A stretch of DNA of 64,000 nt. Source: Mucilaginibacter sp. SMC90. Lineage in GTDB: Bacteria; Bacteroidota; Bacteroidia; Sphingobacteriales; Sphingobacteriaceae. The stretch is from contig NZ_CP094527.1 of NCBI RefSeq assembly GCF_022811725.1, forward strand, positions 744,001 through 808,000, read 5' to 3'. The translations under genes and the position numbers were made by a program. Below the pieces are notes generated by a model, which saw only the letters and a list, made by a program, of their open reading frames with translations, ran no database searches and was not told the origin of the DNA. Shown piece by piece: positions 1-64,000 of the stretch (position 1 is the stretch's first letter; each line of letters starts with the position of its first letter).

Positions 1-270
1 AAACGACCAGCTCGGCAGTTCAAAGCCAAACATCTTCGCCAAAAATGAGGTTGCTTCGCCCTGGTGAGCGTCTTTAACCTTTACTTCAACCTGTTTGTCC
101 TTGCAGCATTTCATTTTGCCGCCCTGCTTGTCCATTTTACAATTAACAGCAGGCGCATCAATTTTTACAGATGCTACATAGTTACCGCAGATATGGAAAT
201 TAAGAGCAAAGCCCAACACTGTAACTGTATACAGCATAGTGAGTAATATTGCTCCTGACCTTTTTACCAT
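1..270 (-). CDS. HYC_CC_PP-like small secreted protein (C-terminus cut off)
   Basis: An open frame of 90 codons starts with ATG at 270 and runs off the left edge of the window, so the C-terminus is missing. The product has an N-terminal hydrophobic segment (residues 7-20), then a His-x-Cys motif (FHICG), a run of polar residues and a Cys-Cys pair (KMKCCKD). This order of H-x-C, then CC, is typical of the small Bacteroidota family annotated HYC_CC_PP; the PP part would lie beyond the edge. No function is known for that family; the cysteines suggest metal or redox chemistry in the envelope, which is inference. It lies downstream of the OmpA gene on the same strand, but a terminator separates them. 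Confidence 0.7.
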   Translation of the reverse strand, partial: MVKRSGAILLTMLYTVTVLGFALNFHICGNYVASVKIDAPAVNCKMDKQGGKMKCCKDKQVEVKVKDAHQGEATSFLAKMFGFELPSWSF

Positions 271-370
271 ATTACAAAAGTAGGTGATTAACTTGTTGAT
301 TACAAAATGTTTTTATCAGTTTGAATAAGTCATGACTTAACAAATGTGCAATTAGTGATTTTAGCATATA

Positions 371-401
371 CAAAAAAGCCCCGGCCTTGCGCCGGGGACT
401 T
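371..401 (-). terminator. Rho-independent terminator after the OmpA gene
   Basis: A 7-bp GC stem (379-385 with 391-397) is followed, read on the minus strand, by a run of T. It sits 40 bases after the stop of the OmpA lipoprotein gene. Confidence 0.8.
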
Positions 402-440
402 CCTCATTAAACTATTAACTGATCTTATTATCTTATTTAA

Positions 441-1118
441 TTATTGAGCTTGTTTAGCCTGCTCTTTCATTTTTTCGTTGGCTACAATGGTAATCTCAAC
501 CCTGCGGTTTTGCGCACGGCCATCTGCAGTGGTATTATCTGCAATTGGCTCGCTTTCGCCTTTGCCGGTTACAGTCATACGTGATGATGATACATTGCCT
601 GCAGCCAGGTATGATTTTACAGCATCAGCCCTTTGTACCGAAAGGGTTTGGTTATAGCTATCAGAACCGGTATTATCGGTATGGCCAATGATGGTAATAT
701 TAGTTTCCGGATTTTTTTGCAGTGAAGCAGCCAGGTTCTGCAAGTTGGTTTGTGCAGCAGGCTTCAAATCTGATTTATTGGTATCAAATAGGATACCTGA
801 ATCAAACTTAACTAAAATACCTTCGCCTTCGCGGGTTACTGTGGCACCCGGTACTGTTTGTTTTATTTCAGCAGCCTGCCTGTCCATATTACGACCAATA
901 AAAGCACCCGCAGTGCCACCCACGGCACCACCTATGATAGCGCCTAAAGCAGTATTACCGGCGGCTTTACCAATAAATGCACCTACTGTTCCTCCTGCAC
1001 CTGCACCAATAGCAGCACCTTTTTGTGTTTTTGTAAGTGAATTACATCCTGAGCCTAACAGGCCTGCAGTAGCTAATGCTATGCCAAGGGTGGCTACTTT
1101 TAATTTAAGCGTTCTCAT
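441..1118 (-). CDS. OmpA family lipoprotein with glycine-zipper region
   Basis: The 225-residue protein starts with a lipoprotein signal ending in a lipobox (GLLGSGC, Cys25), so it is probably anchored in the outer membrane. Residues 33-75 form a glycine-rich zipper (repeated GAxxG), a likely membrane-spanning or oligomerising segment. Residues 100-213 form an OmpA C-terminal domain with the peptidoglycan-binding signature (IIGHTDNTGSDSYNQ, then a GKGESEPIADN-type motif and an NRRVEI ending). The expected role is to tie the outer membrane to peptidoglycan. It is a single-gene unit with its own terminator. The length and domain order match the common Bacteroidota YiaD-like proteins. Confidence 0.92.
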   Translation of the reverse strand: MRTLKLKVATLGIALATAGLLGSGCNSLTKTQKGAAIGAGAGGTVGAFIGKAAGNTALGAIIGGAVGGTAGAFIGRNMDRQAAEIKQTVPGATVTREGEGILVKFDSGILFDTNKSDLKPAAQTNLQNLAASLQKNPETNITIIGHTDNTGSDSYNQTLSVQRADAVKSYLAAGNVSSSRMTVTGKGESEPIADNTTADGRAQNRRVEITIVANEKMKEQAKQAQ

Positions 1119-1374
1119 CGTACTTGTATAGTTATGTTATACCGTACAATTTACAAAGCAGATGCCAAAATGAGGTGATGGCAGTTTTAATAACCACATT
1201 CTTTAAAAGAACATTGCCTATCAATCACAGCAATATTTTTTTAATGATAAGTAAAGTTAATTTCAACGAAGTAAAGAATGCTGGATTGGATACGTTTTCG
1301 ATACTGCCCGGTTTTTAGTACAAAATAGCCGTAAAATTTTCGATACAGTACAACATGACATGTTTTTTGCTGTT

Positions 1375-2709
1375 TTAGGACACAACAATCAATGTAGCCG
1401 GGAAGATAAGTTTGAAAGTGCTTCCTTTGCCTTTTTCGGAAATTACATCAATTTCAATATCATGAAAAGCTGCAATTGATTTTACAATAGGCAGTCCCAG
1501 TCCAAAGCTATCCTGCTGTAATGATTGTCTGAATTTTTTGAAGCGATTAAAGATCAGCGGTATAGCGTCTTCGGCAATGCCTATGCCGGTATCGGTTATA
1601 CTGATCATAAATTTATTATTTACCGTAACACCGGTTACATTAATACTGCCACCTTCATTGTTGTATTTAATAGCATTATTAATAAGATTAAAGAACAGGT
1701 TAAAAAGTAAAAATTTATTGATGTTGACAAAATGCCAGTTATCAGGCATGGTCATTTGATAATCTATGTTTTTATCCTGCAGCCTGATCGAAATCTCGTC
1801 ATAAACTTCCTGTAATAGTTCGGATACAGAAACCTTATCTTCTTTTAAAAACTGCTCGTTCTCTATCTGCGAAATAAGCAGCAGTGTTTTAGTGATGCTT
1901 TTCAACCGGTTCAGGATCTTCTGCATTTCCAGCAACCGGCCTTTAAGCTCGTCGTTGATATCTTCCTCCTCAAACATATTCTCAATTTTTGACTGGAGGA
2001 TGGAGATCGGTGTCATGAGCTCATGCGAGGCGTTGGATATGAATTCCCTTTCTTTATGAAACTTATCGGCAATAGTTTCAATCATGTTATGAATACTGAT
2101 ATCCAGGTGCTGAAAATCGGAGGTGGTGGTGCGTACCTGCCGGTAAGTATGAAAATTAGGGAATTTTTGCCCTACAAGTTTAGTTTTAATAATAAGCCTT
2201 AATGGTTTAAGCACATAGGTTGAGTATACCTGGTCGGCCAATACGGTAAGCAGGATCATACCCAGTAATACCTGGAAGGCAATATTTTGCAAAGGTACGC
2301 TGGTTTCATCCAGTGTATCCACGCTTTTCCCTATCTCCAGCAGGTAATTTTTGTGTTTTACCTTAAATGTATGGCTTAATATACGGTACTCTAAAGTATC
2401 CCCCTCGCTAAAAAGGCGCTTGCCTCTTTTTATAGTATCCAGGAAATAATCAGGATCAACTTCAGCCAAACTGATAAACTCTTCTTTAAGCGGAAGGTAA
2501 CTGCCATAGTCTTCGCCGTTTTCGATATAGGTTTCAATGCCTTTGCTTTTTACAATTTGCAGCAGCTTGTTTTTTTGCTTAATGAGTTTGCTATCAACAT
2601 AGTTACTGCTGATGTTTTTGATCAATACAGGAACCAGCAACACAAAAAGTATCACGATAACCAGCTTGGAGATGGCGTTAAAAAGCGTAAGTTTTGTTCC
2701 TAATTTCAA
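1375..2709 (-). CDS. sensor histidine kinase (HisKA/HATPase)
   Basis: The 444-residue protein has a membrane segment at residues 13-30, an extracytoplasmic sensor region, and a second membrane segment at 143-160. The phospho-acceptor His229 lies in FISNASHELMTP, where Met replaces the usual Arg. The catalytic domain shows an N box (NLINNAIKYN), G1 (DTGIGI) and G2 (GLGLPIV). It is the kinase partner of the OmpR-type regulator that ends 4 bases upstream, and is very likely co-transcribed with it and with the barrel and small secreted gene before that. The ligand cannot be read from the sequence; the sensor region matches nothing I recognise. Confidence 0.92.
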   Translation of the reverse strand: MKLGTKLTLFNAISKLVIVILFVLLVPVLIKNISSNYVDSKLIKQKNKLLQIVKSKGIETYIENGEDYGSYLPLKEEFISLAEVDPDYFLDTIKRGKRLFSEGDTLEYRILSHTFKVKHKNYLLEIGKSVDTLDETSVPLQNIAFQVLLGMILLTVLADQVYSTYVLKPLRLIIKTKLVGQKFPNFHTYRQVRTTTSDFQHLDISIHNMIETIADKFHKEREFISNASHELMTPISILQSKIENMFEEEDINDELKGRLLEMQKILNRLKSITKTLLLISQIENEQFLKEDKVSVSELLQEVYDEISIRLQDKNIDYQMTMPDNWHFVNINKFLLFNLFFNLINNAIKYNNEGGSINVTGVTVNNKFMISITDTGIGIAEDAIPLIFNRFKKFRQSLQQDSFGLGLPIVKSIAAFHDIEIDVISEKGKGSTFKLIFPATLIVVS

Positions 2710-2713
2710 ATAC

Positions 2714-3397
2714 TCAGGCGTTGATCTTTATTTTATAGCCCAAACCCCGTACCGTTTCCAGCCAATCGGGCGGGGCATAAGCATTTAATTTTTTGCGGAT
2801 GTTTTTAATATGTGCGTCGATGTAATTGCTGTCGTAATCATTATTCACAACACTGCCCCAGATGTGCTCGCTGAGCTGCATGCGGGTAAGCGTACGGTTT
2901 TTATGTAATATAAGGTAGGCTATAAGGTCGAACTCTTTTTTGGTGATGGTATTAACCACGCTGTTGTAATAGGATATAGTTCGTGCGGTAAGGTCAATCA
3001 GGAAGCCGCCCAGTTCAACAATATTATTTTTTACCCCAAACTTACGCCTGATAATAGCCTGCATGCGGCTTTGAAGCTCAAGCAATGAAAAGGGTTTGGG
3101 CAGGTAATCATCGGCACCAAGATCAAGGCCTTTAATACGATCACTGATTTCGGCGCGGGCAGTTAATATGATACAGGCTGCTTCCGAGTTGGTTTTTTTG
3201 GATTCCCTGAGCAGGTCGAGGCCATCATAATCGGGCAAGCCAAGGTCTATCAATATGAAATCGTAAAGGTTGGTGGCAATTTTTTCGGATGCCGAGGCAC
3301 CGTCAAAGCACACCTCGCAGATGTAATTATAGTTTGAAAGAAAAATCTCCAGTTCGTGGGCAAGTGCGGTTTCGTCTTCTATTATTAAAACATTCAT
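2714..3397 (-). CDS. OmpR/PhoB-type response regulator
   Basis: A receiver domain (residues 1-115) with acidic Glu7/Asp8, phospho-acceptor Asp51 (FILIDLGLPD) and Lys in YLPKPFS is followed by a winged-helix DNA-binding domain (residues 128-225) with the ENTRY/recognition features of the OmpR class (ISYYNSVVNTITKKEFDLIAY; NYIDAHIKNIRKKL). At 227 residues the length is normal. It is translated 9 bases after the barrel gene and 4 bases before the kinase gene, so all belong to one unit. It probably controls its own operon; no direct-repeat operator was identified. Confidence 0.93.
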   Translation of the reverse strand: MNVLIIEDETALAHELEIFLSNYNYICEVCFDGASASEKIATNLYDFILIDLGLPDYDGLDLLRESKKTNSEAACIILTARAEISDRIKGLDLGADDYLPKPFSLLELQSRMQAIIRRKFGVKNNIVELGGFLIDLTARTISYYNSVVNTITKKEFDLIAYLILHKNRTLTRMQLSEHIWGSVVNNDYDSNYIDAHIKNIRKKLNAYAPPDWLETVRGLGYKIKINA

Positions 3398-3406
3398 GTA
3401 TTTTGG

Positions 3407-4279
3407 CTAATAAAAAACGTAATAAAAAGTTAAATTATAAAAAGACTCGCGACGGTTGAGCAAGACCCCTTCTACGTTAACAGGGATTGAATATTTATAT
3501 GAAAATTCAAACGTGTAATGCGGCCTGTTATATGCCACCGGAATTTTGAAGCTATAATTAAGCATATTGAACCGGCGGTTACGGCTGGCATAACGCGGAT
3601 CATATTGGATAGAGATATTCGCAGCCTCATCCCTGAAATGATGATCAAGGGAATAGCGCTGAACAAAATTCTGTGTACCCAGGATGAAATTGAAAGATGG
3701 GTTAAAGGAAAGGAAATCCTGATCGTCAAAAATGCTCCAGCTGCTTTCCCAGTATTTGGAATTGCTTACCGTTAAAAATATATCATTGGATTTTCCAAAA
3801 AGGTAATCAAGCACGGCGCTTGTCTTCAGATATTTCCAATCATACGAATTTTTAAAGTTGATATCATTAGATGAAGCCGACTTGATAACCTGGGCAGCAT
3901 CCCGTGCAAAAAAGAAACGGGTATAACTTGCTGAGCCCGAAAAAGCCTTCGAAAATTTATAAAAATAACCGCCGCCAACATCAACCTCATCAACAGGGGC
4001 ATAACCTAAAACTTTAAAAGCCGAGCCATATAAAAAAATGCCCGATTTGGTATTATAAATCAAATCGGCAGTAACGAAAGGGTATTTTACAGGACCGGTG
4101 CGGCCGAAAAAAAGTACATCGCTGCCATAACTAACCCCGGCCGATACTGACCGTTTACGGATAATAGTATCAGAATCGGCAACTAAGGAATGCTTACCAA
4201 CAAAAAGGCGCAAGTCAATATCCGCAGCAAATACGGCACTGCTTGTAGCCACAAAAAAAAGTAAGCAAAGGTATTTCAT
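3407..4279 (-). CDS. outer-membrane beta-barrel protein of unknown function
   Basis: I chose the ATG at 4279 because it begins a clear signal peptide (MKYLCLLFFVATSSAVFA, cleavage before AADID). The frame is open further upstream, but that part overlaps the preceding gene and has no signal character. The mature part of about 270 residues alternates polar and aromatic residues, has repeated strand-and-tight-turn patterns, and ends in an aromatic (YYVFY), as outer-membrane barrels do. It lies 9 bases before the response-regulator gene. The family is not recognised; its place in a two-component operon suggests the barrel is either a sensed envelope component or a target of the system. Confidence 0.7.
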   Translation of the reverse strand: MKYLCLLFFVATSSAVFAADIDLRLFVGKHSLVADSDTIIRKRSVSAGVSYGSDVLFFGRTGPVKYPFVTADLIYNTKSGIFLYGSAFKVLGYAPVDEVDVGGGYFYKFSKAFSGSASYTRFFFARDAAQVIKSASSNDINFKNSYDWKYLKTSAVLDYLFGKSNDIFLTVSNSKYWESSWSIFDDQDFLSFNPSFNFILGTQNFVQRYSLDHHFRDEAANISIQYDPRYASRNRRFNMLNYSFKIPVAYNRPHYTFEFSYKYSIPVNVEGVLLNRRESFYNLTFYYVFY

Positions 4280-4304
4280 CAATATATTAAATTGTTTAGC
4301 CTGT

Positions 4305-4643
4305 TTAATTGCCATTTCTTCTCGGTATTTCAGGTGGGCGCTCCATGCCTTCGGGTCTGCGCTGCCTTTTGGGTTTAGGCTTAAGTGGTACAGCATCGTC
4401 ATCAACTGTAGCCGGCTTAGCCTGCCGCTTTGCTTTGGCTATTTCTTTGATCTTTTTCTTTTCATCCTCTTGCTGTTTTTTGGTTTTGGCGGTATCGGTC
4501 TTTAATAAAGTGTACGACAATATCACCGGCATTTTGTTACCGGTATAAGCAGGTGCATCAATGTTTTTTGTAAGGGCACTGGCAGATGATATACGTATAG
4601 CAAATATCAATAACAGGACAATATACGCAAACCACTTTATCAT
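4305..4643 (-). CDS. small secreted or membrane-anchored basic protein
   Basis: This 112-residue protein has an N-terminal hydrophobic segment (WFAYIVLLLIFAIR), a short linker, and then a strongly charged region of Lys/Glu-rich helix (residues 55-75) followed by a Pro/Arg-rich tail (KPKPKRQRRP ... PPEIPRR). It is the first gene of the apparent unit that continues with the barrel, regulator and kinase, with 25 bases to the barrel start. No family is recognised. The basic tail could contact membrane phosphates or a partner protein, but that is a guess. Confidence 0.6.
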   Translation of the reverse strand: MIKWFAYIVLLLIFAIRISSASALTKNIDAPAYTGNKMPVILSYTLLKTDTAKTKKQQEDEKKKIKEIAKAKRQAKPATVDDDAVPLKPKPKRQRRPEGMERPPEIPRRNGN

Positions 4644-4829
4644 TTAGGAGAGGAAAAGGTAAAAATAAGGCTCAAATAACGGTTGATTTAAATGTTTACA
4701 CCAAAATGAGAAAGGTACAATAATAGCAATTCATTTGCAGGGGCACTTGTAAAAATGCCGATGCAAATGAATTATAACAGATCACAAATTATGATGAAAG
4801 GTTTATGAACTAACTTTAATTGCTGAAAA

Positions 4830-5768
4830 TTAAAGAACTATGTCTTTTGATGGATAAACGCGGTTTTGATCATCAATAATAACACAGGCAACCTGGTTAA
4901 GCTGATTGATCATGTACAAACCTGCATTAACACCAATGGAGAGTATTGGCGTAGCCAAAGCATCGGCAAATTCGGCGGTTGGGCTAAGAATGCTTACGCT
5001 TGTAATACCGCTAACCGGGAACCCTTTTTTAGGATTAAATACATTAGTGAATTTTTTATTGCTGATGCTTGCATATTTTTCGGCATTAACCGATGTGGCG
5101 AAAGCAAGGTTACTGATCTCCAGATCAGCAAAAGGTTGATTTTGCTGGGTCATATCAGCATCGGCAACAGTCCATGGTTGCAGGCCTGGTTGTAAACCCC
5201 AGGCAAGCAGGTCGCCGCCAAAGTTGATTACGCCACTGCTTACACCATTCATTTGTAATACATATTTAGCCCTGTCGGCAGCATAACCCTTGCCATTTGC
5301 ACCAAAGCCTATACGCATTCCTTTTTCTTTCAGAAAAACAGTTTGCTTTACGGCATCAAGAACTATGTTTTTGTAGCTGGCCAGTGACAGTGTACGTTTA
5401 GCAGTTTTTACTGCAGTGTTTTCGGTAGTATTTTCATTAACCGCATTATCTGCCAGGTAAGTAATATCAAAAGCACCGTAAGTAAGTTCAGATATTTGAA
5501 TTGCCCTGTTAATGAGCCTGAAGGTTTCACCATCTGCTTTTACCGGGGCTATGCCTGCATTGCGGTTTATCTGGTTGATGCTGCTATCATCGCTAAAAGC
5601 CGAAAGCAGTTTTTCAACCCTGTTAATTTCATCAATGGCAATGTCAATTTGCTCATCGGCCAGTAAGGGGTTATTGCCCACTACACTAATCTCAAATTTA
5701 TCGCCCATTAAACGTAAGCTACGTTTGTAGACTGTTAAATTATCGGTTAAAGTTTTTATAGCCAGCAT
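4830..5768 (-). CDS. apbE: FAD:protein FMN transferase
   Basis: The 312-residue protein matches the ApbE family: a LFSAFSDDSSINQIN-type N-terminal motif (here LLSAFSDDSSINQINR), AFDIT at about residue 100, the nucleotide-binding stretch ending in NGKGYAADRA, GVINFGGDLLAWG, and the late ATSVNAEKY and FPVSGITSVSI motifs. ApbE enzymes move FMN from FAD to a Thr of target proteins such as Rnf/Nqr subunits and need Mg2+. No signal peptide or lipobox is visible, unlike most ApbE proteins, so this one may act in the cytoplasm, or its true start may lie elsewhere. No flavoprotein target gene is adjacent. Confidence 0.85.
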   Translation of the reverse strand: MLAIKTLTDNLTVYKRSLRLMGDKFEISVVGNNPLLADEQIDIAIDEINRVEKLLSAFSDDSSINQINRNAGIAPVKADGETFRLINRAIQISELTYGAFDITYLADNAVNENTTENTAVKTAKRTLSLASYKNIVLDAVKQTVFLKEKGMRIGFGANGKGYAADRAKYVLQMNGVSSGVINFGGDLLAWGLQPGLQPWTVADADMTQQNQPFADLEISNLAFATSVNAEKYASISNKKFTNVFNPKKGFPVSGITSVSILSPTAEFADALATPILSIGVNAGLYMINQLNQVACVIIDDQNRVYPSKDIVL

Positions 5769-6191
5769 AATAATAATCTTTTAAGTATCTAAAATGAACA
5801 CAAAATGTATTGTAATATACCTTACGCAGGTTAAATCAATTACGCTACATTAATCCTTTACAACAACGAAAGTAACGGCGCTTTATGAAATTGAGATGAA
5901 AAAGGCCTTTGGATTAATGTAATTAACTGATTTTGACATTTTTTAACACATTGATGATAAAAGAGTGTGATGATGCAGGGAGGTATAAACAGCAAAATGG
6001 TAAATTGATGTCATTGAGGAACCACCAGGGAAGTCCCGGAAAAAATTGTAATGATATGTAAACATATTTTAAGATGGTGGCCCCCGCGCGCCTTCACTAA
6101 TATATTATACCTCATTATGCTTTTTTCAGGATTTACGTGATGATTATTCACAGCAGTGACATAGCTCCATAAGTTCATTTTCATAAAAAAC
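5769..6191. other. long intergenic region without a supported gene
   Basis: This stretch lies between the divergently placed ends and starts of apbE and the Lrp gene. It has no open frame with a coding look; the frame at 6011-6193 on the minus strand has no recognisable composition. It should carry the apbE promoter near 5800-5770 but no clear TAnnTTTG box was found. A poly-C/G patch lies near 6075-6090. Confidence 0.5.
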
Positions 6192-6232
6192 AAACGCCCA
6201 TAGCCCGGTAAAAACCAGGCTATGGGCGTTTT
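6192..6232 (-). terminator. Rho-independent terminator after the Lrp/AsnC gene
   Basis: A 14-bp stem (6192-6205 with 6218-6231) has a 12-base loop, followed on the minus strand by a T-rich tail. It lies 20 bases after the regulator stop codon. Confidence 0.88.
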
Positions 6233-6250
6233 AATAATTTGAGTAAAAAT

Positions 6251-6727
6251 TTATTCCAGCGTTATTTGCCTCCTGATACTTTCTTCAAGCGAAATGAAGG
6301 TTTCGGTACGTTGAATACCTCTCACACCCTGGATCTGTTCATTCAAAACTTCGCGCAGGTGAGTAGTGTCATGACATACTATTTTAGCAAAAATACTCCA
6401 TTCGCCGGTAGTATAATGCAGTTCAACAATTTCTTTGATCGTTTTTAGCTGTTTCACAGCTTCGTTATACTGTGATCCTTTTTCGAGGTAAATACCCAGG
6501 AATGCTGTGATGTCATATCCTAATTTTTGCGGATCTACCTCAAGGCTGGCCCCTTTTATTACACCCATCTCCTCTAACTTTTTCATCCGCACGTGTATGG
6601 TTCCGCCAGAAACAATCAACTCTTTAGCTATCTCGGTATACGGAGTGGTAGCGTTTTTCATTAATATTGATAAAATCTGGATGTCAAGATTATCAATTTC
6701 TAAATTTTGAGCTTTTCTGTGGGACAT
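6251..6727 (-). CDS. Lrp/AsnC family transcriptional regulator
   Basis: The 158-residue protein has an N-terminal winged helix (about residues 10-60: LDIQILSILMKNATTPYTEI, then GGTIHVRMKKLEEMGVI) and a C-terminal ligand-binding RAM domain (about 70-150, including HYTTGEWSIFAKIVC). These regulators form octamers that bind amino acids. The gene faces away from the two tRNA-like RNAs, and the space between holds AT-rich palindromic and repeated sequence, a usual place for autoregulation. Control of the RNA unit by this protein is plausible from position only. The product ends with a glutamate-rich tail and has normal length for the family. Confidence 0.93.
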   Translation of the reverse strand: MSHRKAQNLEIDNLDIQILSILMKNATTPYTEIAKELIVSGGTIHVRMKKLEEMGVIKGASLEVDPQKLGYDITAFLGIYLEKGSQYNEAVKQLKTIKEIVELHYTTGEWSIFAKIVCHDTTHLREVLNEQIQGVRGIQRTETFISLEESIRRQITLE

Positions 6728-6744
6728 AAATTTGAATATCTATA

Positions 6745-6800
6745 TTGAAATACAAGTTTAATTAAAATTCAATTAAAAATAAAATATTTTTGTTGAAATA
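6745..6800. promoter_or_regulatory. AT-rich repeats between the Lrp gene and the RNA unit
   Basis: TTGAAATA occurs at 6745-6752 and again at 6793-6800, with AATTAAAATTCAATT-type near-palindromes between. Such A/T palindromes are typical Lrp-family sites; here this is inferred from position and composition only. Confidence 0.4.
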
Positions 6801-6832
6801 TTTGCAAGAAATAGATAGTCCTATTAAATTTG
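6801..6832 (+). promoter_or_regulatory. Bacteroidota-type promoter for the tRNA-like RNA unit
   Basis: TTTG at 6801-6804 and TAAATTTG at 6825-6832 match the -33 TTTG and -7 TAnnTTTG boxes, with 20 bases between. Transcription would start near 6838, about 40 bases before the first RNA. Confidence 0.65.
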
Positions 6833-6879
6833 TATCAAGCAAAAGGGAAATGCTTACCTGTTCTTTAAACGAAAAACAA

Positions 6880-6992
6880 TGTTGGGTGGTGAAATTTTTG
6901 GCAGACACACCTCCTTGTCCCGGTGGCGGAGATTATGGAAAACCCGTAAGGGCTAACCACTCTGTGAAGGTTCGAATCCTTCCCCAACAGCA
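6880..6992 (+). ncRNA. unusual tRNA-like RNA, copy 1
   Basis: The sequence folds as a type II cloverleaf. The acceptor stem is 6880-6886 with 6983-6989 (7 bp, starting T-A). T8 is followed by a 3-bp D stem (6889-6891 with 6906-6908) and a 14-base D loop that keeps GG. The anticodon arm is 6910-6914 with 6922-6926, with one T-T mismatch and loop TTGTCCC. The variable arm is long: CGGAG/CTCTG (6927-6931, 6960-6964), TGG/CCA, and CCC-GTAA-GGG. The T arm is perfect (6966-6982, loop TTCGAAT). The anticodon position reads GTC (Asp), which does not fit a type II body; C37 is also odd. GCA follows the acceptor, so CCA is not encoded. A degenerate tRNA-Leu is the main alternative; covariation with copy 2 argues against decay. 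Confidence 0.75.
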
Positions 6993-7067
6993 AGTTTAAG
7001 TACAAAGTCAGAAGTCTTGAGTCAAACGACTTAGAACTTCAGACTAACGACTTAAGACTTACAACAC

Positions 7068-7183
7068 TGTAGGATGGTGAAATTTTTGGCAGACACACCT
7101 CCTTGTCGCGGTGGCGGAGAAATTGGGAAACTTTTAGCAATAAAAATAACCACTCCGTGAAGGTTCGACTCCTTCTCCTACAG
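7068..7183 (+). ncRNA. unusual tRNA-like RNA, copy 2
   Basis: This has the same architecture as copy 1, 78 bases downstream. The acceptor stem is 7068-7074 with 7176-7182 and differs from copy 1 at positions on both sides so that pairing is kept. The D arm and anticodon stem are identical to copy 1; the anticodon loop is TTGTCGC. The first variable stem is CGGAG/CTCCG (7115-7119, 7153-7157), fully Watson-Crick where copy 1 has a G-T pair. The variable-arm tip is TTTTA-GCAA-TAAAA (7132-7145), unrelated in sequence to copy 1 but again a stem with a GNRA loop. The T arm is 7159-7175 with loop TTCGACT. It is probably processed from the same transcript as copy 1. Confidence 0.75.
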
Positions 7184-7218
7184 CTCTTCTCATAATTTAG
7201 GTTTATAATTGGTTAGTA

Positions 7219-7252
7219 AAGGCCCCTGCCCATCAGGGGCTTTGCTGTTTTT
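7219..7252 (+). terminator. Rho-independent terminator closing the RNA unit
   Basis: A GCCCCTG/CAGGGGC stem (7222-7228 with 7234-7240) extended by A-T and G-T pairs has a 5-base loop and is followed by T-rich sequence. Confidence 0.85.
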
Positions 7253-7315
7253 ATAGGTTTTTTTACCATGCTTCAGGCAAAAAAATATTGTAGCTTAGTA
7301 TCACAAGCTAATCTC

Positions 7316-7711
7316 ATGACCCCTTCAGAATATATTCTTGAACAACCAGCAGATAAGCAAGCATTTTTAACGGGCATACATAATGTTATAACTGGTAACG
7401 ATAACTCAGTTACAGCCCAGGTTGAAAACATGATGGGTAAGCAAATGATCCTTTACAAAGAAAAGGGTTACATGAAATATGCACTTGCAATGGCAAAGGG
7501 CTATATATCCCTGCATTGTTTGCCTATTTACATGAACCCGGCGCTGCATGCAAAGTATGTTGAATTACTGCCTGCAGCTAAATTTCAAAAAGGTTGTATC
7601 AACTTTAATAATGCCGAACAGCTTCCCCCGGGTATATTTTCGGCACTTATTATTGAATGCTCCGGAATTGATATTGCTGAAGTGCTTGAAAACCGGAAAA
7701 AGAAGAGATAG
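7316..7711 (+). CDS. DUF1801 (YdhG-like) protein
   Basis: The 131-residue product begins MTPSEYILEQPADKQ, which resembles the usual start of DUF1801 proteins (xxVDEYIAxxP). Another in-frame ATG lies at 7268, but it is only 15 bases after the terminator of the RNA unit and would add 16 residues of no family character, so 7316 is preferred. The domain spans most of the protein, with the typical middle (KGYMKYALAMAKGYISLHCLP) and a Lys/Arg-rich end. DUF1801 proteins are small, single-domain and of unknown biochemical role; some are called iron-chaperone-like. There is no operon partner. Confidence 0.75.
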   Translation: MTPSEYILEQPADKQAFLTGIHNVITGNDNSVTAQVENMMGKQMILYKEKGYMKYALAMAKGYISLHCLPIYMNPALHAKYVELLPAAKFQKGCINFNNAEQLPPGIFSALIIECSGIDIAEVLENRKKKR

Positions 7712-7785
7712 CACTCTGATCTGTAATACAAGTAAAAACCGTCATTTTTAAAATAAAAATAATGTGTCATTTTTACACATTGGGT

Positions 7786-7816
7786 ATTGTTTCGTAAATA
7801 TTTAGTTATAAATTTG
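7786..7816 (+). promoter_or_regulatory. promoter for the ThuA / sugar dehydrogenase gene
   Basis: TAAATTTG at 7809-7816 matches the -7 box; ATTG at 7786-7789 is a near match to the -33 box, 19 bases upstream. The leader would be about 95 bases. Confidence 0.55.
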
Positions 7817-7915
7817 GTAGGCAGCAATTTATTGCAATCGATTGAGTAACTTGCTGCAAAAACCCTAAATTCATTAATATTAAAACCAATTAATCCCAAA
7901 ACACAATAAGTCGAT

Positions 7916-10900
7916 ATGAAGAAAATCGTCCTGATAGTTTTTGTGGCATTTAGCTGCATTTACTTATCCTGTAACAAAACACGCCCGAATAAGCCGCGGG
8001 TACTTATCTTTTCAAAAACCATGGGCTTCCACCACGCATCTATTGATGCCGGCATAGTCGCTATCAAAAAACTTGGCGAAGAGAATGGCTTTGATGTGGA
8101 TACCACAAAAAATTCGGCCATGTTTAATGAGGATACACTTAAAAAATATTCAACGGTTATTTTTTTAAGTACCACCGCCGATGTGCTTGATTACAGGCAG
8201 GAAGCAGCTTTTGAACGGTACATACAAGCCGGAGGTGGCTATGTAGGCATTCACGCTGCAGCCGATACTGAATATGACTGGGGCTGGTATGGCCGCCTGG
8301 TTGGTGCCTGGTTTTATGACCACCCGGGCATTCATGACAAAAACCCTAATGTACAACCCGGCACCTATAATATAGTTGATGCCAATAACGATGCTACTAA
8401 AGATTTGCCAAAAGTTTGGAAACGTACCGACGAGTTTTACAGTTTCCGCAAACCATTGGCCAGCGATATACATGTGCTGATCACGCTTGATGAAAGCACC
8501 TATAAAGGCGGCAAGCGCATGGGGTTGCATCCTGCTACCTGGTTTCATGATTTTGACGGTGGCCGCGCATTTTATACTGCTATGGGCCATACCGACGAAA
8601 CTTATAAAGAAGCCGGTTACCTGAAAATGCTGCTTGCGGGTATCAAATATGCTATAGGCGAAAACAAAGAATTGGATTACAGCAAGGCAAAAACCCAATT
8701 GCCGCCGGATGAAGATCGTTTTAAGAAAACGCAATTATCTACTGGCGAATTTTTTGAGCCTACCGAAATGACCATATTGCCGAACTTTGATATTATGGTG
8801 ATCCAGCGTCGGGGCGAGATCATGCTGTACAAGCACGATACCCAAAAAGTTAAACAGGTTGGCTTTTTTGATGTGTATTGGAAAGCCCACGTGCCCAACG
8901 TAAATGCCGAGGAAGGTATGCTCGGCCTCGCTAAAGACCCTGATTTTGCAAAAAATAACTGGATCTACATTTACTACAGCCCTGCTGATAGCTCGGTGAA
9001 CCGCCTTTCGAGGTTTACCTTTAAAAATGATACACTGGATAAAAAAACCGAGAAAGTTATTTTAGAGGTGAAAGCTCAGCGCGATATCTGCTGCCATACA
9101 GGCGGTTCGATAGCTTTTGGGCCGGGGCCTGATAAAACCCTGTTTTTCTCGGCTGGTGATAACTCAACGCCGTTTGATGAAAAAGGACAAAAATATGTAA
9201 GCAGCGGTTATGCTCCTTTAGATGACAGGCCAGGCCATTTACAGTTTGATGCACGTCGTTCGGCTGGTAACACCAATGATCTTCGCGGTAAAATTATGCG
9301 CATTAATCTTAAGGATGATGGCACATACGAAATCCCTGAAGGCAACCTGTTTCCGAAAGGAACGCCAAAAACCCGCCCCGAAATTTATGTTATGGGCGAT
9401 AGGAACCCTTACCGTATCTCGGTAGATCAAAAAAATGGTTACCTGTATTGGGGCGAAGTTGGGCCAGACGCACACAATGATAGTTTAGATACACGCGGCC
9501 CAATGGGTTACGACGAGGTTAACCAGGCAAAAAAAGCGGGCAACTTTGGCTGGCCGTATTTTGTGGGCGATAATAAACCTTATCATCTTTATGATTACGC
9601 TACCGGCAAATCAGGTCCGGCGTTTGATCCTAAACATCCGGTTAATAATTCGCGTAATAACACAGGTTTAACCGATTTGCCGCCGGCACAACCAGCATTT
9701 ATCTGGTATCCGTATGGCCCGTCGGCTGATTTTCCGCAGGTTGGTGCAGGTGGCCGTAACGCTATGGCTGGCCCGGTTTACTATACTGATATGTTTCCGG
9801 AAGAAACCCGCCTCCCGGATTATTATAACGGCAAGTTTCTGGAATATGACTGGATGCGCGGCTGGATAAAAGCTATCTCACTCACCCCTGAAGGCGACTT
9901 TGATAAAATGGAGCCATTCTTCCCTAAATTGAAAGTAAACTCCATGATTGATATGGAGGTTGGCCCTGATGGCAGGCTTTATGGTTTGGAATATGGTAGT
10001 GGCTGGTTTTCGCATAACCCCGATGCCGGATTGTTCCGTATTGATTATATCGCCGGAAACCGTCCGCCGGAAATATCATCGTTCAAGGCCGAAAAAACCT
10101 CTGGCGTTTTACCATTCACAGTTAAACTTGCTGTTGCAGCTACCGACCCGGAAAAAGACAATATCTCTTATACCTGGAACCTGGGCAATGGGGTAACTAA
10201 GGAAACAACTACACCATCACTTAGCTACACTTATACAACAGCAGGCGATTTCAAAATTACCGTTGAAACAAAAGACGACAAAGGCGCATCAAGCAAAAGC
10301 GCTCCGGTTAGTGTATATGCAGGTAATGAACAGCCTACGGTTAGTATCAATATCAGCGGCGGTAATAAATCATTCTATCTGCCGGGCGTACCATTCAAAT
10401 ACGCGGTTAACGTAACCGACGGACCGGATACCAAGAATGTCGATCCGAAACGTATCTATGTTGGCCTTGATTACATCGAAGGGTTTGACAAAGCACAATC
10501 GGCAGCACAGCATGAACAAGGTGAGCCCGAAAACCGTGGCAAAACCCTTATGTTAACCATGGACTGCAAAAGCTGCCATAAGGAAGATGGCAAGTCAATA
10601 GGCCCGTCATTTGTACAGGTAGCGGCCAAATACAAAAAAGACCCTAATGCCATGGCCAAGCTTACCCAAAAAGTAATAAAAGGCGGTGCCGGTGTTTGGG
10701 GTGAAACTGCTATGTCTGCCCATCCAAATATTAAAAAGGGTGATCTTGACCAGATCATCAACTGGGTGCTTTCGCTTGACAATAGCGATCAAAAGCCGTC
10801 ATTGGCTGCATCGGGCACGATCATGCCTGCTCCGCCAGAGAAACAGCAATCGGCAGCGTTGGTTTTATCGGCCAAATACACTGATGAGGGGGGTAACGAC

Positions 10901-11338
10901 ATCAAAAAATTAACAGGAAGCAGCATTGTATCATTAAACAGCAGTACTTATCTGTTTAAAGGCACCGAAAAATTCAATGGGTTTACTGCCTTTAAATATA
11001 ACGGCATTAACCTGATGATCTATCCTGGAGCTGAAGGCTGGTTTGAGCTGGACAACATCGATCTTTCAGGTGTACGCTCTATCAACCTAACCAACTTCTG
11101 GCAGGCACCGCCAACTGCACCACTTAATTTTGAGTTGAGGATTGATTCAGAAACGGGTGCCCTTGCAGGCAAAGGCAGTATGCCGGTGCCGGCCAAGGAT
11201 GCCAAAGGCGGCGCGGTGCACATAGTACTTACACCGGTTACTGACGGAAAAATGCACAAATTATTCTTTGTGTATAAACCCGCAAGCAAGGCAGCTATGA
11301 CAGCCGGGGTAACATCGGTTGTGTTTAGTGCAAAATAG
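7916..11338 (+). CDS. ThuA / PQQ-type sugar dehydrogenase / PKD / cytochrome c lipoprotein
   Basis: The 1140-residue protein has a lipoprotein signal (IYLSCNK, lipobox Cys19). Domains in order: a ThuA-like glutamine-amidotransferase-fold domain (about 28-245; FSKTMGFHHASI, GIHAAADTEYDWGWY); a beta-propeller of the glucose/sorbosone dehydrogenase family (about 270-715; EEGMLGLAKDPDF, GDRNPYRISVD); a PKD domain (about 717-802); a class I cytochrome c domain with haem motif C884-K-S-C-H888; and a C-terminal beta-sandwich resembling a CBM6 module (about 1000-1140). It should oxidise a sugar at the cell surface or periplasm and pass electrons to its own haem. It appears to be a single-gene unit. 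The substrate is unknown; such fusions occur in polysaccharide-degrading Bacteroidota. Confidence 0.88.
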   Translation: MKKIVLIVFVAFSCIYLSCNKTRPNKPRVLIFSKTMGFHHASIDAGIVAIKKLGEENGFDVDTTKNSAMFNEDTLKKYSTVIFLSTTADVLDYRQEAAFERYIQAGGGYVGIHAAADTEYDWGWYGRLVGAWFYDHPGIHDKNPNVQPGTYNIVDANNDATKDLPKVWKRTDEFYSFRKPLASDIHVLITLDESTYKGGKRMGLHPATWFHDFDGGRAFYTAMGHTDETYKEAGYLKMLLAGIKYAIGENKELDYSKAKTQLPPDEDRFKKTQLSTGEFFEPTEMTILPNFDIMVIQRRGEIMLYKHDTQKVKQVGFFDVYWKAHVPNVNAEEGMLGLAKDPDFAKNNWIYIYYSPADSSVNRLSRFTFKNDTLDKKTEKVILEVKAQRDICCHTGGSIAFGPGPDKTLFFSAGDNSTPFDEKGQKYVSSGYAPLDDRPGHLQFDARRSAGNTNDLRGKIMRINLKDDGTYEIPEGNLFPKGTPKTRPEIYVMGDRNPYRISVDQKNGYLYWGEVGPDAHNDSLDTRGPMGYDEVNQAKKAGNFGWPYFVGDNKPYHLYDYATGKSGPAFDPKHPVNNSRNNTGLTDLPPAQPAFIWYPYGPSADFPQVGAGGRNAMAGPVYYTDMFPEETRLPDYYNGKFLEYDWMRGWIKAISLTPEGDFDKMEPFFPKLKVNSMIDMEVGPDGRLYGLEYGSGWFSHNPDAGLFRIDYIAGNRPPEISSFKAEKTSGVLPFTVKLAVAATDPEKDNISYTWNLGNGVTKETTTPSLSYTYTTAGDFKITVETKDDKGASSKSAPVSVYAGNEQPTVSINISGGNKSFYLPGVPFKYAVNVTDGPDTKNVDPKRIYVGLDYIEGFDKAQSAAQHEQGEPENRGKTLMLTMDCKSCHKEDGKSIGPSFVQVAAKYKKDPNAMAKLTQKVIKGGAGVWGETAMSAHPNIKKGDLDQIINWVLSLDNSDQKPSLAASGTIMPAPPEKQQSAALVLSAKYTDEGGNDIKKLTGSSIVSLNSSTYLFKGTEKFNGFTAFKYNGINLMIYPGAEGWFELDNIDLSGVRSINLTNFWQAPPTAPLNFELRIDSETGALAGKGSMPVPAKDAKGGAVHIVLTPVTDGKMHKLFFVYKPASKAAMTAGVTSVVFSAK

Positions 11339-11424
11339 ATGTAATCTGTAAGTTTGGGTAGGCATTACAAGTTCGTAGTGCCGTTGCCCAATTAATTGAC
11401 AAGCAGTTTTATATATAACAAAGT

Positions 11425-11467
11425 AACAAGACCGGATCATAAATAGATGATTCGGTCTTGTTATTTT
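11425..11467 (+). terminator. Rho-independent terminator after the large dehydrogenase gene
   Basis: A 16-bp stem (11425-11440 with 11447-11462, one G-T pair) has a 6-base loop, followed by T-rich sequence. Confidence 0.8.
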
Positions 11468-11559
11468 ATGGGTAATGAGTTCGCATTGTTAAGATAGTTT
11501 CCGATCACTTTAATATTATATCTTAGCGCAAATTTTTCAACTTGAACCTTGCACTTCTT

Positions 11560-14500
11560 ATGATATTACAACGTATCGGTGCCATTTTATCAGTTTTTTT
11601 ATTTATCGCTGTAAATGCCGCTGCTCAGGCGCCGGTTGTAAACGCGTTCACTCCTTCAAGTGGTCCCGTTGGCACATTAGTTAATATTGATGGTTCCCGT
11701 TTTAATGCGAGTGCTTCAGGCAATACTGTTTATTTTGGGGCAGTAAAGGCCAATATCATATCGGCAAGTAATACACGTATAACCGTCAGCGTTCCAAAAG
11801 GTGCAACTTGTCAGCCTATTACTGTTACCAGCAACGGGCTTACCTGTTACGCCAGTCAACCTTTTATAACAACCTTCAACAGTATTCCTTTTACCACTGC
11901 CTCATTGAACGGAAAGATTGATATTCAATCCGGAAATTATCCGTATGGTGTTGCCATAAAGGATTTGGATGGCGATGGCAAGCCTGATATTGTAGTTGTT
12001 AACAGTGGTAATGATAACGTTTCATTTTTTAAAAACAACAGCGAGCCGGGGGCTCCATCCTTTGCTTTGGCTACTCAAAAAGCAGTGAATAATTATTCAA
12101 ATGGTTTAACGGTCGACGATTTGGATGGGGATGGTAAACCAGATGTTGTAGTTGCAAATTTTAGTAACAACACTATTTCTATATTCAAAAATACGTCTGC
12201 TAATAACCAGATTAATTTCGATAACGCCATTACATTTAATACCGGTCAAAGCCCATATGCCATCGCTATTGCCGATTTCAACGGAGATGGCAAACCTGAT
12301 CTGGCGGTTACAAATGAATATAGTTATCCCTCATACATTTCGGTATACACAAATTCAACCACGCAAAATGGGCAGATATCTTTTTTAGCAGAAAGGGATT
12401 TTCCTTCATTAACCAATTCAAGAGGTATAAGTGCAACCGATGTAGATTTAGATGGCAAAGCAGATATCATAGTGGCAAGCCAGGACGGCTTTGTTTCGGT
12501 ATTTAAAAATACATCGGCCGGCAGCACCATCAATTTTGATGCAAAAATAGATTATAATGTACCATCAAGCGGCGGCGGGGCCGAAAGTATTGTAGTTTTG
12601 GATTTTGATGGAGATTTAAAGCCGGATATTGCAGTTGCTGATAATAATTTGCCCGGAAGTGTTTCGGTATGGAAAAACAATAGTTCGGTGGGTTCAGTTT
12701 CTTTTGTCAGCAGGCAGGATTTTTCAACAGGCCAAAATCCTTTTAGTATTTGTGCCGGCGATATTAATGGAGATGGCAAGCCAGACCTTGCCGTAACCAA
12801 CCAGGTTGATAATACGATATCGGTACTGATAAACAGCAGCTCATCGGGTAATATTATGTTTAATAGTAAATTAAATTTCCCGACAGGTGATTATCCCCGA
12901 AGCGCCAATATGGGTGATATAGACGGAAATGGCAGGCCTGATCTTATTGTGGGGAACAACGCTGGCAGCACGGTGTCGATATTGCTGGCAAACATCCAAA
13001 AATTGCCATCAATAATTACTTTCCCACCCCCGGATGCAATGATTATCGATAACAACAATATTCTGCATCCTGGAGCAACCAGTACAAATACAGATCCCGC
13101 AACCCCTATCACTTATACCAGCAGCAATCCTGCGGTTGCTTATGTAGATGTAAATGGATTGATCCATGTAATTGCACCTGGTGTAACAGTAATAACAGCA
13201 TCGCAAAGTGGCAACGATAATTATGATCCGGCAACCCCTGTACAGGAAACATATACCATTAAAGAGAACCTGATACTCTATTTACCTCCTTTTACAACCA
13301 AAACAACCTGTACCGCCGACTTCAATGCTAACGTTAGCAAAAGCAACGCTACAATACCTGTAACTTATACCAGTAGCAACCCGGCTGTCGCCACCATAAA
13401 TGCCCAAGGCTTAATCCACATTATAGGCCCTGGAACGACAATTATTACAGCCAATCAAACGGGGGACGAGCAACACAATTCCGCCACCCCGGTATCTCAG
13501 CAACTGACGGTCGTATCACCGGTTAATCCAACGGTAACTATAACCGTTGATAATGCCCCGGCTTGCGAGGGCTCATCTATAAACTTTACCGCTACACCGG
13601 CCAATACCTCTGGAGGGGTAATAAACTACCAATGGAAGATAAACGGCATAAATACCGGAACTAATAGCCCAACCCTAACAATAACATCAGCCGCAGCAAC
13701 CGATGTTTTCAGTTGTACTATTACAGAAAACGGAGCGTGTTCTCTACCTGTAAATTCTAACAATATAAGTAATATCCATTTTTTCCCTTATCAAACCCCT
13801 TCGGTTACAATAACATCTTCGGCCACAGGCCCCGTGTGTAGCGGAACCTCCGTTAACTTTATTGCAATACCAACTATTGATGGGGGCAATCCAACCTATC
13901 AGTGGAAAATTAATGGGATAACAGCAGGTGGCAATCAAGCTACTTTTAGCAGTAATACCCTAAACAACAACGATAAAATATCTTGTGACATCAGCTACAA
14001 TAACTCCCTTTGCTTAGTTAATGCAAGCGCTACATCAAATATCATTTCAGCAGATATAATATCTAATTCAGGCCCGGTACTAACAATTTCAATAAGCGCT
14101 TCGGAAAGTAATATTTATGAAGGCTCAATAGTTGATTTTATGGCCGTTCCCTCAAATGCGGGAGTAGTAAGCAGCTATCAATGGCAAATAAACGGTATAA
14201 ACGCCGTAAATGGTAACAATGCTACATTCAGCACTAATCAACTGAAAAATAACGATGAAGTAACATGCATAGCTACTACTACCAACGCCTGTAGCGTGCC
14301 TGTAATTAGTAACCCGATTAAAATAACGGTACAACTTTTAAATGTTAATATACCAAATACCTTTACACCCAATGGCGATGGGGTAAATGACTTTTGGAGT
14401 ATTCCCGCTTTATCAAGCTACCCCGGCTGTTCTGTGAAAATTTTCACCCGGTATGGGCAGATGGTATTTGATACAAAAGGGTATGGAAATCCGTGGGACG

Positions 14501-14604
14501 GAACCTATAAAGGTAAATTATTGCCAGCGTCAACATACTACTATGTTGTTAAACTGGATAATAAAAAAATGCCTTTCAGCGGTTATGTTACTATTATCAG
14601 GTAG
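11560..14604 (+). CDS. type IX secreted protein with IPT, FG-GAP and Ig-like repeats
   Basis: I take the ATG at 11560 (1014 residues) because a signal peptide follows directly (MILQRIGAILSVFLF ... AAAQ); a TTG at 11542 would add six residues. An IPT/TIG domain (about 28-105) comes first. Then come six or more FG-GAP/VCBS repeats (about 115-475), each with a DxDGDGKPD-type Ca2+-binding loop. Two bacterial Ig-like repeats (TSSNPAVA ... GTTIITANQTGDE) and three further Ig/PKD-like domains follow. The last 80 residues are a CHU_C gliding-motility-type C-terminal domain (IPNTFTPNGDGVNDFW ... YVTIIR), the type B signal for the type IX secretion system. It is probably exported and attached to the surface as an adhesin or carbohydrate-binding protein. 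A TATCTTAG box at 11519 may be its promoter. Confidence 0.88.
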   Translation: MILQRIGAILSVFLFIAVNAAAQAPVVNAFTPSSGPVGTLVNIDGSRFNASASGNTVYFGAVKANIISASNTRITVSVPKGATCQPITVTSNGLTCYASQPFITTFNSIPFTTASLNGKIDIQSGNYPYGVAIKDLDGDGKPDIVVVNSGNDNVSFFKNNSEPGAPSFALATQKAVNNYSNGLTVDDLDGDGKPDVVVANFSNNTISIFKNTSANNQINFDNAITFNTGQSPYAIAIADFNGDGKPDLAVTNEYSYPSYISVYTNSTTQNGQISFLAERDFPSLTNSRGISATDVDLDGKADIIVASQDGFVSVFKNTSAGSTINFDAKIDYNVPSSGGGAESIVVLDFDGDLKPDIAVADNNLPGSVSVWKNNSSVGSVSFVSRQDFSTGQNPFSICAGDINGDGKPDLAVTNQVDNTISVLINSSSSGNIMFNSKLNFPTGDYPRSANMGDIDGNGRPDLIVGNNAGSTVSILLANIQKLPSIITFPPPDAMIIDNNNILHPGATSTNTDPATPITYTSSNPAVAYVDVNGLIHVIAPGVTVITASQSGNDNYDPATPVQETYTIKENLILYLPPFTTKTTCTADFNANVSKSNATIPVTYTSSNPAVATINAQGLIHIIGPGTTIITANQTGDEQHNSATPVSQQLTVVSPVNPTVTITVDNAPACEGSSINFTATPANTSGGVINYQWKINGINTGTNSPTLTITSAAATDVFSCTITENGACSLPVNSNNISNIHFFPYQTPSVTITSSATGPVCSGTSVNFIAIPTIDGGNPTYQWKINGITAGGNQATFSSNTLNNNDKISCDISYNNSLCLVNASATSNIISADIISNSGPVLTISISASESNIYEGSIVDFMAVPSNAGVVSSYQWQINGINAVNGNNATFSTNQLKNNDEVTCIATTTNACSVPVISNPIKITVQLLNVNIPNTFTPNGDGVNDFWSIPALSSYPGCSVKIFTRYGQMVFDTKGYGNPWDGTYKGKLLPASTYYYVVKLDNKKMPFSGYVTIIR

Positions 14605-14627
14605 AGTAATACATCACACAATAATAC

Positions 14628-14661
14628 AAACAGGGCTGTATTACAAAATACAGCCCTGTTT
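14628..14661. terminator. bidirectional terminator between convergent genes
   Basis: A perfect 15-bp inverted repeat (14628-14642 with 14647-14661) has a 4-base loop, with A/T runs on both sides, between the convergent adhesin and porin genes. Confidence 0.88.
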
Positions 14662-14685
14662 AACATATCCTTACAAACTTCAAGC

Positions 14686-15258
14686 TTAAAAAATCTTAAA
14701 GCCTACGCTCAATGCCCAAAGGTTTTGGCGTTTAGCAAAGCTATCGCTCACTTTGGTTAAACCGCCTTCATAGCGTAAGTCGGCGGTGATAGAGCCGATA
14801 TCGACACCTGCACCGGCTTGGAAGCCAAGGTTGCTTTTGTTAAAATCGCTGGCGGCGTTGTTGATATTGCTACCCAAACTTACACTTTGATCAAGCGCGT
14901 AGGTGTAAATAGGCCCTGCCATAATGCGGAAATTAAGGTCTTTTTCGCCAAATGATTTACCTATCAGTAATGGTACGTTCAAATTAGTGAATCTTACTTT
15001 ACCACTAAAAGCGGTGTTATTGTCGTTTGACTCAAATTTACCACCGGTACCGCTCAGGTAAAGCTCGGGTTGTAAATAAACGCTGTTACCGATACGGGCA
15101 AACAAACCTGCCTGGTAACCGGTCAGGTTTTTGTCGCTGACATCGTCAAAATGAATTTTTGAAAAATTGACGCCACCTTTTACCCCTAAAGAAAACTGTG
15201 CCCTGGCACTGAGGCTTACTGCTATCAGTAATGCCGCACTTAATAGATACTTTTTCAT
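14686..15258 (-). CDS. porin-like outer-membrane beta-barrel (OMP_b-brl family)
   Basis: The ATG at 15258 gives a 190-residue protein with a clear signal peptide (MKKYLLSAALLIAVSLSARA). The mature part starts QFSLGVKGGVNFSK and has the layout of the small PorT/OMP_b-brl barrels of Bacteroidota: glycine-rich strands, GYQAGLFARIG, VPLLIG, FQAGAGVDIG, and an aromatic last residue (SVGFKIF). An upstream in-frame ATG would only add 13 residues before the signal. The role is likely structural or transport in the outer membrane; nothing shows its substrate. It is a single-gene unit sharing a terminator with the convergent adhesin gene. Confidence 0.85.
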   Translation of the reverse strand: MKKYLLSAALLIAVSLSARAQFSLGVKGGVNFSKIHFDDVSDKNLTGYQAGLFARIGNSVYLQPELYLSGTGGKFESNDNNTAFSGKVRFTNLNVPLLIGKSFGEKDLNFRIMAGPIYTYALDQSVSLGSNINNAASDFNKSNLGFQAGAGVDIGSITADLRYEGGLTKVSDSFAKRQNLWALSVGFKIF

Positions 15259-15451
15259 GATTTTCAATGTTAAATGTAAAGCCGTAACGCACATCATCCT
15301 TAAAATTGTATACAGCTCTACGCTATTAATTTAGTTTGGTTTATAACCCGGCCTGTATTAAGGCCGTATTAGGCATTATCAATACGCGAGCCAAATATTT
15401 AAACAGCAGCAACTTGGTATTTTTTATATTTTTGCTGAAAATAAATTAAAC

Positions 15452-15667
15452 ATGGCTGAAATCAGTATTACAAACAAGGACTGGGAACGCGTAAAAATTA
15501 AAATTCAACGTAAATACAATCATCTTACAGATGAGCAGTTGAAATACAGTGAAGGACAAGAAGAAAACCTGATTATCAAACTGATGGACCTGGTAAACCG
15601 TGACCGTAAGTATGTGGTTTTCACCTTAAAAAAGGCCCTGGTTAATATTGATACCAACCGACTGTAA
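15452..15667 (+). CDS. CsbD-like small protein
   Basis: The 71-residue protein has the pattern of the CsbD stress-protein fold: a Trp-containing first helix (WERVKIKIQRKYNHLTDEQL) followed by EGQEENLIIKLMDLV. The family is small, often stress-induced, and of unknown biochemical role. A TATTTTTG box at 15427-15434 lies 17 bases before the start. It may be read together with the downstream S41 protease, 64 bases away, though a TAnnTTTG-poor, AT-rich gap sits between them. Confidence 0.6.
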   Translation: MAEISITNKDWERVKIKIQRKYNHLTDEQLKYSEGQEENLIIKLMDLVNRDRKYVVFTLKKALVNIDTNRL

Positions 15668-15731
15668 AATAGACACTACGGTTATACAAACTGGAAAGCT
15701 TTTTTGTATTTTTATTTTTTTTCGAGGATAA

Positions 15732-17483
15732 ATGATGAAACAGGGGTTAGTGTTCAAAAAAGGATACAAAAGAGCAGGTCTATTTGCAGGTATTGCATTG
15801 CTGGCCGCGGGCGTAGTAGGTTTTAATGACGACCTGTTTCAGATCTCGAAGAACCTTGATGTTTTCGCTTCGGTTTATAAGGAGGTTAATATTAATTATG
15901 TCGATGATATAAATTCGGCCAAATTGGTTAAAACCGGTGTTGATGCTATGCTTGATGGCCTTGATCCTTATACCGAGTTTGTTCCCGAATCGGAAATTGA
16001 AGATTATAAGCTGCATTACGTAAGTACCCAATATGGCGGTATCGGTGCCAGTATTTTTGTACGTAACAATAAGATATTTGTATCGGAGGTTTTCTCGGGT
16101 TTTCCTGCTCAAAAAGCTGATGTACATCCCGGCGATCAGCTTTTGAAAATAAATGATGTTGACCTGAACGGTAAAAATAACGACCAGGTAAGCCAGCTGC
16201 TCAAAGGCTCAAAAGGAGCCCCGATAAAACTGTTCATCAAACGCGATAACATACCTCAGCCTTTTGAAAAGAACCTGGTCCGTGATGAGATCAAGCAGCC
16301 CAACGTATCATATTTTGGTATGGTTGATGGCAATATGGGCTATATTAAACTGGATAAGTTTCTTGAAAACTCAGCAGCTGAAGTTACCAATGCCCTTACA
16401 GAACTAAAAAAGAAAAATCCCAGCGGTATCATCCTCGATCTTCGCTCAAATGGCGGCGGCATATTGCAGGAAGCGGTAAAAATAGTGAACCTTTTTGTGC
16501 AGAAAGATGTAGAGATCGTATCGCAAAAAGGAAAAATAAAGGAAAAGAACTTTACTTACAGCACTATCAGTACACCACTTGAACCCGAATTGCCCCTTGT
16601 TGTATTGGTTAACAGCCATTCAGCATCGGCAAGCGAAATTGTTGCCGGTTCATTGCAGGACCTTGATAGGGCGGTAATTATAGGGCAGCGCAGCTATGGT
16701 AAGGGCCTGGTGCAGCAAACGTTTAATTTGCCATACAATAGCCTGGTAAAAATTACCATAGCCAAATACTATGTACCATCGGGCCGTTGTATCCAGGAGT
16801 TGGATTATACGCACCGCAAAGATGACGGCAGCGTGGTGAAAGTGGCCGATTCACTTATCCATGAGTTTAAAACAAAGAATGGCCGCTCTGTTTATGATGG
16901 CAGCGGCATTTATCCTGATATCTTCATTAAACAGGAAAAGTTTGCAAACGTTACACAGGCGTTGGTTGGCAAGCTATTGATATTTGATTATGCAACCGTT
17001 TACCGCGATAAGCACAATAAAATATCAGATGCACGTACGTTTAAATTATCTGATGGTGATTACAACGATTTTGTGAAGTATCTGGCAGATAAAAACTATA
17101 GCTACACCACCACATCCGAAAAATTGCTTACCCGTTTAAAAACCGAAGCTACCAGGGATAAACAATTCAACGATATTCAGGCTGAGTATGAAGGTTTGAA
17201 AACCAAGTTAATGGCCAGCAAAAAGAATGACCTTATTCAACATAAAGACGAAGTAAAACAGGTGCTTGAAAACGAAATAGCTTCACGCTATTACTATGAA
17301 AAAGGCCGGTACGAAACCAACTTTAAATATGATAAGGAACTTGCACAGGCCGTAAAAACCATGCAGGACAAAGCTCAGCTGGCCTCTATACTCAAAGGCG
17401 AAGGCAGTTATAAAGTTATCGGTAAACCGGTGCTTGCTATGGCTGCTAAAAAAGCAGCAGATAAGGACAGCGACGACGAATAG
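15732..17483 (+). CDS. S41 family carboxy-terminal processing protease
   Basis: The 583-residue protein has an N-terminal membrane anchor or signal (AGLFAGIALLAAGVVGF), a PDZ domain at about residues 95-175 (YGGIGASIFVRNNKIFVSEV, then GFPAQKADVHPGDQLLKIND) and an S41 peptidase domain at about 190-370. The catalytic Ser lies in NSHSASASEIVAG and the partner Lys in QRSYGKGLVQ, as in Prc/CtpA. Such enzymes cut proteins at C-termini in the periplasm. The C-terminal 200 residues are Lys-rich and helical, a common Bacteroidota extension. ATG occurs twice in succession at 15732 and 15735; either start gives the same protein apart from one residue. Confidence 0.93.
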   Translation: MMKQGLVFKKGYKRAGLFAGIALLAAGVVGFNDDLFQISKNLDVFASVYKEVNINYVDDINSAKLVKTGVDAMLDGLDPYTEFVPESEIEDYKLHYVSTQYGGIGASIFVRNNKIFVSEVFSGFPAQKADVHPGDQLLKINDVDLNGKNNDQVSQLLKGSKGAPIKLFIKRDNIPQPFEKNLVRDEIKQPNVSYFGMVDGNMGYIKLDKFLENSAAEVTNALTELKKKNPSGIILDLRSNGGGILQEAVKIVNLFVQKDVEIVSQKGKIKEKNFTYSTISTPLEPELPLVVLVNSHSASASEIVAGSLQDLDRAVIIGQRSYGKGLVQQTFNLPYNSLVKITIAKYYVPSGRCIQELDYTHRKDDGSVVKVADSLIHEFKTKNGRSVYDGSGIYPDIFIKQEKFANVTQALVGKLLIFDYATVYRDKHNKISDARTFKLSDGDYNDFVKYLADKNYSYTTTSEKLLTRLKTEATRDKQFNDIQAEYEGLKTKLMASKKNDLIQHKDEVKQVLENEIASRYYYEKGRYETNFKYDKELAQAVKTMQDKAQLASILKGEGSYKVIGKPVLAMAAKKAADKDSDDE

Positions 17484-17610
17484 ATTGGTTATCAATCAGT
17501 CCCCTCTCCATTGAAACATTGTAACCAATTAGTTACCCGTTACAACACATAATTGGTTAAACTTTTATGTTGCGTTATTGTCATACCTACAAACAAAACA
17601 ATAACACAAC

Positions 17611-18111
17611 ATGAAAAAGATAATTTTAACAGCTGCCATTTTAGTAAGCAGTTTAACTGTAAAAATAGCCAGCGCCCAAATAAGCTTAAGCATTAACATT
17701 GGCAGCCAGCCCGCCTGGGGCCCTGTAGGTTATGACCATGTAGACTACTACTACCTGCCCGATATTGATTCTTATTATGATATCAACGCCCATCAGTATG
17801 TTTATTTTGATAACAATACCTGGGTTCATGGAGCAGCTTTGCCACCACGTTTTGGTAACTATGATGTGTATAAAAGCTATAAGGTAGTGGTTAATGACCG
17901 TAACCCATGGGTTCGTAACGATGTTTACAAACGTAAATATGCCTCATACCGCGGCCGCCATGACCAGGTTGTAATTCGCGATAGCCATGACGAAAAATAT
18001 CGTAATCATTATGTTGAACATAGAACTGTACGCAGGGGAGATGTAAAGCATAGGGCAAACCATGACAACCGTGGACATGATGGTCATGATGACCATGGCC
18101 ACCGCAATTAA
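17611..18111 (+). CDS. secreted His-rich protein, paralogue of 19614-20189
   Basis: This 166-residue protein has a signal peptide (MKKIILTAAILVSSLTVKIASA). The mature part starts with QISLSINIGSQPAWGPVGYD, followed by Tyr-rich segments (DHVDYYYLPDIDSYYD), an RGRHDQVVIRDSHD motif and a His/Asp/Gly-rich tail. It is about 60% identical by eye to the protein encoded at 19614 and shares the upstream sequence GTCATACCTACA 31 bases before the start. The His-rich tail could bind metal ions such as Ni2+ or Zn2+; a DtxR-type regulator lies just downstream of the second copy. No known family is recognised. Confidence 0.75.
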   Translation: MKKIILTAAILVSSLTVKIASAQISLSINIGSQPAWGPVGYDHVDYYYLPDIDSYYDINAHQYVYFDNNTWVHGAALPPRFGNYDVYKSYKVVVNDRNPWVRNDVYKRKYASYRGRHDQVVIRDSHDEKYRNHYVEHRTVRRGDVKHRANHDNRGHDGHDDHGHRN

Positions 18112-18145
18112 GGTTTGTATTGTTATAATTTTGATTGTTTTTATG

Positions 18146-18179
18146 AAGGACTGTCCCCCAAAAAGGACGGTCCTTTTTT
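18146..18179 (+). terminator. Rho-independent terminator after the first paralogue
   Basis: An 11-bp stem (18146-18156 with 18165-18175, one G-T pair) has an 8-base loop, followed by a T run. Confidence 0.88.
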
Positions 18180-18362
18180 ATGGAAAATCCCTCCAATTTT
18201 GGCTGTGGATGACATTACCAGGCTTCGGCACAAAAGTTGCCGACTTATGTCACACTCAGGTTAACTTTATTGTTTATCAGTATATGTTTAGCTGTAAACA
18301 AACATTATATTCGTTATTTAGTTAACCGATTTATTGTTAAATAATTTAAATCAATTTACACT

Positions 18363-19238
18363 ATGAAATACCGAATATCCATTTTGGCGCTGCTTGTAAC
18401 CGCAGTATTAGGCCAAAGCTGTGTAAGCAGCAAAAAGTACAAGGAGCTGGATGCCAATTATACCCAGCTGCAAAATAGTACTAAAGACCTAAGCATCAAA
18501 TATCAAACCAGCGAACAGGCCCTTGCAGTAGCTAATAGCCGCAACAAAAGCCTTGAAGAACAAATTGCCCTGCAAAAGTCAAACGTAACAGCTTTGCAGG
18601 ATGCTTTGAACAAATGTTTGAATTCAAGCAGTCAGGGTAATGTTAACATTTCAAAACTGGTTGATGAGATCAATGCATCAAACCGTTATATTCAGCAATT
18701 GGTTAACGCTAAAAACAAAAGCGATTCACTTAATATGGTGTTAACCAACAACCTTACACGCTCATTAACTCCTCAGGAAACCCAGGATGTTGATGTAAAG
18801 GTGTTGAAAGGTGTAGTTTATATCTCTTTGTCTGATAACATGCTGTACAAATCAGGCAGCTACGAAATATCTGATAAAGCAGGCGCTACCTTAAGCAAAA
18901 TTGCTAAGATCATCATGGACTACAGCAATTACGATGTATTGATTGAAGGTAACACCGATAACGTGCCTATTTCGCAGAAAAATATTCGTAACAACTGGGA
19001 TTTAAGTGCTTTGCGTGCATCATCAGTGGTGCAGGCACTGCAAACCACTTACCAGGTTGATCCTAAGCGTTTAACTGCTGGTGGCCGTGGCGAGTACAAT
19101 CCAATTGCGGATAATTCAACTCCAACGGGTAAAGCTCAGAACAGGCGTACACAGATCATCATAACACCAAAACTTGACCAGTTTATGGATTTGATTGGTA
19201 AAGCACCGGCAGATCAACCAACTGCGCCTAAACAGTAA
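18363..19238 (+). CDS. OmpA family lipoprotein with coiled-coil region
   Basis: The 291-residue protein has a lipoprotein signal (VLGQSC, Cys20), a Gln/Lys/Leu-rich coiled-coil region (about residues 30-130: repeated heptads such as LQNSTKDLSIKYQ), then an OmpA domain (about 145-275) with VLIEGNTDNVPIS and GRGEYNPIADN motifs and NRRTQI. It should sit in the outer membrane and bind peptidoglycan. It lies between the two paralogous secreted proteins with its own terminator. The coiled coil would hold the OmpA domain away from the membrane or dimerise it. Confidence 0.92.
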   Translation: MKYRISILALLVTAVLGQSCVSSKKYKELDANYTQLQNSTKDLSIKYQTSEQALAVANSRNKSLEEQIALQKSNVTALQDALNKCLNSSSQGNVNISKLVDEINASNRYIQQLVNAKNKSDSLNMVLTNNLTRSLTPQETQDVDVKVLKGVVYISLSDNMLYKSGSYEISDKAGATLSKIAKIIMDYSNYDVLIEGNTDNVPISQKNIRNNWDLSALRASSVVQALQTTYQVDPKRLTAGGRGEYNPIADNSTPTGKAQNRRTQIIITPKLDQFMDLIGKAPADQPTAPKQ

Positions 19239-19260
19239 TTTAGTTTAATTTTGTTATTCT

Positions 19261-19294
19261 AAAGCCACTCCAATATTGGGGTGGCTTTTTTTTT
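19261..19294 (+). terminator. Rho-independent terminator after the coiled-coil OmpA gene
   Basis: An 11-bp stem (19261-19271 with 19278-19288) has a 6-base loop, followed by nine T. Confidence 0.9.
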
Positions 19295-19295
19295 G

Positions 19296-19333
19296 CTGCT
19301 ATTATTGTATGTTTTTGCATACAATAATAGCAG
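19296..19333. repeat. perfect 16-bp hairpin directly after the terminator
   Basis: Arms 19296-19311 and 19318-19333 are perfectly complementary, with a 6-base loop of mostly T. The rest of the gap to 19613 is AT-rich and holds no supported gene; it ends in the GTCATACCTACA box (19584) of the next gene. Confidence 0.85.
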
Positions 19334-19613
19334 GAGCTGCTTTTCTGGCTTAAGGCGCTAAACTCCTTTTTTTGCATCCTTGATTTTTAATTATTAGCCA
19401 TAAAATGCCGCTATTTTAATTGAAAACATTGCTCATTTAATTAATACAATAACAATCTGTACTAACTAAATGGCTGTTACTTAAATTCAGTTTAGTACAC
19501 TAAGGTAATGATAGCAGTGGCATTTATTTTGAATAAACAGCGCAACAGGTATTAAAACAGTTAAACCATGAGCTTTAACCATAGTCATACCTACATAACT
19601 TATTACACGCTTT

Positions 19614-20189
19614 ATGAAAAAGATCGTTTTATCGGCAGTTATATTGTTAAGCTGCTTCACTTCAAAAATAGCTTCGGCCCAGGTTAGTGTTGGTTTAGGT
19701 ATTAACATTGGCAGTCAGCCCGATTGGGGCCCTGTAGGCTATGATCATGTTGATTACTATTACATGCCCGATGTTGATGCCTACTATGATGTACCAACCC
19801 ATAATTATGTTTACTTCGAAAACAATGTTTGGGTACACCGCAGGTTTTTGCCTGCAAGGTACCGCGGATATAATATGTACAATGGCTACAAAGTAGTTGT
19901 TAACGAGCGTAACCCATGGATGCGCAATGCATACTACAGGGATCATTATGCCGGTTATCGTGGCCGTCATGATCAGGTTATAATCCGTAACAGTCGCGAT
20001 GTAAGGTATGCCAATCACTGGCGCGGCGGTAACCGTTATGTAAGCCGCACCGTTTATCACGGAAATAATGGCTGGCACGGCCGTAACCCCAATAGGGGAG
20101 GTGGCTGGCATGGCGGCGGTGATCACGGGCATGGCGGCTGGCACGGCGGTGGCGATCATGGTCATGGTGGTGGTCACGGTCATCATTAA
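19614..20189 (+). CDS. secreted Gly/His-rich protein, paralogue of 17611-18111
   Basis: The 191-residue protein has a signal peptide (MKKIVLSAVILLSCFTSKIA) and the same core as its paralogue: VSVGLGINIGSQPDWGPVGYD, DHVDYYYMPDVDAYYD, NERNPWMRN, RGRHDQVIIRNSRD. Its tail is longer and made of repeated GGWHGGGDHGHGG-type units, rich in Gly and His. The tail repeats point to recent expansion by slippage. The likely site is the periplasm or cell surface; metal binding by the His repeats is inferred. GTCATACCTACA lies 30 bases before the start, as in the first copy. Confidence 0.75.
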   Translation: MKKIVLSAVILLSCFTSKIASAQVSVGLGINIGSQPDWGPVGYDHVDYYYMPDVDAYYDVPTHNYVYFENNVWVHRRFLPARYRGYNMYNGYKVVVNERNPWMRNAYYRDHYAGYRGRHDQVIIRNSRDVRYANHWRGGNRYVSRTVYHGNNGWHGRNPNRGGGWHGGGDHGHGGWHGGGDHGHGGGHGHH

Positions 20190-20333
20190 TAAAGATATTC
20201 ATATAACAAGGTGGGCTTCCCGAAACGGAGGCCTATATTGTTTTAGCTCTTGTTTGCACCCAATTAGTAACGTTTAACATATCATAAGCGTCCTCCTTTT
20301 GCTTATGTTTGTATTTTATCAAATCCATTACTG

Positions 20334-20990
20334 ATGTACACGCTGTCGGAAGAAAATTATTTAAAAGCTATTTATCGCCTTGCATCGCAGGGAAAGGATT
20401 TTAAAATAACACCTACTGCCATAGCCGAATCTCTTAATAACAACCCGGCATCGGTGGTGGATATGATCCGTAAGCTTACCGAAAAGCAACTGATTGAGTA
20501 TGATAAAAAGAAAGGTGTTAGGTTAACGCAGCAGGGCTTAAAAGATGCTATATTAATTGTACGCCGGCATCGCCTTTGGGAAGTTTTTTTACTGGAGAAG
20601 CTGGGTTACCATTGGGATGAGATCCATGATATTGCCGAAGAACTGGAGCATATTAATGATGCAACTCTTGCCGACAGGCTGGATAAGTTTCTGGGTTTCC
20701 CGGAATATGACCCACACGGCGACCCAATTCCCAAAGCCAATGGCAAAGTGCCTAAATCATATTCGGTAAGCTTGTCTGAACTTAAACCCGGCTCGCAAAG
20801 TAAGGTTGCTGCTGTGCGTGATACCAGCAGCTCGTTTTTGCAATACCTGCAAAAACTGAACATAGGGATAGGCACAAAAATTCAGTTAATCGAAAAAATC
20901 CCGTATGATAATTCGCTGGTGATCAAAATTGAAAACCGTGAGGATACTACGGTTTCGCAAAAGTTTGGGGAAAATATATTGGTGGATTGA
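20334..20990 (+). CDS. DtxR/MntR family metal-dependent regulator
   Basis: The 218-residue protein has an N-terminal winged helix (residues 4-65; ENYLKAIYRLASQGKDFKIT, then SVVDMIRKLTEKQL), a metal-binding dimerisation domain (about 66-135; RRHRLWEVFLLEKLG, HDIAEELEHIND) and a C-terminal FeoA/SH3-like domain (about 145-218). Family members repress transport genes when bound to Mn2+ or Fe2+. The His/Glu ligands of the family are present. No MntH or Feo gene is adjacent in the window. A TATGTTTG box at 20304-20311 probably is its promoter. Confidence 0.92.
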   Translation: MYTLSEENYLKAIYRLASQGKDFKITPTAIAESLNNNPASVVDMIRKLTEKQLIEYDKKKGVRLTQQGLKDAILIVRRHRLWEVFLLEKLGYHWDEIHDIAEELEHINDATLADRLDKFLGFPEYDPHGDPIPKANGKVPKSYSVSLSELKPGSQSKVAAVRDTSSSFLQYLQKLNIGIGTKIQLIEKIPYDNSLVIKIENREDTTVSQKFGENILVD

Positions 20991-21133
20991 TTTTGAGGTG
21001 AAAGGTAAAAGGCAAAAGGCTGCTTTAGCTTCGATACACAAAATCAGACAAAAAGAATAAAGATGAATAGTAGCCTCCTAAATAGGATTAGTAAAAACCT
21101 TTAACCTTTCGCCTTTTACCTTTCACCTCAAAA
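20991..21133. repeat. inverted repeat of the AAGGTAAAAGGC family between convergent genes
   Basis: Perfect 23-base arms at 20991-21013 and 21111-21133 bracket about 97 bases. The outer ends touch the stop of the DtxR gene and the stop of the convergent gene, so it may also end transcription from both sides. Related strings occur near 25800-25900 and 48828-48862. Confidence 0.8.
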
Positions 21134-21637
21134 CTAAGGTTTCCCCGTTATGGTTGATGATTGGGCAAGTTCTGCGTCTACGTCCACATCAAAATAGAGA
21201 CGGTAAATTTCCCAATCGTTTTTAGGCTTATAAAACATAAAAGTGATACGTGCAGGCTGGCCTTCATGTTTAAGCAGGTAGCTGTACAATACCAGGCTGT
21301 TTGAGGCTTTACGTTGCATTATCAGGTCCTTGCCCAGGTACTTTCCTATAACGCTGCGCATGGAGTCTATTTTGACGATAAGCCCGGTAAGCCGGGTTGA
21401 ATCCATCAGCTTATTGGTCTTGAAAATATCTATAACCGCGCGGGCAGTGCTTTGCTTATCATATTCTTTAAAAAATTTATCGATATGGGTTTGTACCCCT
21501 GCTACCGGGGCTGCGGCCAGTGTACTTGCAGCTGCAGGCTGGGTTTGTGCCGAAGCAGTATTCGCGAAGAATATCAGTGCTGATAATAAAGAAAATAATG
21601 GCTTAAATGCTTTAAAGTAGGTGTAACGCATGTTCAA
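21134..21637 (-). CDS. secreted protein of unknown function
   Basis: The 167-residue protein has a signal peptide (about residues 10-30, FSLLSALIFFANTASA), a low-complexity Ala/Thr/Pro linker and a folded part (about 50-160) with HIDKFFKEYDKQSTARAVID, a central helix region and a strand-rich end (LKHEGQPARITFMFYKPKND, YFDVDVD). It resembles small alpha-beta proteins related to DUF3887/NTF2-like folds only in general shape; I do not recognise the family. A second ATG at 21631 would shorten it by two residues. The stop codon abuts the 23-bp inverted repeat. Confidence 0.65.
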   Translation of the reverse strand: MNMRYTYFKAFKPLFSLLSALIFFANTASAQTQPAAASTLAAAPVAGVQTHIDKFFKEYDKQSTARAVIDIFKTNKLMDSTRLTGLIVKIDSMRSVIGKYLGKDLIMQRKASNSLVLYSYLLKHEGQPARITFMFYKPKNDWEIYRLYFDVDVDAELAQSSTITGKP

Positions 21638-21826
21638 AAAAGTTAATTTTTAAAAGTAGGTATTTTTTATAAATCCCCCAATACCGGCTGCTAAGATGAT
21701 TGAAATGTGGCAATGCTGGCCCTCATTTTTTGCAAGCGACATGCCGCCTGCTTTTCCCTTTGCTGTTTGTTGAAATGACGGCGGTTTTCAGCGACCAAGT
21801 CCCGGCGTGCAGTTCCTTACCAAACA

Positions 21827-21860
21827 AAAAGAGCCCGGTATTTTCATATCGGGCTCTTTT
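21827..21860 (-). terminator. Rho-independent terminator after pdhB
   Basis: An 11-bp stem (21827-21837 with 21850-21860) is followed by T on the minus strand, 22 bases after the pdhB stop. Confidence 0.85.
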
Positions 21861-21881
21861 GATATTTTATTTAAAAAACGA

Positions 21882-22865
21882 TTACTTGGTAACGTACAAT
21901 ACTTCTTTAACCGCTTTGATCACCCTTTCAGGATTTGGCAGGTATTCCTGGATCAAAGTTGGAGCGTAAGGAAGCGGAACGTCGCCACCCATGATACGCA
22001 GGATAGGAGCATCAAGATAATCGAATGCATCTTTTTGTACTTTGAATGCAACCTCGGTAGCAATTGAACCTAAAGGCCAGCTTTCTTCAATAATTACCAA
22101 ACGGTTTGTTTTCTTTACCGATTCAATAACTGTAGCGTAATCAATAGGGCGTACAGTACGCAAATCAATTACTTCAGCATGGATACCTTCTTTTTCCAGT
22201 TCGGCAGCAGCAGCAATAACCACTTTCATGATCTTGCCAAAGCTAACCAAAGTAACATCGCTACCTTCTTTAACAACTTTTGCTTTACCCAGGGGGATAT
22301 AGTAAGTTTCTTCAGGAACTTCACCTTTGTCGCCATACATTAATTCCGACTCCATGAAAATAACCGGGTCCGGATCAAGAATAGCTGATTTTAACAAGCC
22401 TTTAGCATCGTAAGGGTTTGATGGAACAACCACTTTTAAGCCCGGGCAGTTAGCATACCAGTTTTCAAAGCACTGGCTGTGCTGTGAGCTAAGCATACCT
22501 GCGTTACCGGTAGGGCCGCGGAAAACAATTGGCACTGAGAACTGGCCGCCACTCATTGACATCATCTTGGCAGCGCCGTTGATGATCTGATCGATAGCTA
22601 CCAGTGAAAAGTTGAAAGTCATGAACTCGATAACAGGACGTAAGCCGTTCATCGCCGAGCCAATGCCGATACCGGCAAAGCCCAATTCAGAGATAGGCGT
22701 ATCTATAACACGTTTTGCGCCAAACTCGTCCAGCATTCCCTGGCTTACTTTGTACGCGCCGTTATATTCGGCAACCTCTTCACCCATCAGGTATATATTC
22801 TCGTCGCTGCGCATTTCTTCGACCATGGCCTCTCTTAGCGCTTCTCTGAATTGTATTTCTCTCAT
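21882..22865 (-). CDS. pdhB: pyruvate dehydrogenase E1 component, beta subunit
   Basis: The ATG at 22865 gives a 327-residue protein starting MREIQFREALREAMVEEM, the usual start of E1-beta. Motifs include MGEEVAEYNGAYKVSQGML, DTPISELGFAGIGIGSAMNG and GPTGNAGMLSSQHSQCFENW, and a C-terminal transketolase domain (VIDLRTVRPIDYATVIES, then IIEESWPLGSIATEVA). With E1-alpha it decarboxylates pyruvate using thiamine diphosphate and passes the acetyl unit to lipoyl-E2. E1-alpha is not in the window, so subunit genes are split, as in many Bacteroidota. A TATATTTG box upstream on the minus strand would give a leader of about 30 bases. Confidence 0.96.
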   Translation of the reverse strand: MREIQFREALREAMVEEMRSDENIYLMGEEVAEYNGAYKVSQGMLDEFGAKRVIDTPISELGFAGIGIGSAMNGLRPVIEFMTFNFSLVAIDQIINGAAKMMSMSGGQFSVPIVFRGPTGNAGMLSSQHSQCFENWYANCPGLKVVVPSNPYDAKGLLKSAILDPDPVIFMESELMYGDKGEVPEETYYIPLGKAKVVKEGSDVTLVSFGKIMKVVIAAAAELEKEGIHAEVIDLRTVRPIDYATVIESVKKTNRLVIIEESWPLGSIATEVAFKVQKDAFDYLDAPILRIMGGDVPLPYAPTLIQEYLPNPERVIKAVKEVLYVTK

Positions 22866-23018
22866 TATAGTAAAATGATGTTTTTTTGCGAACGCAAATA
22901 TAAACACTAATGTGTTAAATGCAATTAACCGTGGTATTGGTTTGATTTTTAATACATATATTTTACATTTTAAATCGAAAAGGACTTAAATGAGAGGGCT
23001 TGAACGGGAAATTAAACG

Positions 23019-23363
23019 ATGAATTATACAGTAAAAGATAATAAAGTAACGTTTGCCGGAAATATCAATGTTGATTTTGAATATCCTGTGGAGGAAGTTT
23101 TTGAGGCCGGTGATATTTTAATTGTTATATTAAAAATACCAAACGTGGTTCACTACCGTCGTAATGTTTTTGCATTTGACAGGCTGGGCGATTTTTTGTG
23201 GCAGATCAAGGATGTGCCGCTATATTATGAGGGCAAAGATTGCCCTTTTGTCGGGGCATTAATCAATGATCAACACGAATTGGTTTTATTTAACTGGTGC
23301 GATACAGCAGTAATTGTAGATCCCAGCACAGGTGATCTCATCAGGACTTACCAAACCAAATGA
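23019..23363 (+). CDS. conserved-looking hypothetical protein, beta-rich
   Basis: The 114-residue protein has alternating hydrophobic and polar residues consistent with all-beta structure, including repeated Trp/Tyr-containing strands (FLWQIKDVPLYYEGKDCPFV, ALINDQHELVLFNWCDTAVIV) and an end DPSTGDLIRTYQTK. The pattern of 'property followed by its value in context' resembles a single blade of a propeller-like protein, but one blade alone does not fold, so this is uncertain. There is no signal peptide. It is followed 5 bases later by the end of the convergent DUF5009 gene. Confidence 0.6.
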   Translation: MNYTVKDNKVTFAGNINVDFEYPVEEVFEAGDILIVILKIPNVVHYRRNVFAFDRLGDFLWQIKDVPLYYEGKDCPFVGALINDQHELVLFNWCDTAVIVDPSTGDLIRTYQTK

Positions 23364-23368
23364 TCTGC

Positions 23369-24556
23369 CTATATCTTTATCCGGATATTGATCTTATCCA
23401 GCAAACCCGTAAGCCACACCATTACAAAGGCAAATATGATACACTTAATAAGGCCTCCGGTACCTTCGCTCATGTATTCGGGGTAGCCTATCCGGCTCAT
23501 TTCATATATAGGATAAAATAGGAAAGGTACTATATAGCAGGTAAAGGTATTGGTGCCGGCAGGCTCTATTACCTTAAACCAGTTGTATTTGTTTTTAACA
23601 TCAACCAGGAAAATAAAAAAGGCATATACCACCAGGCTGATGCCGGTACAAATAAGTACCCATGATGGCGTATCGCGTTCTTTAGAAATGCCGCCACTGA
23701 AATAACGTACAATAAAGCCGAGGTTGAACAAGATTATCGCTATCAGGATCATGGCCACCCAAAGCATTTTCATTTCGTTGTTGGCCTTAAGGCGCATGTA
23801 GAGCACCGATATAAATACCCCTGCCATGGTAAACGATTGCATAGCACCATTACCAGCTATCCAGATATAACCTTGCAGCTTGTCGATAAAATCAAGAAAA
23901 CCGAAATGAACATCGAGGTTAAAGAACATGAAGAACATCCAGGCGGCCAGCTGTATCCATAAATGTCCGTCGGAGTAATAATAGATAAGGGCGCAAAGCA
24001 TGTATGACCAGCCTATCAAGCCTAAAATACCCCACCAGGTAAAATGCAGCCAGGTATGTCCGGGATCGCTGGTACGGTAAAGGGCGGCCATACCTGCAAG
24101 CAGCAATATACCAAAGCCCTGTAATAAATACCGTTTGATAGGTGGCGTATCCTTGCTGTAATCTAAAAAGATGAAGAAAAAACTGAATGTAACCAGGCTT
24201 TCCCAAACAGGTTTGGGCAGTAGTGTGGTGGCTTCATTATAGGTTTCCATATTTGCATGAAAAAAACCTATAAAAATAAGCGCGAACGAACGGCTCACTA
24301 TCCGCGACAAAAGCTTGAAATTATCGCCCTGCTTTAACCTGTTTTGAAAGGCGAAGGGGATTGATAGCCCGACTATAAACAAAAATGCAGGGAAAATGGT
24401 ATCGGCCAAACCCAGCGCATCAACATTTGAGCCCGCGTGTTTTAGCCATGTTGGGGTATTCGGAATGCCATCCAGGTCATTCACAAATATCATCAAAAAC
24501 ATTGTTACAGCGCGGAAAGCATCAATTGAACGTATACGACTCAGAAAATTACTCAT
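23369..24556 (-). CDS. DUF5009 / NagX-like membrane acyltransferase
   Basis: The 395-residue protein begins RIRSIDAFRAVTMFLMIFVND, the family start in which an Arg/Asp-rich helix precedes the first membrane segment. About ten membrane segments follow. The family is related to human heparan-alpha-glucosaminide N-acetyltransferase and to bacterial NagX, which are thought to move acetyl groups to sugars across the membrane. The product is probably a sugar O- or N-acetyltransferase of the inner membrane; its substrate is unknown. It is a single-gene unit. Convergent to the preceding hypothetical gene, with 5 bases between the ends. Confidence 0.82.
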   Translation of the reverse strand: MSNFLSRIRSIDAFRAVTMFLMIFVNDLDGIPNTPTWLKHAGSNVDALGLADTIFPAFLFIVGLSIPFAFQNRLKQGDNFKLLSRIVSRSFALIFIGFFHANMETYNEATTLLPKPVWESLVTFSFFFIFLDYSKDTPPIKRYLLQGFGILLLAGMAALYRTSDPGHTWLHFTWWGILGLIGWSYMLCALIYYYSDGHLWIQLAAWMFFMFFNLDVHFGFLDFIDKLQGYIWIAGNGAMQSFTMAGVFISVLYMRLKANNEMKMLWVAMILIAIILFNLGFIVRYFSGGISKERDTPSWVLICTGISLVVYAFFIFLVDVKNKYNWFKVIEPAGTNTFTCYIVPFLFYPIYEMSRIGYPEYMSEGTGGLIKCIIFAFVMVWLTGLLDKINIRIKI

Positions 24557-24639
24557 TCAGACATGTAAATGCACATAGCGGCGTAAATGTTTTAATTTAA
24601 CGGCAATTAAATTGAAACATTACTATTACATAGCTTTTT

Positions 24640-25695
24640 TTAATCTCTGTCGCGGCTCAGCTTGCTAAACAAAAGCGGATTTTCATTGAGTTCAAGTCCT
24701 TCCCGGCGGTTTTTTACAATGTGAATAGCAGTAAATAATGCTTCGCGGAATGAAATCTCCGAGGCTTGGTTTTTACCCGCTATATCATAAGCGGTGCCAT
24801 GATCGGGCGAGGTGCGTACAAAATTTAAACCGGCTGTAAAGTTAACGCCCGATTCAAAAGCTATCTGCTTAAAAGGGATCAGGCCCTGGTCATGGTACAT
24901 AGCCAGCACAGCATCAAACTGCAGGTAGGTACCGTTAGCAAAAAAGCCATCTGCCGAATACGGGCCAAATGCAAGGATGTTGTTTGAGCGGGCTTCCTCA
25001 ATGGCAGGTATAATAATATCCTTTTCTTCACTACCGATAAGGCCGTTATCTCCTGCATGCGGGTTAAGCCCTAACACAGCAATTTTGGGTTTGCGGATCC
25101 AGAAATCATTTTGGAGGCTGCTGTTCATCAGCTTTAACTTAGCCAATATTTTTTCGGCAGTAATGCTTTCGGCAATTTTTGATACAGGGATATGTCCGGT
25201 AACTACGCCAACGCGCAAGGTATCGCTCACTAAAAACATCAGCGATTCGGCGGCACCGTCGTATTGCTGCAAATATTCGGTATGGCCCGGAAAGTTGAAT
25301 TGCTCGCTTTGAATGTTATCCTTATTGATTGGAGCGGTAACCAGGGCATCTATATAACCTTCTTTCAGGTCATACACGGCACGTTCCAACGATTTAAAAG
25401 CGTATTTGCCGCCTGCTTCGGTAACCTGGCCCAACTCTATCTTCACATCCTCTTCCCAGCAATTGATCATGTTGGGTTTGCGGAAATGCGTTTGTGACGG
25501 ATCATTGATCACTAAAAAGTTAAGCTCATTAACATGGGTTGCACGACGGTGAAAAGAGGCCACCTTGGTATGTCCGTAAACAATAGGTGTACAATACTCA
25601 TAAATTTTGCTATCGGCCAAAGTTTTAATAATTATTTCTAACCCGATACCGTTTACATCGCCAATGCTGATCCCAATTTTTAATTTATCGCTCAT
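24640..25695 (-). CDS. pdxA: 4-hydroxythreonine-4-phosphate dehydrogenase
   Basis: The 351-residue protein has the PdxA features: GISIGDVNGIGLEII at the N-terminus, ALVTAPINKDNI, a GHTEYLQQY metal/substrate motif, a GLNPHAGDNGLIG motif, and HDQGLIPFK followed by TSPDHGTAYDIAG near the C-terminus. These carry the three metal-binding His/Asp residues. It oxidises 4-phosphohydroxy-L-threonine in the DXP-dependent route to pyridoxal phosphate. PdxJ and other pathway genes are not in the window. It is a single-gene unit, divergent from rsmA with a repeat-filled gap between. Confidence 0.96.
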   Translation of the reverse strand: MSDKLKIGISIGDVNGIGLEIIIKTLADSKIYEYCTPIVYGHTKVASFHRRATHVNELNFLVINDPSQTHFRKPNMINCWEEDVKIELGQVTEAGGKYAFKSLERAVYDLKEGYIDALVTAPINKDNIQSEQFNFPGHTEYLQQYDGAAESLMFLVSDTLRVGVVTGHIPVSKIAESITAEKILAKLKLMNSSLQNDFWIRKPKIAVLGLNPHAGDNGLIGSEEKDIIIPAIEEARSNNILAFGPYSADGFFANGTYLQFDAVLAMYHDQGLIPFKQIAFESGVNFTAGLNFVRTSPDHGTAYDIAGKNQASEISFREALFTAIHIVKNRREGLELNENPLLFSKLSRDRD

Positions 25696-25779
25696 TTCTT
25701 TATGTGGATTCCACCGATTAAATTATGATTTCACCGATTTTTAGCAGTGATTTCAGAGGATTTAACAGTGATGATTATT

Positions 25780-25900
25780 AATGGTTTATAAAAGCTTAAC
25801 CAACCTTTTGCCTTTTACCATTCGCCTTTAACCTTTAATGGTTTATAAAAGCTTTAGTGTTTAAAGTAAACCTTTTACCTTTAACCTTTCGCCTTTAACC
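25780..25900. repeat. spacer of repeated CCTTTTACCTTT-type units ahead of rsmA
   Basis: The pdxA-rsmA gap holds several tandem and dispersed units of the CCTTTTGCCTTTTACC / CCTTTAACCTTTCGCC kind and two copies of AATGGTTTATAAAAGCTT. The last unit runs straight into the TATCTTTG box (25901-25908) of rsmA. The units belong to the same family as the inverted repeat at 20991-21133. Confidence 0.65.
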
Positions 25901-25991
25901 TATCTTTGCACCTGCAAATAAAAGATTTTAAGCTTACAGTTCCTGATAAAAGCACAAATATGATTTAATTTGCTCAAATATTTGATTAATA

Positions 25992-26771
25992 ATGACATTG
26001 GTAAGGGCAAAAAAACATTTAGGGCAACATTTTCTTACTGATAAAAACATAGCAGCCAAGATAGTTGACAGTCTGAGGCCCGAAGGGCGTTTCGGCCACG
26101 TGCTTGAAGTGGGGCCGGGGATGGGCGTGCTGTCTGATTTCCTGCTGCAAAAAACTGAATACGAAACATCGCTTATAGATATTGATACGGAGTCATACGA
26201 TTTCCTGAAAAAGAAATATCCGCAGTTAGGCACACGATTGATCAATGCTGATTTCCTGGAGCTTGATTTTCAAAGCATCTTCCCCGAAAGTTTCGCCATC
26301 ATCGGTAATTTCCCTTATAATATCTCATCGCAGATCCTGTTTAAAGTGCTTGATAATCGCCAACAGGTGGTTGAGGTAGTGGGCATGTTCCAGAAAGAAG
26401 TAGCCGAGCGCTGTGCCGCAAAACCGGGGAGTAAGGAGTACGGCATCCTCAGTGTGTTTTTACAGGCCTACTACAAGGTTGAATACCTGTTTACGGTAAA
26501 GGCTGGCGTGTTTAACCCGCCGCCTAAAGTGCTTTCGGCGGTGATCAGGCTTACCCGAAATGATAAGCAAACGCTTGATTGCGATGAGAAACTGTTTTGG
26601 CAGATAGTAAAAGCAGGTTTTAACCAACGCCGCAAAACTTTACGTAACGCCATATCATCACTTATTAACAAAGAGAAACTAACTGATGAGCCAGTGCTTG
26701 ACCTGCGTGCGGAAAGATTAAGTGTGGACGATTTTGTGAAGCTGACTAACCTGGTATCAGCAACGAGATAG
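25992..26771 (+). CDS. rsmA: 16S rRNA A1518/A1519 dimethyltransferase
   Basis: The 259-residue protein has the KsgA/RsmA signature: GQHFLTDKNIAAKIVDSL at the start, SAM-binding EVGPGMGVLSDFLL, and the catalytic NFPYNISS motif, followed by VGMFQKEVAERC and a C-terminal helical domain with GFNQRRKTLRNA. It dimethylates two adenines of the 3' end of 16S rRNA during late 30S assembly. Transcription probably starts at a TATCTTTG box (25901-25908), giving a leader of about 78 bases. It is not clearly in an operon. Confidence 0.97.
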   Translation: MTLVRAKKHLGQHFLTDKNIAAKIVDSLRPEGRFGHVLEVGPGMGVLSDFLLQKTEYETSLIDIDTESYDFLKKKYPQLGTRLINADFLELDFQSIFPESFAIIGNFPYNISSQILFKVLDNRQQVVEVVGMFQKEVAERCAAKPGSKEYGILSVFLQAYYKVEYLFTVKAGVFNPPPKVLSAVIRLTRNDKQTLDCDEKLFWQIVKAGFNQRRKTLRNAISSLINKEKLTDEPVLDLRAERLSVDDFVKLTNLVSATR

Positions 26772-26832
26772 GTTTAAAAAATAATTTATGGAAATTGCGT
26801 GGTAATTACATCTTATCCGTAAATTATTAATC

Positions 26833-27414
26833 ATGAAAAAACTTATCACAGTATTAGTAGCAGTTTTTAGTGCGTTTAGTGTAATGGCGCAAGCTGATAG
26901 CACAAAAACTGTCAAGATCAAGGCTTCCGATTCGTTGTACCGCCATTTGCCTGATGCAAAGGAAAAGCAGCCGCTAATTATTGTTAACTCAAATATCATT
27001 AGCGGGCTTGGTCAAATAAACCCTAATGATATCAGTTTGTTCACCGTATTGAAGGATGGGAATGTTCCGGCAAGCCTGGCCAACCTGAGTAAGTTTGGTG
27101 TAATAATGATAACACTTAAAAAGGGAGCGAAGATTGAAACAAGCACCTTCAATGATATAAAAAAGAAGTTTAATATAAAAGGGAAAGCCAGATTTGCTAT
27201 AGATGGCTATTTTGTTGACGATGAAAGCATGCTAATTTCTGCACAGGACATTAACGAAATAAACCTAACCTGGAAAAAGAATAAAGACGCATCATCAGAT
27301 GTTACAATCAATATATGGATGCTGGTGCCTGAAGCCCGCAAAGGAGGTGTGTATAGATCGAACCCCAACGCTAAACCGGGTGAGATTTATATAAGAGGAC
27401 AGGCATCAAAATAA
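26833..27414 (+). CDS. small secreted protein with a TonB-plug-like core
   Basis: The 193-residue protein has a signal peptide (about residues 1-19, ending VMAQ). Residues 40-95 (PLIIVNSNIISGLGQINPND, then ISLFTVLKDG and GVIMITLKKG) follow the 'PLIVDG ... INPNDIESITVLKD ... GVILITTKKG' sequence found in the plug of SusC-like TonB receptors, here without any barrel. Two such stretches seem present, the second being weaker (RFAIDGYFVDDESMLISA). It therefore looks like a free plug-type domain, known in some Bacteroidota proteins to sit in the periplasm. Its function is unknown. It lies 61 bases after rsmA. Confidence 0.65.
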   Translation: MKKLITVLVAVFSAFSVMAQADSTKTVKIKASDSLYRHLPDAKEKQPLIIVNSNIISGLGQINPNDISLFTVLKDGNVPASLANLSKFGVIMITLKKGAKIETSTFNDIKKKFNIKGKARFAIDGYFVDDESMLISAQDINEINLTWKKNKDASSDVTINIWMLVPEARKGGVYRSNPNAKPGEIYIRGQASK

Positions 27415-27464
27415 TTTTATTCCGGATAAAATCTTTTCTTTTGCTGCTCGTCATACTATAATAT

Positions 27465-27929
27465 ATGTACGCCTTTATTTTAGCACTGCACTCCCTTATC
27501 CGCTGGTTTGTTTTAGCCAGCTTACTATTTACCCTCTATCGTGCTTATGCCGGATGGCTTGGTAATAAAGCTTATTCAAAATTTGACGACCGGGTGCGGA
27601 TTATCACCGCTACCATTGCCCATATTCAATTAACCGTTGGGCTTTGGCTGTATTTTATTAGTCCGATAGCCAATTACTTTATCAGCCACTTTAAAGAAGC
27701 GGTGCACGAGCGGCAGATCCGCTTTTTTGGTATGGAGCATATAACTATGATGCTGATTGGCATTACGCTGATCACCATAGCTTCGGCAAAAGCTAAACGG
27801 AAAACAACTGATCAGGAAAAATTTAAAACTATGGCTATCTGGTTAACCATTGCCTTACTGGTTATATTAAGCTCTATCCCATGGTCTTTTTCACCGTTGA
27901 TCAGTCGACCGTTGTTCAGGCCGTTTTAG
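27465..27929 (+). CDS. four-helix membrane protein
   Basis: The 154-residue protein has four predicted membrane segments (about 4-22, 47-67, 86-104 and 121-140). Histidines sit in or next to helices (LHSLIRW, IAHIQLTVGLW, MEHITMMLIG), like those that hold haem in small cytochrome b proteins. Similar Bacteroidota proteins are often labelled 'cytochrome B', but I see no proof of haem binding. It ends in a Pro/Arg-rich tail and is followed by a repeat-filled gap. It lies 50 bases after the plug-like gene and could share its transcript. Confidence 0.65.
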   Translation: MYAFILALHSLIRWFVLASLLFTLYRAYAGWLGNKAYSKFDDRVRIITATIAHIQLTVGLWLYFISPIANYFISHFKEAVHERQIRFFGMEHITMMLIGITLITIASAKAKRKTTDQEKFKTMAIWLTIALLVILSSIPWSFSPLISRPLFRPF

Positions 27930-27952
27930 TGCGAATTGATTTCTCGCAGAGG

Positions 27953-28165
27953 TGCCATAGCCGTTAACTTAAGGGCGCAATTTGGCTCAAGCCCTTTAAA
28001 ATCCCCTCTTGAGAGGAGGCGCGAAGGAAAAAGCGGGAGGAGGGGTGTGTTATACAAGCGATAAGCCGCTCGCAGACTAACACCCCCCTCCACCCCTCTC
28101 AAGAGGGGAATCGCACATCCCCACGCATTTGAGGAGTTTTTTTCATTAAATTAACGGCTATGGCA
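27953..28165. repeat. 213-bp nested inverted repeat
   Basis: Outer arms TGCCATAGCCGTTAA (27953-27967 with 28151-28165) and inner arms CCCCTCTTGAGAGG (28003-28016 with 28095-28108) are perfect. The interior is rich in G on one side and C on the other, so the whole piece can fold as one long hairpin. No open frame runs through it. A further partial copy of TGCCATAGCC lies at about 28194. The rest of the 27930-28347 gap holds nothing recognised. Confidence 0.75.
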
Positions 28166-28347
28166 GAGGTGAAAAGAAAAAACTTCGCGCCTTTGCCATA
28201 GCCTATATTAATTGCGTCGTCATCAGCTGCCTACCATCAGGTCTCATCTGCAATTCGATCATTTGTTTGCAAATAGACCTCAACTTAAGATGACAATGTG
28301 TTAATTAGTACGTACTAAGTCCGAAATCGAACATCCGAAATCCCAAA

Positions 28348-28770
28348 TCAAAGCACCTGGTTAAATTCCAGCCGCTCGCCATCAGGCCCGGTGATGTTGA
28401 AATACTTGCAGCCATTTTTCCAGAATTGCAGAAACACAGGCTCGGGTTCAAGAATGTTTAAACCGGCCTCCTTAATAGTTTTAAAAGTAAGTTCGATATC
28501 ATCAACATCAAACGCCACATGATCTACATGGCCGTTTGAGCGTGACCGGATCTCTGCTAATGAGGCTTCCGGAAGTTGATATAGCTCCATGATCATATTG
28601 CCGCGCTGCATCATTATGCAGGTACCTGTTCCATCGTTATCTGTAAACGGAGCCTGCATTGCGTTACTAAAGCCCAGCAGGGTGTAAAATTGCTGTGATA
28701 CTTCAATGTTGGTTACCGGTATGCCTATATGTTGTATGCCGTTAATTGCTAAATTTATAACGTTTGTCAT
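28348..28770 (-). CDS. glyoxalase / VOC family protein
   Basis: The 140-residue protein is a single VOC fold: IQHIGIPVTNIEVSQQFYTL at the start, MIMELYQLPE in the middle, GHVDHVAFDVDDIELTFKTI, and PDGERLEFNQVL at the end. The four conserved metal ligands (His15, Glu at about 65, His at about 83, Glu at about 136) are all present, so a metal-dependent lyase or dioxygenase activity is possible. Lactoylglutathione-lyase-type annotation would be too specific. The nearby bshA makes bacillithiol, a thiol used by some VOC enzymes such as FosB-type proteins, but the two genes are divergent, and a link is inference. Confidence 0.88.
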   Translation of the reverse strand: MTNVINLAINGIQHIGIPVTNIEVSQQFYTLLGFSNAMQAPFTDNDGTGTCIMMQRGNMIMELYQLPEASLAEIRSRSNGHVDHVAFDVDDIELTFKTIKEAGLNILEPEPVFLQFWKNGCKYFNITGPDGERLEFNQVL

Positions 28771-28937
28771 GTTGATAATCAGCTATTTGTTTATGCAGCT
28801 AATATACATTTAAACATACGTAATAAACTTAGGTTGGGCGGTTGTGTATTGACCATTATCATCCGGTCATCATTTTACACAGCCTTAACACATTTGATGT
28901 AAATTGCTGTTAAACTTGCACCAATTAAAACATATTA

Positions 28938-30080
28938 ATGAAAATCGGAATTGTTTGTTACCCAACCTTTGGCGGAAGCGGGGTTGTTGCCACCGAACTT
29001 GGTAAAGCTCTTGCAGACCGCGGTCACCAGGTTCATTTTGTGACCTATAACCAGCCGGCCCGGTTGGATCTCTTTTCTGAAAATTTATTCTATCACGAAG
29101 TTTCGGTTGCCAACTATCCGCTGTTCGATTTTCCGCCCTATGAGCTGGCCCTGGCAAGCAGGCTGGTTGATGTGGTGCGCCACGAACAGTTGGATGTATT
29201 GCATGTTCATTACGCCATACCCCATGCTTCGGCTGCGTTTATGGCAAAGCAGATATTAATGACCTATGGTATTTATATCCCGGTAGTAACTACGCTGCAC
29301 GGTACCGATATTACATTGGTAGGTAAAGACCGTACCTTTAAACCGGTTGTAACTTTTTCAATAAATCAAAGCGACGGTGTAACAGCTGTATCGCAAAACC
29401 TTAAGGACGATACCTATAAGTTTTTTGATATAAAAAAGGACATCCTTGTGATCCCTAACTTTATTGATCTTACCAGGTTCAGCCTTAAACCTAAAGATCA
29501 TTTTAAGAAAGCCATTGCCCCATCGGGCGAAAAGATCCTGGTGCATACCTCCAACTTCCGTAAGGTAAAACGTACCGAAGATGTGGTTAAGATCTTTGCT
29601 AAAGTGATCAAAAAAATCCCTTCTAAATTACTGATGGTAGGCGATGGGCCGGAACGTTCCATGTGTGAGCAGCTTTGCCGCGATTTGGGTGTTACAGATA
29701 ATGTGCGCTTTTTGGGTAAGCAGGATGCTGTTGAAGAGATCCTTTCGGTATCTGATTTGTTCCTGATGCCATCACAATCAGAAAGCTTTGGCCTGGCAGC
29801 GCTTGAAGCTATGGCTTGTAAAGTGCCTGTGATTAGTAGTAACGCGGGTGGTTTGCCCGAATTAAATGTTGACGGCTTAACCGGATTTTTGAAAGATCCG
29901 GGCGATGTGGACGGCATGGCCGAAAAAGCAATATTTATTTTGGAAGATGAAGAACGTTTAGCTAAATTTAAAGAAAATGCGCTGGCGCACGCCAAAGAGT
30001 TTGAATTGTCGACCATTTTGCCCAAGTACGAAAACTTTTACCTTGAGGTAATTGAGCAAAGCAGGACTAAGGCTATTTAA
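28938..30080 (+). CDS. bshA: N-acetyl-alpha-D-glucosaminyl L-malate synthase
   Basis: The 380-residue GT-B glycosyltransferase (GT4) begins MKIGIVCYPTFGGSGVVATE, the BshA signature, followed by LDVLHVHYAIPHASAAFMAK, TLHGTDITLVG and the C-terminal LFLMPSQSESFGLAALEAMA with the EX7E motif. It joins UDP-GlcNAc to L-malate, the first step of bacillithiol biosynthesis. Bacillithiol is made by many Bacteroidota. BshB and BshC are not in the window. It stands alone, with a weak TAAACTTG promoter-like box 19 bases before the start. Confidence 0.96.
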   Translation: MKIGIVCYPTFGGSGVVATELGKALADRGHQVHFVTYNQPARLDLFSENLFYHEVSVANYPLFDFPPYELALASRLVDVVRHEQLDVLHVHYAIPHASAAFMAKQILMTYGIYIPVVTTLHGTDITLVGKDRTFKPVVTFSINQSDGVTAVSQNLKDDTYKFFDIKKDILVIPNFIDLTRFSLKPKDHFKKAIAPSGEKILVHTSNFRKVKRTEDVVKIFAKVIKKIPSKLLMVGDGPERSMCEQLCRDLGVTDNVRFLGKQDAVEEILSVSDLFLMPSQSESFGLAALEAMACKVPVISSNAGGLPELNVDGLTGFLKDPGDVDGMAEKAIFILEDEERLAKFKENALAHAKEFELSTILPKYENFYLEVIEQSRTKAI

Positions 30081-30187
30081 CCAACAGTTGTAATAAACCT
30101 GATACAATTCTAAAAATATTCTTAAAAAGTTAAATTTTATCGGTTTCGTTAATTAATTTAGTTTTTCACTCCTAAAAGTTAAAACTT

Positions 30188-30379
30188 ATGGCAAAGCACA
30201 CACTAAAAAGCGGACAACTCCTTAAGTACATCGGAAAAAAATGGAAAAACCTTCACATAGGCCATCCATTAAAATTTATGGGGTACGATGGGAATGGTTT
30301 CGCCGACATCTGGGTGGAATACCAGGGTAAATTAATGCTTCTGGCACTTAAGGATGTGGAAACACTAAGCGTAGCTTAA
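30188..30379 (+). CDS. small hypothetical protein
   Basis: The 63-residue product (MAKHTLKSGQLLKYIGKKW ...) is hydrophilic with a basic start, then HIGHPLKFMGYDGNGFADIW and LMLLALKDVETLSVA, which suggests a small beta-barrel-like fold. Good spacing, an ATG start and a strong terminator right after it make it a credible gene. No family is recognised and no signal peptide is seen. Confidence 0.65.
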   Translation: MAKHTLKSGQLLKYIGKKWKNLHIGHPLKFMGYDGNGFADIWVEYQGKLMLLALKDVETLSVA

Positions 30380-30418
30380 GTAGAATAACTTGAGCCGGTT
30401 GGTTCAAACCAACCTGGA

Positions 30419-30465
30419 AAAATAGCCTTACTCATGCATTCGTGCTAAGTAAGGCTATTTTGTTT
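30419..30465 (+). terminator. Rho-independent terminator after the 63-residue gene
   Basis: A 14-bp stem (30419-30432 with 30448-30461) has a 15-base loop and is followed by GTTTT. Confidence 0.85.
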
Positions 30466-30480
30466 TAATGAGTTTTAAGG

Positions 30481-30632
30481 AGGAGGCACCTACGGAGCCA
30501 GTACATGTGCTTCATTTTTCTATAAACATGGTACTCCTACGGAGTTTGAACGGCAGGTTCACAAAACTCCGTAGCTGTACCCTGTTTATAGCCTGCGCAA
30601 TTGAGAGATATTCGGCTCCGTAGGTGCCTCCT
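30481..30632. repeat. 152-bp palindromic element (TACGGAGCC family)
   Basis: Perfect 19-base outer arms (30481-30499 with 30614-30632) enclose a second inverted repeat based on CTACGGAGTTT and CTATAAACATGG. The whole piece can fold as one nested hairpin. A degraded relative lies at 50190-50275. Between 30633 and 30936 the DNA is AT-rich with repeats of AATTCGTG type and no supported gene. Confidence 0.8.
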
Positions 30633-30936
30633 GTTTGTACATTGTCTAAAGTGACTTCCCAGGGAAATTGCTTTTAATAATGTATGCCGATAGGAAGCGA
30701 ATGAATAATAAATTTTTACACTAATTTTTTCGAACTAATCGAATTACACGAATTTTTTAATTGATTAAATTTGAAATTCGTGGCATTTGATTAATTGTGG
30801 TAAGTATGAAAAATAATTCGTGTAAAAATTTCTTACTTCGATTTTATTAAACACATTAGATTATTAAAAAAACGATTTTCCTGAGCGATTTTCCCTATTT
30901 TATTTTTAACAAAAGAAACCTATCTTAGCCTCATCA

Positions 30937-30992
30937 AAAGGAAATGGTGTCTTCCTACTTAACCGCCCTAAAAAGCTGATGGCGCCTACAGA
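30937..30992 (+). promoter_or_regulatory. fluoride riboswitch (crcB motif)
   Basis: The stretch contains AGGAAATGGTGTCTTCCT (stem 30939-30943 with 30952-30956 around the ATGGTGT core), then TTAACCGCC, and GCTGATGGCGCCTAC (30975-30989). These match the order and conserved bases of the known crcB RNA: GATGGTGT-type loop, AACCGCC, CTGATGGC and CCTAC. The CGCC (30963-30966) and GGCG (30981-30984) segments can pair. It is placed just before a terminator and a CLC gene, which is the standard arrangement. A weak -7 box (TATCTTAG, 30921-30928) lies right upstream. Confidence 0.92.
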
Positions 30993-31001
30993 TAATTAAT
31001 T

Positions 31002-31029
31002 CACAGGCTTTGCCCTGTGCTAATTTTTT
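31002..31029 (+). terminator. terminator in the fluoride riboswitch expression platform
   Basis: A CACAGG/CCTGTG stem (31002-31007 with 31014-31019) is followed by a six-T run (31024-31029) 24 bases before the CLC start codon. Ligand-bound riboswitch RNA should prevent its formation and allow read-through. Confidence 0.85.
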
Positions 31030-31052
31030 GTGGGTAAATAAATATCAGCATT

Positions 31053-32435
31053 ATGCAAAATCAAATTTTTTCTTCTCAGCATTTCGCAATCCTTAAAAAC
31101 GCTCTCCGGTGGACGGTCATTGTTATTCCTATTGCAGTTGTTATAGGCAGCGCTGTAGCTTTGTTCCTGTGGCTTTTGAGTTGGGCCATTCATTTTCGGT
31201 TTGCTCATAACTGGTTGCTGTATTTGTTGCCGCTGGCGGGTATCGCCATATACTTCATCTATAAAATCTTCGGCGGTTCGGCAGAAAAGGGGAATAATTT
31301 AATTATTGACGAAATTCATAATCCTGGCGGCGGCGTTCCTAAGCGCATGGCCCCATTAGTGCTGATCACTACTATTATTACGCATTTGTTTGGCGGTTCG
31401 GCCGGACGCGAAGGTACAGCAGTACAAATGGGTGGGAGCTTAGCCCAAATGATAGGTAAATGGCTTAAGCTAAATGAAGCCGATACGCAAACGGTACTTA
31501 CCGCAGGTATAGCAGCGGGTTTCGGAGCTGTGTTTGGCACACCATTAACAGGTGCTGTTTTTGCTATGGAAGTATTAACTATTGGCCGGGTGCAGTATAG
31601 CGCCTTACTTCCATGTCTTATTGCAGGCATTGTTGGTGATGTTACGGTGGCCGCCTGGGGTGTTCATCATACGCCTTACCATATTGATATTATCCCTGTT
31701 ATTCCGCATTGGTTTTCGGGCTATATTTCAACTGATCTGTTGCTGATCATTAAAACTATAGTAGCTTCTATCGCTTTCGGGCTGGCCAGTTACCTGTTTG
31801 CGAAAATGGTTCACGGTATTAAAAGTTTTTTTTTCAAACACGTAAAAAAGCCCTGGCTTATCCCATTTATCGGCGGGCTTATTATTATTGCGCTTACCTT
31901 TATAAATGGCAAGCCCGATTATTTAAGTTTAGGTGTAGATGCCGAACATGTGGGTGCTGTTACTATTCCATCAGCTTTCCATGCCGGCGGTGCCGATACC
32001 TGGAGCTGGCTTTGGAAAACCATTTATACCACCGTAACCTTAGGTACAGGTTTTAAAGGCGGCGAAGTAACGCCGTTGTTTTATATCGGCGCTACTTTGG
32101 GCAATACCTTATCCGGCTTGCTCAATGCTCCTGTAAGCCTGTTTGCTGCTTTAGGTTTTATTGCAGTTTTTGCGGGAGCAACCAATACTCCGTTGGCCTG
32201 CACTTTTATGGGCATAGAGCTTTTTGGTGGAGAGCATGCGCTTTTGTTTGCCATAGCCTGTTTCACTGCTTATCTTTTCAGCGGGCATACGGGCATTTAC
32301 GGCTCCCAAAGAATAGGGGTAACTAAGTCAAATGATGGCCCGGCCGATGATAAAACACTTTCAGATGCCATGAAAAGGCGCGGGTATTTATATCAGAAAC
32401 TGGCAAAATATAGTTTCCTGAAAGGGAATGCGTAA
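31053..32435 (+). CDS. CLC-family channel/transporter, probably fluoride exporter
   Basis: The 460-residue protein has about eleven membrane segments and CLC motifs: PGGGVPKRM in place of the usual GSGIP, GREGT (118-122, gating Glu120) and GFKGGEVTPLF. GREGT with loss of the GSGIP Ser is known from the CLC-F clade, which moves F- out by exchange with H+. The fluoride riboswitch directly upstream supports this. It should protect the cell from fluoride. The encoding mRNA leader carries a switch and terminator, so expression should depend on fluoride. No Fluc/CrcB gene is in the window. A chloride channel is the main alternative but does not fit the riboswitch. Confidence 0.9.
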   Translation: MQNQIFSSQHFAILKNALRWTVIVIPIAVVIGSAVALFLWLLSWAIHFRFAHNWLLYLLPLAGIAIYFIYKIFGGSAEKGNNLIIDEIHNPGGGVPKRMAPLVLITTIITHLFGGSAGREGTAVQMGGSLAQMIGKWLKLNEADTQTVLTAGIAAGFGAVFGTPLTGAVFAMEVLTIGRVQYSALLPCLIAGIVGDVTVAAWGVHHTPYHIDIIPVIPHWFSGYISTDLLLIIKTIVASIAFGLASYLFAKMVHGIKSFFFKHVKKPWLIPFIGGLIIIALTFINGKPDYLSLGVDAEHVGAVTIPSAFHAGGADTWSWLWKTIYTTVTLGTGFKGGEVTPLFYIGATLGNTLSGLLNAPVSLFAALGFIAVFAGATNTPLACTFMGIELFGGEHALLFAIACFTAYLFSGHTGIYGSQRIGVTKSNDGPADDKTLSDAMKRRGYLYQKLAKYSFLKGNA

Positions 32436-32440
32436 GCTTT

Positions 32441-33187
32441 CTATTTAGTAGCCGTAACTATAATGTAAGGTGATAATAATTTAGATTCTATAGGAACGAT
32501 TTTGGTGAAAATCTTACCCGCTATCCAAACCATTTTAGTAATAGTTTTAGCTACGGCTGGTTTCTTAGCCTTATCCTCCAGCCAAACAGAAAATTTACCG
32601 TAGTAGTAAGCTTCAACATTTTTTAGTCCCAGTTCTTTACAGTAACTGGCCAGCAGAGTAGGATCCATGCTGCTGATGTTATGCTTTTCGTAATTATGGA
32701 GATCGTAGTTGCGCTGCACCCAGCCATTAACACCGGTAAAGTTAGGTAGGGTAATGAAGAGTGTGCCGCCGGGCTTCAGAAACGAAAGGTGTTTTTCAAT
32801 GATATCTTTGGTATCGTTAAAATGCTCAATCAATCCGCATGAAAGCACCAGGTCATATTCGGTTTCGGGTTGATATTTGAACAGATCGCCTTCAATAACC
32901 GCTACGTCCCGGTCATTAAGTTGGTTAACATCCAATACTTCCTTTAAAACTTTCGGATGAACATAAAAATCAAACAGTGTAGTTTTGAGCCCGAAATACT
33001 TTTTTAAAAAAATAGCAAAATAACCAGGAAAGCCGCCAAGTTCAATAGCGGATGCCGGTTTATTGGTATCGATGATGTTTTTTAACAGCTTATGAAAGGT
33101 ATAGTTAGCAGGCACATTAAAAGCCAGGTCTTTTTTTGATTCCCAATAACCGGCCCAAAATGCCTTGTCGGTGAGTTCGTTGCTCAT
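32441..33187 (-). CDS. class I SAM-dependent methyltransferase
   Basis: The start at 33187 gives 248 residues. It is favoured over an upstream frame because a TACATTTG box ends 5 bases before it (33193-33200 on the minus strand) and the upstream region is repetitive. The Rossmann core shows IELGGFPGYFAIFLKKYFG (motif I), VIEGDLFKYQ and LVLSCGLIEHFNDTKDI, and a later PGGTLFITLPNFTG. The family is the type-11/25 group, acting on small molecules or lipids; the substrate is unknown. It is convergent with the CLC gene, 5 bases away, and follows the polysaccharide deacetylase on the same strand. Confidence 0.85.
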   Translation of the reverse strand: MSNELTDKAFWAGYWESKKDLAFNVPANYTFHKLLKNIIDTNKPASAIELGGFPGYFAIFLKKYFGLKTTLFDFYVHPKVLKEVLDVNQLNDRDVAVIEGDLFKYQPETEYDLVLSCGLIEHFNDTKDIIEKHLSFLKPGGTLFITLPNFTGVNGWVQRNYDLHNYEKHNISSMDPTLLASYCKELGLKNVEAYYYGKFSVWLEDKAKKPAVAKTITKMVWIAGKIFTKIVPIESKLLSPYIIVTATK

Positions 33188-33192
33188 GGTTG

Positions 33193-33200
33193 CAAATGTA
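33193..33200 (-). promoter_or_regulatory. -7 box placed for a leaderless methyltransferase mRNA
   Basis: TACATTTG (minus strand) is followed by exactly five bases and the ATG at 33187. No clear -33 TTTG box was found. Confidence 0.5.
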
Positions 33201-33352
33201 TAAAAAGTAGGCAGTATTCGGTAGGCAGTGTGCAGTTGGTAGTTTTCATTGTACAGTGAGCAGCGAGTTAATAAACGGAAATGTTTAAACAACTTACAGT
33301 CGCTAACCGGGTACTGACAGCTGCTAACGGGGTACTGCCCGCTCAAACCTGC

Positions 33353-33973
33353 TTACTGCAAAGTATTAAAACCATATCCTTCCTTACTCCAAACTTCAAG
33401 GGCCCTTGGCAACACGTATTCCAGCCGTTTAAAAGCTTTGATACTATCGTGAAATACGACCATCGATCCTGCTTCGGTATGCTTAAGCACCCCTTTTAAA
33501 CAAACTTCGGGTTCAAGCGAAATATCAAAATCACCGCTGAGTACATCCCACATAAAAATATTCAGATCGGGTTTGGCAGCTTTCAGCGCGCGGGCCTGGG
33601 CCCTCTTTATTCTTCCATAAGGCGGGCGGAACAGGGAGGTATTCAGTAATTTGTCAGCCTGTAAAAAATTATCGAGATAGGTTTGAGTGTCGGTTTTCCA
33701 GCCTTTAAGGTGATTGAAAGTATGATTGCCAATAGCATGGCCGTCGGCTTTTACCTGTTCAAAAATATCGGGGTGTTTACGTACATTGTCGCCAATGCAA
33801 AAAAAGGTGGCTTTGGCATTATATTGTTTTAAAATATTTAATACAGCGGGTGTAACAATTGGTATAGGGCCGTCGTCAAAAGTGAGATAAATGCAACGGT
33901 CAGTTGATCTTATATCCCAGGTAAGTTCGGGATAAAGCTTTTTCAGCAGCCAGGGAGTTTTAACCAGGTACAT
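33353..33973 (-). CDS. polysaccharide deacetylase (NodB domain)
   Basis: The 206-residue protein is one NodB domain: motif 1 YLTFDDGPIP (catalytic Asp and metal Asp), motif 2 HAIGNHTFNH (metal His pair), motif 3 FRPPYGRIKRAQ, WDVLSGDFD and a final VVFHDSIKAF. It removes N- or O-acetyl groups from sugar polymers, in a metal-dependent way. No signal peptide is seen (the N-terminus is MYLVKTPWLLKKLYP), so it may act inside or be anchored by a short hydrophobic start. The gap to the methyltransferase (33188-33352) is repetitive with CTAACCGGGTACTG-type units. Confidence 0.92.
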   Translation of the reverse strand: MYLVKTPWLLKKLYPELTWDIRSTDRCIYLTFDDGPIPIVTPAVLNILKQYNAKATFFCIGDNVRKHPDIFEQVKADGHAIGNHTFNHLKGWKTDTQTYLDNFLQADKLLNTSLFRPPYGRIKRAQARALKAAKPDLNIFMWDVLSGDFDISLEPEVCLKGVLKHTEAGSMVVFHDSIKAFKRLEYVLPRALEVWSKEGYGFNTLQ

Positions 33974-34074
33974 ACAGATGAGGTAGTTTGTGTTTTATCC
34001 CTATTAACAACATTTAACAAAAATAAACACTGCAATGTAATGAACAGTTGCTTACCATTGTATAGAAAAACCTT

Positions 34075-35520
34075 ATGAAACTAAAATTACTACTATCAGT
34101 TAAAGCAACGCTCATTTGCACAATTTTATTTTCGGTATGCGGTTTTAATGCCGGCGCACAGGAAGTAATAGGTTTGCAAAAAGCGGTAGACCTGGCCCTT
34201 GATCGCAACCTTACTATCAAACAGGCCGAATTTACAGCCGCAATAACCAACGAAGACCTTAAGCAGTCAAAATATAACCAACTGCCTAACTTAAATGTTA
34301 GTCCGCAGGGATCATTCAATTTTGGCCGTAATATCGACCCTTCAACCAACTTATTCAGTAACCAGCGTATTTTAGCCGTTAATGGTAACTTTACCTCGCA
34401 AGTTACCCTGTTTCAGGGTGGGCAATTACGCAATACTGTAATTCAGAATAAAATTTTGCTTGATGCCGATAAAACCAATGTTGCCAAGGTAAAAAACGAC
34501 CTTATCCTAAACGTGGTTACCACCTACCTGCTGGTATTAACCAACCAGGACCTGGTGACTGCTGCCCAACAACAAATTGATGTATCCAAAATAGCTTTAG
34601 ACCGTGCCCAGAAAAGCTTTGACGTTGGCAATCAAACCCTTGCCGATCTGTCGCAGGCCAAAGCACAGCTATCAACTAATGACCTGAACTATACCAATGC
34701 CGAAAATCAGCTGGAGCAATCATTGCTGACTTTAAAGCAATATATGGAGATGGACCCCGGCACTGATATTAAAGTGGAAAGGCCCGATATCAGTAAGCTG
34801 AATAACGTTAAAACTGTGTATGATGCACAGGAAGTTGTTAAAACCGCTATGGCTGTAAACCCTGATGTGTTACTGGCTGAAGAACGTCAGAAAGCTGCTG
34901 CGCAGGGTGTTAAAATTGCAAGGGGTAATTATTATCCGTCTGTAGTATTATTTGGCGCTGCTGGATCATACTTTTCTGATGCTAAGAACACACCTTTTGG
35001 TGCTACGCCAACCGGTAGATTTGATACTGTTGGTTTTGTACAAAATTCACAACAAGCGGTTGTGGTGCCTAATTACAAAGTTGGTTTCAAGAGTAATCCG
35101 TTTTTCAGGCAGCTGAGTGATAACTTTAACCAATCGGTAGGAGTAAGCTTGCAGATCCCTATTTTTAATAGGTTTCTGTCGCGCACTGCCGTTAGGAAAG
35201 CAAAACTGCAGAATCAAAATGCCGAAGTTACAGCACAGCTGGCACGCAATAACCTGAGCAAGATCATTTACCAGGCTGTATGGGATTTGCAAGCCGCCGA
35301 TAAACGCTATCAATCGGCAACGCAAACCTTCAATGCAAATAAAGATGCGTTTAACATTATACAGCAACGCTACACTGTGGGCCTGGTTAACTCGCTTGAC
35401 TATAACACCTCGTTAACCAACCTCAACAAATCGCAGTTTGATATGATTGAGGCGCAATACCAGGTGATTTTCAGGAGCAAAGTCATTGACTATTATTTAG
35501 GCAACCCTATAACACTTTAA
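34075..35520 (+). CDS. TolC family outer-membrane efflux protein
   Basis: The 481-residue protein has a signal peptide (about residues 1-29) and two OEP repeats of long alternating helices, with the usual VDLALDRNLTIKQAEF start and QSLLTLKQYMEM. The strand-rich parts should form the barrel in the outer membrane, the helices a tunnel. It is followed 36 bases later by a HlyD-type adaptor gene, so the pair forms an export unit. No RND or ABC transporter gene follows in the window, so the third part must be elsewhere. Confidence 0.92.
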   Translation: MKLKLLLSVKATLICTILFSVCGFNAGAQEVIGLQKAVDLALDRNLTIKQAEFTAAITNEDLKQSKYNQLPNLNVSPQGSFNFGRNIDPSTNLFSNQRILAVNGNFTSQVTLFQGGQLRNTVIQNKILLDADKTNVAKVKNDLILNVVTTYLLVLTNQDLVTAAQQQIDVSKIALDRAQKSFDVGNQTLADLSQAKAQLSTNDLNYTNAENQLEQSLLTLKQYMEMDPGTDIKVERPDISKLNNVKTVYDAQEVVKTAMAVNPDVLLAEERQKAAAQGVKIARGNYYPSVVLFGAAGSYFSDAKNTPFGATPTGRFDTVGFVQNSQQAVVVPNYKVGFKSNPFFRQLSDNFNQSVGVSLQIPIFNRFLSRTAVRKAKLQNQNAEVTAQLARNNLSKIIYQAVWDLQAADKRYQSATQTFNANKDAFNIIQQRYTVGLVNSLDYNTSLTNLNKSQFDMIEAQYQVIFRSKVIDYYLGNPITL

Positions 35521-35556
35521 TAAAATCTTAACCGTAAAATATCCAAATTCACCGTC

Positions 35557-36894
35557 ATGGGAAAAACTACTAAATATATTCTGATAGGTCTTGGAGCACT
35601 GATTGTCCTGCTGATCATTGCTAAGGTAACGGGCCTAATAGGTAAGCCCGCGCTAACCCAGGTAGCTACCGAAAAGGCCGAAACACGTGAAATAAACGAA
35701 ACAGTATCGGCCAGCGGAAAGATCAAACCGCATGTTGAGGTTAAGATAAGCCCTGAAGTTTCAGGTGAGGTTGTTGAGCTGCCAATTAAAGAAGGTGATG
35801 TGGTTAAAAAGGGCCAGCTGCTTTGCAAGATCAGGCCGGATATTTTAAAATCAGGTTATGACCGGGCCATTGCATCATACAATACACAAAAGGCCAGTGT
35901 GGGTAACTCAAGCCAGATGCTTAAGCAAGCTGAAGCAACTTATGCTAACCAGGCTGGTATTTACAAACGCAGTAAAGAGCTTTTTGATAAAAAGGTATTA
36001 ACTATTTCGGAATTTGAAAATGCCAAAGCTGCATATGAAGGCGCTAAAGCATCGCTTGAGGCTGCCAAACAAAATGTAGTAGGGTCACAATACGGTTTGG
36101 CCCAGTCACAGGCATCGGTTAAGGAAGCGCAGGATAACCTGGCAAAAACCACCATTTACTCGCCGGTTGATGGTGTTGTTTCAAAACTATCTGTTGAAAA
36201 AGGCGAACGTGTTTTGGGTACCCAGCAGTTTGCCGGTACCGAGATCATGACTATCTCTGATTTGAGCAAAATGGATGTTAACGTTGATGTGAACGAGAAC
36301 GATATCAACCGGATCTCTCTTGGCGATTCATCAAAAATTGAGGTAGATGCTTTTTTAGGAAAGAAATTTACAGGTGTGGTAACTGAAATAGGTAGTTCGG
36401 CAAACGTAGTAGGTACATCTGCCGATCAGGTAACAAACTTCACTGTTAAGGTGAGGATCAATGCCGAATCATATGCAGCCCTGTTGAAAAAAACGGCAGA
36501 TAACCCGTCGCCGTTCCGTCCGGGCTTAACTGCTACTGTTGATATCAGCACCAATTCGGCCAAAGCACTATCAGTACCAATTCAGTCGGTAACTACCCGC
36601 GAGGAAAAGAAAGAGGAGAACGGCCCGCCGAAAGCAGATGACGATAAAAGCAAACCACAAATTAGCCCTGTAGCTAAGGAATATGTATTTGTATTGAATG
36701 CAGGTAAACTGAAACAGGTACAGGTAACCACCGGTATCCAAAATGATAGCTATATTCAGGTGTTGTCTGGCCTTAAGGGTGGCGAAGAGGTTGTATCAGC
36801 GCCATATTCGGCCATTTCAAAAACGCTTAGTGATGGCCAAATGGTTCAGAAAGTTGATAAATCAAAACTGTTTAACGCAGATAATAATAAGTAA
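35557..36894 (+). CDS. HlyD/MacA-type periplasmic adaptor protein
   Basis: The 445-residue protein has an N-terminal membrane anchor (LIGLGALIVLLIIAKVTGLIG), a biotinyl-lipoyl-like domain (about 62-100, PEVSGEVVELPIKEGDVVKK), a coiled-coil hairpin (about 105-190), the second lipoyl half (TIYSPVDGVVSKLSVEKGE), a beta-barrel domain (about 225-310) and a membrane-proximal domain with a charged low-complexity insert (about 340-370, rich in Lys/Glu/Asp). It links an inner-membrane pump to the TolC channel encoded just upstream. The lack of a pump gene directly downstream is unusual for MacA-type sets. Confidence 0.92.
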   Translation: MGKTTKYILIGLGALIVLLIIAKVTGLIGKPALTQVATEKAETREINETVSASGKIKPHVEVKISPEVSGEVVELPIKEGDVVKKGQLLCKIRPDILKSGYDRAIASYNTQKASVGNSSQMLKQAEATYANQAGIYKRSKELFDKKVLTISEFENAKAAYEGAKASLEAAKQNVVGSQYGLAQSQASVKEAQDNLAKTTIYSPVDGVVSKLSVEKGERVLGTQQFAGTEIMTISDLSKMDVNVDVNENDINRISLGDSSKIEVDAFLGKKFTGVVTEIGSSANVVGTSADQVTNFTVKVRINAESYAALLKKTADNPSPFRPGLTATVDISTNSAKALSVPIQSVTTREEKKEENGPPKADDDKSKPQISPVAKEYVFVLNAGKLKQVQVTTGIQNDSYIQVLSGLKGGEEVVSAPYSAISKTLSDGQMVQKVDKSKLFNADNNK

Positions 36895-36931
36895 TTGATT
36901 TTAGATGTGCAGATGATAAGTTAGAATTTAG

Positions 36932-36956
36932 CGCCCGGCGAAAGCCGGGCGTTTTT
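36932..36956 (+). terminator. Rho-independent terminator after the adaptor gene
   Basis: An 8-bp GC stem (36932-36939 with 36944-36951), a GAAA loop and a five-T tail. Confidence 0.9.
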
Positions 36957-36971
36957 CGTTTTATTATACAA

Positions 36972-37063
36972 ATGTCATTGCGAGCGCAGCGCGGCAATCG
37001 CACGGAGGCAGAGCCGCTCTGTATAATATGCGATTGCTTCGTCGTCCCTCCTCGCAATGCCAT
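36972..37063. repeat. palindromic repeat ATGTCATTGCGAG, copy A
   Basis: Ends ATGTCATTGCGAG and CTCGCAATGCCAT are inverted; the middle holds CAATCGCACGGAGG and GCGATTGCTTCGTCG arms. It is one of three copies in the window (also 47229-47315 and 56773-56864). Confidence 0.82.
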
Positions 37064-37155
37064 GTGTGGTTTCCATTCATTCGCCAATCTGCATAATATT
37101 TCATTAATTTGCTTTGCCGTTTAAAATCAGGCAGCGATATTTCTATTATTTATTG

Positions 37156-38163
37156 ATGGATAAAAAATTAAACAAGATCACAGTTGTTGGCGGAGGGAGC
37201 TGGGCTACGGCCAATATCAAAATGCTTATCGACAACACTTCCAAAAAGGAAATTTTTTGGTGGATGCGTAACGCAGAAGCTGTGGAACATCTGCAAAAGT
37301 TTGCACGCAACCCGCACTACCTTAGTTCGGTTGAGATCAAGCTTCCCGAACAAAATATATCTACCGACCTAAAACCCCTTATAGCGGCTGCCGATATTGT
37401 GTTGCTTAACGTACCTGCTGCTTTTTTAAAAGAAGCACTGAAAGGTATTACTGCTGCCGATTTGAAAGGGAAAAAGATAGTATCGGCTATAAAAGGTATT
37501 GTACCCGACGAAAACCTGATAATTGCCGAATTTCTTCATCAAAAATACGATATATCGTTTGATGATTTTATGGTGATCAGCGGCCCATGCCATGCCGAAG
37601 AAGTGGCGTTGGAAAAATTATCATACCTCACAATTGCTTCCGGAGATACTGAACTGGCGTCGCAGTTTGCAGGCATGATCAATACCCGGTACATCAAAAC
37701 CAATATATCTGACGATATCTATGGCACCGAATACGGCGCTGTTTTAAAGAATGTTTACGCTATTGCCAGCGGTATTTGTCATGGTGTAGGCTATGGCGAT
37801 AACTTTCAGGCAGTGCTTATATCAAACGCCATCCGCGAATTGGAACGTTTTGTGGCCGCTGTACATCCAATCGACAGGGATATTAAAGAGTCGGCATACC
37901 TTGGTGATTTGCTGGTTACTGCGTATTCGCAATTTAGCCGTAACCGCACATTTGGCAATATGATAGGTAAGGGATATACCGTAACATCTGCCCAATTGGA
38001 AATGAATATGGTTGCAGAGGGTTACTATGCAGTAAATTGCCTACACGAGGTTAATAAACAATATGGGGTAAGTATCCCTATTTGTGAGGCCGTTTATGCT
38101 ATTTTATATCAAAAACGCTCACCTGTGATAGAAATGAGAAATTTGGCCGAAAAATTGAGTTGA
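37156..38163 (+). CDS. gpsA: glycerol-3-phosphate dehydrogenase [NAD(P)+]
   Basis: The ATG at 37156 gives 335 residues; a TTG at 37114 in the same frame would only add residues without family character. The Rossmann start is KITVVGGGSWATANIK, followed by KGIVPDENLIIAEFL, ISGPCHAEEVALEKLS, TEYGAVLKNVYAIASGICHG and the catalytic Lys in NVY-type context, and a C-terminal region with SRNRTFGNMIGKGYT. It reduces dihydroxyacetone phosphate to sn-glycerol-3-phosphate for phospholipid synthesis. It is a single-gene unit behind the copy A repeat. Confidence 0.95.
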   Translation: MDKKLNKITVVGGGSWATANIKMLIDNTSKKEIFWWMRNAEAVEHLQKFARNPHYLSSVEIKLPEQNISTDLKPLIAAADIVLLNVPAAFLKEALKGITAADLKGKKIVSAIKGIVPDENLIIAEFLHQKYDISFDDFMVISGPCHAEEVALEKLSYLTIASGDTELASQFAGMINTRYIKTNISDDIYGTEYGAVLKNVYAIASGICHGVGYGDNFQAVLISNAIRELERFVAAVHPIDRDIKESAYLGDLLVTAYSQFSRNRTFGNMIGKGYTVTSAQLEMNMVAEGYYAVNCLHEVNKQYGVSIPICEAVYAILYQKRSPVIEMRNLAEKLS

Positions 38164-38195
38164 ATTTATTAAATGAAACTTAATTACTGTCACTT

Positions 38196-38507
38196 ATGAA
38201 AAATCTATTTAAAGTAGCCTTGTTTGCTGCGGGTACATTTATGGTTAACCCCGGCTTTGCTCAAACACATAAAGATTCGACCCTTGGCGGTAAAATCAGC
38301 AAAACCACAAAAAAAATAGGTCACAAAACATCGGAGATTGCCGTAAAAGGTGCAGCTGCGGTAGCAGATAAAAAATACGCCGGCAAGGTTGGCCCTAATG
38401 GCGAAACCATTTACATAGATAAAAATTCACATTATTTTTATGTAGATAAGAAAGGTCATCGCGTATACCTGAAAAAATCTCAGCTGGTTGATAAACCTGC
38501 TCAATAG
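38196..38507 (+). CDS. small secreted Lys-rich protein
   Basis: The 103-residue protein has a signal peptide (residues 1-22, ending PGFAQ), a central low-complexity part (KTTKKIGHKTSEIAVKGAAA) and a strand-rich end with two similar units (ETIYIDKNSHYFYVDKKGH, RVYLKKSQL). The Tyr/Asp/Lys units occur in small Bacteroidota secreted proteins, sometimes labelled basic adaptor-like. No function is known. It lies 32 bases after gpsA and 44 before the next small lipoprotein, possibly in one transcript. Confidence 0.65.
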   Translation: MKNLFKVALFAAGTFMVNPGFAQTHKDSTLGGKISKTTKKIGHKTSEIAVKGAAAVADKKYAGKVGPNGETIYIDKNSHYFYVDKKGHRVYLKKSQLVDKPAQ

Positions 38508-38551
38508 TTAAATTTGACAAAGGCATAGCCGTTTTAAAATCCTGATCCGTC

Positions 38552-38872
38552 ATGAAAAAGTTTGCTCCGATATTTGCTGCAGTTGCAGGTATATTACTGA
38601 TATATTCTTGTTCAACCGCACCGGCACCCAATAAACAACTGGAAGGTAACTGGAAATCAAAAGATGGTTCAACCAAACTTTCCATAACCGACAAGAATTT
38701 TATTATGGATGACGGACAGGCCAGTAAAGAAGATTATTTTGTAAAAAATGATACCATTTACACCTCATATCAAGGGAGCAGGCCTTATACTAAGTTTTGC
38801 ATTAAGGAACTTACCGATGGTAAACTGACGCTTTGTTATCCTGATTCGGATATTGTTGAATTTAGCCGTTAA
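38552..38872 (+). CDS. small lipoprotein, lipocalin-like
   Basis: The 106-residue protein has a lipoprotein signal (LLIYSC, Cys20). The mature part follows a lipocalin-like/META-like pattern: LEGNWKSKDGSTKLSITDKN, FVKNDTIYTSYQGSRPYTKF, and LTLCYPDSDIVEFSR, which suggests a small beta-barrel. It may bind small hydrophobic molecules, but that is inferred from the pattern alone. It is the last gene on this strand before the convergent helicase. Confidence 0.65.
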   Translation: MKKFAPIFAAVAGILLIYSCSTAPAPNKQLEGNWKSKDGSTKLSITDKNFIMDDGQASKEDYFVKNDTIYTSYQGSRPYTKFCIKELTDGKLTLCYPDSDIVEFSR

Positions 38873-38878
38873 ACAACA

Positions 38879-38916
38879 AAAGCCTTTATTCCCGTATGCA
38901 GCGGTTAAAAGGCTTT
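38879..38916. terminator. weak hairpin between convergent genes
   Basis: AAAGCCTTT (38879-38887) pairs with AAAGGCTTT (38908-38916) around a 20-base loop. T-rich sequence follows only on the minus strand, so function as a terminator is uncertain. Confidence 0.4.
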
Positions 38917-38984
38917 GTTAACAAAACTAAACTAAAACTAATGCTTCTTACTAAAGGAAGCTCATGAAAACCACCCTGTGAGTT

Positions 38985-39070
38985 TTAAGTCTCAAGTCGT
39001 AAGTTCTAAGTCTAAAGTTCATCGCTTTTCTACTTTGAACTCAAGACTTTCGACTCCGGACTTAAAACCC
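38985..39070. repeat. spacer of AAGTCTCAAGTCGTAAGTT-type units
   Basis: Units resembling TTTTAAGTCTCAAGTCGTAA, TTCTAAGTCTAAAGTTC and CTCAAGACTTTCGACTCC occur head to head. Related strings lie at 7003-7063 between the two tRNA-like RNAs and at 53916-54015. Confidence 0.6.
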
Positions 39071-39087
39071 ACCCGGTGGTTTGTAAA

Positions 39088-40950
39088 TTAAAATCTCCTT
39101 CTGCGTTCAGGGCGATCTTCGCGAGGTTTGCCGGAAAAATCACGGAAACCACCACCACTGTGTTCGCGCTTTTCGCTGCCACGGTAGCCACCGCCTTCAC
39201 GACGTTCGCCACCACGGTAACCGCCTTCGCGACGATCTCCGCCACGGTAACCACCGCCTTCACGACGTTCGCCACCGCGATATCCACCTTCACGGCGCTC
39301 ACCGCCACCACGGTTATCACTGGTACCTTCTCCTGAAATTTCTATCCTTACAGGACGACCTTTATGTTCGGCTTCTTTAAAGCTGGCCATCACTTTATCA
39401 ACGTCTTCGTTCTGCACTTCAAAGAAAGAGTACACACCTTTAACATCGATCTTACCTACGGTACGACCGCTTATTTTGGTGGTGTTACAAATGTAACCCA
39501 GCAAATCGCCGCGGTTAAATTCGTCAACTGAACCTAAGTTTATAAATAAACGGGTAAAGTTGCCACGTACGCCGTTACCGCGTTCGCCACGATCTTCAAA
39601 CCTGTTACGGCCTTCTTCAACGCTGGCATTCAGGTCGGGAGCGTTTTTGTAATAATCAAGGAAACGGTTAAACTCAATTGAAGCAAAGCGTTTAATGAAA
39701 TCCTCTTTAGTGAAATCTTTAAATTCCTCGTAAATACGTGGTAAGTATTGATCAATTTGCTCTTCGTTTACAGTTACGTTGTGTACTTTGTGAACTATAG
39801 AGAATAATTGTTTTTCGCAAACGTCAAAACCTGTAGGGATTTCGGCTTTTACAAACTTTTTACCAATAACACGCTCAATCTGGCGAATCTTACCTAATTC
39901 TTTAGCGTTTACGATAGAGATTGATACACCTGTTTTACCTGCACGGGCTGTACGACCGCTACGGTGAGTGTAATTTTCAATTTCATCAGGTAATGAATAG
40001 TTAATAACGTGTGTTACGTCGTTAACGTCGATACCACGGGCTGCAACGTCAGTAGCAATTAACAATTGCAGGCTGCGCTCACGGTAGCGTTTCATTACTT
40101 TATCGCGTTGTTGCTGTGAAAGGTCACCGTGCAATGAATCGGCATTATAACCGTCTTTGATCAGTGATTCAGCAATTTCCTGGGTTTCAATTTTAGTACG
40201 GCAAAATACGATACCAAAAATGTCAGGGTTAAAGTCAACAATACGTTTAAATGCGGCATACTTGTCACGGGCACGTACTATGTAGTACTCATGCTCGATA
40301 TTGGCATTGCCGGTGTTTTTTGCGCCCATGGTAAGCTCAAACGGATTATCCATGTACTTTTTGGCAATCCGCCTAACTTCTGCAGGCATGGTGGCCGAGA
40401 ATAGCCAGGTTTTTTTCTCTTCGGGTGTGGTAGATAAGATACTATCAATGTCTTCCTGAAAGCCCATATTGAGCATTTCGTCAGCCTCATCCAATACTAC
40501 ATACTTCACAGCCGAAAAGTCGATAGCCTTACGGTTTATGATATCAAGCATACGACCAGGTGTAGCAACTACGATCTGCACGCCGCGTTTGATCTGGCGT
40601 AACTGATCCATAATGCTTGCACCACCATAAACGGCAACAACGTGTACGTTGTTCATTTTTTTGGCGTAATTCTTAATGTCGTTCGCGATTTGTAAACAAA
40701 GTTCGCGTGTTGGGCATAAAACAAGTGCCTGTGGATGATTTTCTTCGAAATCAAGCAGTTCCAACAGTGGTAGGCCAAAGGCAGCAGTTTTTCCGGTCCC
40801 GGTTTGGGCTAATCCGACAAAATCGTTGCTGCCTGTTAACAATACCGGGATTGACTGCTCCTGGATTGGTGTAGGATTTTCAAATCCTAACTCAGAGATG
40901 GCATTAACAATATCATGACGGATTCCCAGTTCAATAAATGGGTTGTTCAT
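39088..40950 (-). CDS. DEAD-box RNA helicase with RGG-like tail
   Basis: The 620-residue protein has the DEAD helicase core (residues 1-370): Q motif (NPTPIQEQSIP), motif I AQTGTGKT, DEAD motif VLDEADEML, SATMP, and HRSGRTARAG. A linker and a DbpA/CsdA-type RNA-binding domain (about 470-545, FINLGSVDEFNRGDLLGYIC) follow. The last 65 residues are Arg/Gly repeats (RREGGYRGG units, at least six), a flexible RNA-binding tail. Such proteins act in ribosome assembly and cold adaptation. A TATCTTTG box on the minus strand near 40996 may be its promoter. The repeats create an artefactual open frame on the plus strand at 39076-39336. Confidence 0.95.
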   Translation of the reverse strand: MNNPFIELGIRHDIVNAISELGFENPTPIQEQSIPVLLTGSNDFVGLAQTGTGKTAAFGLPLLELLDFEENHPQALVLCPTRELCLQIANDIKNYAKKMNNVHVVAVYGGASIMDQLRQIKRGVQIVVATPGRMLDIINRKAIDFSAVKYVVLDEADEMLNMGFQEDIDSILSTTPEEKKTWLFSATMPAEVRRIAKKYMDNPFELTMGAKNTGNANIEHEYYIVRARDKYAAFKRIVDFNPDIFGIVFCRTKIETQEIAESLIKDGYNADSLHGDLSQQQRDKVMKRYRERSLQLLIATDVAARGIDVNDVTHVINYSLPDEIENYTHRSGRTARAGKTGVSISIVNAKELGKIRQIERVIGKKFVKAEIPTGFDVCEKQLFSIVHKVHNVTVNEEQIDQYLPRIYEEFKDFTKEDFIKRFASIEFNRFLDYYKNAPDLNASVEEGRNRFEDRGERGNGVRGNFTRLFINLGSVDEFNRGDLLGYICNTTKISGRTVGKIDVKGVYSFFEVQNEDVDKVMASFKEAEHKGRPVRIEISGEGTSDNRGGGERREGGYRGGERREGGGYRGGDRREGGYRGGERREGGGYRGSEKREHSGGGFRDFSGKPREDRPERRRRF

Positions 40951-41153
40951 GAATTAAAATAACGAATTTGACAACATCGTCAAATCGGGCGCAAAGATAG
41001 TGTTAATGTTTTGTAATTACAATAGTGAAATCAATATGAATTGATGCTTTGTTGTTTTATTGTGAATTTGGTGTTAATTGATTGAAAAAAAATAAGTTAA
41101 TTATTGATTTTGCAATGCATCCGCTTCTTTTTTAAACCTTGTTTCACAATTTT

Positions 41154-41795
41154 TTAGCTTACAATTTTATTATTTAAAGCAAAAACTATCAGTTCGGTGA
41201 TATTTTTTACTTCCAGCTTACGGAAAATATTTTTGCGATGAGTTTCGATAGTGAGGCTGCTTAAAAAAAGTTTATTGGCTATTTCTTTAGTTGTAAGCCC
41301 GTTTTTAAGCAACTGAATGAGTTCGATCTCCCGTTTGGTAAGTTTGTATTTTTTGATGAGGTCATCATTATATGGTTGCTTAAATATCAAGGGCTTGGCA
41401 TGATGAAAATATGTGTTACCATCAATAACTGTATTAATAACGTTGATGAGCTCTTCGGTAGTTGAAGCTTTTGGGATGTAACCATCGCCATATAGCATAC
41501 ATTGCTTAATTATAGAACTTTCCTCATACATCGATATAAAGATGATTTTGATGGAAGGGAAATTTTTCCTGATCTGCACGGCCGCTTCAATGCCGTTCAT
41601 GTGCGGCATTAGCACATCCATCAGTATCAGATCGGGCTTTTTGATATTGAGCAGTTGCAAAAGCTGTTTGCCGTTAAGCACCTTATCAATAATTTGCATA
41701 TTGGGTACTTTGGCCAATGATTGCTCCACCCCAAATGAAAAGGTGGGATGATCTTCTGCAATAATGATGTTTATGGTGTCTCTATTTGTTATCAT
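41154..41795 (-). CDS. NarL/LuxR-type response regulator
   Basis: The 213-residue protein has a receiver domain (about 8-125; IIIAEDHPTF, phospho-acceptor Asp60 in LILMDVLMPHMNG, FISMYEESS) and a C-terminal LuxR helix-turn-helix (about 145-210; LTKREIELIQLLKNGLTTKE). The recognition helix LSSLTIETHRKNIFRKLEV is complete. Its start overlaps the end of the kinase gene by 14 bases, so the two are translationally coupled and form a two-component pair. Target genes are unknown. Confidence 0.95.
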   Translation of the reverse strand: MITNRDTINIIIAEDHPTFSFGVEQSLAKVPNMQIIDKVLNGKQLLQLLNIKKPDLILMDVLMPHMNGIEAAVQIRKNFPSIKIIFISMYEESSIIKQCMLYGDGYIPKASTTEELINVINTVIDGNTYFHHAKPLIFKQPYNDDLIKKYKLTKREIELIQLLKNGLTTKEIANKLFLSSLTIETHRKNIFRKLEVKNITELIVFALNNKIVS

Positions 41796-43716
41796 TTGCC
41801 TCGTCGGTTTTTAAAACAGGTATGGTAATTATAAAGGTTGAACCATTATTGCCGCTGTCGATATGAATGATACCATTCAGAAATTCAACCCGCTTGGCTA
41901 TGTTCCTTAACCCTATGCCACTTTTGTTGGTGACATTGTTCATACCAATGCCGTTATCTTCAATAATGATCTGGATGTAGGTATCAAGCAGAGCCAGCTG
42001 AACCGATGCTTCGCTGGCATCTGAATGTTTGATGATATTGGTTATCAATTCGTTGATGATCCGGTAAATGATCATAGCCGTAGTGCGGTCTATTGATTTT
42101 TCATCACCCTCAATAACCAGCTGAAACCTTGTTTTGCCATTGTAGTTTAGTTCATCTATGCGGTTTTGCAATGAAAAAAACAGGCCATCGTTAATAAAAT
42201 CGTGAGGTAACAGGTCATGTGCTATTACCCGTACATCATCTGTTATTTTGGAGATAAGTTCCATTGTACGCTGGTAATCTGCTGTTTCCTGTTTATCCCG
42301 CACTTTATCAGGCGTATTGCTCAGGTGCAGTTTCAACGTGCTCAGGGTAGCGCCAACATCGTCATGCAGATCGCGGGCAATACGTTCCCGTTCGCTCTCC
42401 TGTACTTTAATGATTTCCTGCGCCCAGCTTTTGCGCAGTATCACAGTTTCATTGAGTGCCCGGATACTGTTGTTTTTTTCGTCTTTATATTTAAATACAA
42501 ACATAACAGTGAGTGCCAGGATCTCGAAAGTGAAGGCGATAGTGATGTTGCCGGGTTCAATAAAAAACAGTTGACCAACCTGCAATGTGTTTAATATAAA
42601 ATCAAGAAATGCCATCAATAAAAAAATAGTAGAGATGGAATAAAGAATAGTGTAGTAATGCCGCCTGATGATTCCGGCAATAATATTAAGCACCAGCAGT
42701 AATAGCCCCGAAAATGATAAATAATAGGCAGCCTGCCGGCCGATAGATGCAAATTGGTTATTGGCCGGGAGCGCAAATGAGTTAAATAGTACAATTGCCA
42801 ACGCCACAAGAGCCATGATTTTGTACGCCCTGAAGATTTGGTAAAACAGCGGGAATTCCTGTTTTTGATTTACAAAAAGCTGAAAAATATTGAAAGAGAG
42901 GTACACCGGCAACAGTAGGAACAGGGATTTTGGTAAAAGCACCCAAAGGTTGTATATCCAGTCGGGAAAGGTAAATGAATCAAATAAAAACTCGTTGAGG
43001 TTGAAGCCGATAAGCGTGAGCACATATGCCGCATGCCAAAGGTGGATGCTATTTTTTAATGCAAGCCAAAGCAGGATGTTAAAGACCAGCGCAAACAAAA
43101 AATAGCCTATAAACTTGCCTATTAAAAAGGAGTAGTGTGTTTCCCAATCTAAATAATCCTCAACAGTAGTGATATCAGTAGGGAAGTAGATATTATCGGC
43201 ATTGAAAGTTTCGGCTTTAACCAATAGTAATTTCGATTCGTGGGGTTGGAGTACTATTTTGAATGATGTACTGCGTACAGGATATGGCCGTTTATCAAGC
43301 GGGTCAAGGCTTGAGGAACTACCCACATAAATAAGTGAATCTTTGTTTTTATTAGCCTCGTAAAGGCTGAAGGTAATGTTGTTATTGTAAAAGCTCCATA
43401 AAATTGGTAAACGATAGGTTGTATCGTTTTTTACATGTACAGCAAGCCAGTAACTACTGTTGGTAAAACCCTGGTTAAAGGAACTTATACCCTTAGTTTC
43501 TGTAAACCTGCCTGCTTTTAAGCTATCAAATACTGCCGCCGGCGAAAGTTTACGGCTGCCATCCTTAAACCATGTATAATAATTACTCAGGTAATCGTTT
43601 ATCGGGCCTTTAATGAACAATGTATCCACCCGCTGTGCCGAAGCCAGAAAGCAGGATAATATCAGCCATGAAAAGATAAGGCCTTTAAGTTTGGCGGGTT
43701 TTAATAGCCTGTTCAT
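41782..43716 (-). CDS. 7TM-DISM sensor histidine kinase (HisKA_3)
   Basis: The 644-residue protein has a signal peptide, a 7TMR-DISM extracellular domain (about 30-180), about seven membrane segments (about 195-400), and a HisKA_3/HATPase region. The phospho-acceptor is His451 in ERIARDLHDDVGATLSTL, with the ATP-binding N box NELITNIIKH and DNGIGM. DISM sensors are thought to bind carbohydrates or other small ligands outside the cell. It is the partner of the NarL-type regulator that overlaps its end. In this family the regulator usually controls stress or polysaccharide genes, but nothing here shows which. Confidence 0.93.
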   Translation of the reverse strand: MNRLLKPAKLKGLIFSWLILSCFLASAQRVDTLFIKGPINDYLSNYYTWFKDGSRKLSPAAVFDSLKAGRFTETKGISSFNQGFTNSSYWLAVHVKNDTTYRLPILWSFYNNNITFSLYEANKNKDSLIYVGSSSSLDPLDKRPYPVRSTSFKIVLQPHESKLLLVKAETFNADNIYFPTDITTVEDYLDWETHYSFLIGKFIGYFLFALVFNILLWLALKNSIHLWHAAYVLTLIGFNLNEFLFDSFTFPDWIYNLWVLLPKSLFLLLPVYLSFNIFQLFVNQKQEFPLFYQIFRAYKIMALVALAIVLFNSFALPANNQFASIGRQAAYYLSFSGLLLLVLNIIAGIIRRHYYTILYSISTIFLLMAFLDFILNTLQVGQLFFIEPGNITIAFTFEILALTVMFVFKYKDEKNNSIRALNETVILRKSWAQEIIKVQESERERIARDLHDDVGATLSTLKLHLSNTPDKVRDKQETADYQRTMELISKITDDVRVIAHDLLPHDFINDGLFFSLQNRIDELNYNGKTRFQLVIEGDEKSIDRTTAMIIYRIINELITNIIKHSDASEASVQLALLDTYIQIIIEDNGIGMNNVTNKSGIGLRNIAKRVEFLNGIIHIDSGNNGSTFIITIPVLKTDEANDNK

Positions 43717-43852
43717 TAGGTTTGTTCATCAGTAAAATTAGCAGTTTTGATATATTTACTAATACCTGTTAACAGGTAATTGCGAACAACTTAATGAAAA
43801 AGCGTTTAAATAACGCCAAGGACATTCATAAAAACGTATAGGATAAGATTTC

Positions 43853-44320
43853 TTATCTCAACCTGTCGGCAGATTTTACCAGCTTCTCATCTTTTTTGAT
43901 GCTTTTTTGTGCAAAGATGATCAATATGATGCTTAGTGAAGTAAGGAACAGGCCAATGCCCATGGAGTGTGTATCAAGGGTAATGTTGCCTGCTGTGCCT
44001 TTAACGGTTTGTGCCATCCAAAAGCTATAGCCAATAAGTACAAGTATAGCACTGTAGCAAAAGGCTATTTGCTGCTTGCGATTTTTATATAAAAAGATAA
44101 TAACCAATGGAACAAGGGCCACAATAGCTGTAATAGCAGTAAGCGCCACAAACGTTTGGGTATGTTGTTGTACGCCGTTCACATCCTGGTAAATGCCTGT
44201 AACCATTATACTGGAAGGTTTATCATTTATATAAATGTTGTGGGCAAGCGGAAAAAAGAAAAGTGCAAACAGCACAAGGCTGGCGAACAAAAGGTAGATG
44301 CTTTGGATGCGTTGAAGCAT
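43853..44320 (-). CDS. DUF4293 membrane protein
   Basis: The 155-residue protein matches the Bacteroidota-specific DUF4293 family: MLQRIQSIYLLFASLVLFAL at the start, four membrane segments (about 10-28, 58-78, 85-105 and 118-138), and a charged C-terminus. The function is unknown. It faces away from truA, which starts 129 bases away, an arrangement common in this phylum. A TATATTTG box lies upstream on the minus strand. Confidence 0.85.
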   Translation of the reverse strand: MLQRIQSIYLLFASLVLFALFFFPLAHNIYINDKPSSIMVTGIYQDVNGVQQHTQTFVALTAITAIVALVPLVIIFLYKNRKQQIAFCYSAILVLIGYSFWMAQTVKGTAGNITLDTHSMGIGLFLTSLSIILIIFAQKSIKKDEKLVKSADRLR

Positions 44321-44436
44321 GATATTAAATTATTATATGGGCAAATATAATTGTTTTGGTTATAGAGTGTAGCCGATTTGTTGCAGCGCTGAAATACTAT
44401 GACCAAATTATGAACCCGCCATCGGCGGCAGATTAT

Positions 44437-44449
44437 TAACTTTGCCATC
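44437..44449 (+). promoter_or_regulatory. -7 box placed for a leaderless truA mRNA
   Basis: TAACTTTG (44437-44444) is followed by exactly five bases (CCATC) and the GTG start at 44450. No matching -33 box was found. Confidence 0.5.
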
Positions 44450-45244
44450 GTGAACACCAATCAGCGTTATTTTATTGAACTGGCTTATAACGGTACTGCC
44501 TACCACGGCTGGCAGGTGCAGCAAAATGCTGTAAGTGTACAGGAACTATTGAACAAGGCCCTGAGTACCATATTGCGGCAGCCAATAGAAACAACAGGCT
44601 GTGGCCGTACTGATACCGGTGTACATGCCAAAGAGTTCTTCGCACATTTTGATGCCCCCCTACCCCCTGAAGGGGGAGTAAGCGCATTAGAAGGCATCCC
44701 CTTCAGGGGGCGGGGGGGGCTAAACGCCCTGCTCCCCTACGATATTGCCATAAAAAACGTTATCCCTGTTCATGCTGATGCACATGCCCGGTTTGATGCT
44801 ACTGCACGCTCTTATCAATATCACATCCACTTTAATAAAGATCCTTTTTTGCACGGGGCTTCGTGGCAATTACGTGATATGCCCGATCTTGACCTGATGA
44901 ACCAGTCGGCGGCTGTCATGATGGAATATATTGATTTTAGTTGTTTTAGCAAGTCAAATACCCAGGTTAAAACCAATAATTGTAAAATAACCCGTGCCGA
45001 ATGGGTGAAAACTGAAAACGGAATAGTTTTCCATATAACTGCCGATAGGTTTTTGCGTAACATGGTACGTGCCATAGTAGGGACATTAATGACGATTGGC
45101 AGGGAAGAAATGAAGCCCGAAGGCATCCGTAATATTATTGAAAGTAAAAACCGTTCAAACGCAGGTACAAGTGTACCCGCCTGCGGATTGTATTTGACCG
45201 AGGTTAAATATCCCTATCAGCTTGGCACTCCATTAGCCCCCTAA
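44450..45244 (+). CDS. truA: tRNA pseudouridine(38-40) synthase
   Basis: The GTG at 44450 is used; a TAACTTTG box lies five bases before it. The 264-residue protein has the N-terminal YFIELAYNGTAYHGWQVQQN, the catalytic Asp in GCGRTDTGVHA, and C-terminal FLRNMVRAIVGTLMTIG. TruA isomerises uridines in the anticodon arm. Between residues about 69 and 90 there is an insert not expected in the family, coded by a GC-rich palindromic repeat (44654-44720), and the C-terminus (LGTPLAP) and stop come from a second copy of the same repeat. Length is longer than the usual 245-255 residues for this reason. The core looks intact, so the enzyme may work. Confidence 0.94.
   Translation: MNTNQRYFIELAYNGTAYHGWQVQQNAVSVQELLNKALSTILRQPIETTGCGRTDTGVHAKEFFAHFDAPLPPEGGVSALEGIPFRGRGGLNALLPYDIAIKNVIPVHADAHARFDATARSYQYHIHFNKDPFLHGASWQLRDMPDLDLMNQSAAVMMEYIDFSCFSKSNTQVKTNNCKITRAEWVKTENGIVFHITADRFLRNMVRAIVGTLMTIGREEMKPEGIRNIIESKNRSNAGTSVPACGLYLTEVKYPYQLGTPLAP
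44654..44720 (+). repeat. GC-rich palindromic element inside truA
   Basis: The element has arms around CCCCTGAAGGGG (left) and CCCCTTCAGGGG (right), about 20 bases each with small mismatches, and a loop of about 20 bases. Its length keeps the truA frame open, adding about 22 residues rich in Pro, Gly and Glu. Confidence 0.8.
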
Positions 45245-45270
45245 CCCCCTGAAGGGCGAACGATGGCGGA
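45236..45270 (+). repeat. GC-rich palindromic element, half copy at the truA stop
   Basis: The sequence GCCCCCTAACCCCCTGAAGG and its continuation match the left arm of the element at 44654. The stop codon TAA of truA lies inside it. Confidence 0.7.
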
Positions 45271-45306
45271 GGGTTGGTGAGATTGGATGATATATAAATT
45301 ATACTT

Positions 45307-45319
45307 TAACTTTGAAATA
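45307..45319 (+). promoter_or_regulatory. -7 box placed for a leaderless ABC exporter mRNA
   Basis: TAACTTTG (45307-45314) is followed by exactly five bases (AAATA) and GTG at 45320. A partial -33 element (ATTGG, 45282-45286) lies 20 bases upstream. Confidence 0.5.
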
Positions 45320-47209
45320 GTGGCTAAAGAAAAAAAAGATACTAAGCAAGAAGCTTCAACATCAACGAATGGGGAAGCGATCAAACAAGCAGCACCCCCT
45401 TCAGGGGGCGGGGGGGGCGTAACCGGAAAGGCCCTTGACTGGAAGCTACTTGGCAGGGTAATGCATTACGTTAAGCCCTACAACAGAACGTTTGTTATAG
45501 CTACTTTCCTGACCATTTTTATAGCTGCCAATGCTTTGCTGCAGCCTATTTTGATTCAACGTACGCTGGATGTTAATATCCTGAACGATGATTACAACGG
45601 TTTGGTTTTTATGGTTGAGATCATGATAGCCCAGCTTATTATTCAAACCATTGCTCAGTATTATCAAACTTACTCAACCAACGCGCTTGGCCAGTATGTC
45701 ATCCGCGATTTAAGGATCGATATTTTTAATCATATCACCAGCCTGAGGCTGAAGTACTTTGACCGCACTCCGATTGGTATGCTGATAACCCGCACAGTTT
45801 CCGATCTGGAAACTATTGCTGATATTTTTTCGGAAGGGCTGATCTCTATCATGGGTGATATGCTGCTGGTTGTGGCCGTGATTGGCTATATGCTTTGGCA
45901 AGACTGGAAACTGGCCCTGATCACCCTGATACCAATGCCTTTTTTGTTTGCTTCAACTTATGTATTTAAAGAGGCCATCAAATCATCGTTTCAGGAGGTG
46001 CGTACCCAGGTAGCCCGGCTCAATACCTTTTTGGCCGAGCATATTTCGGGCATCAGTGTGATCCAGATATTTGCCCGCGAAGACCAGGAAATGCGCAAGT
46101 TTAAAGCGGTGAACGAAAAATACCGGGATGCCAACATCCGCTCAAATTGGTATTACTCGATATTTTTTCCGGTGGTCGAAATTCTGTTTGCTATATGCAT
46201 GGGGTTGCTGGTTTGGTATGGCTGTAAGCGCATGTTGTCTGATAGTCAAATGATGACCATTACGGCATCTGGTAAAGGTATTACACCAGGTTTGATCACC
46301 AGTTTTATCGTACTGCTCAACATGCTGTTCAGGCCTATCCGTCAATTAGCTGATAAATTTAATACCCTGCAAATGGGTATGGTTGGTGCCGACAGGATCT
46401 TTAAAGTATTGGATACCGACGAGGTGGCCGAAAATAAAGGTACACTTACCACAGGCAGATTGCAGGGCGATATCAGTTTTGACAAAGTTTGGTTTGCCTA
46501 TAATGATGAAAACTGGGTGCTCAAAAACATCAACTTTCATATTAAACCCGGTGAAACATTGGCTTTGGTTGGTGCTACCGGTGCTGGTAAATCATCAACC
46601 ATTAATATCCTGAACCGTTTTTATGAAATAGGCAAAGGATGTGTTAGGGTAGACGGGCATGATATTCATGATTATGATGTTAGCTATCTGCGTTCGCAAA
46701 TAGCTACCGTGATACAGGATGTTTTTTTATTTAGCGATACCATTGCCAATAACATCAGCCTGAATAATCCTGCCATCACCCGCGATCAAATTATAGCCGC
46801 TGCCAAAGATGTTGGTGCGCATGATTTTATTGAGCGGTTACCCGGCGGATACGATTATAATGTGATGGAGCGCGGCTCAACGCTCTCGGCAGGGCAATCG
46901 CAACTGATCTCTTTTATCAGGGCATTGGTTTATAATCCGGCAATTTTGGTTTTGGATGAGGCAACTTCGTCTGTTGATACTGAAACGGAGATCCTGATCC
47001 AGAATGCCATCAATAAACTAATGGAGGGCCGTACAGCCATAGTGATAGCCCACAGGCTCTCAACCATTCAAAATGCCGACAGGATCATCGTACTTGACCA
47101 CGGCGAGATCATGGAAATGGGTACACACCAGGAGTTGCTAAAAATTGAGAACGGCCACTACCGTAAGTTATATGACCTGCAGTTTAATTCGGCAGGGATT
47201 GCGAGGTGA
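45320..47209 (+). CDS. ABC exporter, fused permease and ATPase
   Basis: I prefer the GTG at 45320 because a TAACTTTG box ends five bases before it; an ATG at 45287 would lie upstream of that box. The 629-residue protein has six membrane segments (about 55-340), then an ATP-binding domain with Walker A GATGAGKSS, signature LSAGQSQL and Walker B ILVLDEATSS. It belongs to the MsbA/LmrA-type exporters; its substrate is unknown, lipids or drugs being usual. Near residue 28 a Pro/Gly-rich stretch (PPSGGGGGV) is coded by the same GC-rich repeat that interrupts truA. The N-terminal 40 residues are charged and flexible, so this insert should be tolerated. Confidence 0.9.
   Translation: MAKEKKDTKQEASTSTNGEAIKQAAPPSGGGGGVTGKALDWKLLGRVMHYVKPYNRTFVIATFLTIFIAANALLQPILIQRTLDVNILNDDYNGLVFMVEIMIAQLIIQTIAQYYQTYSTNALGQYVIRDLRIDIFNHITSLRLKYFDRTPIGMLITRTVSDLETIADIFSEGLISIMGDMLLVVAVIGYMLWQDWKLALITLIPMPFLFASTYVFKEAIKSSFQEVRTQVARLNTFLAEHISGISVIQIFAREDQEMRKFKAVNEKYRDANIRSNWYYSIFFPVVEILFAICMGLLVWYGCKRMLSDSQMMTITASGKGITPGLITSFIVLLNMLFRPIRQLADKFNTLQMGMVGADRIFKVLDTDEVAENKGTLTTGRLQGDISFDKVWFAYNDENWVLKNINFHIKPGETLALVGATGAGKSSTINILNRFYEIGKGCVRVDGHDIHDYDVSYLRSQIATVIQDVFLFSDTIANNISLNNPAITRDQIIAAAKDVGAHDFIERLPGGYDYNVMERGSTLSAGQSQLISFIRALVYNPAILVLDEATSSVDTETEILIQNAINKLMEGRTAIVIAHRLSTIQNADRIIVLDHGEIMEMGTHQELLKIENGHYRKLYDLQFNSAGIAR
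45393..45418 (+). repeat. GC-rich palindromic element, half copy inside the ABC gene
   Basis: CACCCCCTTCAGGGGGCGGG and following G residues match the right arm of the element in truA (44698-44720). It is in frame, coding PPSGGGGG. Confidence 0.75.
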
Positions 47210-47228
47210 GTTTGGGATATATAAAACC

Positions 47229-47315
47229 ATGTCATTGCGAGGTACGAAGCAATCGCACGGAAGCATGGCCGCTCTGTATAGTATGCGGTTGCCACGCTAT
47301 CGCTCGCAATGACAT
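47229..47315. repeat. palindromic repeat ATGTCATTGCGAG, copy B
   Basis: Ends ATGTCATTGCGAG and CTCGCAATGACAT are perfectly inverted, with inner CAATCGCACGGAAGC. It lies between convergent genes. Confidence 0.85.
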
Positions 47316-47328
47316 TTAAAATACTAAG

Positions 47329-47532
47329 CTATTTCTTCGGTACACTCTTAACCGAATGCACCGGCTGCTCTTCTTTTTCATGCTTTTTGGCGATATCGCC
47401 GCCATGAGGATTATCAGCATGATATTGTTTATCTTCTTTATGTACCTTGCTTTTGTGGCCATCATCAGCCGGCCTGTGGGTTGGTGTATCTGATGGCGAA
47501 GGCTTATCTTTTTCGTTTGCTGGCTTTGTCAT
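47329..47532 (-). CDS. small charged hypothetical protein
   Basis: The 67-residue product (MTKPANEKDKPSPSDTPTHR ... SVKSVPKK) is very hydrophilic, rich in Lys, His, Asp and Pro, and has no signal peptide or membrane segment. It looks intrinsically disordered. It has an ATG start and a good open frame, but short charged frames can arise by chance, so it is only moderately supported. The 417 bases upstream hold AT-rich repeated strings and no clear gene. Confidence 0.5.
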   Translation of the reverse strand: MTKPANEKDKPSPSDTPTHRPADDGHKSKVHKEDKQYHADNPHGGDIAKKHEKEEQPVHSVKSVPKK

Positions 47533-47948
47533 AGTTTTAATAACAATAGCAATGGCGCTTTGTTTAACTCCAGATTTATATCAGAATTAACAGTTTAATT
47601 TGTCTGAACCAGGATTTGATGGGATTTGTCTGATTTAGCGGATTTTGTCTGAACCGGAATTTTTTGAATTAAGGAATTGTCGAATGCAAAAACAAATTCT
47701 GTAATTTATATAATTCGTTTAATTCGAGTTCAGATAAAAAATCAACGCAATCAACGAAATCAAAAAATCAACGGTTAGCTGTTAATAAATGTTAAATATG
47801 TTAAGGTAAGTTGTTATTAAACATATTTATAAGCAATAAACTTTTACCTTTAGGGTGGGTTTCTTATTTTCGCACAAATATGATGTTAACATGAGAGGGC
47901 AGGCTATCTCAAATCTCAGGTCTAATATCTCACATCTAACAAAAGTAA
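47533..47948. other. gap with TTTGTCTGAACC-type repeated strings, no gene
   Basis: The region contains repeated strings such as TTTGTCTGAACCAGGATTTG and TTTGTCTGAACCGGAATTT, a TTAATTCGAGTTCAGA stretch and CAATCAACGAAATCAA units. No open frame of credible length is present. It must hold the promoter of ftsX near its right end, where ATCTCAGGTCTAATATCTC-type units also occur. Confidence 0.55.
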
Positions 47949-48827
47949 ATGGAAGAATTTGAAGCAAGCGCATCCTCAAAAAAAACAAAAACCATATACA
48001 TTTCAACTGTATTTGGTATTGCCATGGTGCTTTTAATGGTAGGATTGTTGGGTTTAATACTGGTGTATGCTAAAAATATCTCGAGCTATGTTAAAGAAAA
48101 TATAGTGCTTAATATTTTTGTTGATGATGCTGCCCACGAAAGTGATGTACTGCAGCTTCAAAAACAATTGGATGGCAACATAATAGTAAAGCAAACCCAG
48201 TATGTGAGTAAAGAGCTTGCCGCCCGTAACCTGCAAAAAGATCTTGGCGAAGACTTTGTGAAGTTTTTAGGTTATAATCCGCTGTCGCAATCTGTTGATG
48301 TTTACCTGAAAGCAGAGTACGCCAATAATAAAGACATTGAAAAGTTTAAAGCCGAACTGCTTAAAAACCCCTTGATAAAAGAGGTTAAATACCAGCAATC
48401 ACTTGTTGATCAGATGAACCAGAATGTGACAACCATCAGTTTGATCATTCTTACATTTGCCGGTATTTTTGTGGTGCTTTCGGTAGCGCTGATCAATAAT
48501 ACAATAAGGTTGGCCATTTACTCGCAACGGTTCCTGATCAAATCAATGCAGCTGGTTGGGGCAACCAAAGGCTTTATCCGTAAGCCGTTTTTGTTGTACG
48601 GTATCTGGCATGGTTTATTAGGCGGACTGATTGCCATTATCCTGCTAATAGGTACCTTATATGTAGCTTACGATAATGTACCCGACCTGGTGTTTTTACA
48701 AAACTACACTGAGTTTGGTATAGTGTTTTTAGGTGTTGTTGGCCTGGGTATTTTTATATCGGGCTTTAGTACCTTTTTAGCAGTTAACAAGTTTTTACGT
48801 TTAAAAATATACGATCTGTACAGATAG
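47949..48827 (+). CDS. ftsX: FtsX-like cell-division permease
   Basis: The 292-residue protein has a short charged N-terminus, a first membrane segment (about residues 20-42), an extracytoplasmic domain (about 45-165), then three further membrane segments (about 168-192, 217-240 and 257-280). This is the FtsX topology. FtsX with FtsE controls peptidoglycan hydrolases at the division site. FtsE is not in the window; in Bacteroidota ftsX is often placed before DUF3098 and uppP, as here. Start ATG at 47949 with AAAAG-rich upstream sequence. Confidence 0.9.
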   Translation: MEEFEASASSKKTKTIYISTVFGIAMVLLMVGLLGLILVYAKNISSYVKENIVLNIFVDDAAHESDVLQLQKQLDGNIIVKQTQYVSKELAARNLQKDLGEDFVKFLGYNPLSQSVDVYLKAEYANNKDIEKFKAELLKNPLIKEVKYQQSLVDQMNQNVTTISLIILTFAGIFVVLSVALINNTIRLAIYSQRFLIKSMQLVGATKGFIRKPFLLYGIWHGLLGGLIAIILLIGTLYVAYDNVPDLVFLQNYTEFGIVFLGVVGLGIFISGFSTFLAVNKFLRLKIYDLYR

Positions 48828-48917
48828 AGGATAAAGGCAAAAGGTTAAAACTGAAAGGTTTTGCCAGGGCTTTAAGTCAATAATTAATTAACTCGATAAT
48901 TCAATCATTAAAAATAT

Positions 48918-49211
48918 ATGGCACAAAAATTTAAACCAACCGCTCCTGTAAAAACAGCTGCCACAGCTTCGCCGGCAACAGCAGGTGCTGCAAAAGCTAC
49001 TGCGCCGGTGCAACAGGTACAATTCATATTTGATAAAAGCAATTACCGTATGCTGATCATCAGTGTGGCTGTTGTTGCTTTGGGCTTTGTGCTGATGTCT
49101 GGCACTACAGATATTTACAGTACTACTAAAATAGTTGTAGCCCCAATTGTAGTTTTGGGAGGCTTTGCTTTAGGATTCTTCGCTATTCTTAAAAAGCCAT
49201 CGGCTAATTAA
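48918..49211 (+). CDS. DUF3098 membrane protein
   Basis: The 97-residue protein has a flexible Ala/Thr/Pro/Lys-rich N-terminus (about 1-30), then FIFDKSNYRMLIISVAVVAL, two membrane segments (about 46-64 and 75-92), and a short end. The FDKSNYRMLIIS region is the recognised DUF3098 core. It always sits between ftsX and uppP in this phylum, which hints at a role in envelope or division; its biochemical role is unknown. Confidence 0.88.
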   Translation: MAQKFKPTAPVKTAATASPATAGAAKATAPVQQVQFIFDKSNYRMLIISVAVVALGFVLMSGTTDIYSTTKIVVAPIVVLGGFALGFFAILKKPSAN

Positions 49212-49300
49212 TAAAGTATTATGCTGATTTTTACAGCAGGTTTGTTTAAGCAACCTGCTGTAAATAACATATACCTCTACCTCAACCCCTTAAATTTCCA

Positions 49301-50095
49301 ATGAATCTCATCCATGTTATTATCCTTGCAATAATTGAAGGGATAACTGAATTTTTGCCTGTTTCGTCGACAGGACACATGATTATTGCCTCATCAATTA
49401 TGGGCATAGCTTCCGATCCATTTGTTAAGCTTTTTACCGTTGCCATACAATTAGGCGCCATATTATCAGTAGTGGTATTATATTGGAAAAGGTTTTTGCA
49501 ATCGGTTAATTTTTATTTAAAATTATTTATAGCATTTATCCCTGCTGCCGTGTTCGGCTTTTTATTTAGTAAAAAGATCGACGCGTTAATGGAGAGCGCT
49601 CTTACCGTAGGTATTACGCTTTTTGTAGGCGGCATTATTTTGTTATTTGTTGATAAATGGTTTAACAAGCCGGTGATTAAAGAAGAAAAGGAAATCAGCA
49701 ATTTGACAGCTCTTAAAATAGGTTTTTTTCAGTGCCTCGCCATGATTCCGGGTACCTCACGTTCGGCGGCTACTATAGTTGGCGGGATGAGTCAAAAGCT
49801 GAGCCGTACTGCTGCAGCCGAGTTTTCTTTCTTTTTAGCGGTGCCTACTATGTTTGCTGCGACTGCAAAGAAACTGCTTGATTTCCATAAAGACGGGCAT
49901 GTTTTTACCGGCGAAGAAATTAAATTATTGGCTATCGGCAACGTTATAGCATTTATTGTGGCTATGCTGGCTATTAAAACCTTTATTACTTTTCTTGAAC
50001 GCAAAGGATTTAAACTGTTTGGTTGGTACCGTATTGTTATAGGTGCTATCATTATCGGCTTGATATATAGCGGCCATCCACTGCAAACGATATAG
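49301..50095 (+). CDS. uppP: undecaprenyl-diphosphate phosphatase
   Basis: The 264-residue protein is a BacA-type membrane phosphatase: [18 protein letters not shown] (motif 1, with catalytic Glu and His region) and [14 protein letters not shown] (motif 2), with eight predicted membrane segments. It recycles undecaprenyl diphosphate to the monophosphate for cell-wall and surface-polymer synthesis. It follows ftsX and DUF3098, with 89 bases between, and is closed by a strong terminator. Confidence 0.96.
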
Positions 50096-50120
50096 AATTA
50101 CTGAGATATTAATTTTATAA

Positions 50121-50164
50121 AACGCCGGATCATCATCCTTATTTAAAGATGATGATCCGGCGTT
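50121..50164 (+). terminator. Rho-independent terminator after uppP
   Basis: A perfect 17-bp stem (50121-50137 with 50148-50164) has a 10-base loop and T-rich sequence after it. It separates the ftsX-DUF3098-uppP unit from truB. Confidence 0.85.
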
Positions 50165-50189
50165 GTAATTTAAGGAGATCGATTTTAAA

Positions 50190-50275
50190 AGACGCAGCTC
50201 CTGTAGAGCCGAAGAAATTAAGGTTGTTTATAGCCTAAGCCGGAGTGATTTAGACTCCATAGGTGCCACGTGTTG
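50190..50275. repeat. degraded TACGGAGCC-family element
   Basis: Parts such as CAGCTCCTGTAGAGCCGAAG, TTGTTTATAGCCTAAGCC and GACTCCATAGGTGCCACG match the 152-bp element at 30481 with changes. It is probably an old copy. Confidence 0.55.
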
Positions 50276-50328
50276 AATGTTAGTTTTATACGCAATTTCC
50301 CTCCCTCCTTCAATCAATCCTAAAATCG

Positions 50329-50336
50329 TACCTTTG
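50329..50336 (+). promoter_or_regulatory. -7 box of the truB promoter
   Basis: TACCTTTG lies 38 bases before the TTG start of truB and matches TAnnTTTG. No -33 TTTG was seen at the right distance. Confidence 0.5.
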
Positions 50337-50374
50337 CCAAAAAGCGGATAATTTGATCCGGGTAAATAAAAGAT

Positions 50375-51097
50375 TTGAAGAACACGTACACCAAAATAGA
50401 AGAATTTGCTGAAGGCCAGCTGTTGTTAGTTAACAAGCCATACCAATGGACAAGCTTTGATGTGGTTGGCAAACTTCGTAATTCGTTTAAGCCGTTAAAA
50501 CTTAAGGTAGGCCATGCGGGCACACTTGACCCACTGGCTACAGGGTTACTCATCATCTGTACCGGTAAAATGACCAAGCAGATAGATACTTTCCAGGCCG
50601 AAGAAAAGGAATATACCGGTACTATGGTATTAGGCGCAACAACGCCATCATATGATATGGAAACCGGGCCCGACAAAAGTTTCGATATCAGCCAACTGAC
50701 CGAAGAAATGCTGCGTAATAACTGCGGACAGTTTATCGGCGACATCCAGCAATATCCTCCGGCACACTCAGCCATAAAAGTTGATGGTGAGCGCTTGTAC
50801 GAAAAGGCACGCCGCGGCGAAGATGTGGAGCTAAAGCTGCGTAACGTAACCATAATGGAATTTGAGCTAACCCGTATTGAACTGCCCGAAGTTGATTTCA
50901 GGGTAGTGTGCAGCAAGGGTACCTATATTCGCTCATTGGTGAATGATTTTGGAGCTGCTTTGAATAACGGGGCTTATCTGTCAAAATTAAGGCGTACGCG
51001 CAGTGGCAATTTCAAAATTGAAGATGCCTGGGAGGTGATGGAGCTGGTAAATACTGTAAGGGAATTAAAAGTATCAGATGTGCATACAGCACGGTAA
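50375..51097 (+). CDS. truB: tRNA pseudouridine(55) synthase
   Basis: The 240-residue protein starts at a TTG (50375), since no ATG precedes FAEGQLLLVNKPYQWTSFDVV in frame. It has the catalytic Asp in HAGTLDPLATGLLI, YTGTMVLGATTPSYDMET, and the RGSYIR-like CSKGTYIRSLVNDFG. TruB makes the universal U55 in the T arm of tRNAs; the T loops of the two tRNA-like RNAs (TTCGAAT, TTCGACT) would be possible substrates. It is followed by ribF, 80 bases later, as in many Bacteroidota. Confidence 0.96.
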   Translation: MKNTYTKIEEFAEGQLLLVNKPYQWTSFDVVGKLRNSFKPLKLKVGHAGTLDPLATGLLIICTGKMTKQIDTFQAEEKEYTGTMVLGATTPSYDMETGPDKSFDISQLTEEMLRNNCGQFIGDIQQYPPAHSAIKVDGERLYEKARRGEDVELKLRNVTIMEFELTRIELPEVDFRVVCSKGTYIRSLVNDFGAALNNGAYLSKLRRTRSGNFKIEDAWEVMELVNTVRELKVSDVHTAR

Positions 51098-51177
51098 AAG
51101 AAATTTACAAAGCGCAAACACTCCGGTTGTTAATCCCATCAACTAAAAATTAACTTTGTGTTTTACTCATATCATTA

Positions 51178-52104
51178 ATGAGGGTTTATAATAATATTGA
51201 CGAATTTACAGCGGTAAACAATGCAGTAGTCACCATCGGTACATTTGATGGGGTACACATTGGTCACCGGAAAATTATATCAGGTATTAAGGAACTGGCC
51301 GAAAGCACAGGCGGCGAAACGGTCATCCTTACTTTTTTTCCGCATCCGCGTATGATCTTGCATCCGGAAGATGAAAGCCTTAAACTGATAACCACCATAG
51401 CCGAAAAGGCCGAGCTTATGGATCAGCTTGGTGTCGATCACCTTATTATCACCCCATTTTCAAGAGACTTTTCTAATCAATCTGCAGAAAGCTATATCCG
51501 CGACGTGCTGGTAAATAAGATCGGTACAAAAAAAATAGTGATAGGTTACGACCATCGTTTTGGAAAAGACCGGAAGGGCGGCCTTGAAGATTTGCAGCGC
51601 CTCGGTCCGGTTTATGGGTTCGATGTGGTAGAGATTCCTGAGCAGGATATTAACGAGGTAGCTATCAGTTCAACCCGCATCCGCAACGCTTTGTTAAGTG
51701 GCGATATTGATTTGGCTAATGCTTTTTTAGGCTACCCTTTCTTCATCACCGGAAAGGTTGTTCGGGGCGATCAGATCGGCAGACAGATTGGTTACCCAAC
51801 GGCCAATATTGTGGTTGAAGAGAAATATAAGCTTATTCCGGGCGATGGTATTTTTGCGGTTACGGTTATCGTATCCGATCAAAAATATAAAGGGATGGCC
51901 TATATAGGCAGTCGCCCAACGGTGAATGGCCTTACCCGTAATATCGAGGTGAATATCTTTGATTTTAACGAAGAGATCTATAACCAAACCATCCGGATGG
52001 AATTTCATCACTATATCCGCGGCGACGTTAAGTTTTCATCGCTTGATGAATTAAAAGTACAGCTGGCGCAGGATAAGGTGGATGTGTTGAATCTTGAATT
52101 TTAA
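51178..52104 (+). CDS. ribF: bifunctional riboflavin kinase / FAD synthetase
   Basis: The 308-residue protein has an N-terminal adenylyltransferase domain (about 15-175; IGTFDGVHIGHRKII, TFFPHPRMIL, AISSTRIRNALLSG) and a C-terminal riboflavin kinase domain (about 183-305; GQIGRQIGYPTANI-like GDQIGRQIGYPTANIVVEEK, GMAYIGSRPTVNG). It makes FMN and FAD. A TAACTTTG box at 51151-51158 lies 19 bases before the ATG, so it may have its own promoter behind truB. Confidence 0.96.
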   Translation: MRVYNNIDEFTAVNNAVVTIGTFDGVHIGHRKIISGIKELAESTGGETVILTFFPHPRMILHPEDESLKLITTIAEKAELMDQLGVDHLIITPFSRDFSNQSAESYIRDVLVNKIGTKKIVIGYDHRFGKDRKGGLEDLQRLGPVYGFDVVEIPEQDINEVAISSTRIRNALLSGDIDLANAFLGYPFFITGKVVRGDQIGRQIGYPTANIVVEEKYKLIPGDGIFAVTVIVSDQKYKGMAYIGSRPTVNGLTRNIEVNIFDFNEEIYNQTIRMEFHHYIRGDVKFSSLDELKVQLAQDKVDVLNLEF

Positions 52105-52122
52105 AGGAACCATGATTTTAGT

Positions 52123-52176
52123 GATTTAAAGATTACCTTGAATTTGGTATCGATTATATCAGGCAATCTTTAAATC
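52123..52176. terminator. possible bidirectional terminator after ribF
   Basis: GATTTAAAGATT (52123-52134) pairs with AATCTTTAAATC (52165-52176) over a 30-base loop, in the short gap between convergent ribF and the LysE-family gene. It is AT-rich and lacks a clear T-tail. Confidence 0.35.
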
Positions 52177-52186
52177 AAGGTTCAGT

Positions 52187-52810
52187 CTAATGTTTAAAAA
52201 ACGATAGATAGATCTGTTTCACAACATGATATGCAGCAAATGCAAAAAACAGAACCGCTATACTGGTATTGATGAGTTTGGTGCTTAACGCAAATCGCTC
52301 CTGAATGTACTTGGCAAATTTGGCATAGATAAACAGACATAGAAATGCGCCTGCTGCCGAACCTAAACTGAAAATTACAAGGGCTACACGACCGTCGAGA
52401 ATCCACTCATGGGTTATAAGGTAGGTGCCTGTAACCATCCAAAAGGGTACCTGCATAGGGTTTAAAAAGCCCAATAGGATCCCATATTTAATACTGGCAT
52501 GTTCAGAATAGTTAGTTTTTGGCGGGGCGTTACGATGGATCCAGGTGATGTAGCCCATCACACCAAATAAAACAACCATGATCCAATCGATAATGGTACC
52601 AAGTTTCAACTGCCCCGAAAGCCAGCGGGCAGCATGCATGATGAAATAAGTAAAGAAAAATTCGACAGCCGAAAATGCGGTTATAAAGCGCACTGCTTCC
52701 TTAATGCCACGGTTTATAGTGATTTGTACTAAAGTCAGGTTTATGTTGCCGGGTGGTATATAGCCTATGAAATTAGCTATAAGCCCGATGAAAAAAGTCA
52801 AAAATATCAT
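52187..52810 (-). CDS. LysE family translocator
   Basis: The 207-residue protein has five to six membrane segments and the family start (LIANFIGYIPPGNINLTLVQ), which corresponds to the conserved GPGP/GP-type motif in LysE/RhtB exporters. Such proteins export amino acids or related molecules by proton exchange. The substrate is unknown. Its start is well supported: TTTG (-33), 19 bases, TATCTTTG, five bases and ATG on the minus strand. It converges on ribF. Confidence 0.88.
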   Translation of the reverse strand: MIFLTFFIGLIANFIGYIPPGNINLTLVQITINRGIKEAVRFITAFSAVEFFFTYFIMHAARWLSGQLKLGTIIDWIMVVLFGVMGYITWIHRNAPPKTNYSEHASIKYGILLGFLNPMQVPFWMVTGTYLITHEWILDGRVALVIFSLGSAAGAFLCLFIYAKFAKYIQERFALSTKLINTSIAVLFFAFAAYHVVKQIYLSFFKH

Positions 52811-52846
52811 CGCAGCAAAGATAGGTTGTTAATTGAAGTTGGCAAA
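52811..52846 (-). promoter_or_regulatory. promoter for a leaderless LysE-family mRNA
   Basis: On the minus strand TTTG (52846-52843), 19 bases, then TATCTTTG (52823-52816), five bases and ATG at 52810. This is the best promoter in the window, and would start the mRNA at or next to the start codon. Confidence 0.7.
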
Positions 52847-52852
52847 TGGGTG

Positions 52853-52949
52853 GATGTGCAAATTTCAGATGTGTAAATGTGCAGATGATTTTCATTTTTT
52901 CATCCCAGTTCAACAATCTGACATCTGTAATCTGCACATTTGCACATCG
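52853..52949. repeat. GATGTGCAAATTTCAGATG-type inverted repeat
   Basis: GATGTGCAAATTTCAGATGT near the left faces ATCTGTAATCTGCACATTTG near the right in inverted orientation. The same family occurs at 62985-63166. Confidence 0.65.
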
Positions 52950-52969
52950 GTTCATCTTCCTTACATTTG
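52939..52969 (+). promoter_or_regulatory. promoter of the BtuF-like gene
   Basis: TTTG (52939-52942), 19 bases, TACATTTG (52962-52969); the ATG lies 19 bases later. The -33 TTTG lies inside the repeat arm at 52853-52949. Confidence 0.65.
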
Positions 52970-52988
52970 CAATCTTTAATTTGTTAAC

Positions 52989-53915
52989 ATGCCAACAGAA
53001 AAAATAGTTTCATTACTGCCGGCCGCCACCGAAATAATTTGCGCTTTAGGACTTGAAGAGAATTTAGTGGGCCGCTCGCACGAGTGCGATTTTCCGGAGT
53101 CGGTAAAGCAGCTACCCGTATGTACCGAAGCTAATTTTCCTGATGGTTTAAGCAGTGCCGATATCGATGTAAAGGTTAAAGAGATCCTGGCCGATGCACT
53201 TTCGGTTTATACCGTTAAACGTGAACAGATCAAAGCTCTCGCTCCTGATGTTGTTGTAACCCAGGCCCAGTGCGATGTTTGTGCGGTATCCCTGAAAGAT
53301 GTTGAAGAGGCGCTGGAAAACTATCTTGATAAGCAGGCTCAGATTATATCGCTGCAGCCCAATAGTCTTGATGATATCCTAAACGATATTACCAGCATTG
53401 CTAATGCACTTAACGTACAGCAGGCAGGTGCCGAGCTGGTTGAAAATTTGCGGGAACGTGTTGATATCATAAAACACAAACTGAAGTTTATTGACAGTAA
53501 GCCTACCGTTGCTTGTATTGAATGGCTTGAACCTTTAATGATATCTGGCAATTGGGTGCCCGGCCTTATAAATATAGCCGGCGGAACACCGGTATTGGCT
53601 CAGGAAGGCAAGCATTCGCCATATATTGAGTGGGATGATATCCTGCAGCAGGATCCTGAAATTATCGTAGTAATGCCTTGTGGCTTTAGTATAGAACGTA
53701 CAATGCGCGAGATCAACCTGCTGCTTGACCGTCCCGGTTTTTCATCACTCAAAGCAGTAAAGAACGACAGGTTTTATATTGCCGATGGTAACCAATATTT
53801 TAATCGTCCCGGCCCGCGTATCGTTGATTCCATTGAGATCCTGGCCGAAATTATCCGCCCGAAACAGTTCATATTTGGGTATGAAGGCGAAGGATGGATC
53901 AAGTTCTCTCTTTGA
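52989..53915 (+). CDS. BtuF-like cobalamin- or metal-complex-binding protein
   Basis: The 308-residue protein has the class III periplasmic-binding fold: KIVSLLPAATEIICALGLEE, LVGRSHECDFP, LAPDVVVTQAQCDVCAVS, CIEWLEPLMISGNWVPGLI and EIIVVMPCGFSI. This matches the 'cobalamin-binding protein' group close to BtuF. There is no signal peptide or lipobox, and no BtuC/BtuD or TonB gene next to it, so it may work in the cytoplasm or depend on distant transporter genes. Conserved Cys residues (QCDVC) are a typical feature of this subgroup and may bind a metal. Confidence 0.82.
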   Translation: MPTEKIVSLLPAATEIICALGLEENLVGRSHECDFPESVKQLPVCTEANFPDGLSSADIDVKVKEILADALSVYTVKREQIKALAPDVVVTQAQCDVCAVSLKDVEEALENYLDKQAQIISLQPNSLDDILNDITSIANALNVQQAGAELVENLRERVDIIKHKLKFIDSKPTVACIEWLEPLMISGNWVPGLINIAGGTPVLAQEGKHSPYIEWDDILQQDPEIIVVMPCGFSIERTMREINLLLDRPGFSSLKAVKNDRFYIADGNQYFNRPGPRIVDSIEILAEIIRPKQFIFGYEGEGWIKFSL

Positions 53916-54015
53916 GTCTTAGGTCGAAAGTTTTAAGTGTTAAGTAAGAAAATAACAAAGTAGACAGATAACTGTAATTTGTCCGAAATGTAGACTTAAG
54001 ACTTTGTGCTTTAGA
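53916..54015. repeat. spacer of AAGTCTTAAGT-type units before the GH20 gene
   Basis: Units such as GAGTCTTAGGTCGAAAGTTT, GTAGACTTAAGACTTTGTGC and CTTTAGACTAAATAC belong to the same family as 38985-39070 and 7003-7063. Confidence 0.55.
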
Positions 54016-54101
54016 CTAAATACTTCTTTAAATTACTTATTAAAATAATTTAAAAAGTAATATATTTACTTGTCTGCTATCTCTCAGGCAAAGGATCAAT
54101 T

Positions 54102-56660
54102 ATGAACAAAATTTTTATGCTGATGGTTATCGCTGCTGTTTTTGTATGCAGCGGGTTTAAAATTAATGATGATAAAAAACCGAACGTTGCCGAGCTTTAT
54201 CTAAACTGGCAGGTGATGGACAACAACTATCAGAATAAAAATGAAGCCCTTACTGCCCTGGTAATTACTAACAAAAGTCATGAAACTTTACCGGCAGGAG
54301 GGTGGAAGATTTATTTTAATTCGGGGCGTGGTTTTACAAAAGCAGCTGTAAGCAATAATGCCCTTATCGAACAGGTTAACGGCGATATGTACAGTATAAC
54401 GCCAACTTCAGGTTTTAAAGACCTTAAACCCGGCGCAACCGCCCGTATTGAATTTGTGTGCGATGATCCTGTAGTGAATATTACAGATGCTCCTGAAGGC
54501 CCTTACCTGGTTTGGGATAATGCTCCTGAAAAAGGCTACTCTTTCGGCTCATATGATATCACGCCCTATAAACCAACTTACCAAGGCTTAATAACCCCCG
54601 AAATTGTTTATGACAGAAATAAAACAGTTTCCGATATCCCCGCTGGTCAGTTAGTAAAAGTTTTCCCTACGCCGGTAAGTTATAGCCTAAGCAACGGCAG
54701 TTTTTCGTTCTCTCCGGGAGTTCGGATTTCCTCTGGTGATGCGCGGTTTAACAAAGAAGCCGCGGTTTTGCGTAATTACATCGCTGCCATCTTCGGAAAA
54801 AAGGAAGCCGTTAAATCTTCTGCCAATGTCATTTCATTTGAATACAAAGCCGGCCTGGGCGAAGAAGCTTATGAGTTAAGTGTCAAATCATCTGCTGTTA
54901 CTATCCGTGCATCTACAAGCACCGGCATATATTACGGCATCCAATCATTCAAAAGCCTGATCCCGGCGAGTTCCTTGGCCAAAACACCATCCTCAGTACA
55001 AATTCCATGTGTAGAGGTTGCCGATGCACCGCGTTTTGCGCATCGGGCGGTGATGCTGGATGTTGCCCGTAACTTTCAATCAAAACAACAGGTATTGAAA
55101 CTGCTGGAGGCTATGAGCCTGTATAAACTGAACACACTGCACCTGCATCTAACAGATGATGAAGGGTGGAGGATAGAAATTCCATCATTGCCAGAGCTTA
55201 CCTCGGTTGCTTCAAAACGGGGCCATACGCTGGATAGCAAACATCATTTGCCACCGTCACATGGTTCTGGTCCGGAGGTTAACAATCTTTTCGGCACCGG
55301 CTATTACACCAGGGCCGATTATATCGAGATCCTGAAATATGCCAGCGATCGCCATATCACCGTAATACCTGAGATTGAAACACCCGGCCATGCCCGCGGA
55401 GCCATCAAAGCAATGAACGCCCGCTATGACCGCCTGATAGCCGAAGGCAAAAAAGCCGAAGCTGAAAAGTATTTGTTGTACGACCAGAACGATAAATCAG
55501 ATTACCGCTCAGTACAATACTGGAACGATAACGTGATCGATGTATCGCTGCCATCAACCTATAACTTTGTTGAGGCCGTAGTTAATGACCTCATTAGTAC
55601 TTATAAAGAAGCAGGCGCACCGCTGCCAACAATTCATTTTGGTGGGGATGAAGTGCCTGCCAATGTATGGGAAAAATCGCCAGCTTATGCGGCGCTTAAG
55701 GCTACTCATCCTGAAATACAAAGCACCAATGATCTTTGGTATTATTTTTATGGTCGCGTTAATGAGATCCTGAAAGCTAAAGGGATCCTGCTTTCGGGTT
55801 GGGAAGAGATGGCACTTCGTAAAACCACGCTGGATGGTCAGCCGGCATATGTACCTAATCCTGATTTTACAAAAGAGCATTTACAAGTTGATGTTTGGAA
55901 CAACGTATTAGGTGCCGGACAGGAAGATTTGGCCTATCGTTTAGCCAATGGCGGTTACAAGGTTGTATTGACCTGTGTTACCAACTTGTACTTTGATATG
56001 GCCAACTATAAATCATTTGATGAGCCGGGCTATTACTGGGGCGCATTTTTGGGTATAGATAAGTTCTTTTCATTCATCCCGTATGATTATTTTAAAAATG
56101 CCGATGTTGATAAACAAGGCAACCCGATAAACAGGAATATCTTTATCGGCAAGCAACGCCTAACCGACTATGGTAAAAGTAATATAGTAGGCTTGCAAGG
56201 CGCATTATGGGCCGAGACAGTTAAAGGCCCTGAGCGAATGGATTATATGATTTTCCCCCGCTTGCTTGGTTTAGCTGAACGTGCCTGGGCGCAGGACCCG
56301 GCCTGGGCTACTGAAAAAGATCCGGCAAAAAGTAAAGAAGCATACCAGGTGGCCTGGTCAAACTTTTTGAATGTGTTAGGTAAACGTGAATTACCACGTT
56401 TAACTTATTACAATGGCGGTTATGACTATCGTGTGCCGAAACCGGGTATTAGTCTGCAGGATGGTAAATACCTGAGTAATGTGGAGTTTCCCGGCTTAAC
56501 TATCCGTTACACAACCAATGGTAAAGATCCGGATGCCTCAAGTAAAGTTTATACGGGTCCGGTTAATTATAATGGTGGTGTTATTAAATTCCGTGCTTTT
56601 GATCCTAAAGGCAGGGGGGGTAATGTTGCCGAGGGAGGGAATAATAACTTGAATCCGTAA
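54102..56660 (+). CDS. beta-N-acetylhexosaminidase (GH20)
   Basis: The 852-residue protein has a signal peptide (residues 1-18), an N-terminal chitobiase-type carbohydrate-binding domain (about 30-180), a GH20 domain 2 (about 190-310), the catalytic TIM barrel (about 320-760, with HLHLTDDEGWRIEIP, and HFGGDEV carrying the catalytic Asp-Glu pair), and a C-terminal CHB_HEX_C domain (about 775-845, GISLQDGKYLSNVEFPG). It cleaves terminal GlcNAc or GalNAc in chitin or glycans, outside the cytoplasm. Together with the nearby TonB receptor it fits glycan use, but no SusC/SusD pair is in the window. Confidence 0.95.
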   Translation: MNKIFMLMVIAAVFVCSGFKINDDKKPNVAELYLNWQVMDNNYQNKNEALTALVITNKSHETLPAGGWKIYFNSGRGFTKAAVSNNALIEQVNGDMYSITPTSGFKDLKPGATARIEFVCDDPVVNITDAPEGPYLVWDNAPEKGYSFGSYDITPYKPTYQGLITPEIVYDRNKTVSDIPAGQLVKVFPTPVSYSLSNGSFSFSPGVRISSGDARFNKEAAVLRNYIAAIFGKKEAVKSSANVISFEYKAGLGEEAYELSVKSSAVTIRASTSTGIYYGIQSFKSLIPASSLAKTPSSVQIPCVEVADAPRFAHRAVMLDVARNFQSKQQVLKLLEAMSLYKLNTLHLHLTDDEGWRIEIPSLPELTSVASKRGHTLDSKHHLPPSHGSGPEVNNLFGTGYYTRADYIEILKYASDRHITVIPEIETPGHARGAIKAMNARYDRLIAEGKKAEAEKYLLYDQNDKSDYRSVQYWNDNVIDVSLPSTYNFVEAVVNDLISTYKEAGAPLPTIHFGGDEVPANVWEKSPAYAALKATHPEIQSTNDLWYYFYGRVNEILKAKGILLSGWEEMALRKTTLDGQPAYVPNPDFTKEHLQVDVWNNVLGAGQEDLAYRLANGGYKVVLTCVTNLYFDMANYKSFDEPGYYWGAFLGIDKFFSFIPYDYFKNADVDKQGNPINRNIFIGKQRLTDYGKSNIVGLQGALWAETVKGPERMDYMIFPRLLGLAERAWAQDPAWATEKDPAKSKEAYQVAWSNFLNVLGKRELPRLTYYNGGYDYRVPKPGISLQDGKYLSNVEFPGLTIRYTTNGKDPDASSKVYTGPVNYNGGVIKFRAFDPKGRGGNVAEGGNNNLNP

Positions 56661-56700
56661 CTCAGTTTGCAGTTTTAGGTTTGCAGTTTGCAAGCCGGAA

Positions 56701-56745
56701 AAAGGCCCTGTGTTTTGCGCAGCAAAACACAGGGCCTTTTTAAGT
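56701..56745. terminator. bidirectional terminator after the GH20 gene
   Basis: A perfect 18-bp stem (56701-56718 with 56722-56739) has a 3-base loop with T-rich sequence after it. It lies between the convergent GH20 and TonB-receptor genes. Confidence 0.88.
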
Positions 56746-56772
56746 TTATCAGTTACTATTAACTGTGAAAAC

Positions 56773-56864
56773 ATGTCATTGCGAGCGTAGCGTGGCAACC
56801 GCACGGAAGCGTATCCGCCCTGTATAGTATGCGATTGCTTCGTCGTTCCTCCTCGCAATGACAT
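56773..56864. repeat. palindromic repeat ATGTCATTGCGAG, copy C
   Basis: Ends ATGTCATTGCGAG and CTCGCAATGACAT are perfectly inverted, with CAACCGCACGGAAGC inside. It lies between convergent genes, as does copy B. Confidence 0.85.
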
Positions 56865-56882
56865 TTTTTTGTCTGATAGCCA

Positions 56883-58961
56883 TTAATACATAAAATTCAT
56901 CCCAACCGAGTAATTTCTTAACGGTGCCGCATTGTAATAACGGTTACCCACCGCATTCAAATCATTCCCCAGGCTGTATTTTTGGTTTAGCAGGTTATCT
57001 GCGGCAGCAAATATTTCAAAGTGTGTTTTACGACCGATGATTGGCTGATAGCTAACCCTGGCCTGTAACAGATTGTATTTTGGAGCATATACAGTGCTGG
57101 CATCATTAAGCGGAATTTTTGAAGTAAATGTATGCTGTACAAACAAAGCCAGGTTTTCGGGAAACCTGATCTGCACGCTGCTTACAAATACGTTTTTAGG
57201 TACACCGGTTAAGCTATTGCCCGAATAATTAGCATCGGTAACAACATAATCCCTGAACCTGAAATGGCTGTATGTAAATGATTCATTGAACTGTAATCCG
57301 CGGATAAAACCATATCGGCTTGGCCGGATGATCCAATAGTATAACGAGGCTTCGGTACCAAGCTGATTAGTACCGCCGGCATTGATGTAATGTTCGGTTT
57401 CATCGGCATTAAGGCGACGTACTATAGCGTTGTTTAAACGATAGTAATAAACCGAAGCATCAAGCATAAAAGTTTCATCGCTGTTGCGCAGGCGAAAACC
57501 GGTTTCGTAGTTCCAGCCATATTGGGCCTGCAGGCTTGTGTTTACGATGTTGTCGGTCGGCCTTACCTCGGCAGTGGTAGGGCTTGAATAACCGCGACTC
57601 ACGCTTGCCCGCCAGGCCAGTGCATTAATGATCTGGTATGACAGGGCCAGCCTTGGCATCAATTGTGCACTAAAATTGCGGTTGGTGAAATCGTTTTGGT
57701 TAAGCGGATATATGTTCTTAAAATCATAACCATAATCGTTTAAGCTTACTGCAGCCTCAATATGCAGGCGTTTATAAACATCGGCAGCATAGCGCACAAA
57801 TACAAAATGTTGGTTGGTGTGGATATCATCAACAGTTTGAGTAGTATCCTTTATGCCTTTGTTATTGCCGTAATTGGCAATGTGCGAATTGGTTTGCTGC
57901 CATTCAAAACCCAGGTCAACTTTCCAGTCAAGGCTTGGTTTTTTATCACCGCTTAACTCAAAGTAAGTGCGGAAGCCATAGGTGTTTTCGCTGCGTTGTT
58001 CATAATTGGTAATGAATGGGTTGGCAAAATCAACATGATTGCCAAATACCGCCAGCACGTTGCGGATATGGTCGTTAAAATGATATTCGTTAGTTAAGCC
58101 GCCCAAATACATTTTGGTGGTTATACCTATACGTTGCTGAATGGCACCGGGTAAAGTTGGCGTAGGCTGACGGGCAAGTGTTGGATCTGTATTGTATTGG
58201 GCAAGTGTTAAACCGCCAGGTGTTTGATAGGCAAGGTCGGAATAGATACCCAGCGCTTTTAAAGTGTTTTTGCCGCTATAGTTCCAGCTATCTGCCAGTT
58301 GCAGGTAGTTGCGGTGCGTATCGCTGTTTTGCCTGTAGCCATGATAGGTTTGGAAGCTTTGGTTAATATTAAGCAGATAATTAGCGGTTTTTAATTGTAC
58401 TGCTGCTTTTTCATGAAACAAGCCATATGAGCCGCCATTTACGCCGGCCGAAATATAAGTGCTGTCATTATACCGGTTAAGCGGGCTAAGAATCACTACC
58501 CCGCCCGAATTAGCTCCAAATAAGCTGCCATCGGGGCCTTTTAAGATCTCAACCTTTTGTATAGAGGCTATGTCAATAGCATTTAAATAACTATTGCCTC
58601 CTGCGTCGGTAAGCGGGATATCATCAAAATAGATCTTTACATCCCGCACCCCAAAAGGCGAACGGAGTAAACTTCCCCTGATGGATAAACGATAGCTCCC
58701 CGGCGAGCGTTCTTCGGTGCGTACCCCCGGAACAGTATTTAATGCATTCACAAATGAGTTATCGGGTTGGATCCTGAGCTGGGCCGCGCCAAGTACGCTT
58801 ACCGATGCCGGAACGCTGATAACCGGTTGATCGCTCAGATAGCCTTTTACAATTACCGTTTTAAGTTCAGTAGTGTCTTTTTTAGATGGGATTTTATTTT
58901 GTGCATAGGTTGTTATTGTGGTAGCGAGCACCAAAATTATAATGGTAAATGATTTTAACAT
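56883..58961 (-). CDS. TonB-dependent receptor
   Basis: The 692-residue protein has a signal peptide (residues 1-20, ending TYAQ), no N-terminal carboxypeptidase-like domain, a short TonB-box region, a plug domain (about 45-150; VSVLGAAQLRIQPDNSFVNA, VEILKGPDGSLFGANSGGVV) and a 22-strand barrel ending in NYSVGMNFMY. It takes up a siderophore, cofactor or sugar oligomer across the outer membrane by TonB energy. Lack of a SusD partner argues against a SusC role and for metal-chelate uptake. It is a single-gene unit. Confidence 0.93.
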   Translation of the reverse strand: MLKSFTIIILVLATTITTYAQNKIPSKKDTTELKTVIVKGYLSDQPVISVPASVSVLGAAQLRIQPDNSFVNALNTVPGVRTEERSPGSYRLSIRGSLLRSPFGVRDVKIYFDDIPLTDAGGNSYLNAIDIASIQKVEILKGPDGSLFGANSGGVVILSPLNRYNDSTYISAGVNGGSYGLFHEKAAVQLKTANYLLNINQSFQTYHGYRQNSDTHRNYLQLADSWNYSGKNTLKALGIYSDLAYQTPGGLTLAQYNTDPTLARQPTPTLPGAIQQRIGITTKMYLGGLTNEYHFNDHIRNVLAVFGNHVDFANPFITNYEQRSENTYGFRTYFELSGDKKPSLDWKVDLGFEWQQTNSHIANYGNNKGIKDTTQTVDDIHTNQHFVFVRYAADVYKRLHIEAAVSLNDYGYDFKNIYPLNQNDFTNRNFSAQLMPRLALSYQIINALAWRASVSRGYSSPTTAEVRPTDNIVNTSLQAQYGWNYETGFRLRNSDETFMLDASVYYYRLNNAIVRRLNADETEHYINAGGTNQLGTEASLYYWIIRPSRYGFIRGLQFNESFTYSHFRFRDYVVTDANYSGNSLTGVPKNVFVSSVQIRFPENLALFVQHTFTSKIPLNDASTVYAPKYNLLQARVSYQPIIGRKTHFEIFAAADNLLNQKYSLGNDLNAVGNRYYNAAPLRNYSVGMNFMY

Positions 58962-59095
58962 AGGTAGATGATCAGGGACGTTGTCAAAAATAGGTGTTTA
59001 TACTTATAAACATATACAGCAGGTTTGTAAATATCTTGATGTTGCAGGCTCTTTTCCTTCTACTTAGAGACTGTTTAAAAACGATACTTTTTGAA

Positions 59096-59196
59096 TGTAG
59101 AGACGCATATTTGCGTCTTACGCTTGCAATTTACGGCAGCTAAGACGCTTTTGAAGTCGGCCTATCCTTCGGGAGACGCAATTATGCGTCTCTACA
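59096..59196. repeat. TGTAGAGACGCAT-type inverted repeat
   Basis: Arms of 23 bases at 59096-59118 and 59174-59196 differ at one position, with about 55 bases between. Each arm itself holds AGACGCA twice, in opposite orientation, so each can also fold alone. It fills part of the 58962-59315 gap, which has no gene. Confidence 0.8.
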
Positions 59197-59252
59197 AAAA
59201 TATTTTCTTTCATTTTTTAATATTTTCTTATAGAAATGAGGAAACCCGGGTT

Positions 59253-59297
59253 AAACAAAACGCCTTAACAAATTGTTTTTGTTAAGGCGTTTTGTTT
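59253..59297 (-). terminator. Rho-independent terminator after the first TlpA gene
   Basis: A perfect 20-bp stem (59253-59272 with 59278-59297) has a 5-base loop with T-rich sequence on the minus strand. Confidence 0.88.
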
Positions 59298-59315
59298 AAT
59301 GACTAAATTTTATGA

Positions 59316-60443
59316 TTAGATCTTTCCAAAGATCTGGGCAAGCTTATTCTCCAGGTCTTCGCCTCTCAGATTTTTACCTATGATCTTTCCGTTAGGATCT
59401 AACAAAAAGTTTTGAGGTATGCCGCGTACTGCGTACAGATCAGCAGCTTTACTGTCCCAGAATTTTAAGTCAGATACATGGTTCCAGGTAAGGCCATCTT
59501 TGTGGATAGCTGCCAGCCATTTATCTTTAGCATTTGGCCTGTCAAGAGATACGCCAAGAATAGTGAAGTTTTTGCCTTTGTAGGTATTGTAAGCCTTTAC
59601 CACATTAGGGTTTTCGCGGCGGCAAGGGCCGCACCATGACGCCCAAAAATCTATCAATACATATTTGCCACGGAACGATGAAAGACTGATCATTTTACCG
59701 GCTGTATCAGCTTCGGCAAATTCAGGGGCTGTTGCGCCTAAAGCCACGGCTTTTATTTTGGGCAGGCGTTCGGCAAATTTTTTACCTGCTTCGGTTGCTT
59801 TAATAGCTGCACTGAAATTGTTGAATAATGGTGCAATATCCACGTAGTCGGCACTGTAAGCGTATGATTCCAATGCGTTAAGGCTCACATATGAATCAGG
59901 GTTTTCCTGGATGAATTTTTTATTTACCAGTGCATCCTGATCGTCGATCTTTTTTTCTTCGGCGTTCAGTTCGGCCAGCTGCTCAGGCGTAGCGGTTTTA
60001 CGTTTTGCCGAAAGTGCTTCATAAGCATCGTTGATAGGCTTTTCGGCCAAATTATATTTTTCGTTATCGTTATTGGTTTTGGTGCCTTCAATTTTTGCGT
60101 CAGCAATTTTGTCAGTTGCGGTTACGGTGATGGTACCAGGCTCCAGGTAAAGGGAACGGTAATCTTCTGAACTATGCAGGCCGGTTCCTTTTGGATTGAA
60201 TAAAATGTATCCACTTAAAGGCGTTGCACCTGTTTTACCGGTAAATTTAAAGTTGCCGCCATTCAACACTGTGGAGTCAACGATGGTTTTACCGTCTTTA
60301 CGATATTGTACATATACCTTTGCGGGTGCGTCGTAATTACCAATTTTACCCTGAACGGTATATTGGGACTCCTGTGCAAAAGCCAAAGCCGGAACGCTTG
60401 CTATTGCTGTTAATGCTATTTTTTTAATTGAGGTCAAGTTCAT
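59316..60443 (-). CDS. DUF4369 / TlpA-type thioredoxin protein, paralogue 1
   Basis: The 375-residue protein has a signal peptide (residues 1-24), a DUF4369 domain (about 25-130, with YTVQGKIGNYDAPAKVYVQY), a helical linker (about 140-215) and a C-terminal TlpA/thioredoxin domain (about 235-375) with the active-site Cys pair WCGPC and the later cis-Pro region GIPQNFLLDP. It should reduce or shuffle disulfides in the periplasm, or act in cytochrome maturation. It is about half identical by eye to the next gene, 102 bases upstream in the same direction, so they are tandem duplicates. Confidence 0.92.
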   Translation of the reverse strand: MNLTSIKKIALTAIASVPALAFAQESQYTVQGKIGNYDAPAKVYVQYRKDGKTIVDSTVLNGGNFKFTGKTGATPLSGYILFNPKGTGLHSSEDYRSLYLEPGTITVTATDKIADAKIEGTKTNNDNEKYNLAEKPINDAYEALSAKRKTATPEQLAELNAEEKKIDDQDALVNKKFIQENPDSYVSLNALESYAYSADYVDIAPLFNNFSAAIKATEAGKKFAERLPKIKAVALGATAPEFAEADTAGKMISLSSFRGKYVLIDFWASWCGPCRRENPNVVKAYNTYKGKNFTILGVSLDRPNAKDKWLAAIHKDGLTWNHVSDLKFWDSKAADLYAVRGIPQNFLLDPNGKIIGKNLRGEDLENKLAQIFGKI

Positions 60444-60545
60444 AACGCAATATAATAAAATTAGCCGGCTATAAAATAACCGGCTAACTCCGTAGCTAAT
60501 TTGACATAGTTTTGAATATAGCCGCTAACAGGCTATAACATTGAA

Positions 60546-61733
60546 TCAGTTATATTTTCCAAACAATTGTTCCAGTTTGGCATCGAGATCCTCTCCACGT
60601 AAATTTTTTGCTATGATCTTTCCCTGTGGATCGATCAGGTAGTTTTGAGGGATGGATGTTACCGAGTACAAGGCGGCTGCCTGGTTGTTCCAGAATTTGA
60701 GATCGGATAGTTGTGTCCAGTCAAGTCCGTCACTTTTAATGGCAGCTAACCAGGCCGATTTTCCGTCGGGCCTGTCTAACGAAACCCCAACTACAGTAAA
60801 GTTCTTGTTCTTAAACCTTGCATAGTTACGTGCTACGTTAGGGTTTTCCTGGCGACAAGGGCCGCACCATGATGCCCAAAAATCAAGCAATACATATTTT
60901 CCCCTGAATGATGACAGTTTCACCGGGTTACCGTTAACATCGTTTTGGATAAAATCCGGTGCTTCAGAACCAATGGCAGTTACTTTCAAGGCCGCAAGCT
61001 GTGCCTTCATCATTTTACCGGCCTCGGTATCTCTGATATTTTGAGATAGCGAATTATATAATGGCTCAACTTCGCTAACATCGGGGGCCGGACCGCTTAC
61101 CGAAGTTAAAGCAAGCAGACTTAAATAGCTATCGGGGTTGGCTGAAATAAAGCTTTTCAAGGTTGTTTTCTGTTCTGTTTGCAATGCTTTATACCTTGCC
61201 TGCATGGCACTTCTGAAAGCTGCCGATTTTTGCTGTTCAGGTGTAGCTGCTTTGGCCTCCGCCATCAGTTTTTCGCCTTTTTGGTTGATGGCTTTTAACT
61301 GGGCCTGAAGTTTTACATTATCAATATTAAGCTGTGAACCTGTGATCTGTGCTTTATCGATAGAATCTTTACTGGTAATGGTGATAGTACCTTTTTCCAG
61401 GAAAAAATCCAGATCATCGGCAGTTTTAGAGATCAGGCCTCCGTTTTCAGCGTATTTGTAATTGCCGTCGATAAATTTTTCCAGCGGTAAACCTTTATAA
61501 TTTACAGCTATTGTGGCATTAACCGGGTTAATGATAGTACCTGTAAATGAAAATGCGCCATTAACCACATTGGCCGAATCGGTAACATTGTTAGCGCCTA
61601 ACTGATATGATAAATATACTTTGGCCGGCGTGGTGACATTGCCCAATTTGCCGTTAATAACAAAAGTATCTGTAGCCTGGGCAAGCGCCGTTACCGGCAG
61701 CATGGCGGCTATATAAAAAAATAATTTCTTCAT
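60546..61733 (-). CDS. DUF4369 / TlpA-type thioredoxin protein, paralogue 2
   Basis: The 395-residue protein has a signal peptide (residues 1-19), DUF4369 (about 22-140, VINGKLGNVTTPAKVYLSYQ), a longer helical middle and a TlpA domain with WCGPC, VGVSLDRPDGKSAWLAAIKS and SIPQNYLIDPQG. Layout and function should match paralogue 1. The middle part is more divergent and slightly longer. The two genes probably share a promoter upstream of 61733, but the 102-base gap could hold another. Confidence 0.92.
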   Translation of the reverse strand: MKKLFFYIAAMLPVTALAQATDTFVINGKLGNVTTPAKVYLSYQLGANNVTDSANVVNGAFSFTGTIINPVNATIAVNYKGLPLEKFIDGNYKYAENGGLISKTADDLDFFLEKGTITITSKDSIDKAQITGSQLNIDNVKLQAQLKAINQKGEKLMAEAKAATPEQQKSAAFRSAMQARYKALQTEQKTTLKSFISANPDSYLSLLALTSVSGPAPDVSEVEPLYNSLSQNIRDTEAGKMMKAQLAALKVTAIGSEAPDFIQNDVNGNPVKLSSFRGKYVLLDFWASWCGPCRQENPNVARNYARFKNKNFTVVGVSLDRPDGKSAWLAAIKSDGLDWTQLSDLKFWNNQAAALYSVTSIPQNYLIDPQGKIIAKNLRGEDLDAKLEQLFGKYN

Positions 61734-61791
61734 TAAAATATATAAAAACTCTACGCTGCTAACGTTTGAGCATGGGTTAAAATTGTGAATA

Positions 61792-62973
61792 TCAATTTAA
61801 TTTTTGATAAGTACGCCACCAAAGATCGGGTAATTCGCCCGATGTTGCTGTTTTATAATCAGCGTAACTGCAGGGCACCAAGTGAAAACGCTCGTTAGGT
61901 GAGCCTGCCGAAGGGTAGGGTACCTGCATCCACCAACGGTCGGACTTTTTGCTTTTTACAAATACCACTTCCTGGTCTTCATGGGTTAAACTGGTTTTGT
62001 AGATCAGGTATTGCGATTTTGGATTGAGCGGAAAATCACGCTTGCGGTTATAAAAACCATCAATAAAATACCAGATCATTTGCGCCAGCTGCCAGGCTGT
62101 TTGCCCATTACTATCATAGGCCGGATTAAATTCGTAAAAGCCAATAGAAGTGAGCTTATCGTTGAAACCTGCATAACGGCAAAGCTGGCAGGCTTCTTCG
62201 CCATAAAAGCCATTTGGCGTGGCATTGGCATTTCCCATGGCATCGGCAGACCGAATGGCACCAATATCAAAACTTACCATACTGGCATTGCGGATGGCTG
62301 GTTCGGTAACTGCAACGTTGCCGCTTAGTTCGCCCAGGCGGTGAACGTCAAAATAAAGTTTGTCCATCACCCGTAAACTGTCCTGGCTTACAAAATAGGT
62401 TTGATAGCCGAGATTGCTGAAATTAAACAGGTAGTTAGGGTCATGCAGGAATATTTTGTTGAGATAAGAGCCCGATGTGGTTTCGATACTGCCACCGTGA
62501 TTATCTTCATCCAAATCAAAATGCGAGTCGATCACCACCAGGTCAACCTTTTGTTCAAGTTCCTCATAGCCCAGATACTGAGCATAGGTAATATCCTGTC
62601 CCCCGCCTAAAATAACGGGAATAATATCTTTTTTGATCAGCTCGCTCACTACGGTTTTTACTGCGAAGTAGGTATCAGTTACCTTTTCGCCGGCACGGAT
62701 ATTGCCAAGATCGGCAATTTTTACAGAATAGCCGCCTTCATTTAACTGGTATAGTTTTTCGCGGATATAATCGGGACCCAGTGAGCAGCCGGAGTTGCCA
62801 ACTGCATTACGATCATCCATAACACCAATAATAGCGATGTCCGTTTTCTCTTCCAGATCAGGGAAATCCACAGAGTAATGCACAATTTTATCGCCAAGCT
62901 GGCTGGTGTAATAGCCTTTTTTAGGTGCTATCTTTTTAAGATCGATCGGCGTAAAAAAATCAGCTAATGACAT
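61792..62973 (-). CDS. arginase/formiminoglutamase-fold protein with missing metal ligands
   Basis: The 393-residue protein has the ureohydrolase fold signatures GGGQD (123-127), DSHFD (149-153) and SFDIG (234-238). The usual forms are GGGHD, DAHxD and SFDxD, so the His at 126 is Gln and the second Asp of the last motif is Gly238; both are Mn2+ ligands in active members. The first motif Asp and DSHFD remain. In Bacteroidota such proteins are often labelled formimidoylglutamase; with these changes, classical two-metal activity is doubtful. The region after residue 300 is longer than usual and rich in aromatic residues. It may be a single-metal enzyme or a binding protein. Confidence 0.85.
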   Translation of the reverse strand: MSLADFFTPIDLKKIAPKKGYYTSQLGDKIVHYSVDFPDLEEKTDIAIIGVMDDRNAVGNSGCSLGPDYIREKLYQLNEGGYSVKIADLGNIRAGEKVTDTYFAVKTVVSELIKKDIIPVILGGGQDITYAQYLGYEELEQKVDLVVIDSHFDLDEDNHGGSIETTSGSYLNKIFLHDPNYLFNFSNLGYQTYFVSQDSLRVMDKLYFDVHRLGELSGNVAVTEPAIRNASMVSFDIGAIRSADAMGNANATPNGFYGEEACQLCRYAGFNDKLTSIGFYEFNPAYDSNGQTAWQLAQMIWYFIDGFYNRKRDFPLNPKSQYLIYKTSLTHEDQEVVFVKSKKSDRWWMQVPYPSAGSPNERFHLVPCSYADYKTATSGELPDLWWRTYQKLN

Positions 62974-62984
62974 AATTGTTTAAT

Positions 62985-63166
62985 GTGCAGATTTCAGATG
63001 TGCAAATGTGATTATAAATGTGCGGATTTCAAATGTGCAGATGTGCAAATGATTTTAAGGTATTTTAGATTACATTTTATTGCCTTATAAAGCAGTTCAT
63101 ACCGAAGATGTGCGCATCAAAAATAATCTGCACATTTGCACATCTGAAATTTGAAATCTGCACATG
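62985..63166. repeat. GTGCAGATTTCAGATG-type inverted repeat between divergent genes
   Basis: TGTGCAGATTTCAGATGTGC at the left faces CACATCTGAAATTTGAAATC and TCTGCACATG at the right, with a further copy in the middle. It fills the gap between two divergent genes, and its right end includes the ATG of the epimerase gene at 63164. Confidence 0.7.
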
Positions 63167-64000
63167 ATCTTAATAACAGGCGCAACTGGTTTTCTCGGGG
63201 CCGAACTGGCAAAACTTTTGGTAACCACTACCGGCCAATGGATCCGTTGTACCAAAAGGGCAAGTTCAGTTATCCCCAGGTTATTATTGCCTTACCAGCA
63301 AAATATCGAGTGGGTTGATGCCGATATGATGGATATTTTCGCACTGGCCGATGCGCTTGATGGTATTACGCAGGTTTATCACTGCGCCGCCTGGGTATCA
63401 TTAAAGCAGGCTGATAAAAAGCCGATGATCAGCACCAATGTTACCGGCACTGCCAACCTGGTTAACCTTTGCAACGAACGGGGAATAAAGCTGGTGCATG
63501 TAAGCTCAATTGCGGCCATCGGCAGTGCAAAGCCCGGCGAGCTAATCACAGAAAATCATCACCTGGAGCAATCAACAGAAAATGATGGATATGCTATATC
63601 TAAATTAGAGAGTGAGATGGAAGTTTGGCGTGGCATTGCCGAGGGTTTGAATGCTGTTATTGTTAACCCATCGCTCATCATAGGTGCAAGCGCAGGTACC
63701 GAAGGCAGCGGCGCTTTATTCAATACAGTACGCAAAGGACTTAAATTTTATACCTCCGGCACCATAGGTTTTGTTGATGTAGAAGATGTTGCCAAATGTA
63801 TGGTAGGTTTAATGAACAGCGATAAAACAGCCGAGCGTTATATCATCAGTGCTGAAAACCGTGACTATAAAGGCATGGTTACCGACATAGCGAATGGCTT
63901 TGGTATTAAGCCTCCTGATATTTTTGCTAAACCATGGATGATGGAACTGGCCTGGCGTGGAGCAGCCGTTGTGGCAGCCGTTACAGGCGGCGATCCGGCT
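63164..64000 (+). CDS. NAD-dependent epimerase/dehydratase (C-terminus cut off)
   Basis: The frame opens with ATG at 63164 and runs off the right edge, giving 279 residues so far. It is an extended SDR: MILITGATGFLGAELAKLLV (NAD-binding GxxGxxG), VYHCAAWVSLKQADKKPMIS with NVTGTANLVNL, VHVSSIAAIGS and the catalytic pair in GYAISKLESE (Tyr and Lys), then VNPSLIIGAS. Members modify nucleotide sugars, flavonoid-like compounds or steroid-like substrates; this subgroup cannot be named. It is divergent from the arginase-fold gene; the start codon lies in the right arm of the repeat, and no ribosome-binding site is visible. Confidence 0.88.
   Translation, partial: MILITGATGFLGAELAKLLVTTTGQWIRCTKRASSVIPRLLLPYQQNIEWVDADMMDIFALADALDGITQVYHCAAWVSLKQADKKPMISTNVTGTANLVNLCNERGIKLVHVSSIAAIGSAKPGELITENHHLEQSTENDGYAISKLESEMEVWRGIAEGLNAVIVNPSLIIGASAGTEGSGALFNTVRKGLKFYTSGTIGFVDVEDVAKCMVGLMNSDKTAERYIISAENRDYKGMVTDIANGFGIKPPDIFAKPWMMELAWRGAAVVAAVTGGDPA

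Follow-up and report, generated by a model that had tools for sequence, protein, structure and literature searches.

A predicted family of tRNA-like RNAs with large variable arms in Bacteroidota and their phages

The described system that comes nearest to the RNAs reported here is tRNAOther of Bacillus cereus, a pseudo-tRNA (PMC3399842, Ataide et al. 2005). It is tRNA-like, is reported to be non-functional in translation, is regulated in its own right and influences gene expression; it carries a Trp anticodon, occurs in some bacilli only, lies within a longer Fur-regulated RNA and is poorly aminoacylated (PMC3399842). In contrast to the Bacteroidota RNA, no Lrp partner, extra arm domain or phylum-scale conservation is reported for tRNAOther. 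Another likeness is to the allo-tRNAs and non-canonical type II tRNAs, which also have a long variable arm and whose anticodons (GUC among them) need not predict the amino acid, but in allo-tRNAs, which are reported as translation-competent, the acceptor and T stems are 8/4 or 9/3 (PMC7609411), whereas the RNA described here has a 7/5 layout and does not keep the decoding features.

Among ordinary tRNAs, the closest relative by model score is the tRNA-Leu of Bacteroidota, which has a type II body too and a D loop of the same style (GGCAGAC); the Bacteroidota RNA differs from it in having G73 for A73, U1-A72, an Asp-type anticodon loop and a variable arm of 34–128 nt across the family. With tRNA-Asp it shares G34, U35, C36, C38, G2-C71 and G73, but it has a type II arm, U1-A72 in place of G1-C72, an unfixed position 10 and unconstrained positions 33 and 37. 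The combination of a tRNA domain with a large extra structured region is also found in tmRNA. Unlike tmRNA, however, the RNA keeps complete D and anticodon arms, no tag reading frame is seen in it, and two viral stretches that bear it have a separate tmRNA gene. As judged by comparison of sequences, these RNAs form a large unannotated family across Bacteroidota and their phages.

A tandem pair and its surroundings

The window (the whole stretch of 64,000 nucleotides that was analysed) comes from an 8.13-Mb genome of the genus Mucilaginibacter. An earlier note on this DNA had described two tandem cloverleaf units, and both are present, at 6880–6990 and 7068–7183; the acceptor stems, D arm, GTC anticodon arm, T-T mismatch, long variable arm and T arm that it listed are all found in each of them. 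The features of the locus are as follows.

6251–6727, minus strand: Lrp/AsnC-family regulator gene (Pfam AsnC_trans_reg, 4.8e-18, and HTH_24)
6793–6807, no strand: imperfect palindrome TTGAAATATTTGCAA of 15 bp, a possible Lrp site
6825–6832, plus strand: predicted promoter -7 element TAAATTTG, of the Bacteroidota TANNTTTG type
6860–6869, plus strand: boxA-like GTTCTTTAAA in the leader
6880–6989, plus strand, with discriminator G73 at 6990: tRNA-like unit 1 (covariance model R1, 127.5 bits; pair counts)
Parts of unit 1, plus strand: anticodon loop 6915–6921 with GTC at 6917–6919; variable arm 6928–6963; T arm 6966–6982
6991–7067, plus strand: inter-unit spacer, its first base the encoded C74, with a long hairpin
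7068–7182, plus strand, with discriminator G73 at 7183: tRNA-like unit 2 (R1, 133.5 bits; pair counts)
Parts of unit 2, plus strand: anticodon loop 7103–7109 with GTC at 7105–7107; variable arm 7116–7156
7184–7216, plus strand: trailer CTCTTCTCATAATTTAGGTTTATAATTGGTTAG, nearly identical across all Mucilaginibacter copies
7217–7255, plus strand: intrinsic-terminator-like hairpin GGCCCCTGCCCATCAGGGGCTTTGCTGTTTTT, from the sequence

The Lrp/AsnC gene is divergent from the tRNA-like genes and transcribed away from both. The predicted promoter consists of TTTG (6801–6804), a spacing of 20 nt and the -7 element, and the right half of the palindrome overlaps the TTTG, which would be the -33 element. 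Signals of these kinds recur in the relatives described below: the TANNTTTG element is found in 127 of 175 regions upstream of arrays (background 3.7%), and a terminator-like hairpin lies within 160 nt downstream of 135 of 178 arrays (background 24%). GTTCTT occurs within 150 nt upstream of 71 of 175 arrays, compared to a background of 6%, and a similar GTTCTTTTAA stands in the leaders of all four 16S genes of the same genome; with this frequency, a boxA as a universal element of the family had to be rejected. In two loci of a second class of Bacteroidota (L306 and L307), each tandem unit is preceded about 10 nt upstream by its own GTTCTTT or a close boxA-like motif. The palindrome TTGNAAWWWTTNCAA, with 0–1 mismatches, occurs in 48 of 115 intergenic regions and about 2% of shuffles, which is weak evidence because the motif was derived from the same intergenic sequences on which it was counted. 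A wider regulon could not be traced by the palindrome, given five other near-matches in the genome and four for a control pattern; one of the near-matches (L311), after an outer-membrane-receptor-like gene, gives no lead.

The core of the trailer, AGGTTTATAATTGGTTAG, is also present in other Sphingobacteriaceae, and a pairing between its GGTTAG and the CTAACC in the variable arm is conceivable. The spacer hairpin is built from AAGTC-type repeats and is far above shuffles (z -4.97); spacers between units vary widely among relatives. Elsewhere in the window, a fluoride riboswitch (30931–30995, plus strand, 48.3 bits) lies directly upstream of a gene at 31053–32435 that, from its sequence, we take to encode a ClC-type channel.

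Automated annotation tools return little at this locus. ARAGORN called zero tRNAs in the window, and Rfam, the use of which the earlier note had proposed, gave no match at gathering score at the two units or on eight long-form loci; at a relaxed threshold only chance matches and a partial tRNA T-arm match of 14 bits were obtained, and beyond this RF00005 does not detect the units. The family thus appears to have been overlooked because tRNA detectors and Rfam miss it, and a search of the open-access literature gave no description of this RNA.

Structure and distribution of the family

The fold energies of the single units do not differ significantly from chance (z -0.37 and -1.52), and therefore the structural claim rests on comparison. 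Across 93 distinct sequences, cloverleaf covariation is 0.477, whereas shuffling gives 0.183 and sliding no more than 0.162, with pairs formed in 98.0% of cells and 23 pairs changed on both sides, in an alignment that was fitted to the model, includes seven background rows and so leans towards structure. A MAFFT alignment of the first 15 sequences gives 8 doubly changed pairs and 96.0% pairing, and an alignment of viral copies gives a covariation of 0.570 (0.153 in the comparison). The layout is canonical, with an acceptor stem of 7 bp, anticodon and T stems of 5 bp each, and TTCGA as the T loop of nearly all members, in agreement with TTCRA. G73 and G2-C71 are found in 226 of 226 copies and U1-A72 in 225 of 226, while position 10 can be A, G or T and the 11-24 pair is mostly U11-A24.

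In the long forms, the variable arm contains a structured domain of about 90 nt. Its elements are a helix, an internal loop (GGAUAAAC/GCUAAC type) and two hairpins, of which the second, UGG-GG-UNGA-CC-A-CCA, has a bulged A that is conserved; the domain includes the hairpin GGGUUGACCAC. Most of this long-arm structure is recovered by unguided RNAalifold, with 18 of 23 pairs doubly changed, and its covariation is 0.509 (0.237 in the comparison) in an alignment that was not fitted to structure. In many members, those of the window included, the domain is reduced to a simple hairpin. The selection on structure that had been proposed from the two copies is thus borne out by covariation in both the cloverleaf and the long variable-arm domain. 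Other proposed features are local: the homologues of unit 1 have loops other than GNRA at the tip of the variable arm, so that the GNRA cap is an accident of this locus, and the T-T mismatch of the anticodon stem holds for Mucilaginibacter and Pedobacter relatives but not for most other members, in which the stem is fully paired.

By DNA search, homologues of almost full length turned up in nearly all of the 24 other Mucilaginibacter genomes, mostly as the same tandem pair. A covariance model, built from 15 sequences and run on 395 genomes of the class, separated two score groups, namely long homologues (107–175 nt, 64–133 bits) and ordinary tRNAs (about 80 nt, up to about 59 bits), the latter mostly tRNA-Leu where checked; one further long homologue scored lower at first and reached 101.7 bits at full length. 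The contigs named belong to the orders Sphingobacteriales, Chitinophagales and Cytophagales, and two genomes of the second class of Bacteroidota have triple tandem copies. The earlier note had named, as a refutation, a covariance model that detects no further instances; more than 200 distinct copies were found, and this refutation fails. A search of plasmids for the family gave no match.

The most frequent neighbour of the arrays is the Lrp/AsnC gene, which adjoins 123 of 186 bacterial arrays, upstream and divergent, with several of the remaining 63 cut by contig or locus ends; no other neighbour gene comes near this frequency. Its identity was 51–100% in 44 of the 69 loci first measured, and 63% in the second class. 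Among 50 chosen genomes, a match to this Lrp was found in 15 of 15 that bear the RNA, mostly away from the array (these genomes having been picked partly for that position), and 28 of 35 genomes that do not bear the RNA have no Lrp match of at least 50% identity. Since the genomes in this count are not phylogenetically independent, the co-occurrence is a strong association rather than statistical proof. Genomes with a close Lrp and no RNA, searched again with laxer filters, still gave no RNA, except for a reduced version in one (L283, 1501–1576). This 76-nt version has no long arm, a loop CTATCTC, an acceptor TGTGGGG and G73; ARAGORN calls it tRNA-Asp(atc), and the genome retains lrp.

Some loci may record the loss of the system. 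In one of the 15 RNA-bearing genomes (G184), an Lrp pseudogene with five in-frame stops lies beside the most degenerate RNA copy (L277, loop CGTTCTA), which suggests joint decay. In three Sphingobacteriaceae loci (L253–L255) lrp is kept and the cloverleafs are missing; what remains is a promoter box, a terminator-like hairpin and the trailer core, as AGGTTTATAATTGGTTAG or in a closely similar form, and this suggests that units were lost from a pre-existing transcript.

Viral copies were sought in IMG/VR with a 28-base pattern, which matched 60 contigs, and 59 copies were confirmed with the covariance model at 55–95 bits; the contigs that were checked encode terminase, DNA polymerase and a DnaB-like helicase. 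A search of annotated phages returned a single, unannotated record of 636 kb. Of the 59 copies, 23 have an ordinary tRNA on their own strand no more than 30 nt away (typically 4 nt), and some are inside arrays of more than 20 tRNAs; these viral arrays include a normal tRNA-Asp as well, and the copies often adjoin tRNA-Ser. The viral acceptor stems are diverse, with U1-A72, G2-C71 and G73 kept, and a GACCAC hairpin motif occurs in 47 distinct viral sequences; both lie outside the search pattern and are therefore unbiased, whereas the viral anticodon loops are biased by it. The viral stretches fetched gave no Lrp, so the link to this regulator is not needed everywhere, and no conserved phage protein partner recurs in more than 14 of the 59 loci. 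An extra hairpin inside the D loop (L322, L334, L346, L369 and L375) is frequent in viral copies. One viral stretch (L322) carries about 24 tRNAs together with a tmRNA; in another (L338), 26 nt separate a tmRNA from the tRNA-like RNA.

Synthetase recognition, maturation and decoding

The determinants of bacterial tRNA-Asp are G73, G10, G34, U35, C36 and C38, with G2-C71 as a minor element and G1-C72 conserved (PMC9976931). The loop set G34, U35, C36 and C38 is complete in 88 of 93 sequences that were not selected by the GTC pattern, so that, together with G73, the strong determinants of the aspartyl-tRNA synthetase (AspRS) are all found. G1-C72 and a fixed G10 are not: U1-A72 stands instead, position 10 varies, and the activity of AspRS on this RNA could thus be weak. 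A few members carry CTC, TTC or ATC instead of GTC; the training of the covariance model on sequences with GTC may have left divergent anticodons under-sampled. The SerRS set of G73, C72, C11-G24 and a large variable region is found in part only, with A72 and mostly U11-A24. A spare AspRS-like synthetase is not evident in this genome, which has three PF00152 genes only; we take this to be the number expected for the Asp, Asn and Lys enzymes, which are not individually identified.

The positions next to the conserved set behave differently. U33 is present in 69 of 93 tRNA-like sequences (at 74% still the commonest base at this position) and in 328 of 329 ordinary tRNAs from the same collected loci, which served as the control set; for a purine at position 37 the counts are 14 of 93 and 326 of 329, and both occur jointly in 11 of 93. 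The second class has A33, and its anticodon stem is changed in a paired manner to CCGTC/GACGG. That the AspRS loop set is kept while positions 33 and 37 vary argues for conservation that follows recognition by a synthetase and not by the ribosome. With both positions free to vary, decoding by this RNA is improbable, which makes a decoding tRNA of unknown type, one of the options in the earlier note, unlikely and supports its option of a non-decoding tRNA-derived RNA; the bait of its third option returns below among the rival readings.

At the 3′ end, the base after G73 is C74 in 226 of 226 copies, and just 22 of them encode CCA. Where ordinary tRNA genes of these loci were inspected, most also stop at N73-C74, so that the missing CCA, which had been listed as an oddity, is the local norm. 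Together with the spacing of about 4 nt from phage tRNAs, C74 after G73 leads us to infer tRNA-like processing and CCA addition. Overall, the earlier reading is partly supported; it had missed the AspRS set, the neighbouring Lrp/AsnC gene, the copies in phages and the large arm domain of other members.

Possible roles of the RNA

With doubt and confidence evenly balanced, we propose a matured non-decoding RNA, charged by AspRS (most likely with aspartate), with a partner for its arm, that works in an Lrp/AsnC circuit and is also borne by phages. Specifically, tRNA-processing enzymes would cut the precursor, and CCA would then be added; AspRS would recognise G34-U35-C36-C38 and G73 and charge the RNA, most likely with aspartate; the charged RNA would probably stay outside codon reading; and the structured variable arm would bind a real partner. 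The divergent Lrp/AsnC regulator, linked to the RNA in bacteria, probably controls it, and this linkage places the RNA in an amino-acid-responsive circuit, where, as an aspartyl-RNA, it may act as a sensor or a carrier without taking part in decoding. Phages would bring their own copies along with their tRNA sets. The more far-reaching version, in which this is an undescribed, phylum-wide class of non-decoding tRNAs, charged by AspRS, with a binding domain in the arm, coupled to Lrp/AsnC and useful enough in infection for large phages to carry copies, is more tentative and in our view somewhat doubtful.

Other readings account for part of the same evidence. The complete cloverleaf with its tRNA-type 3′ end, the phage copies embedded in decoding tRNA sets and the U33 of most copies could belong to an unusual decoding tRNA, that is a tRNA-Asp with a type II body that works on the ribosome, perhaps aided by its own arm-bound factor, as tRNA-Sec is by SelB; this is quite improbable, given that 24 of 93 sequences do not have U33 (all four bases being seen there), that 79 of 93 have a pyrimidine at 37 and only 11 combine U33 with a purine, and that viral arrays hold a normal tRNA-Asp besides. 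A decoy that accepts no amino acid and titrates AspRS or an anticodon nuclease for GUC loops, as counter-defence in phages and regulator in bacteria, would explain why conservation is confined to recognition elements and why phages carry the RNA, and tandem copies would raise its dosage. We regard it as unlikely: C74 and tRNA-type maturation signals would be superfluous for a bait, no recurrent nuclease or toxin adjoins the arrays, and it would be unusual for defence genes to be almost universal in one genus, as this RNA is.

If charging were irrelevant, the RNA could be a regulatory scaffold similar to tRNAOther, whose arm and trailer bind mRNA or protein under Lrp. The large conserved variable-arm domain, the linkage to the regulator, the conserved trailer of Sphingobacteriaceae, which survives where cloverleafs are lost, and the precedent itself (PMC3399842) point in this direction; yet the invariance of G34-U35-C36-C38-G73 and G2-C71 would go unexplained, the arm is just a simple hairpin in many members (as in the window), and phage copies lie in arrays that have no trailer, so that a scaffold and nothing else is hardly probable. 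Charging with serine, as for tRNA-Sec, is suggested by the long variable arm, by G73 and by the frequent position of viral copies beside tRNA-Ser. However, C72 and C11-G24 also belong to the bacterial Ser set (PMC9976931), where this RNA has A72 in 225 of 226 copies and mostly U11-A24, and the conserved anticodon loop would not be accounted for by SerRS; for want of C72 and C11-G24, SerRS is less likely than AspRS as the recognising enzyme, and a serine acceptor very improbable.

If the RNA is indeed an AspRS substrate outside decoding, recognition by a synthetase and decoding, which are normally tied, appear to be separated here, and the role of charged tRNAs outside translation becomes directly testable, with the Lrp/AsnC linkage as a concrete pathway for such tests. 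Carriage by phages suggests that the RNA is important during infection, and it appears that a structured RNA carried by many Bacteroidota genomes and by dozens of phage contigs has, as far as the open-access literature goes, gone unnoticed.
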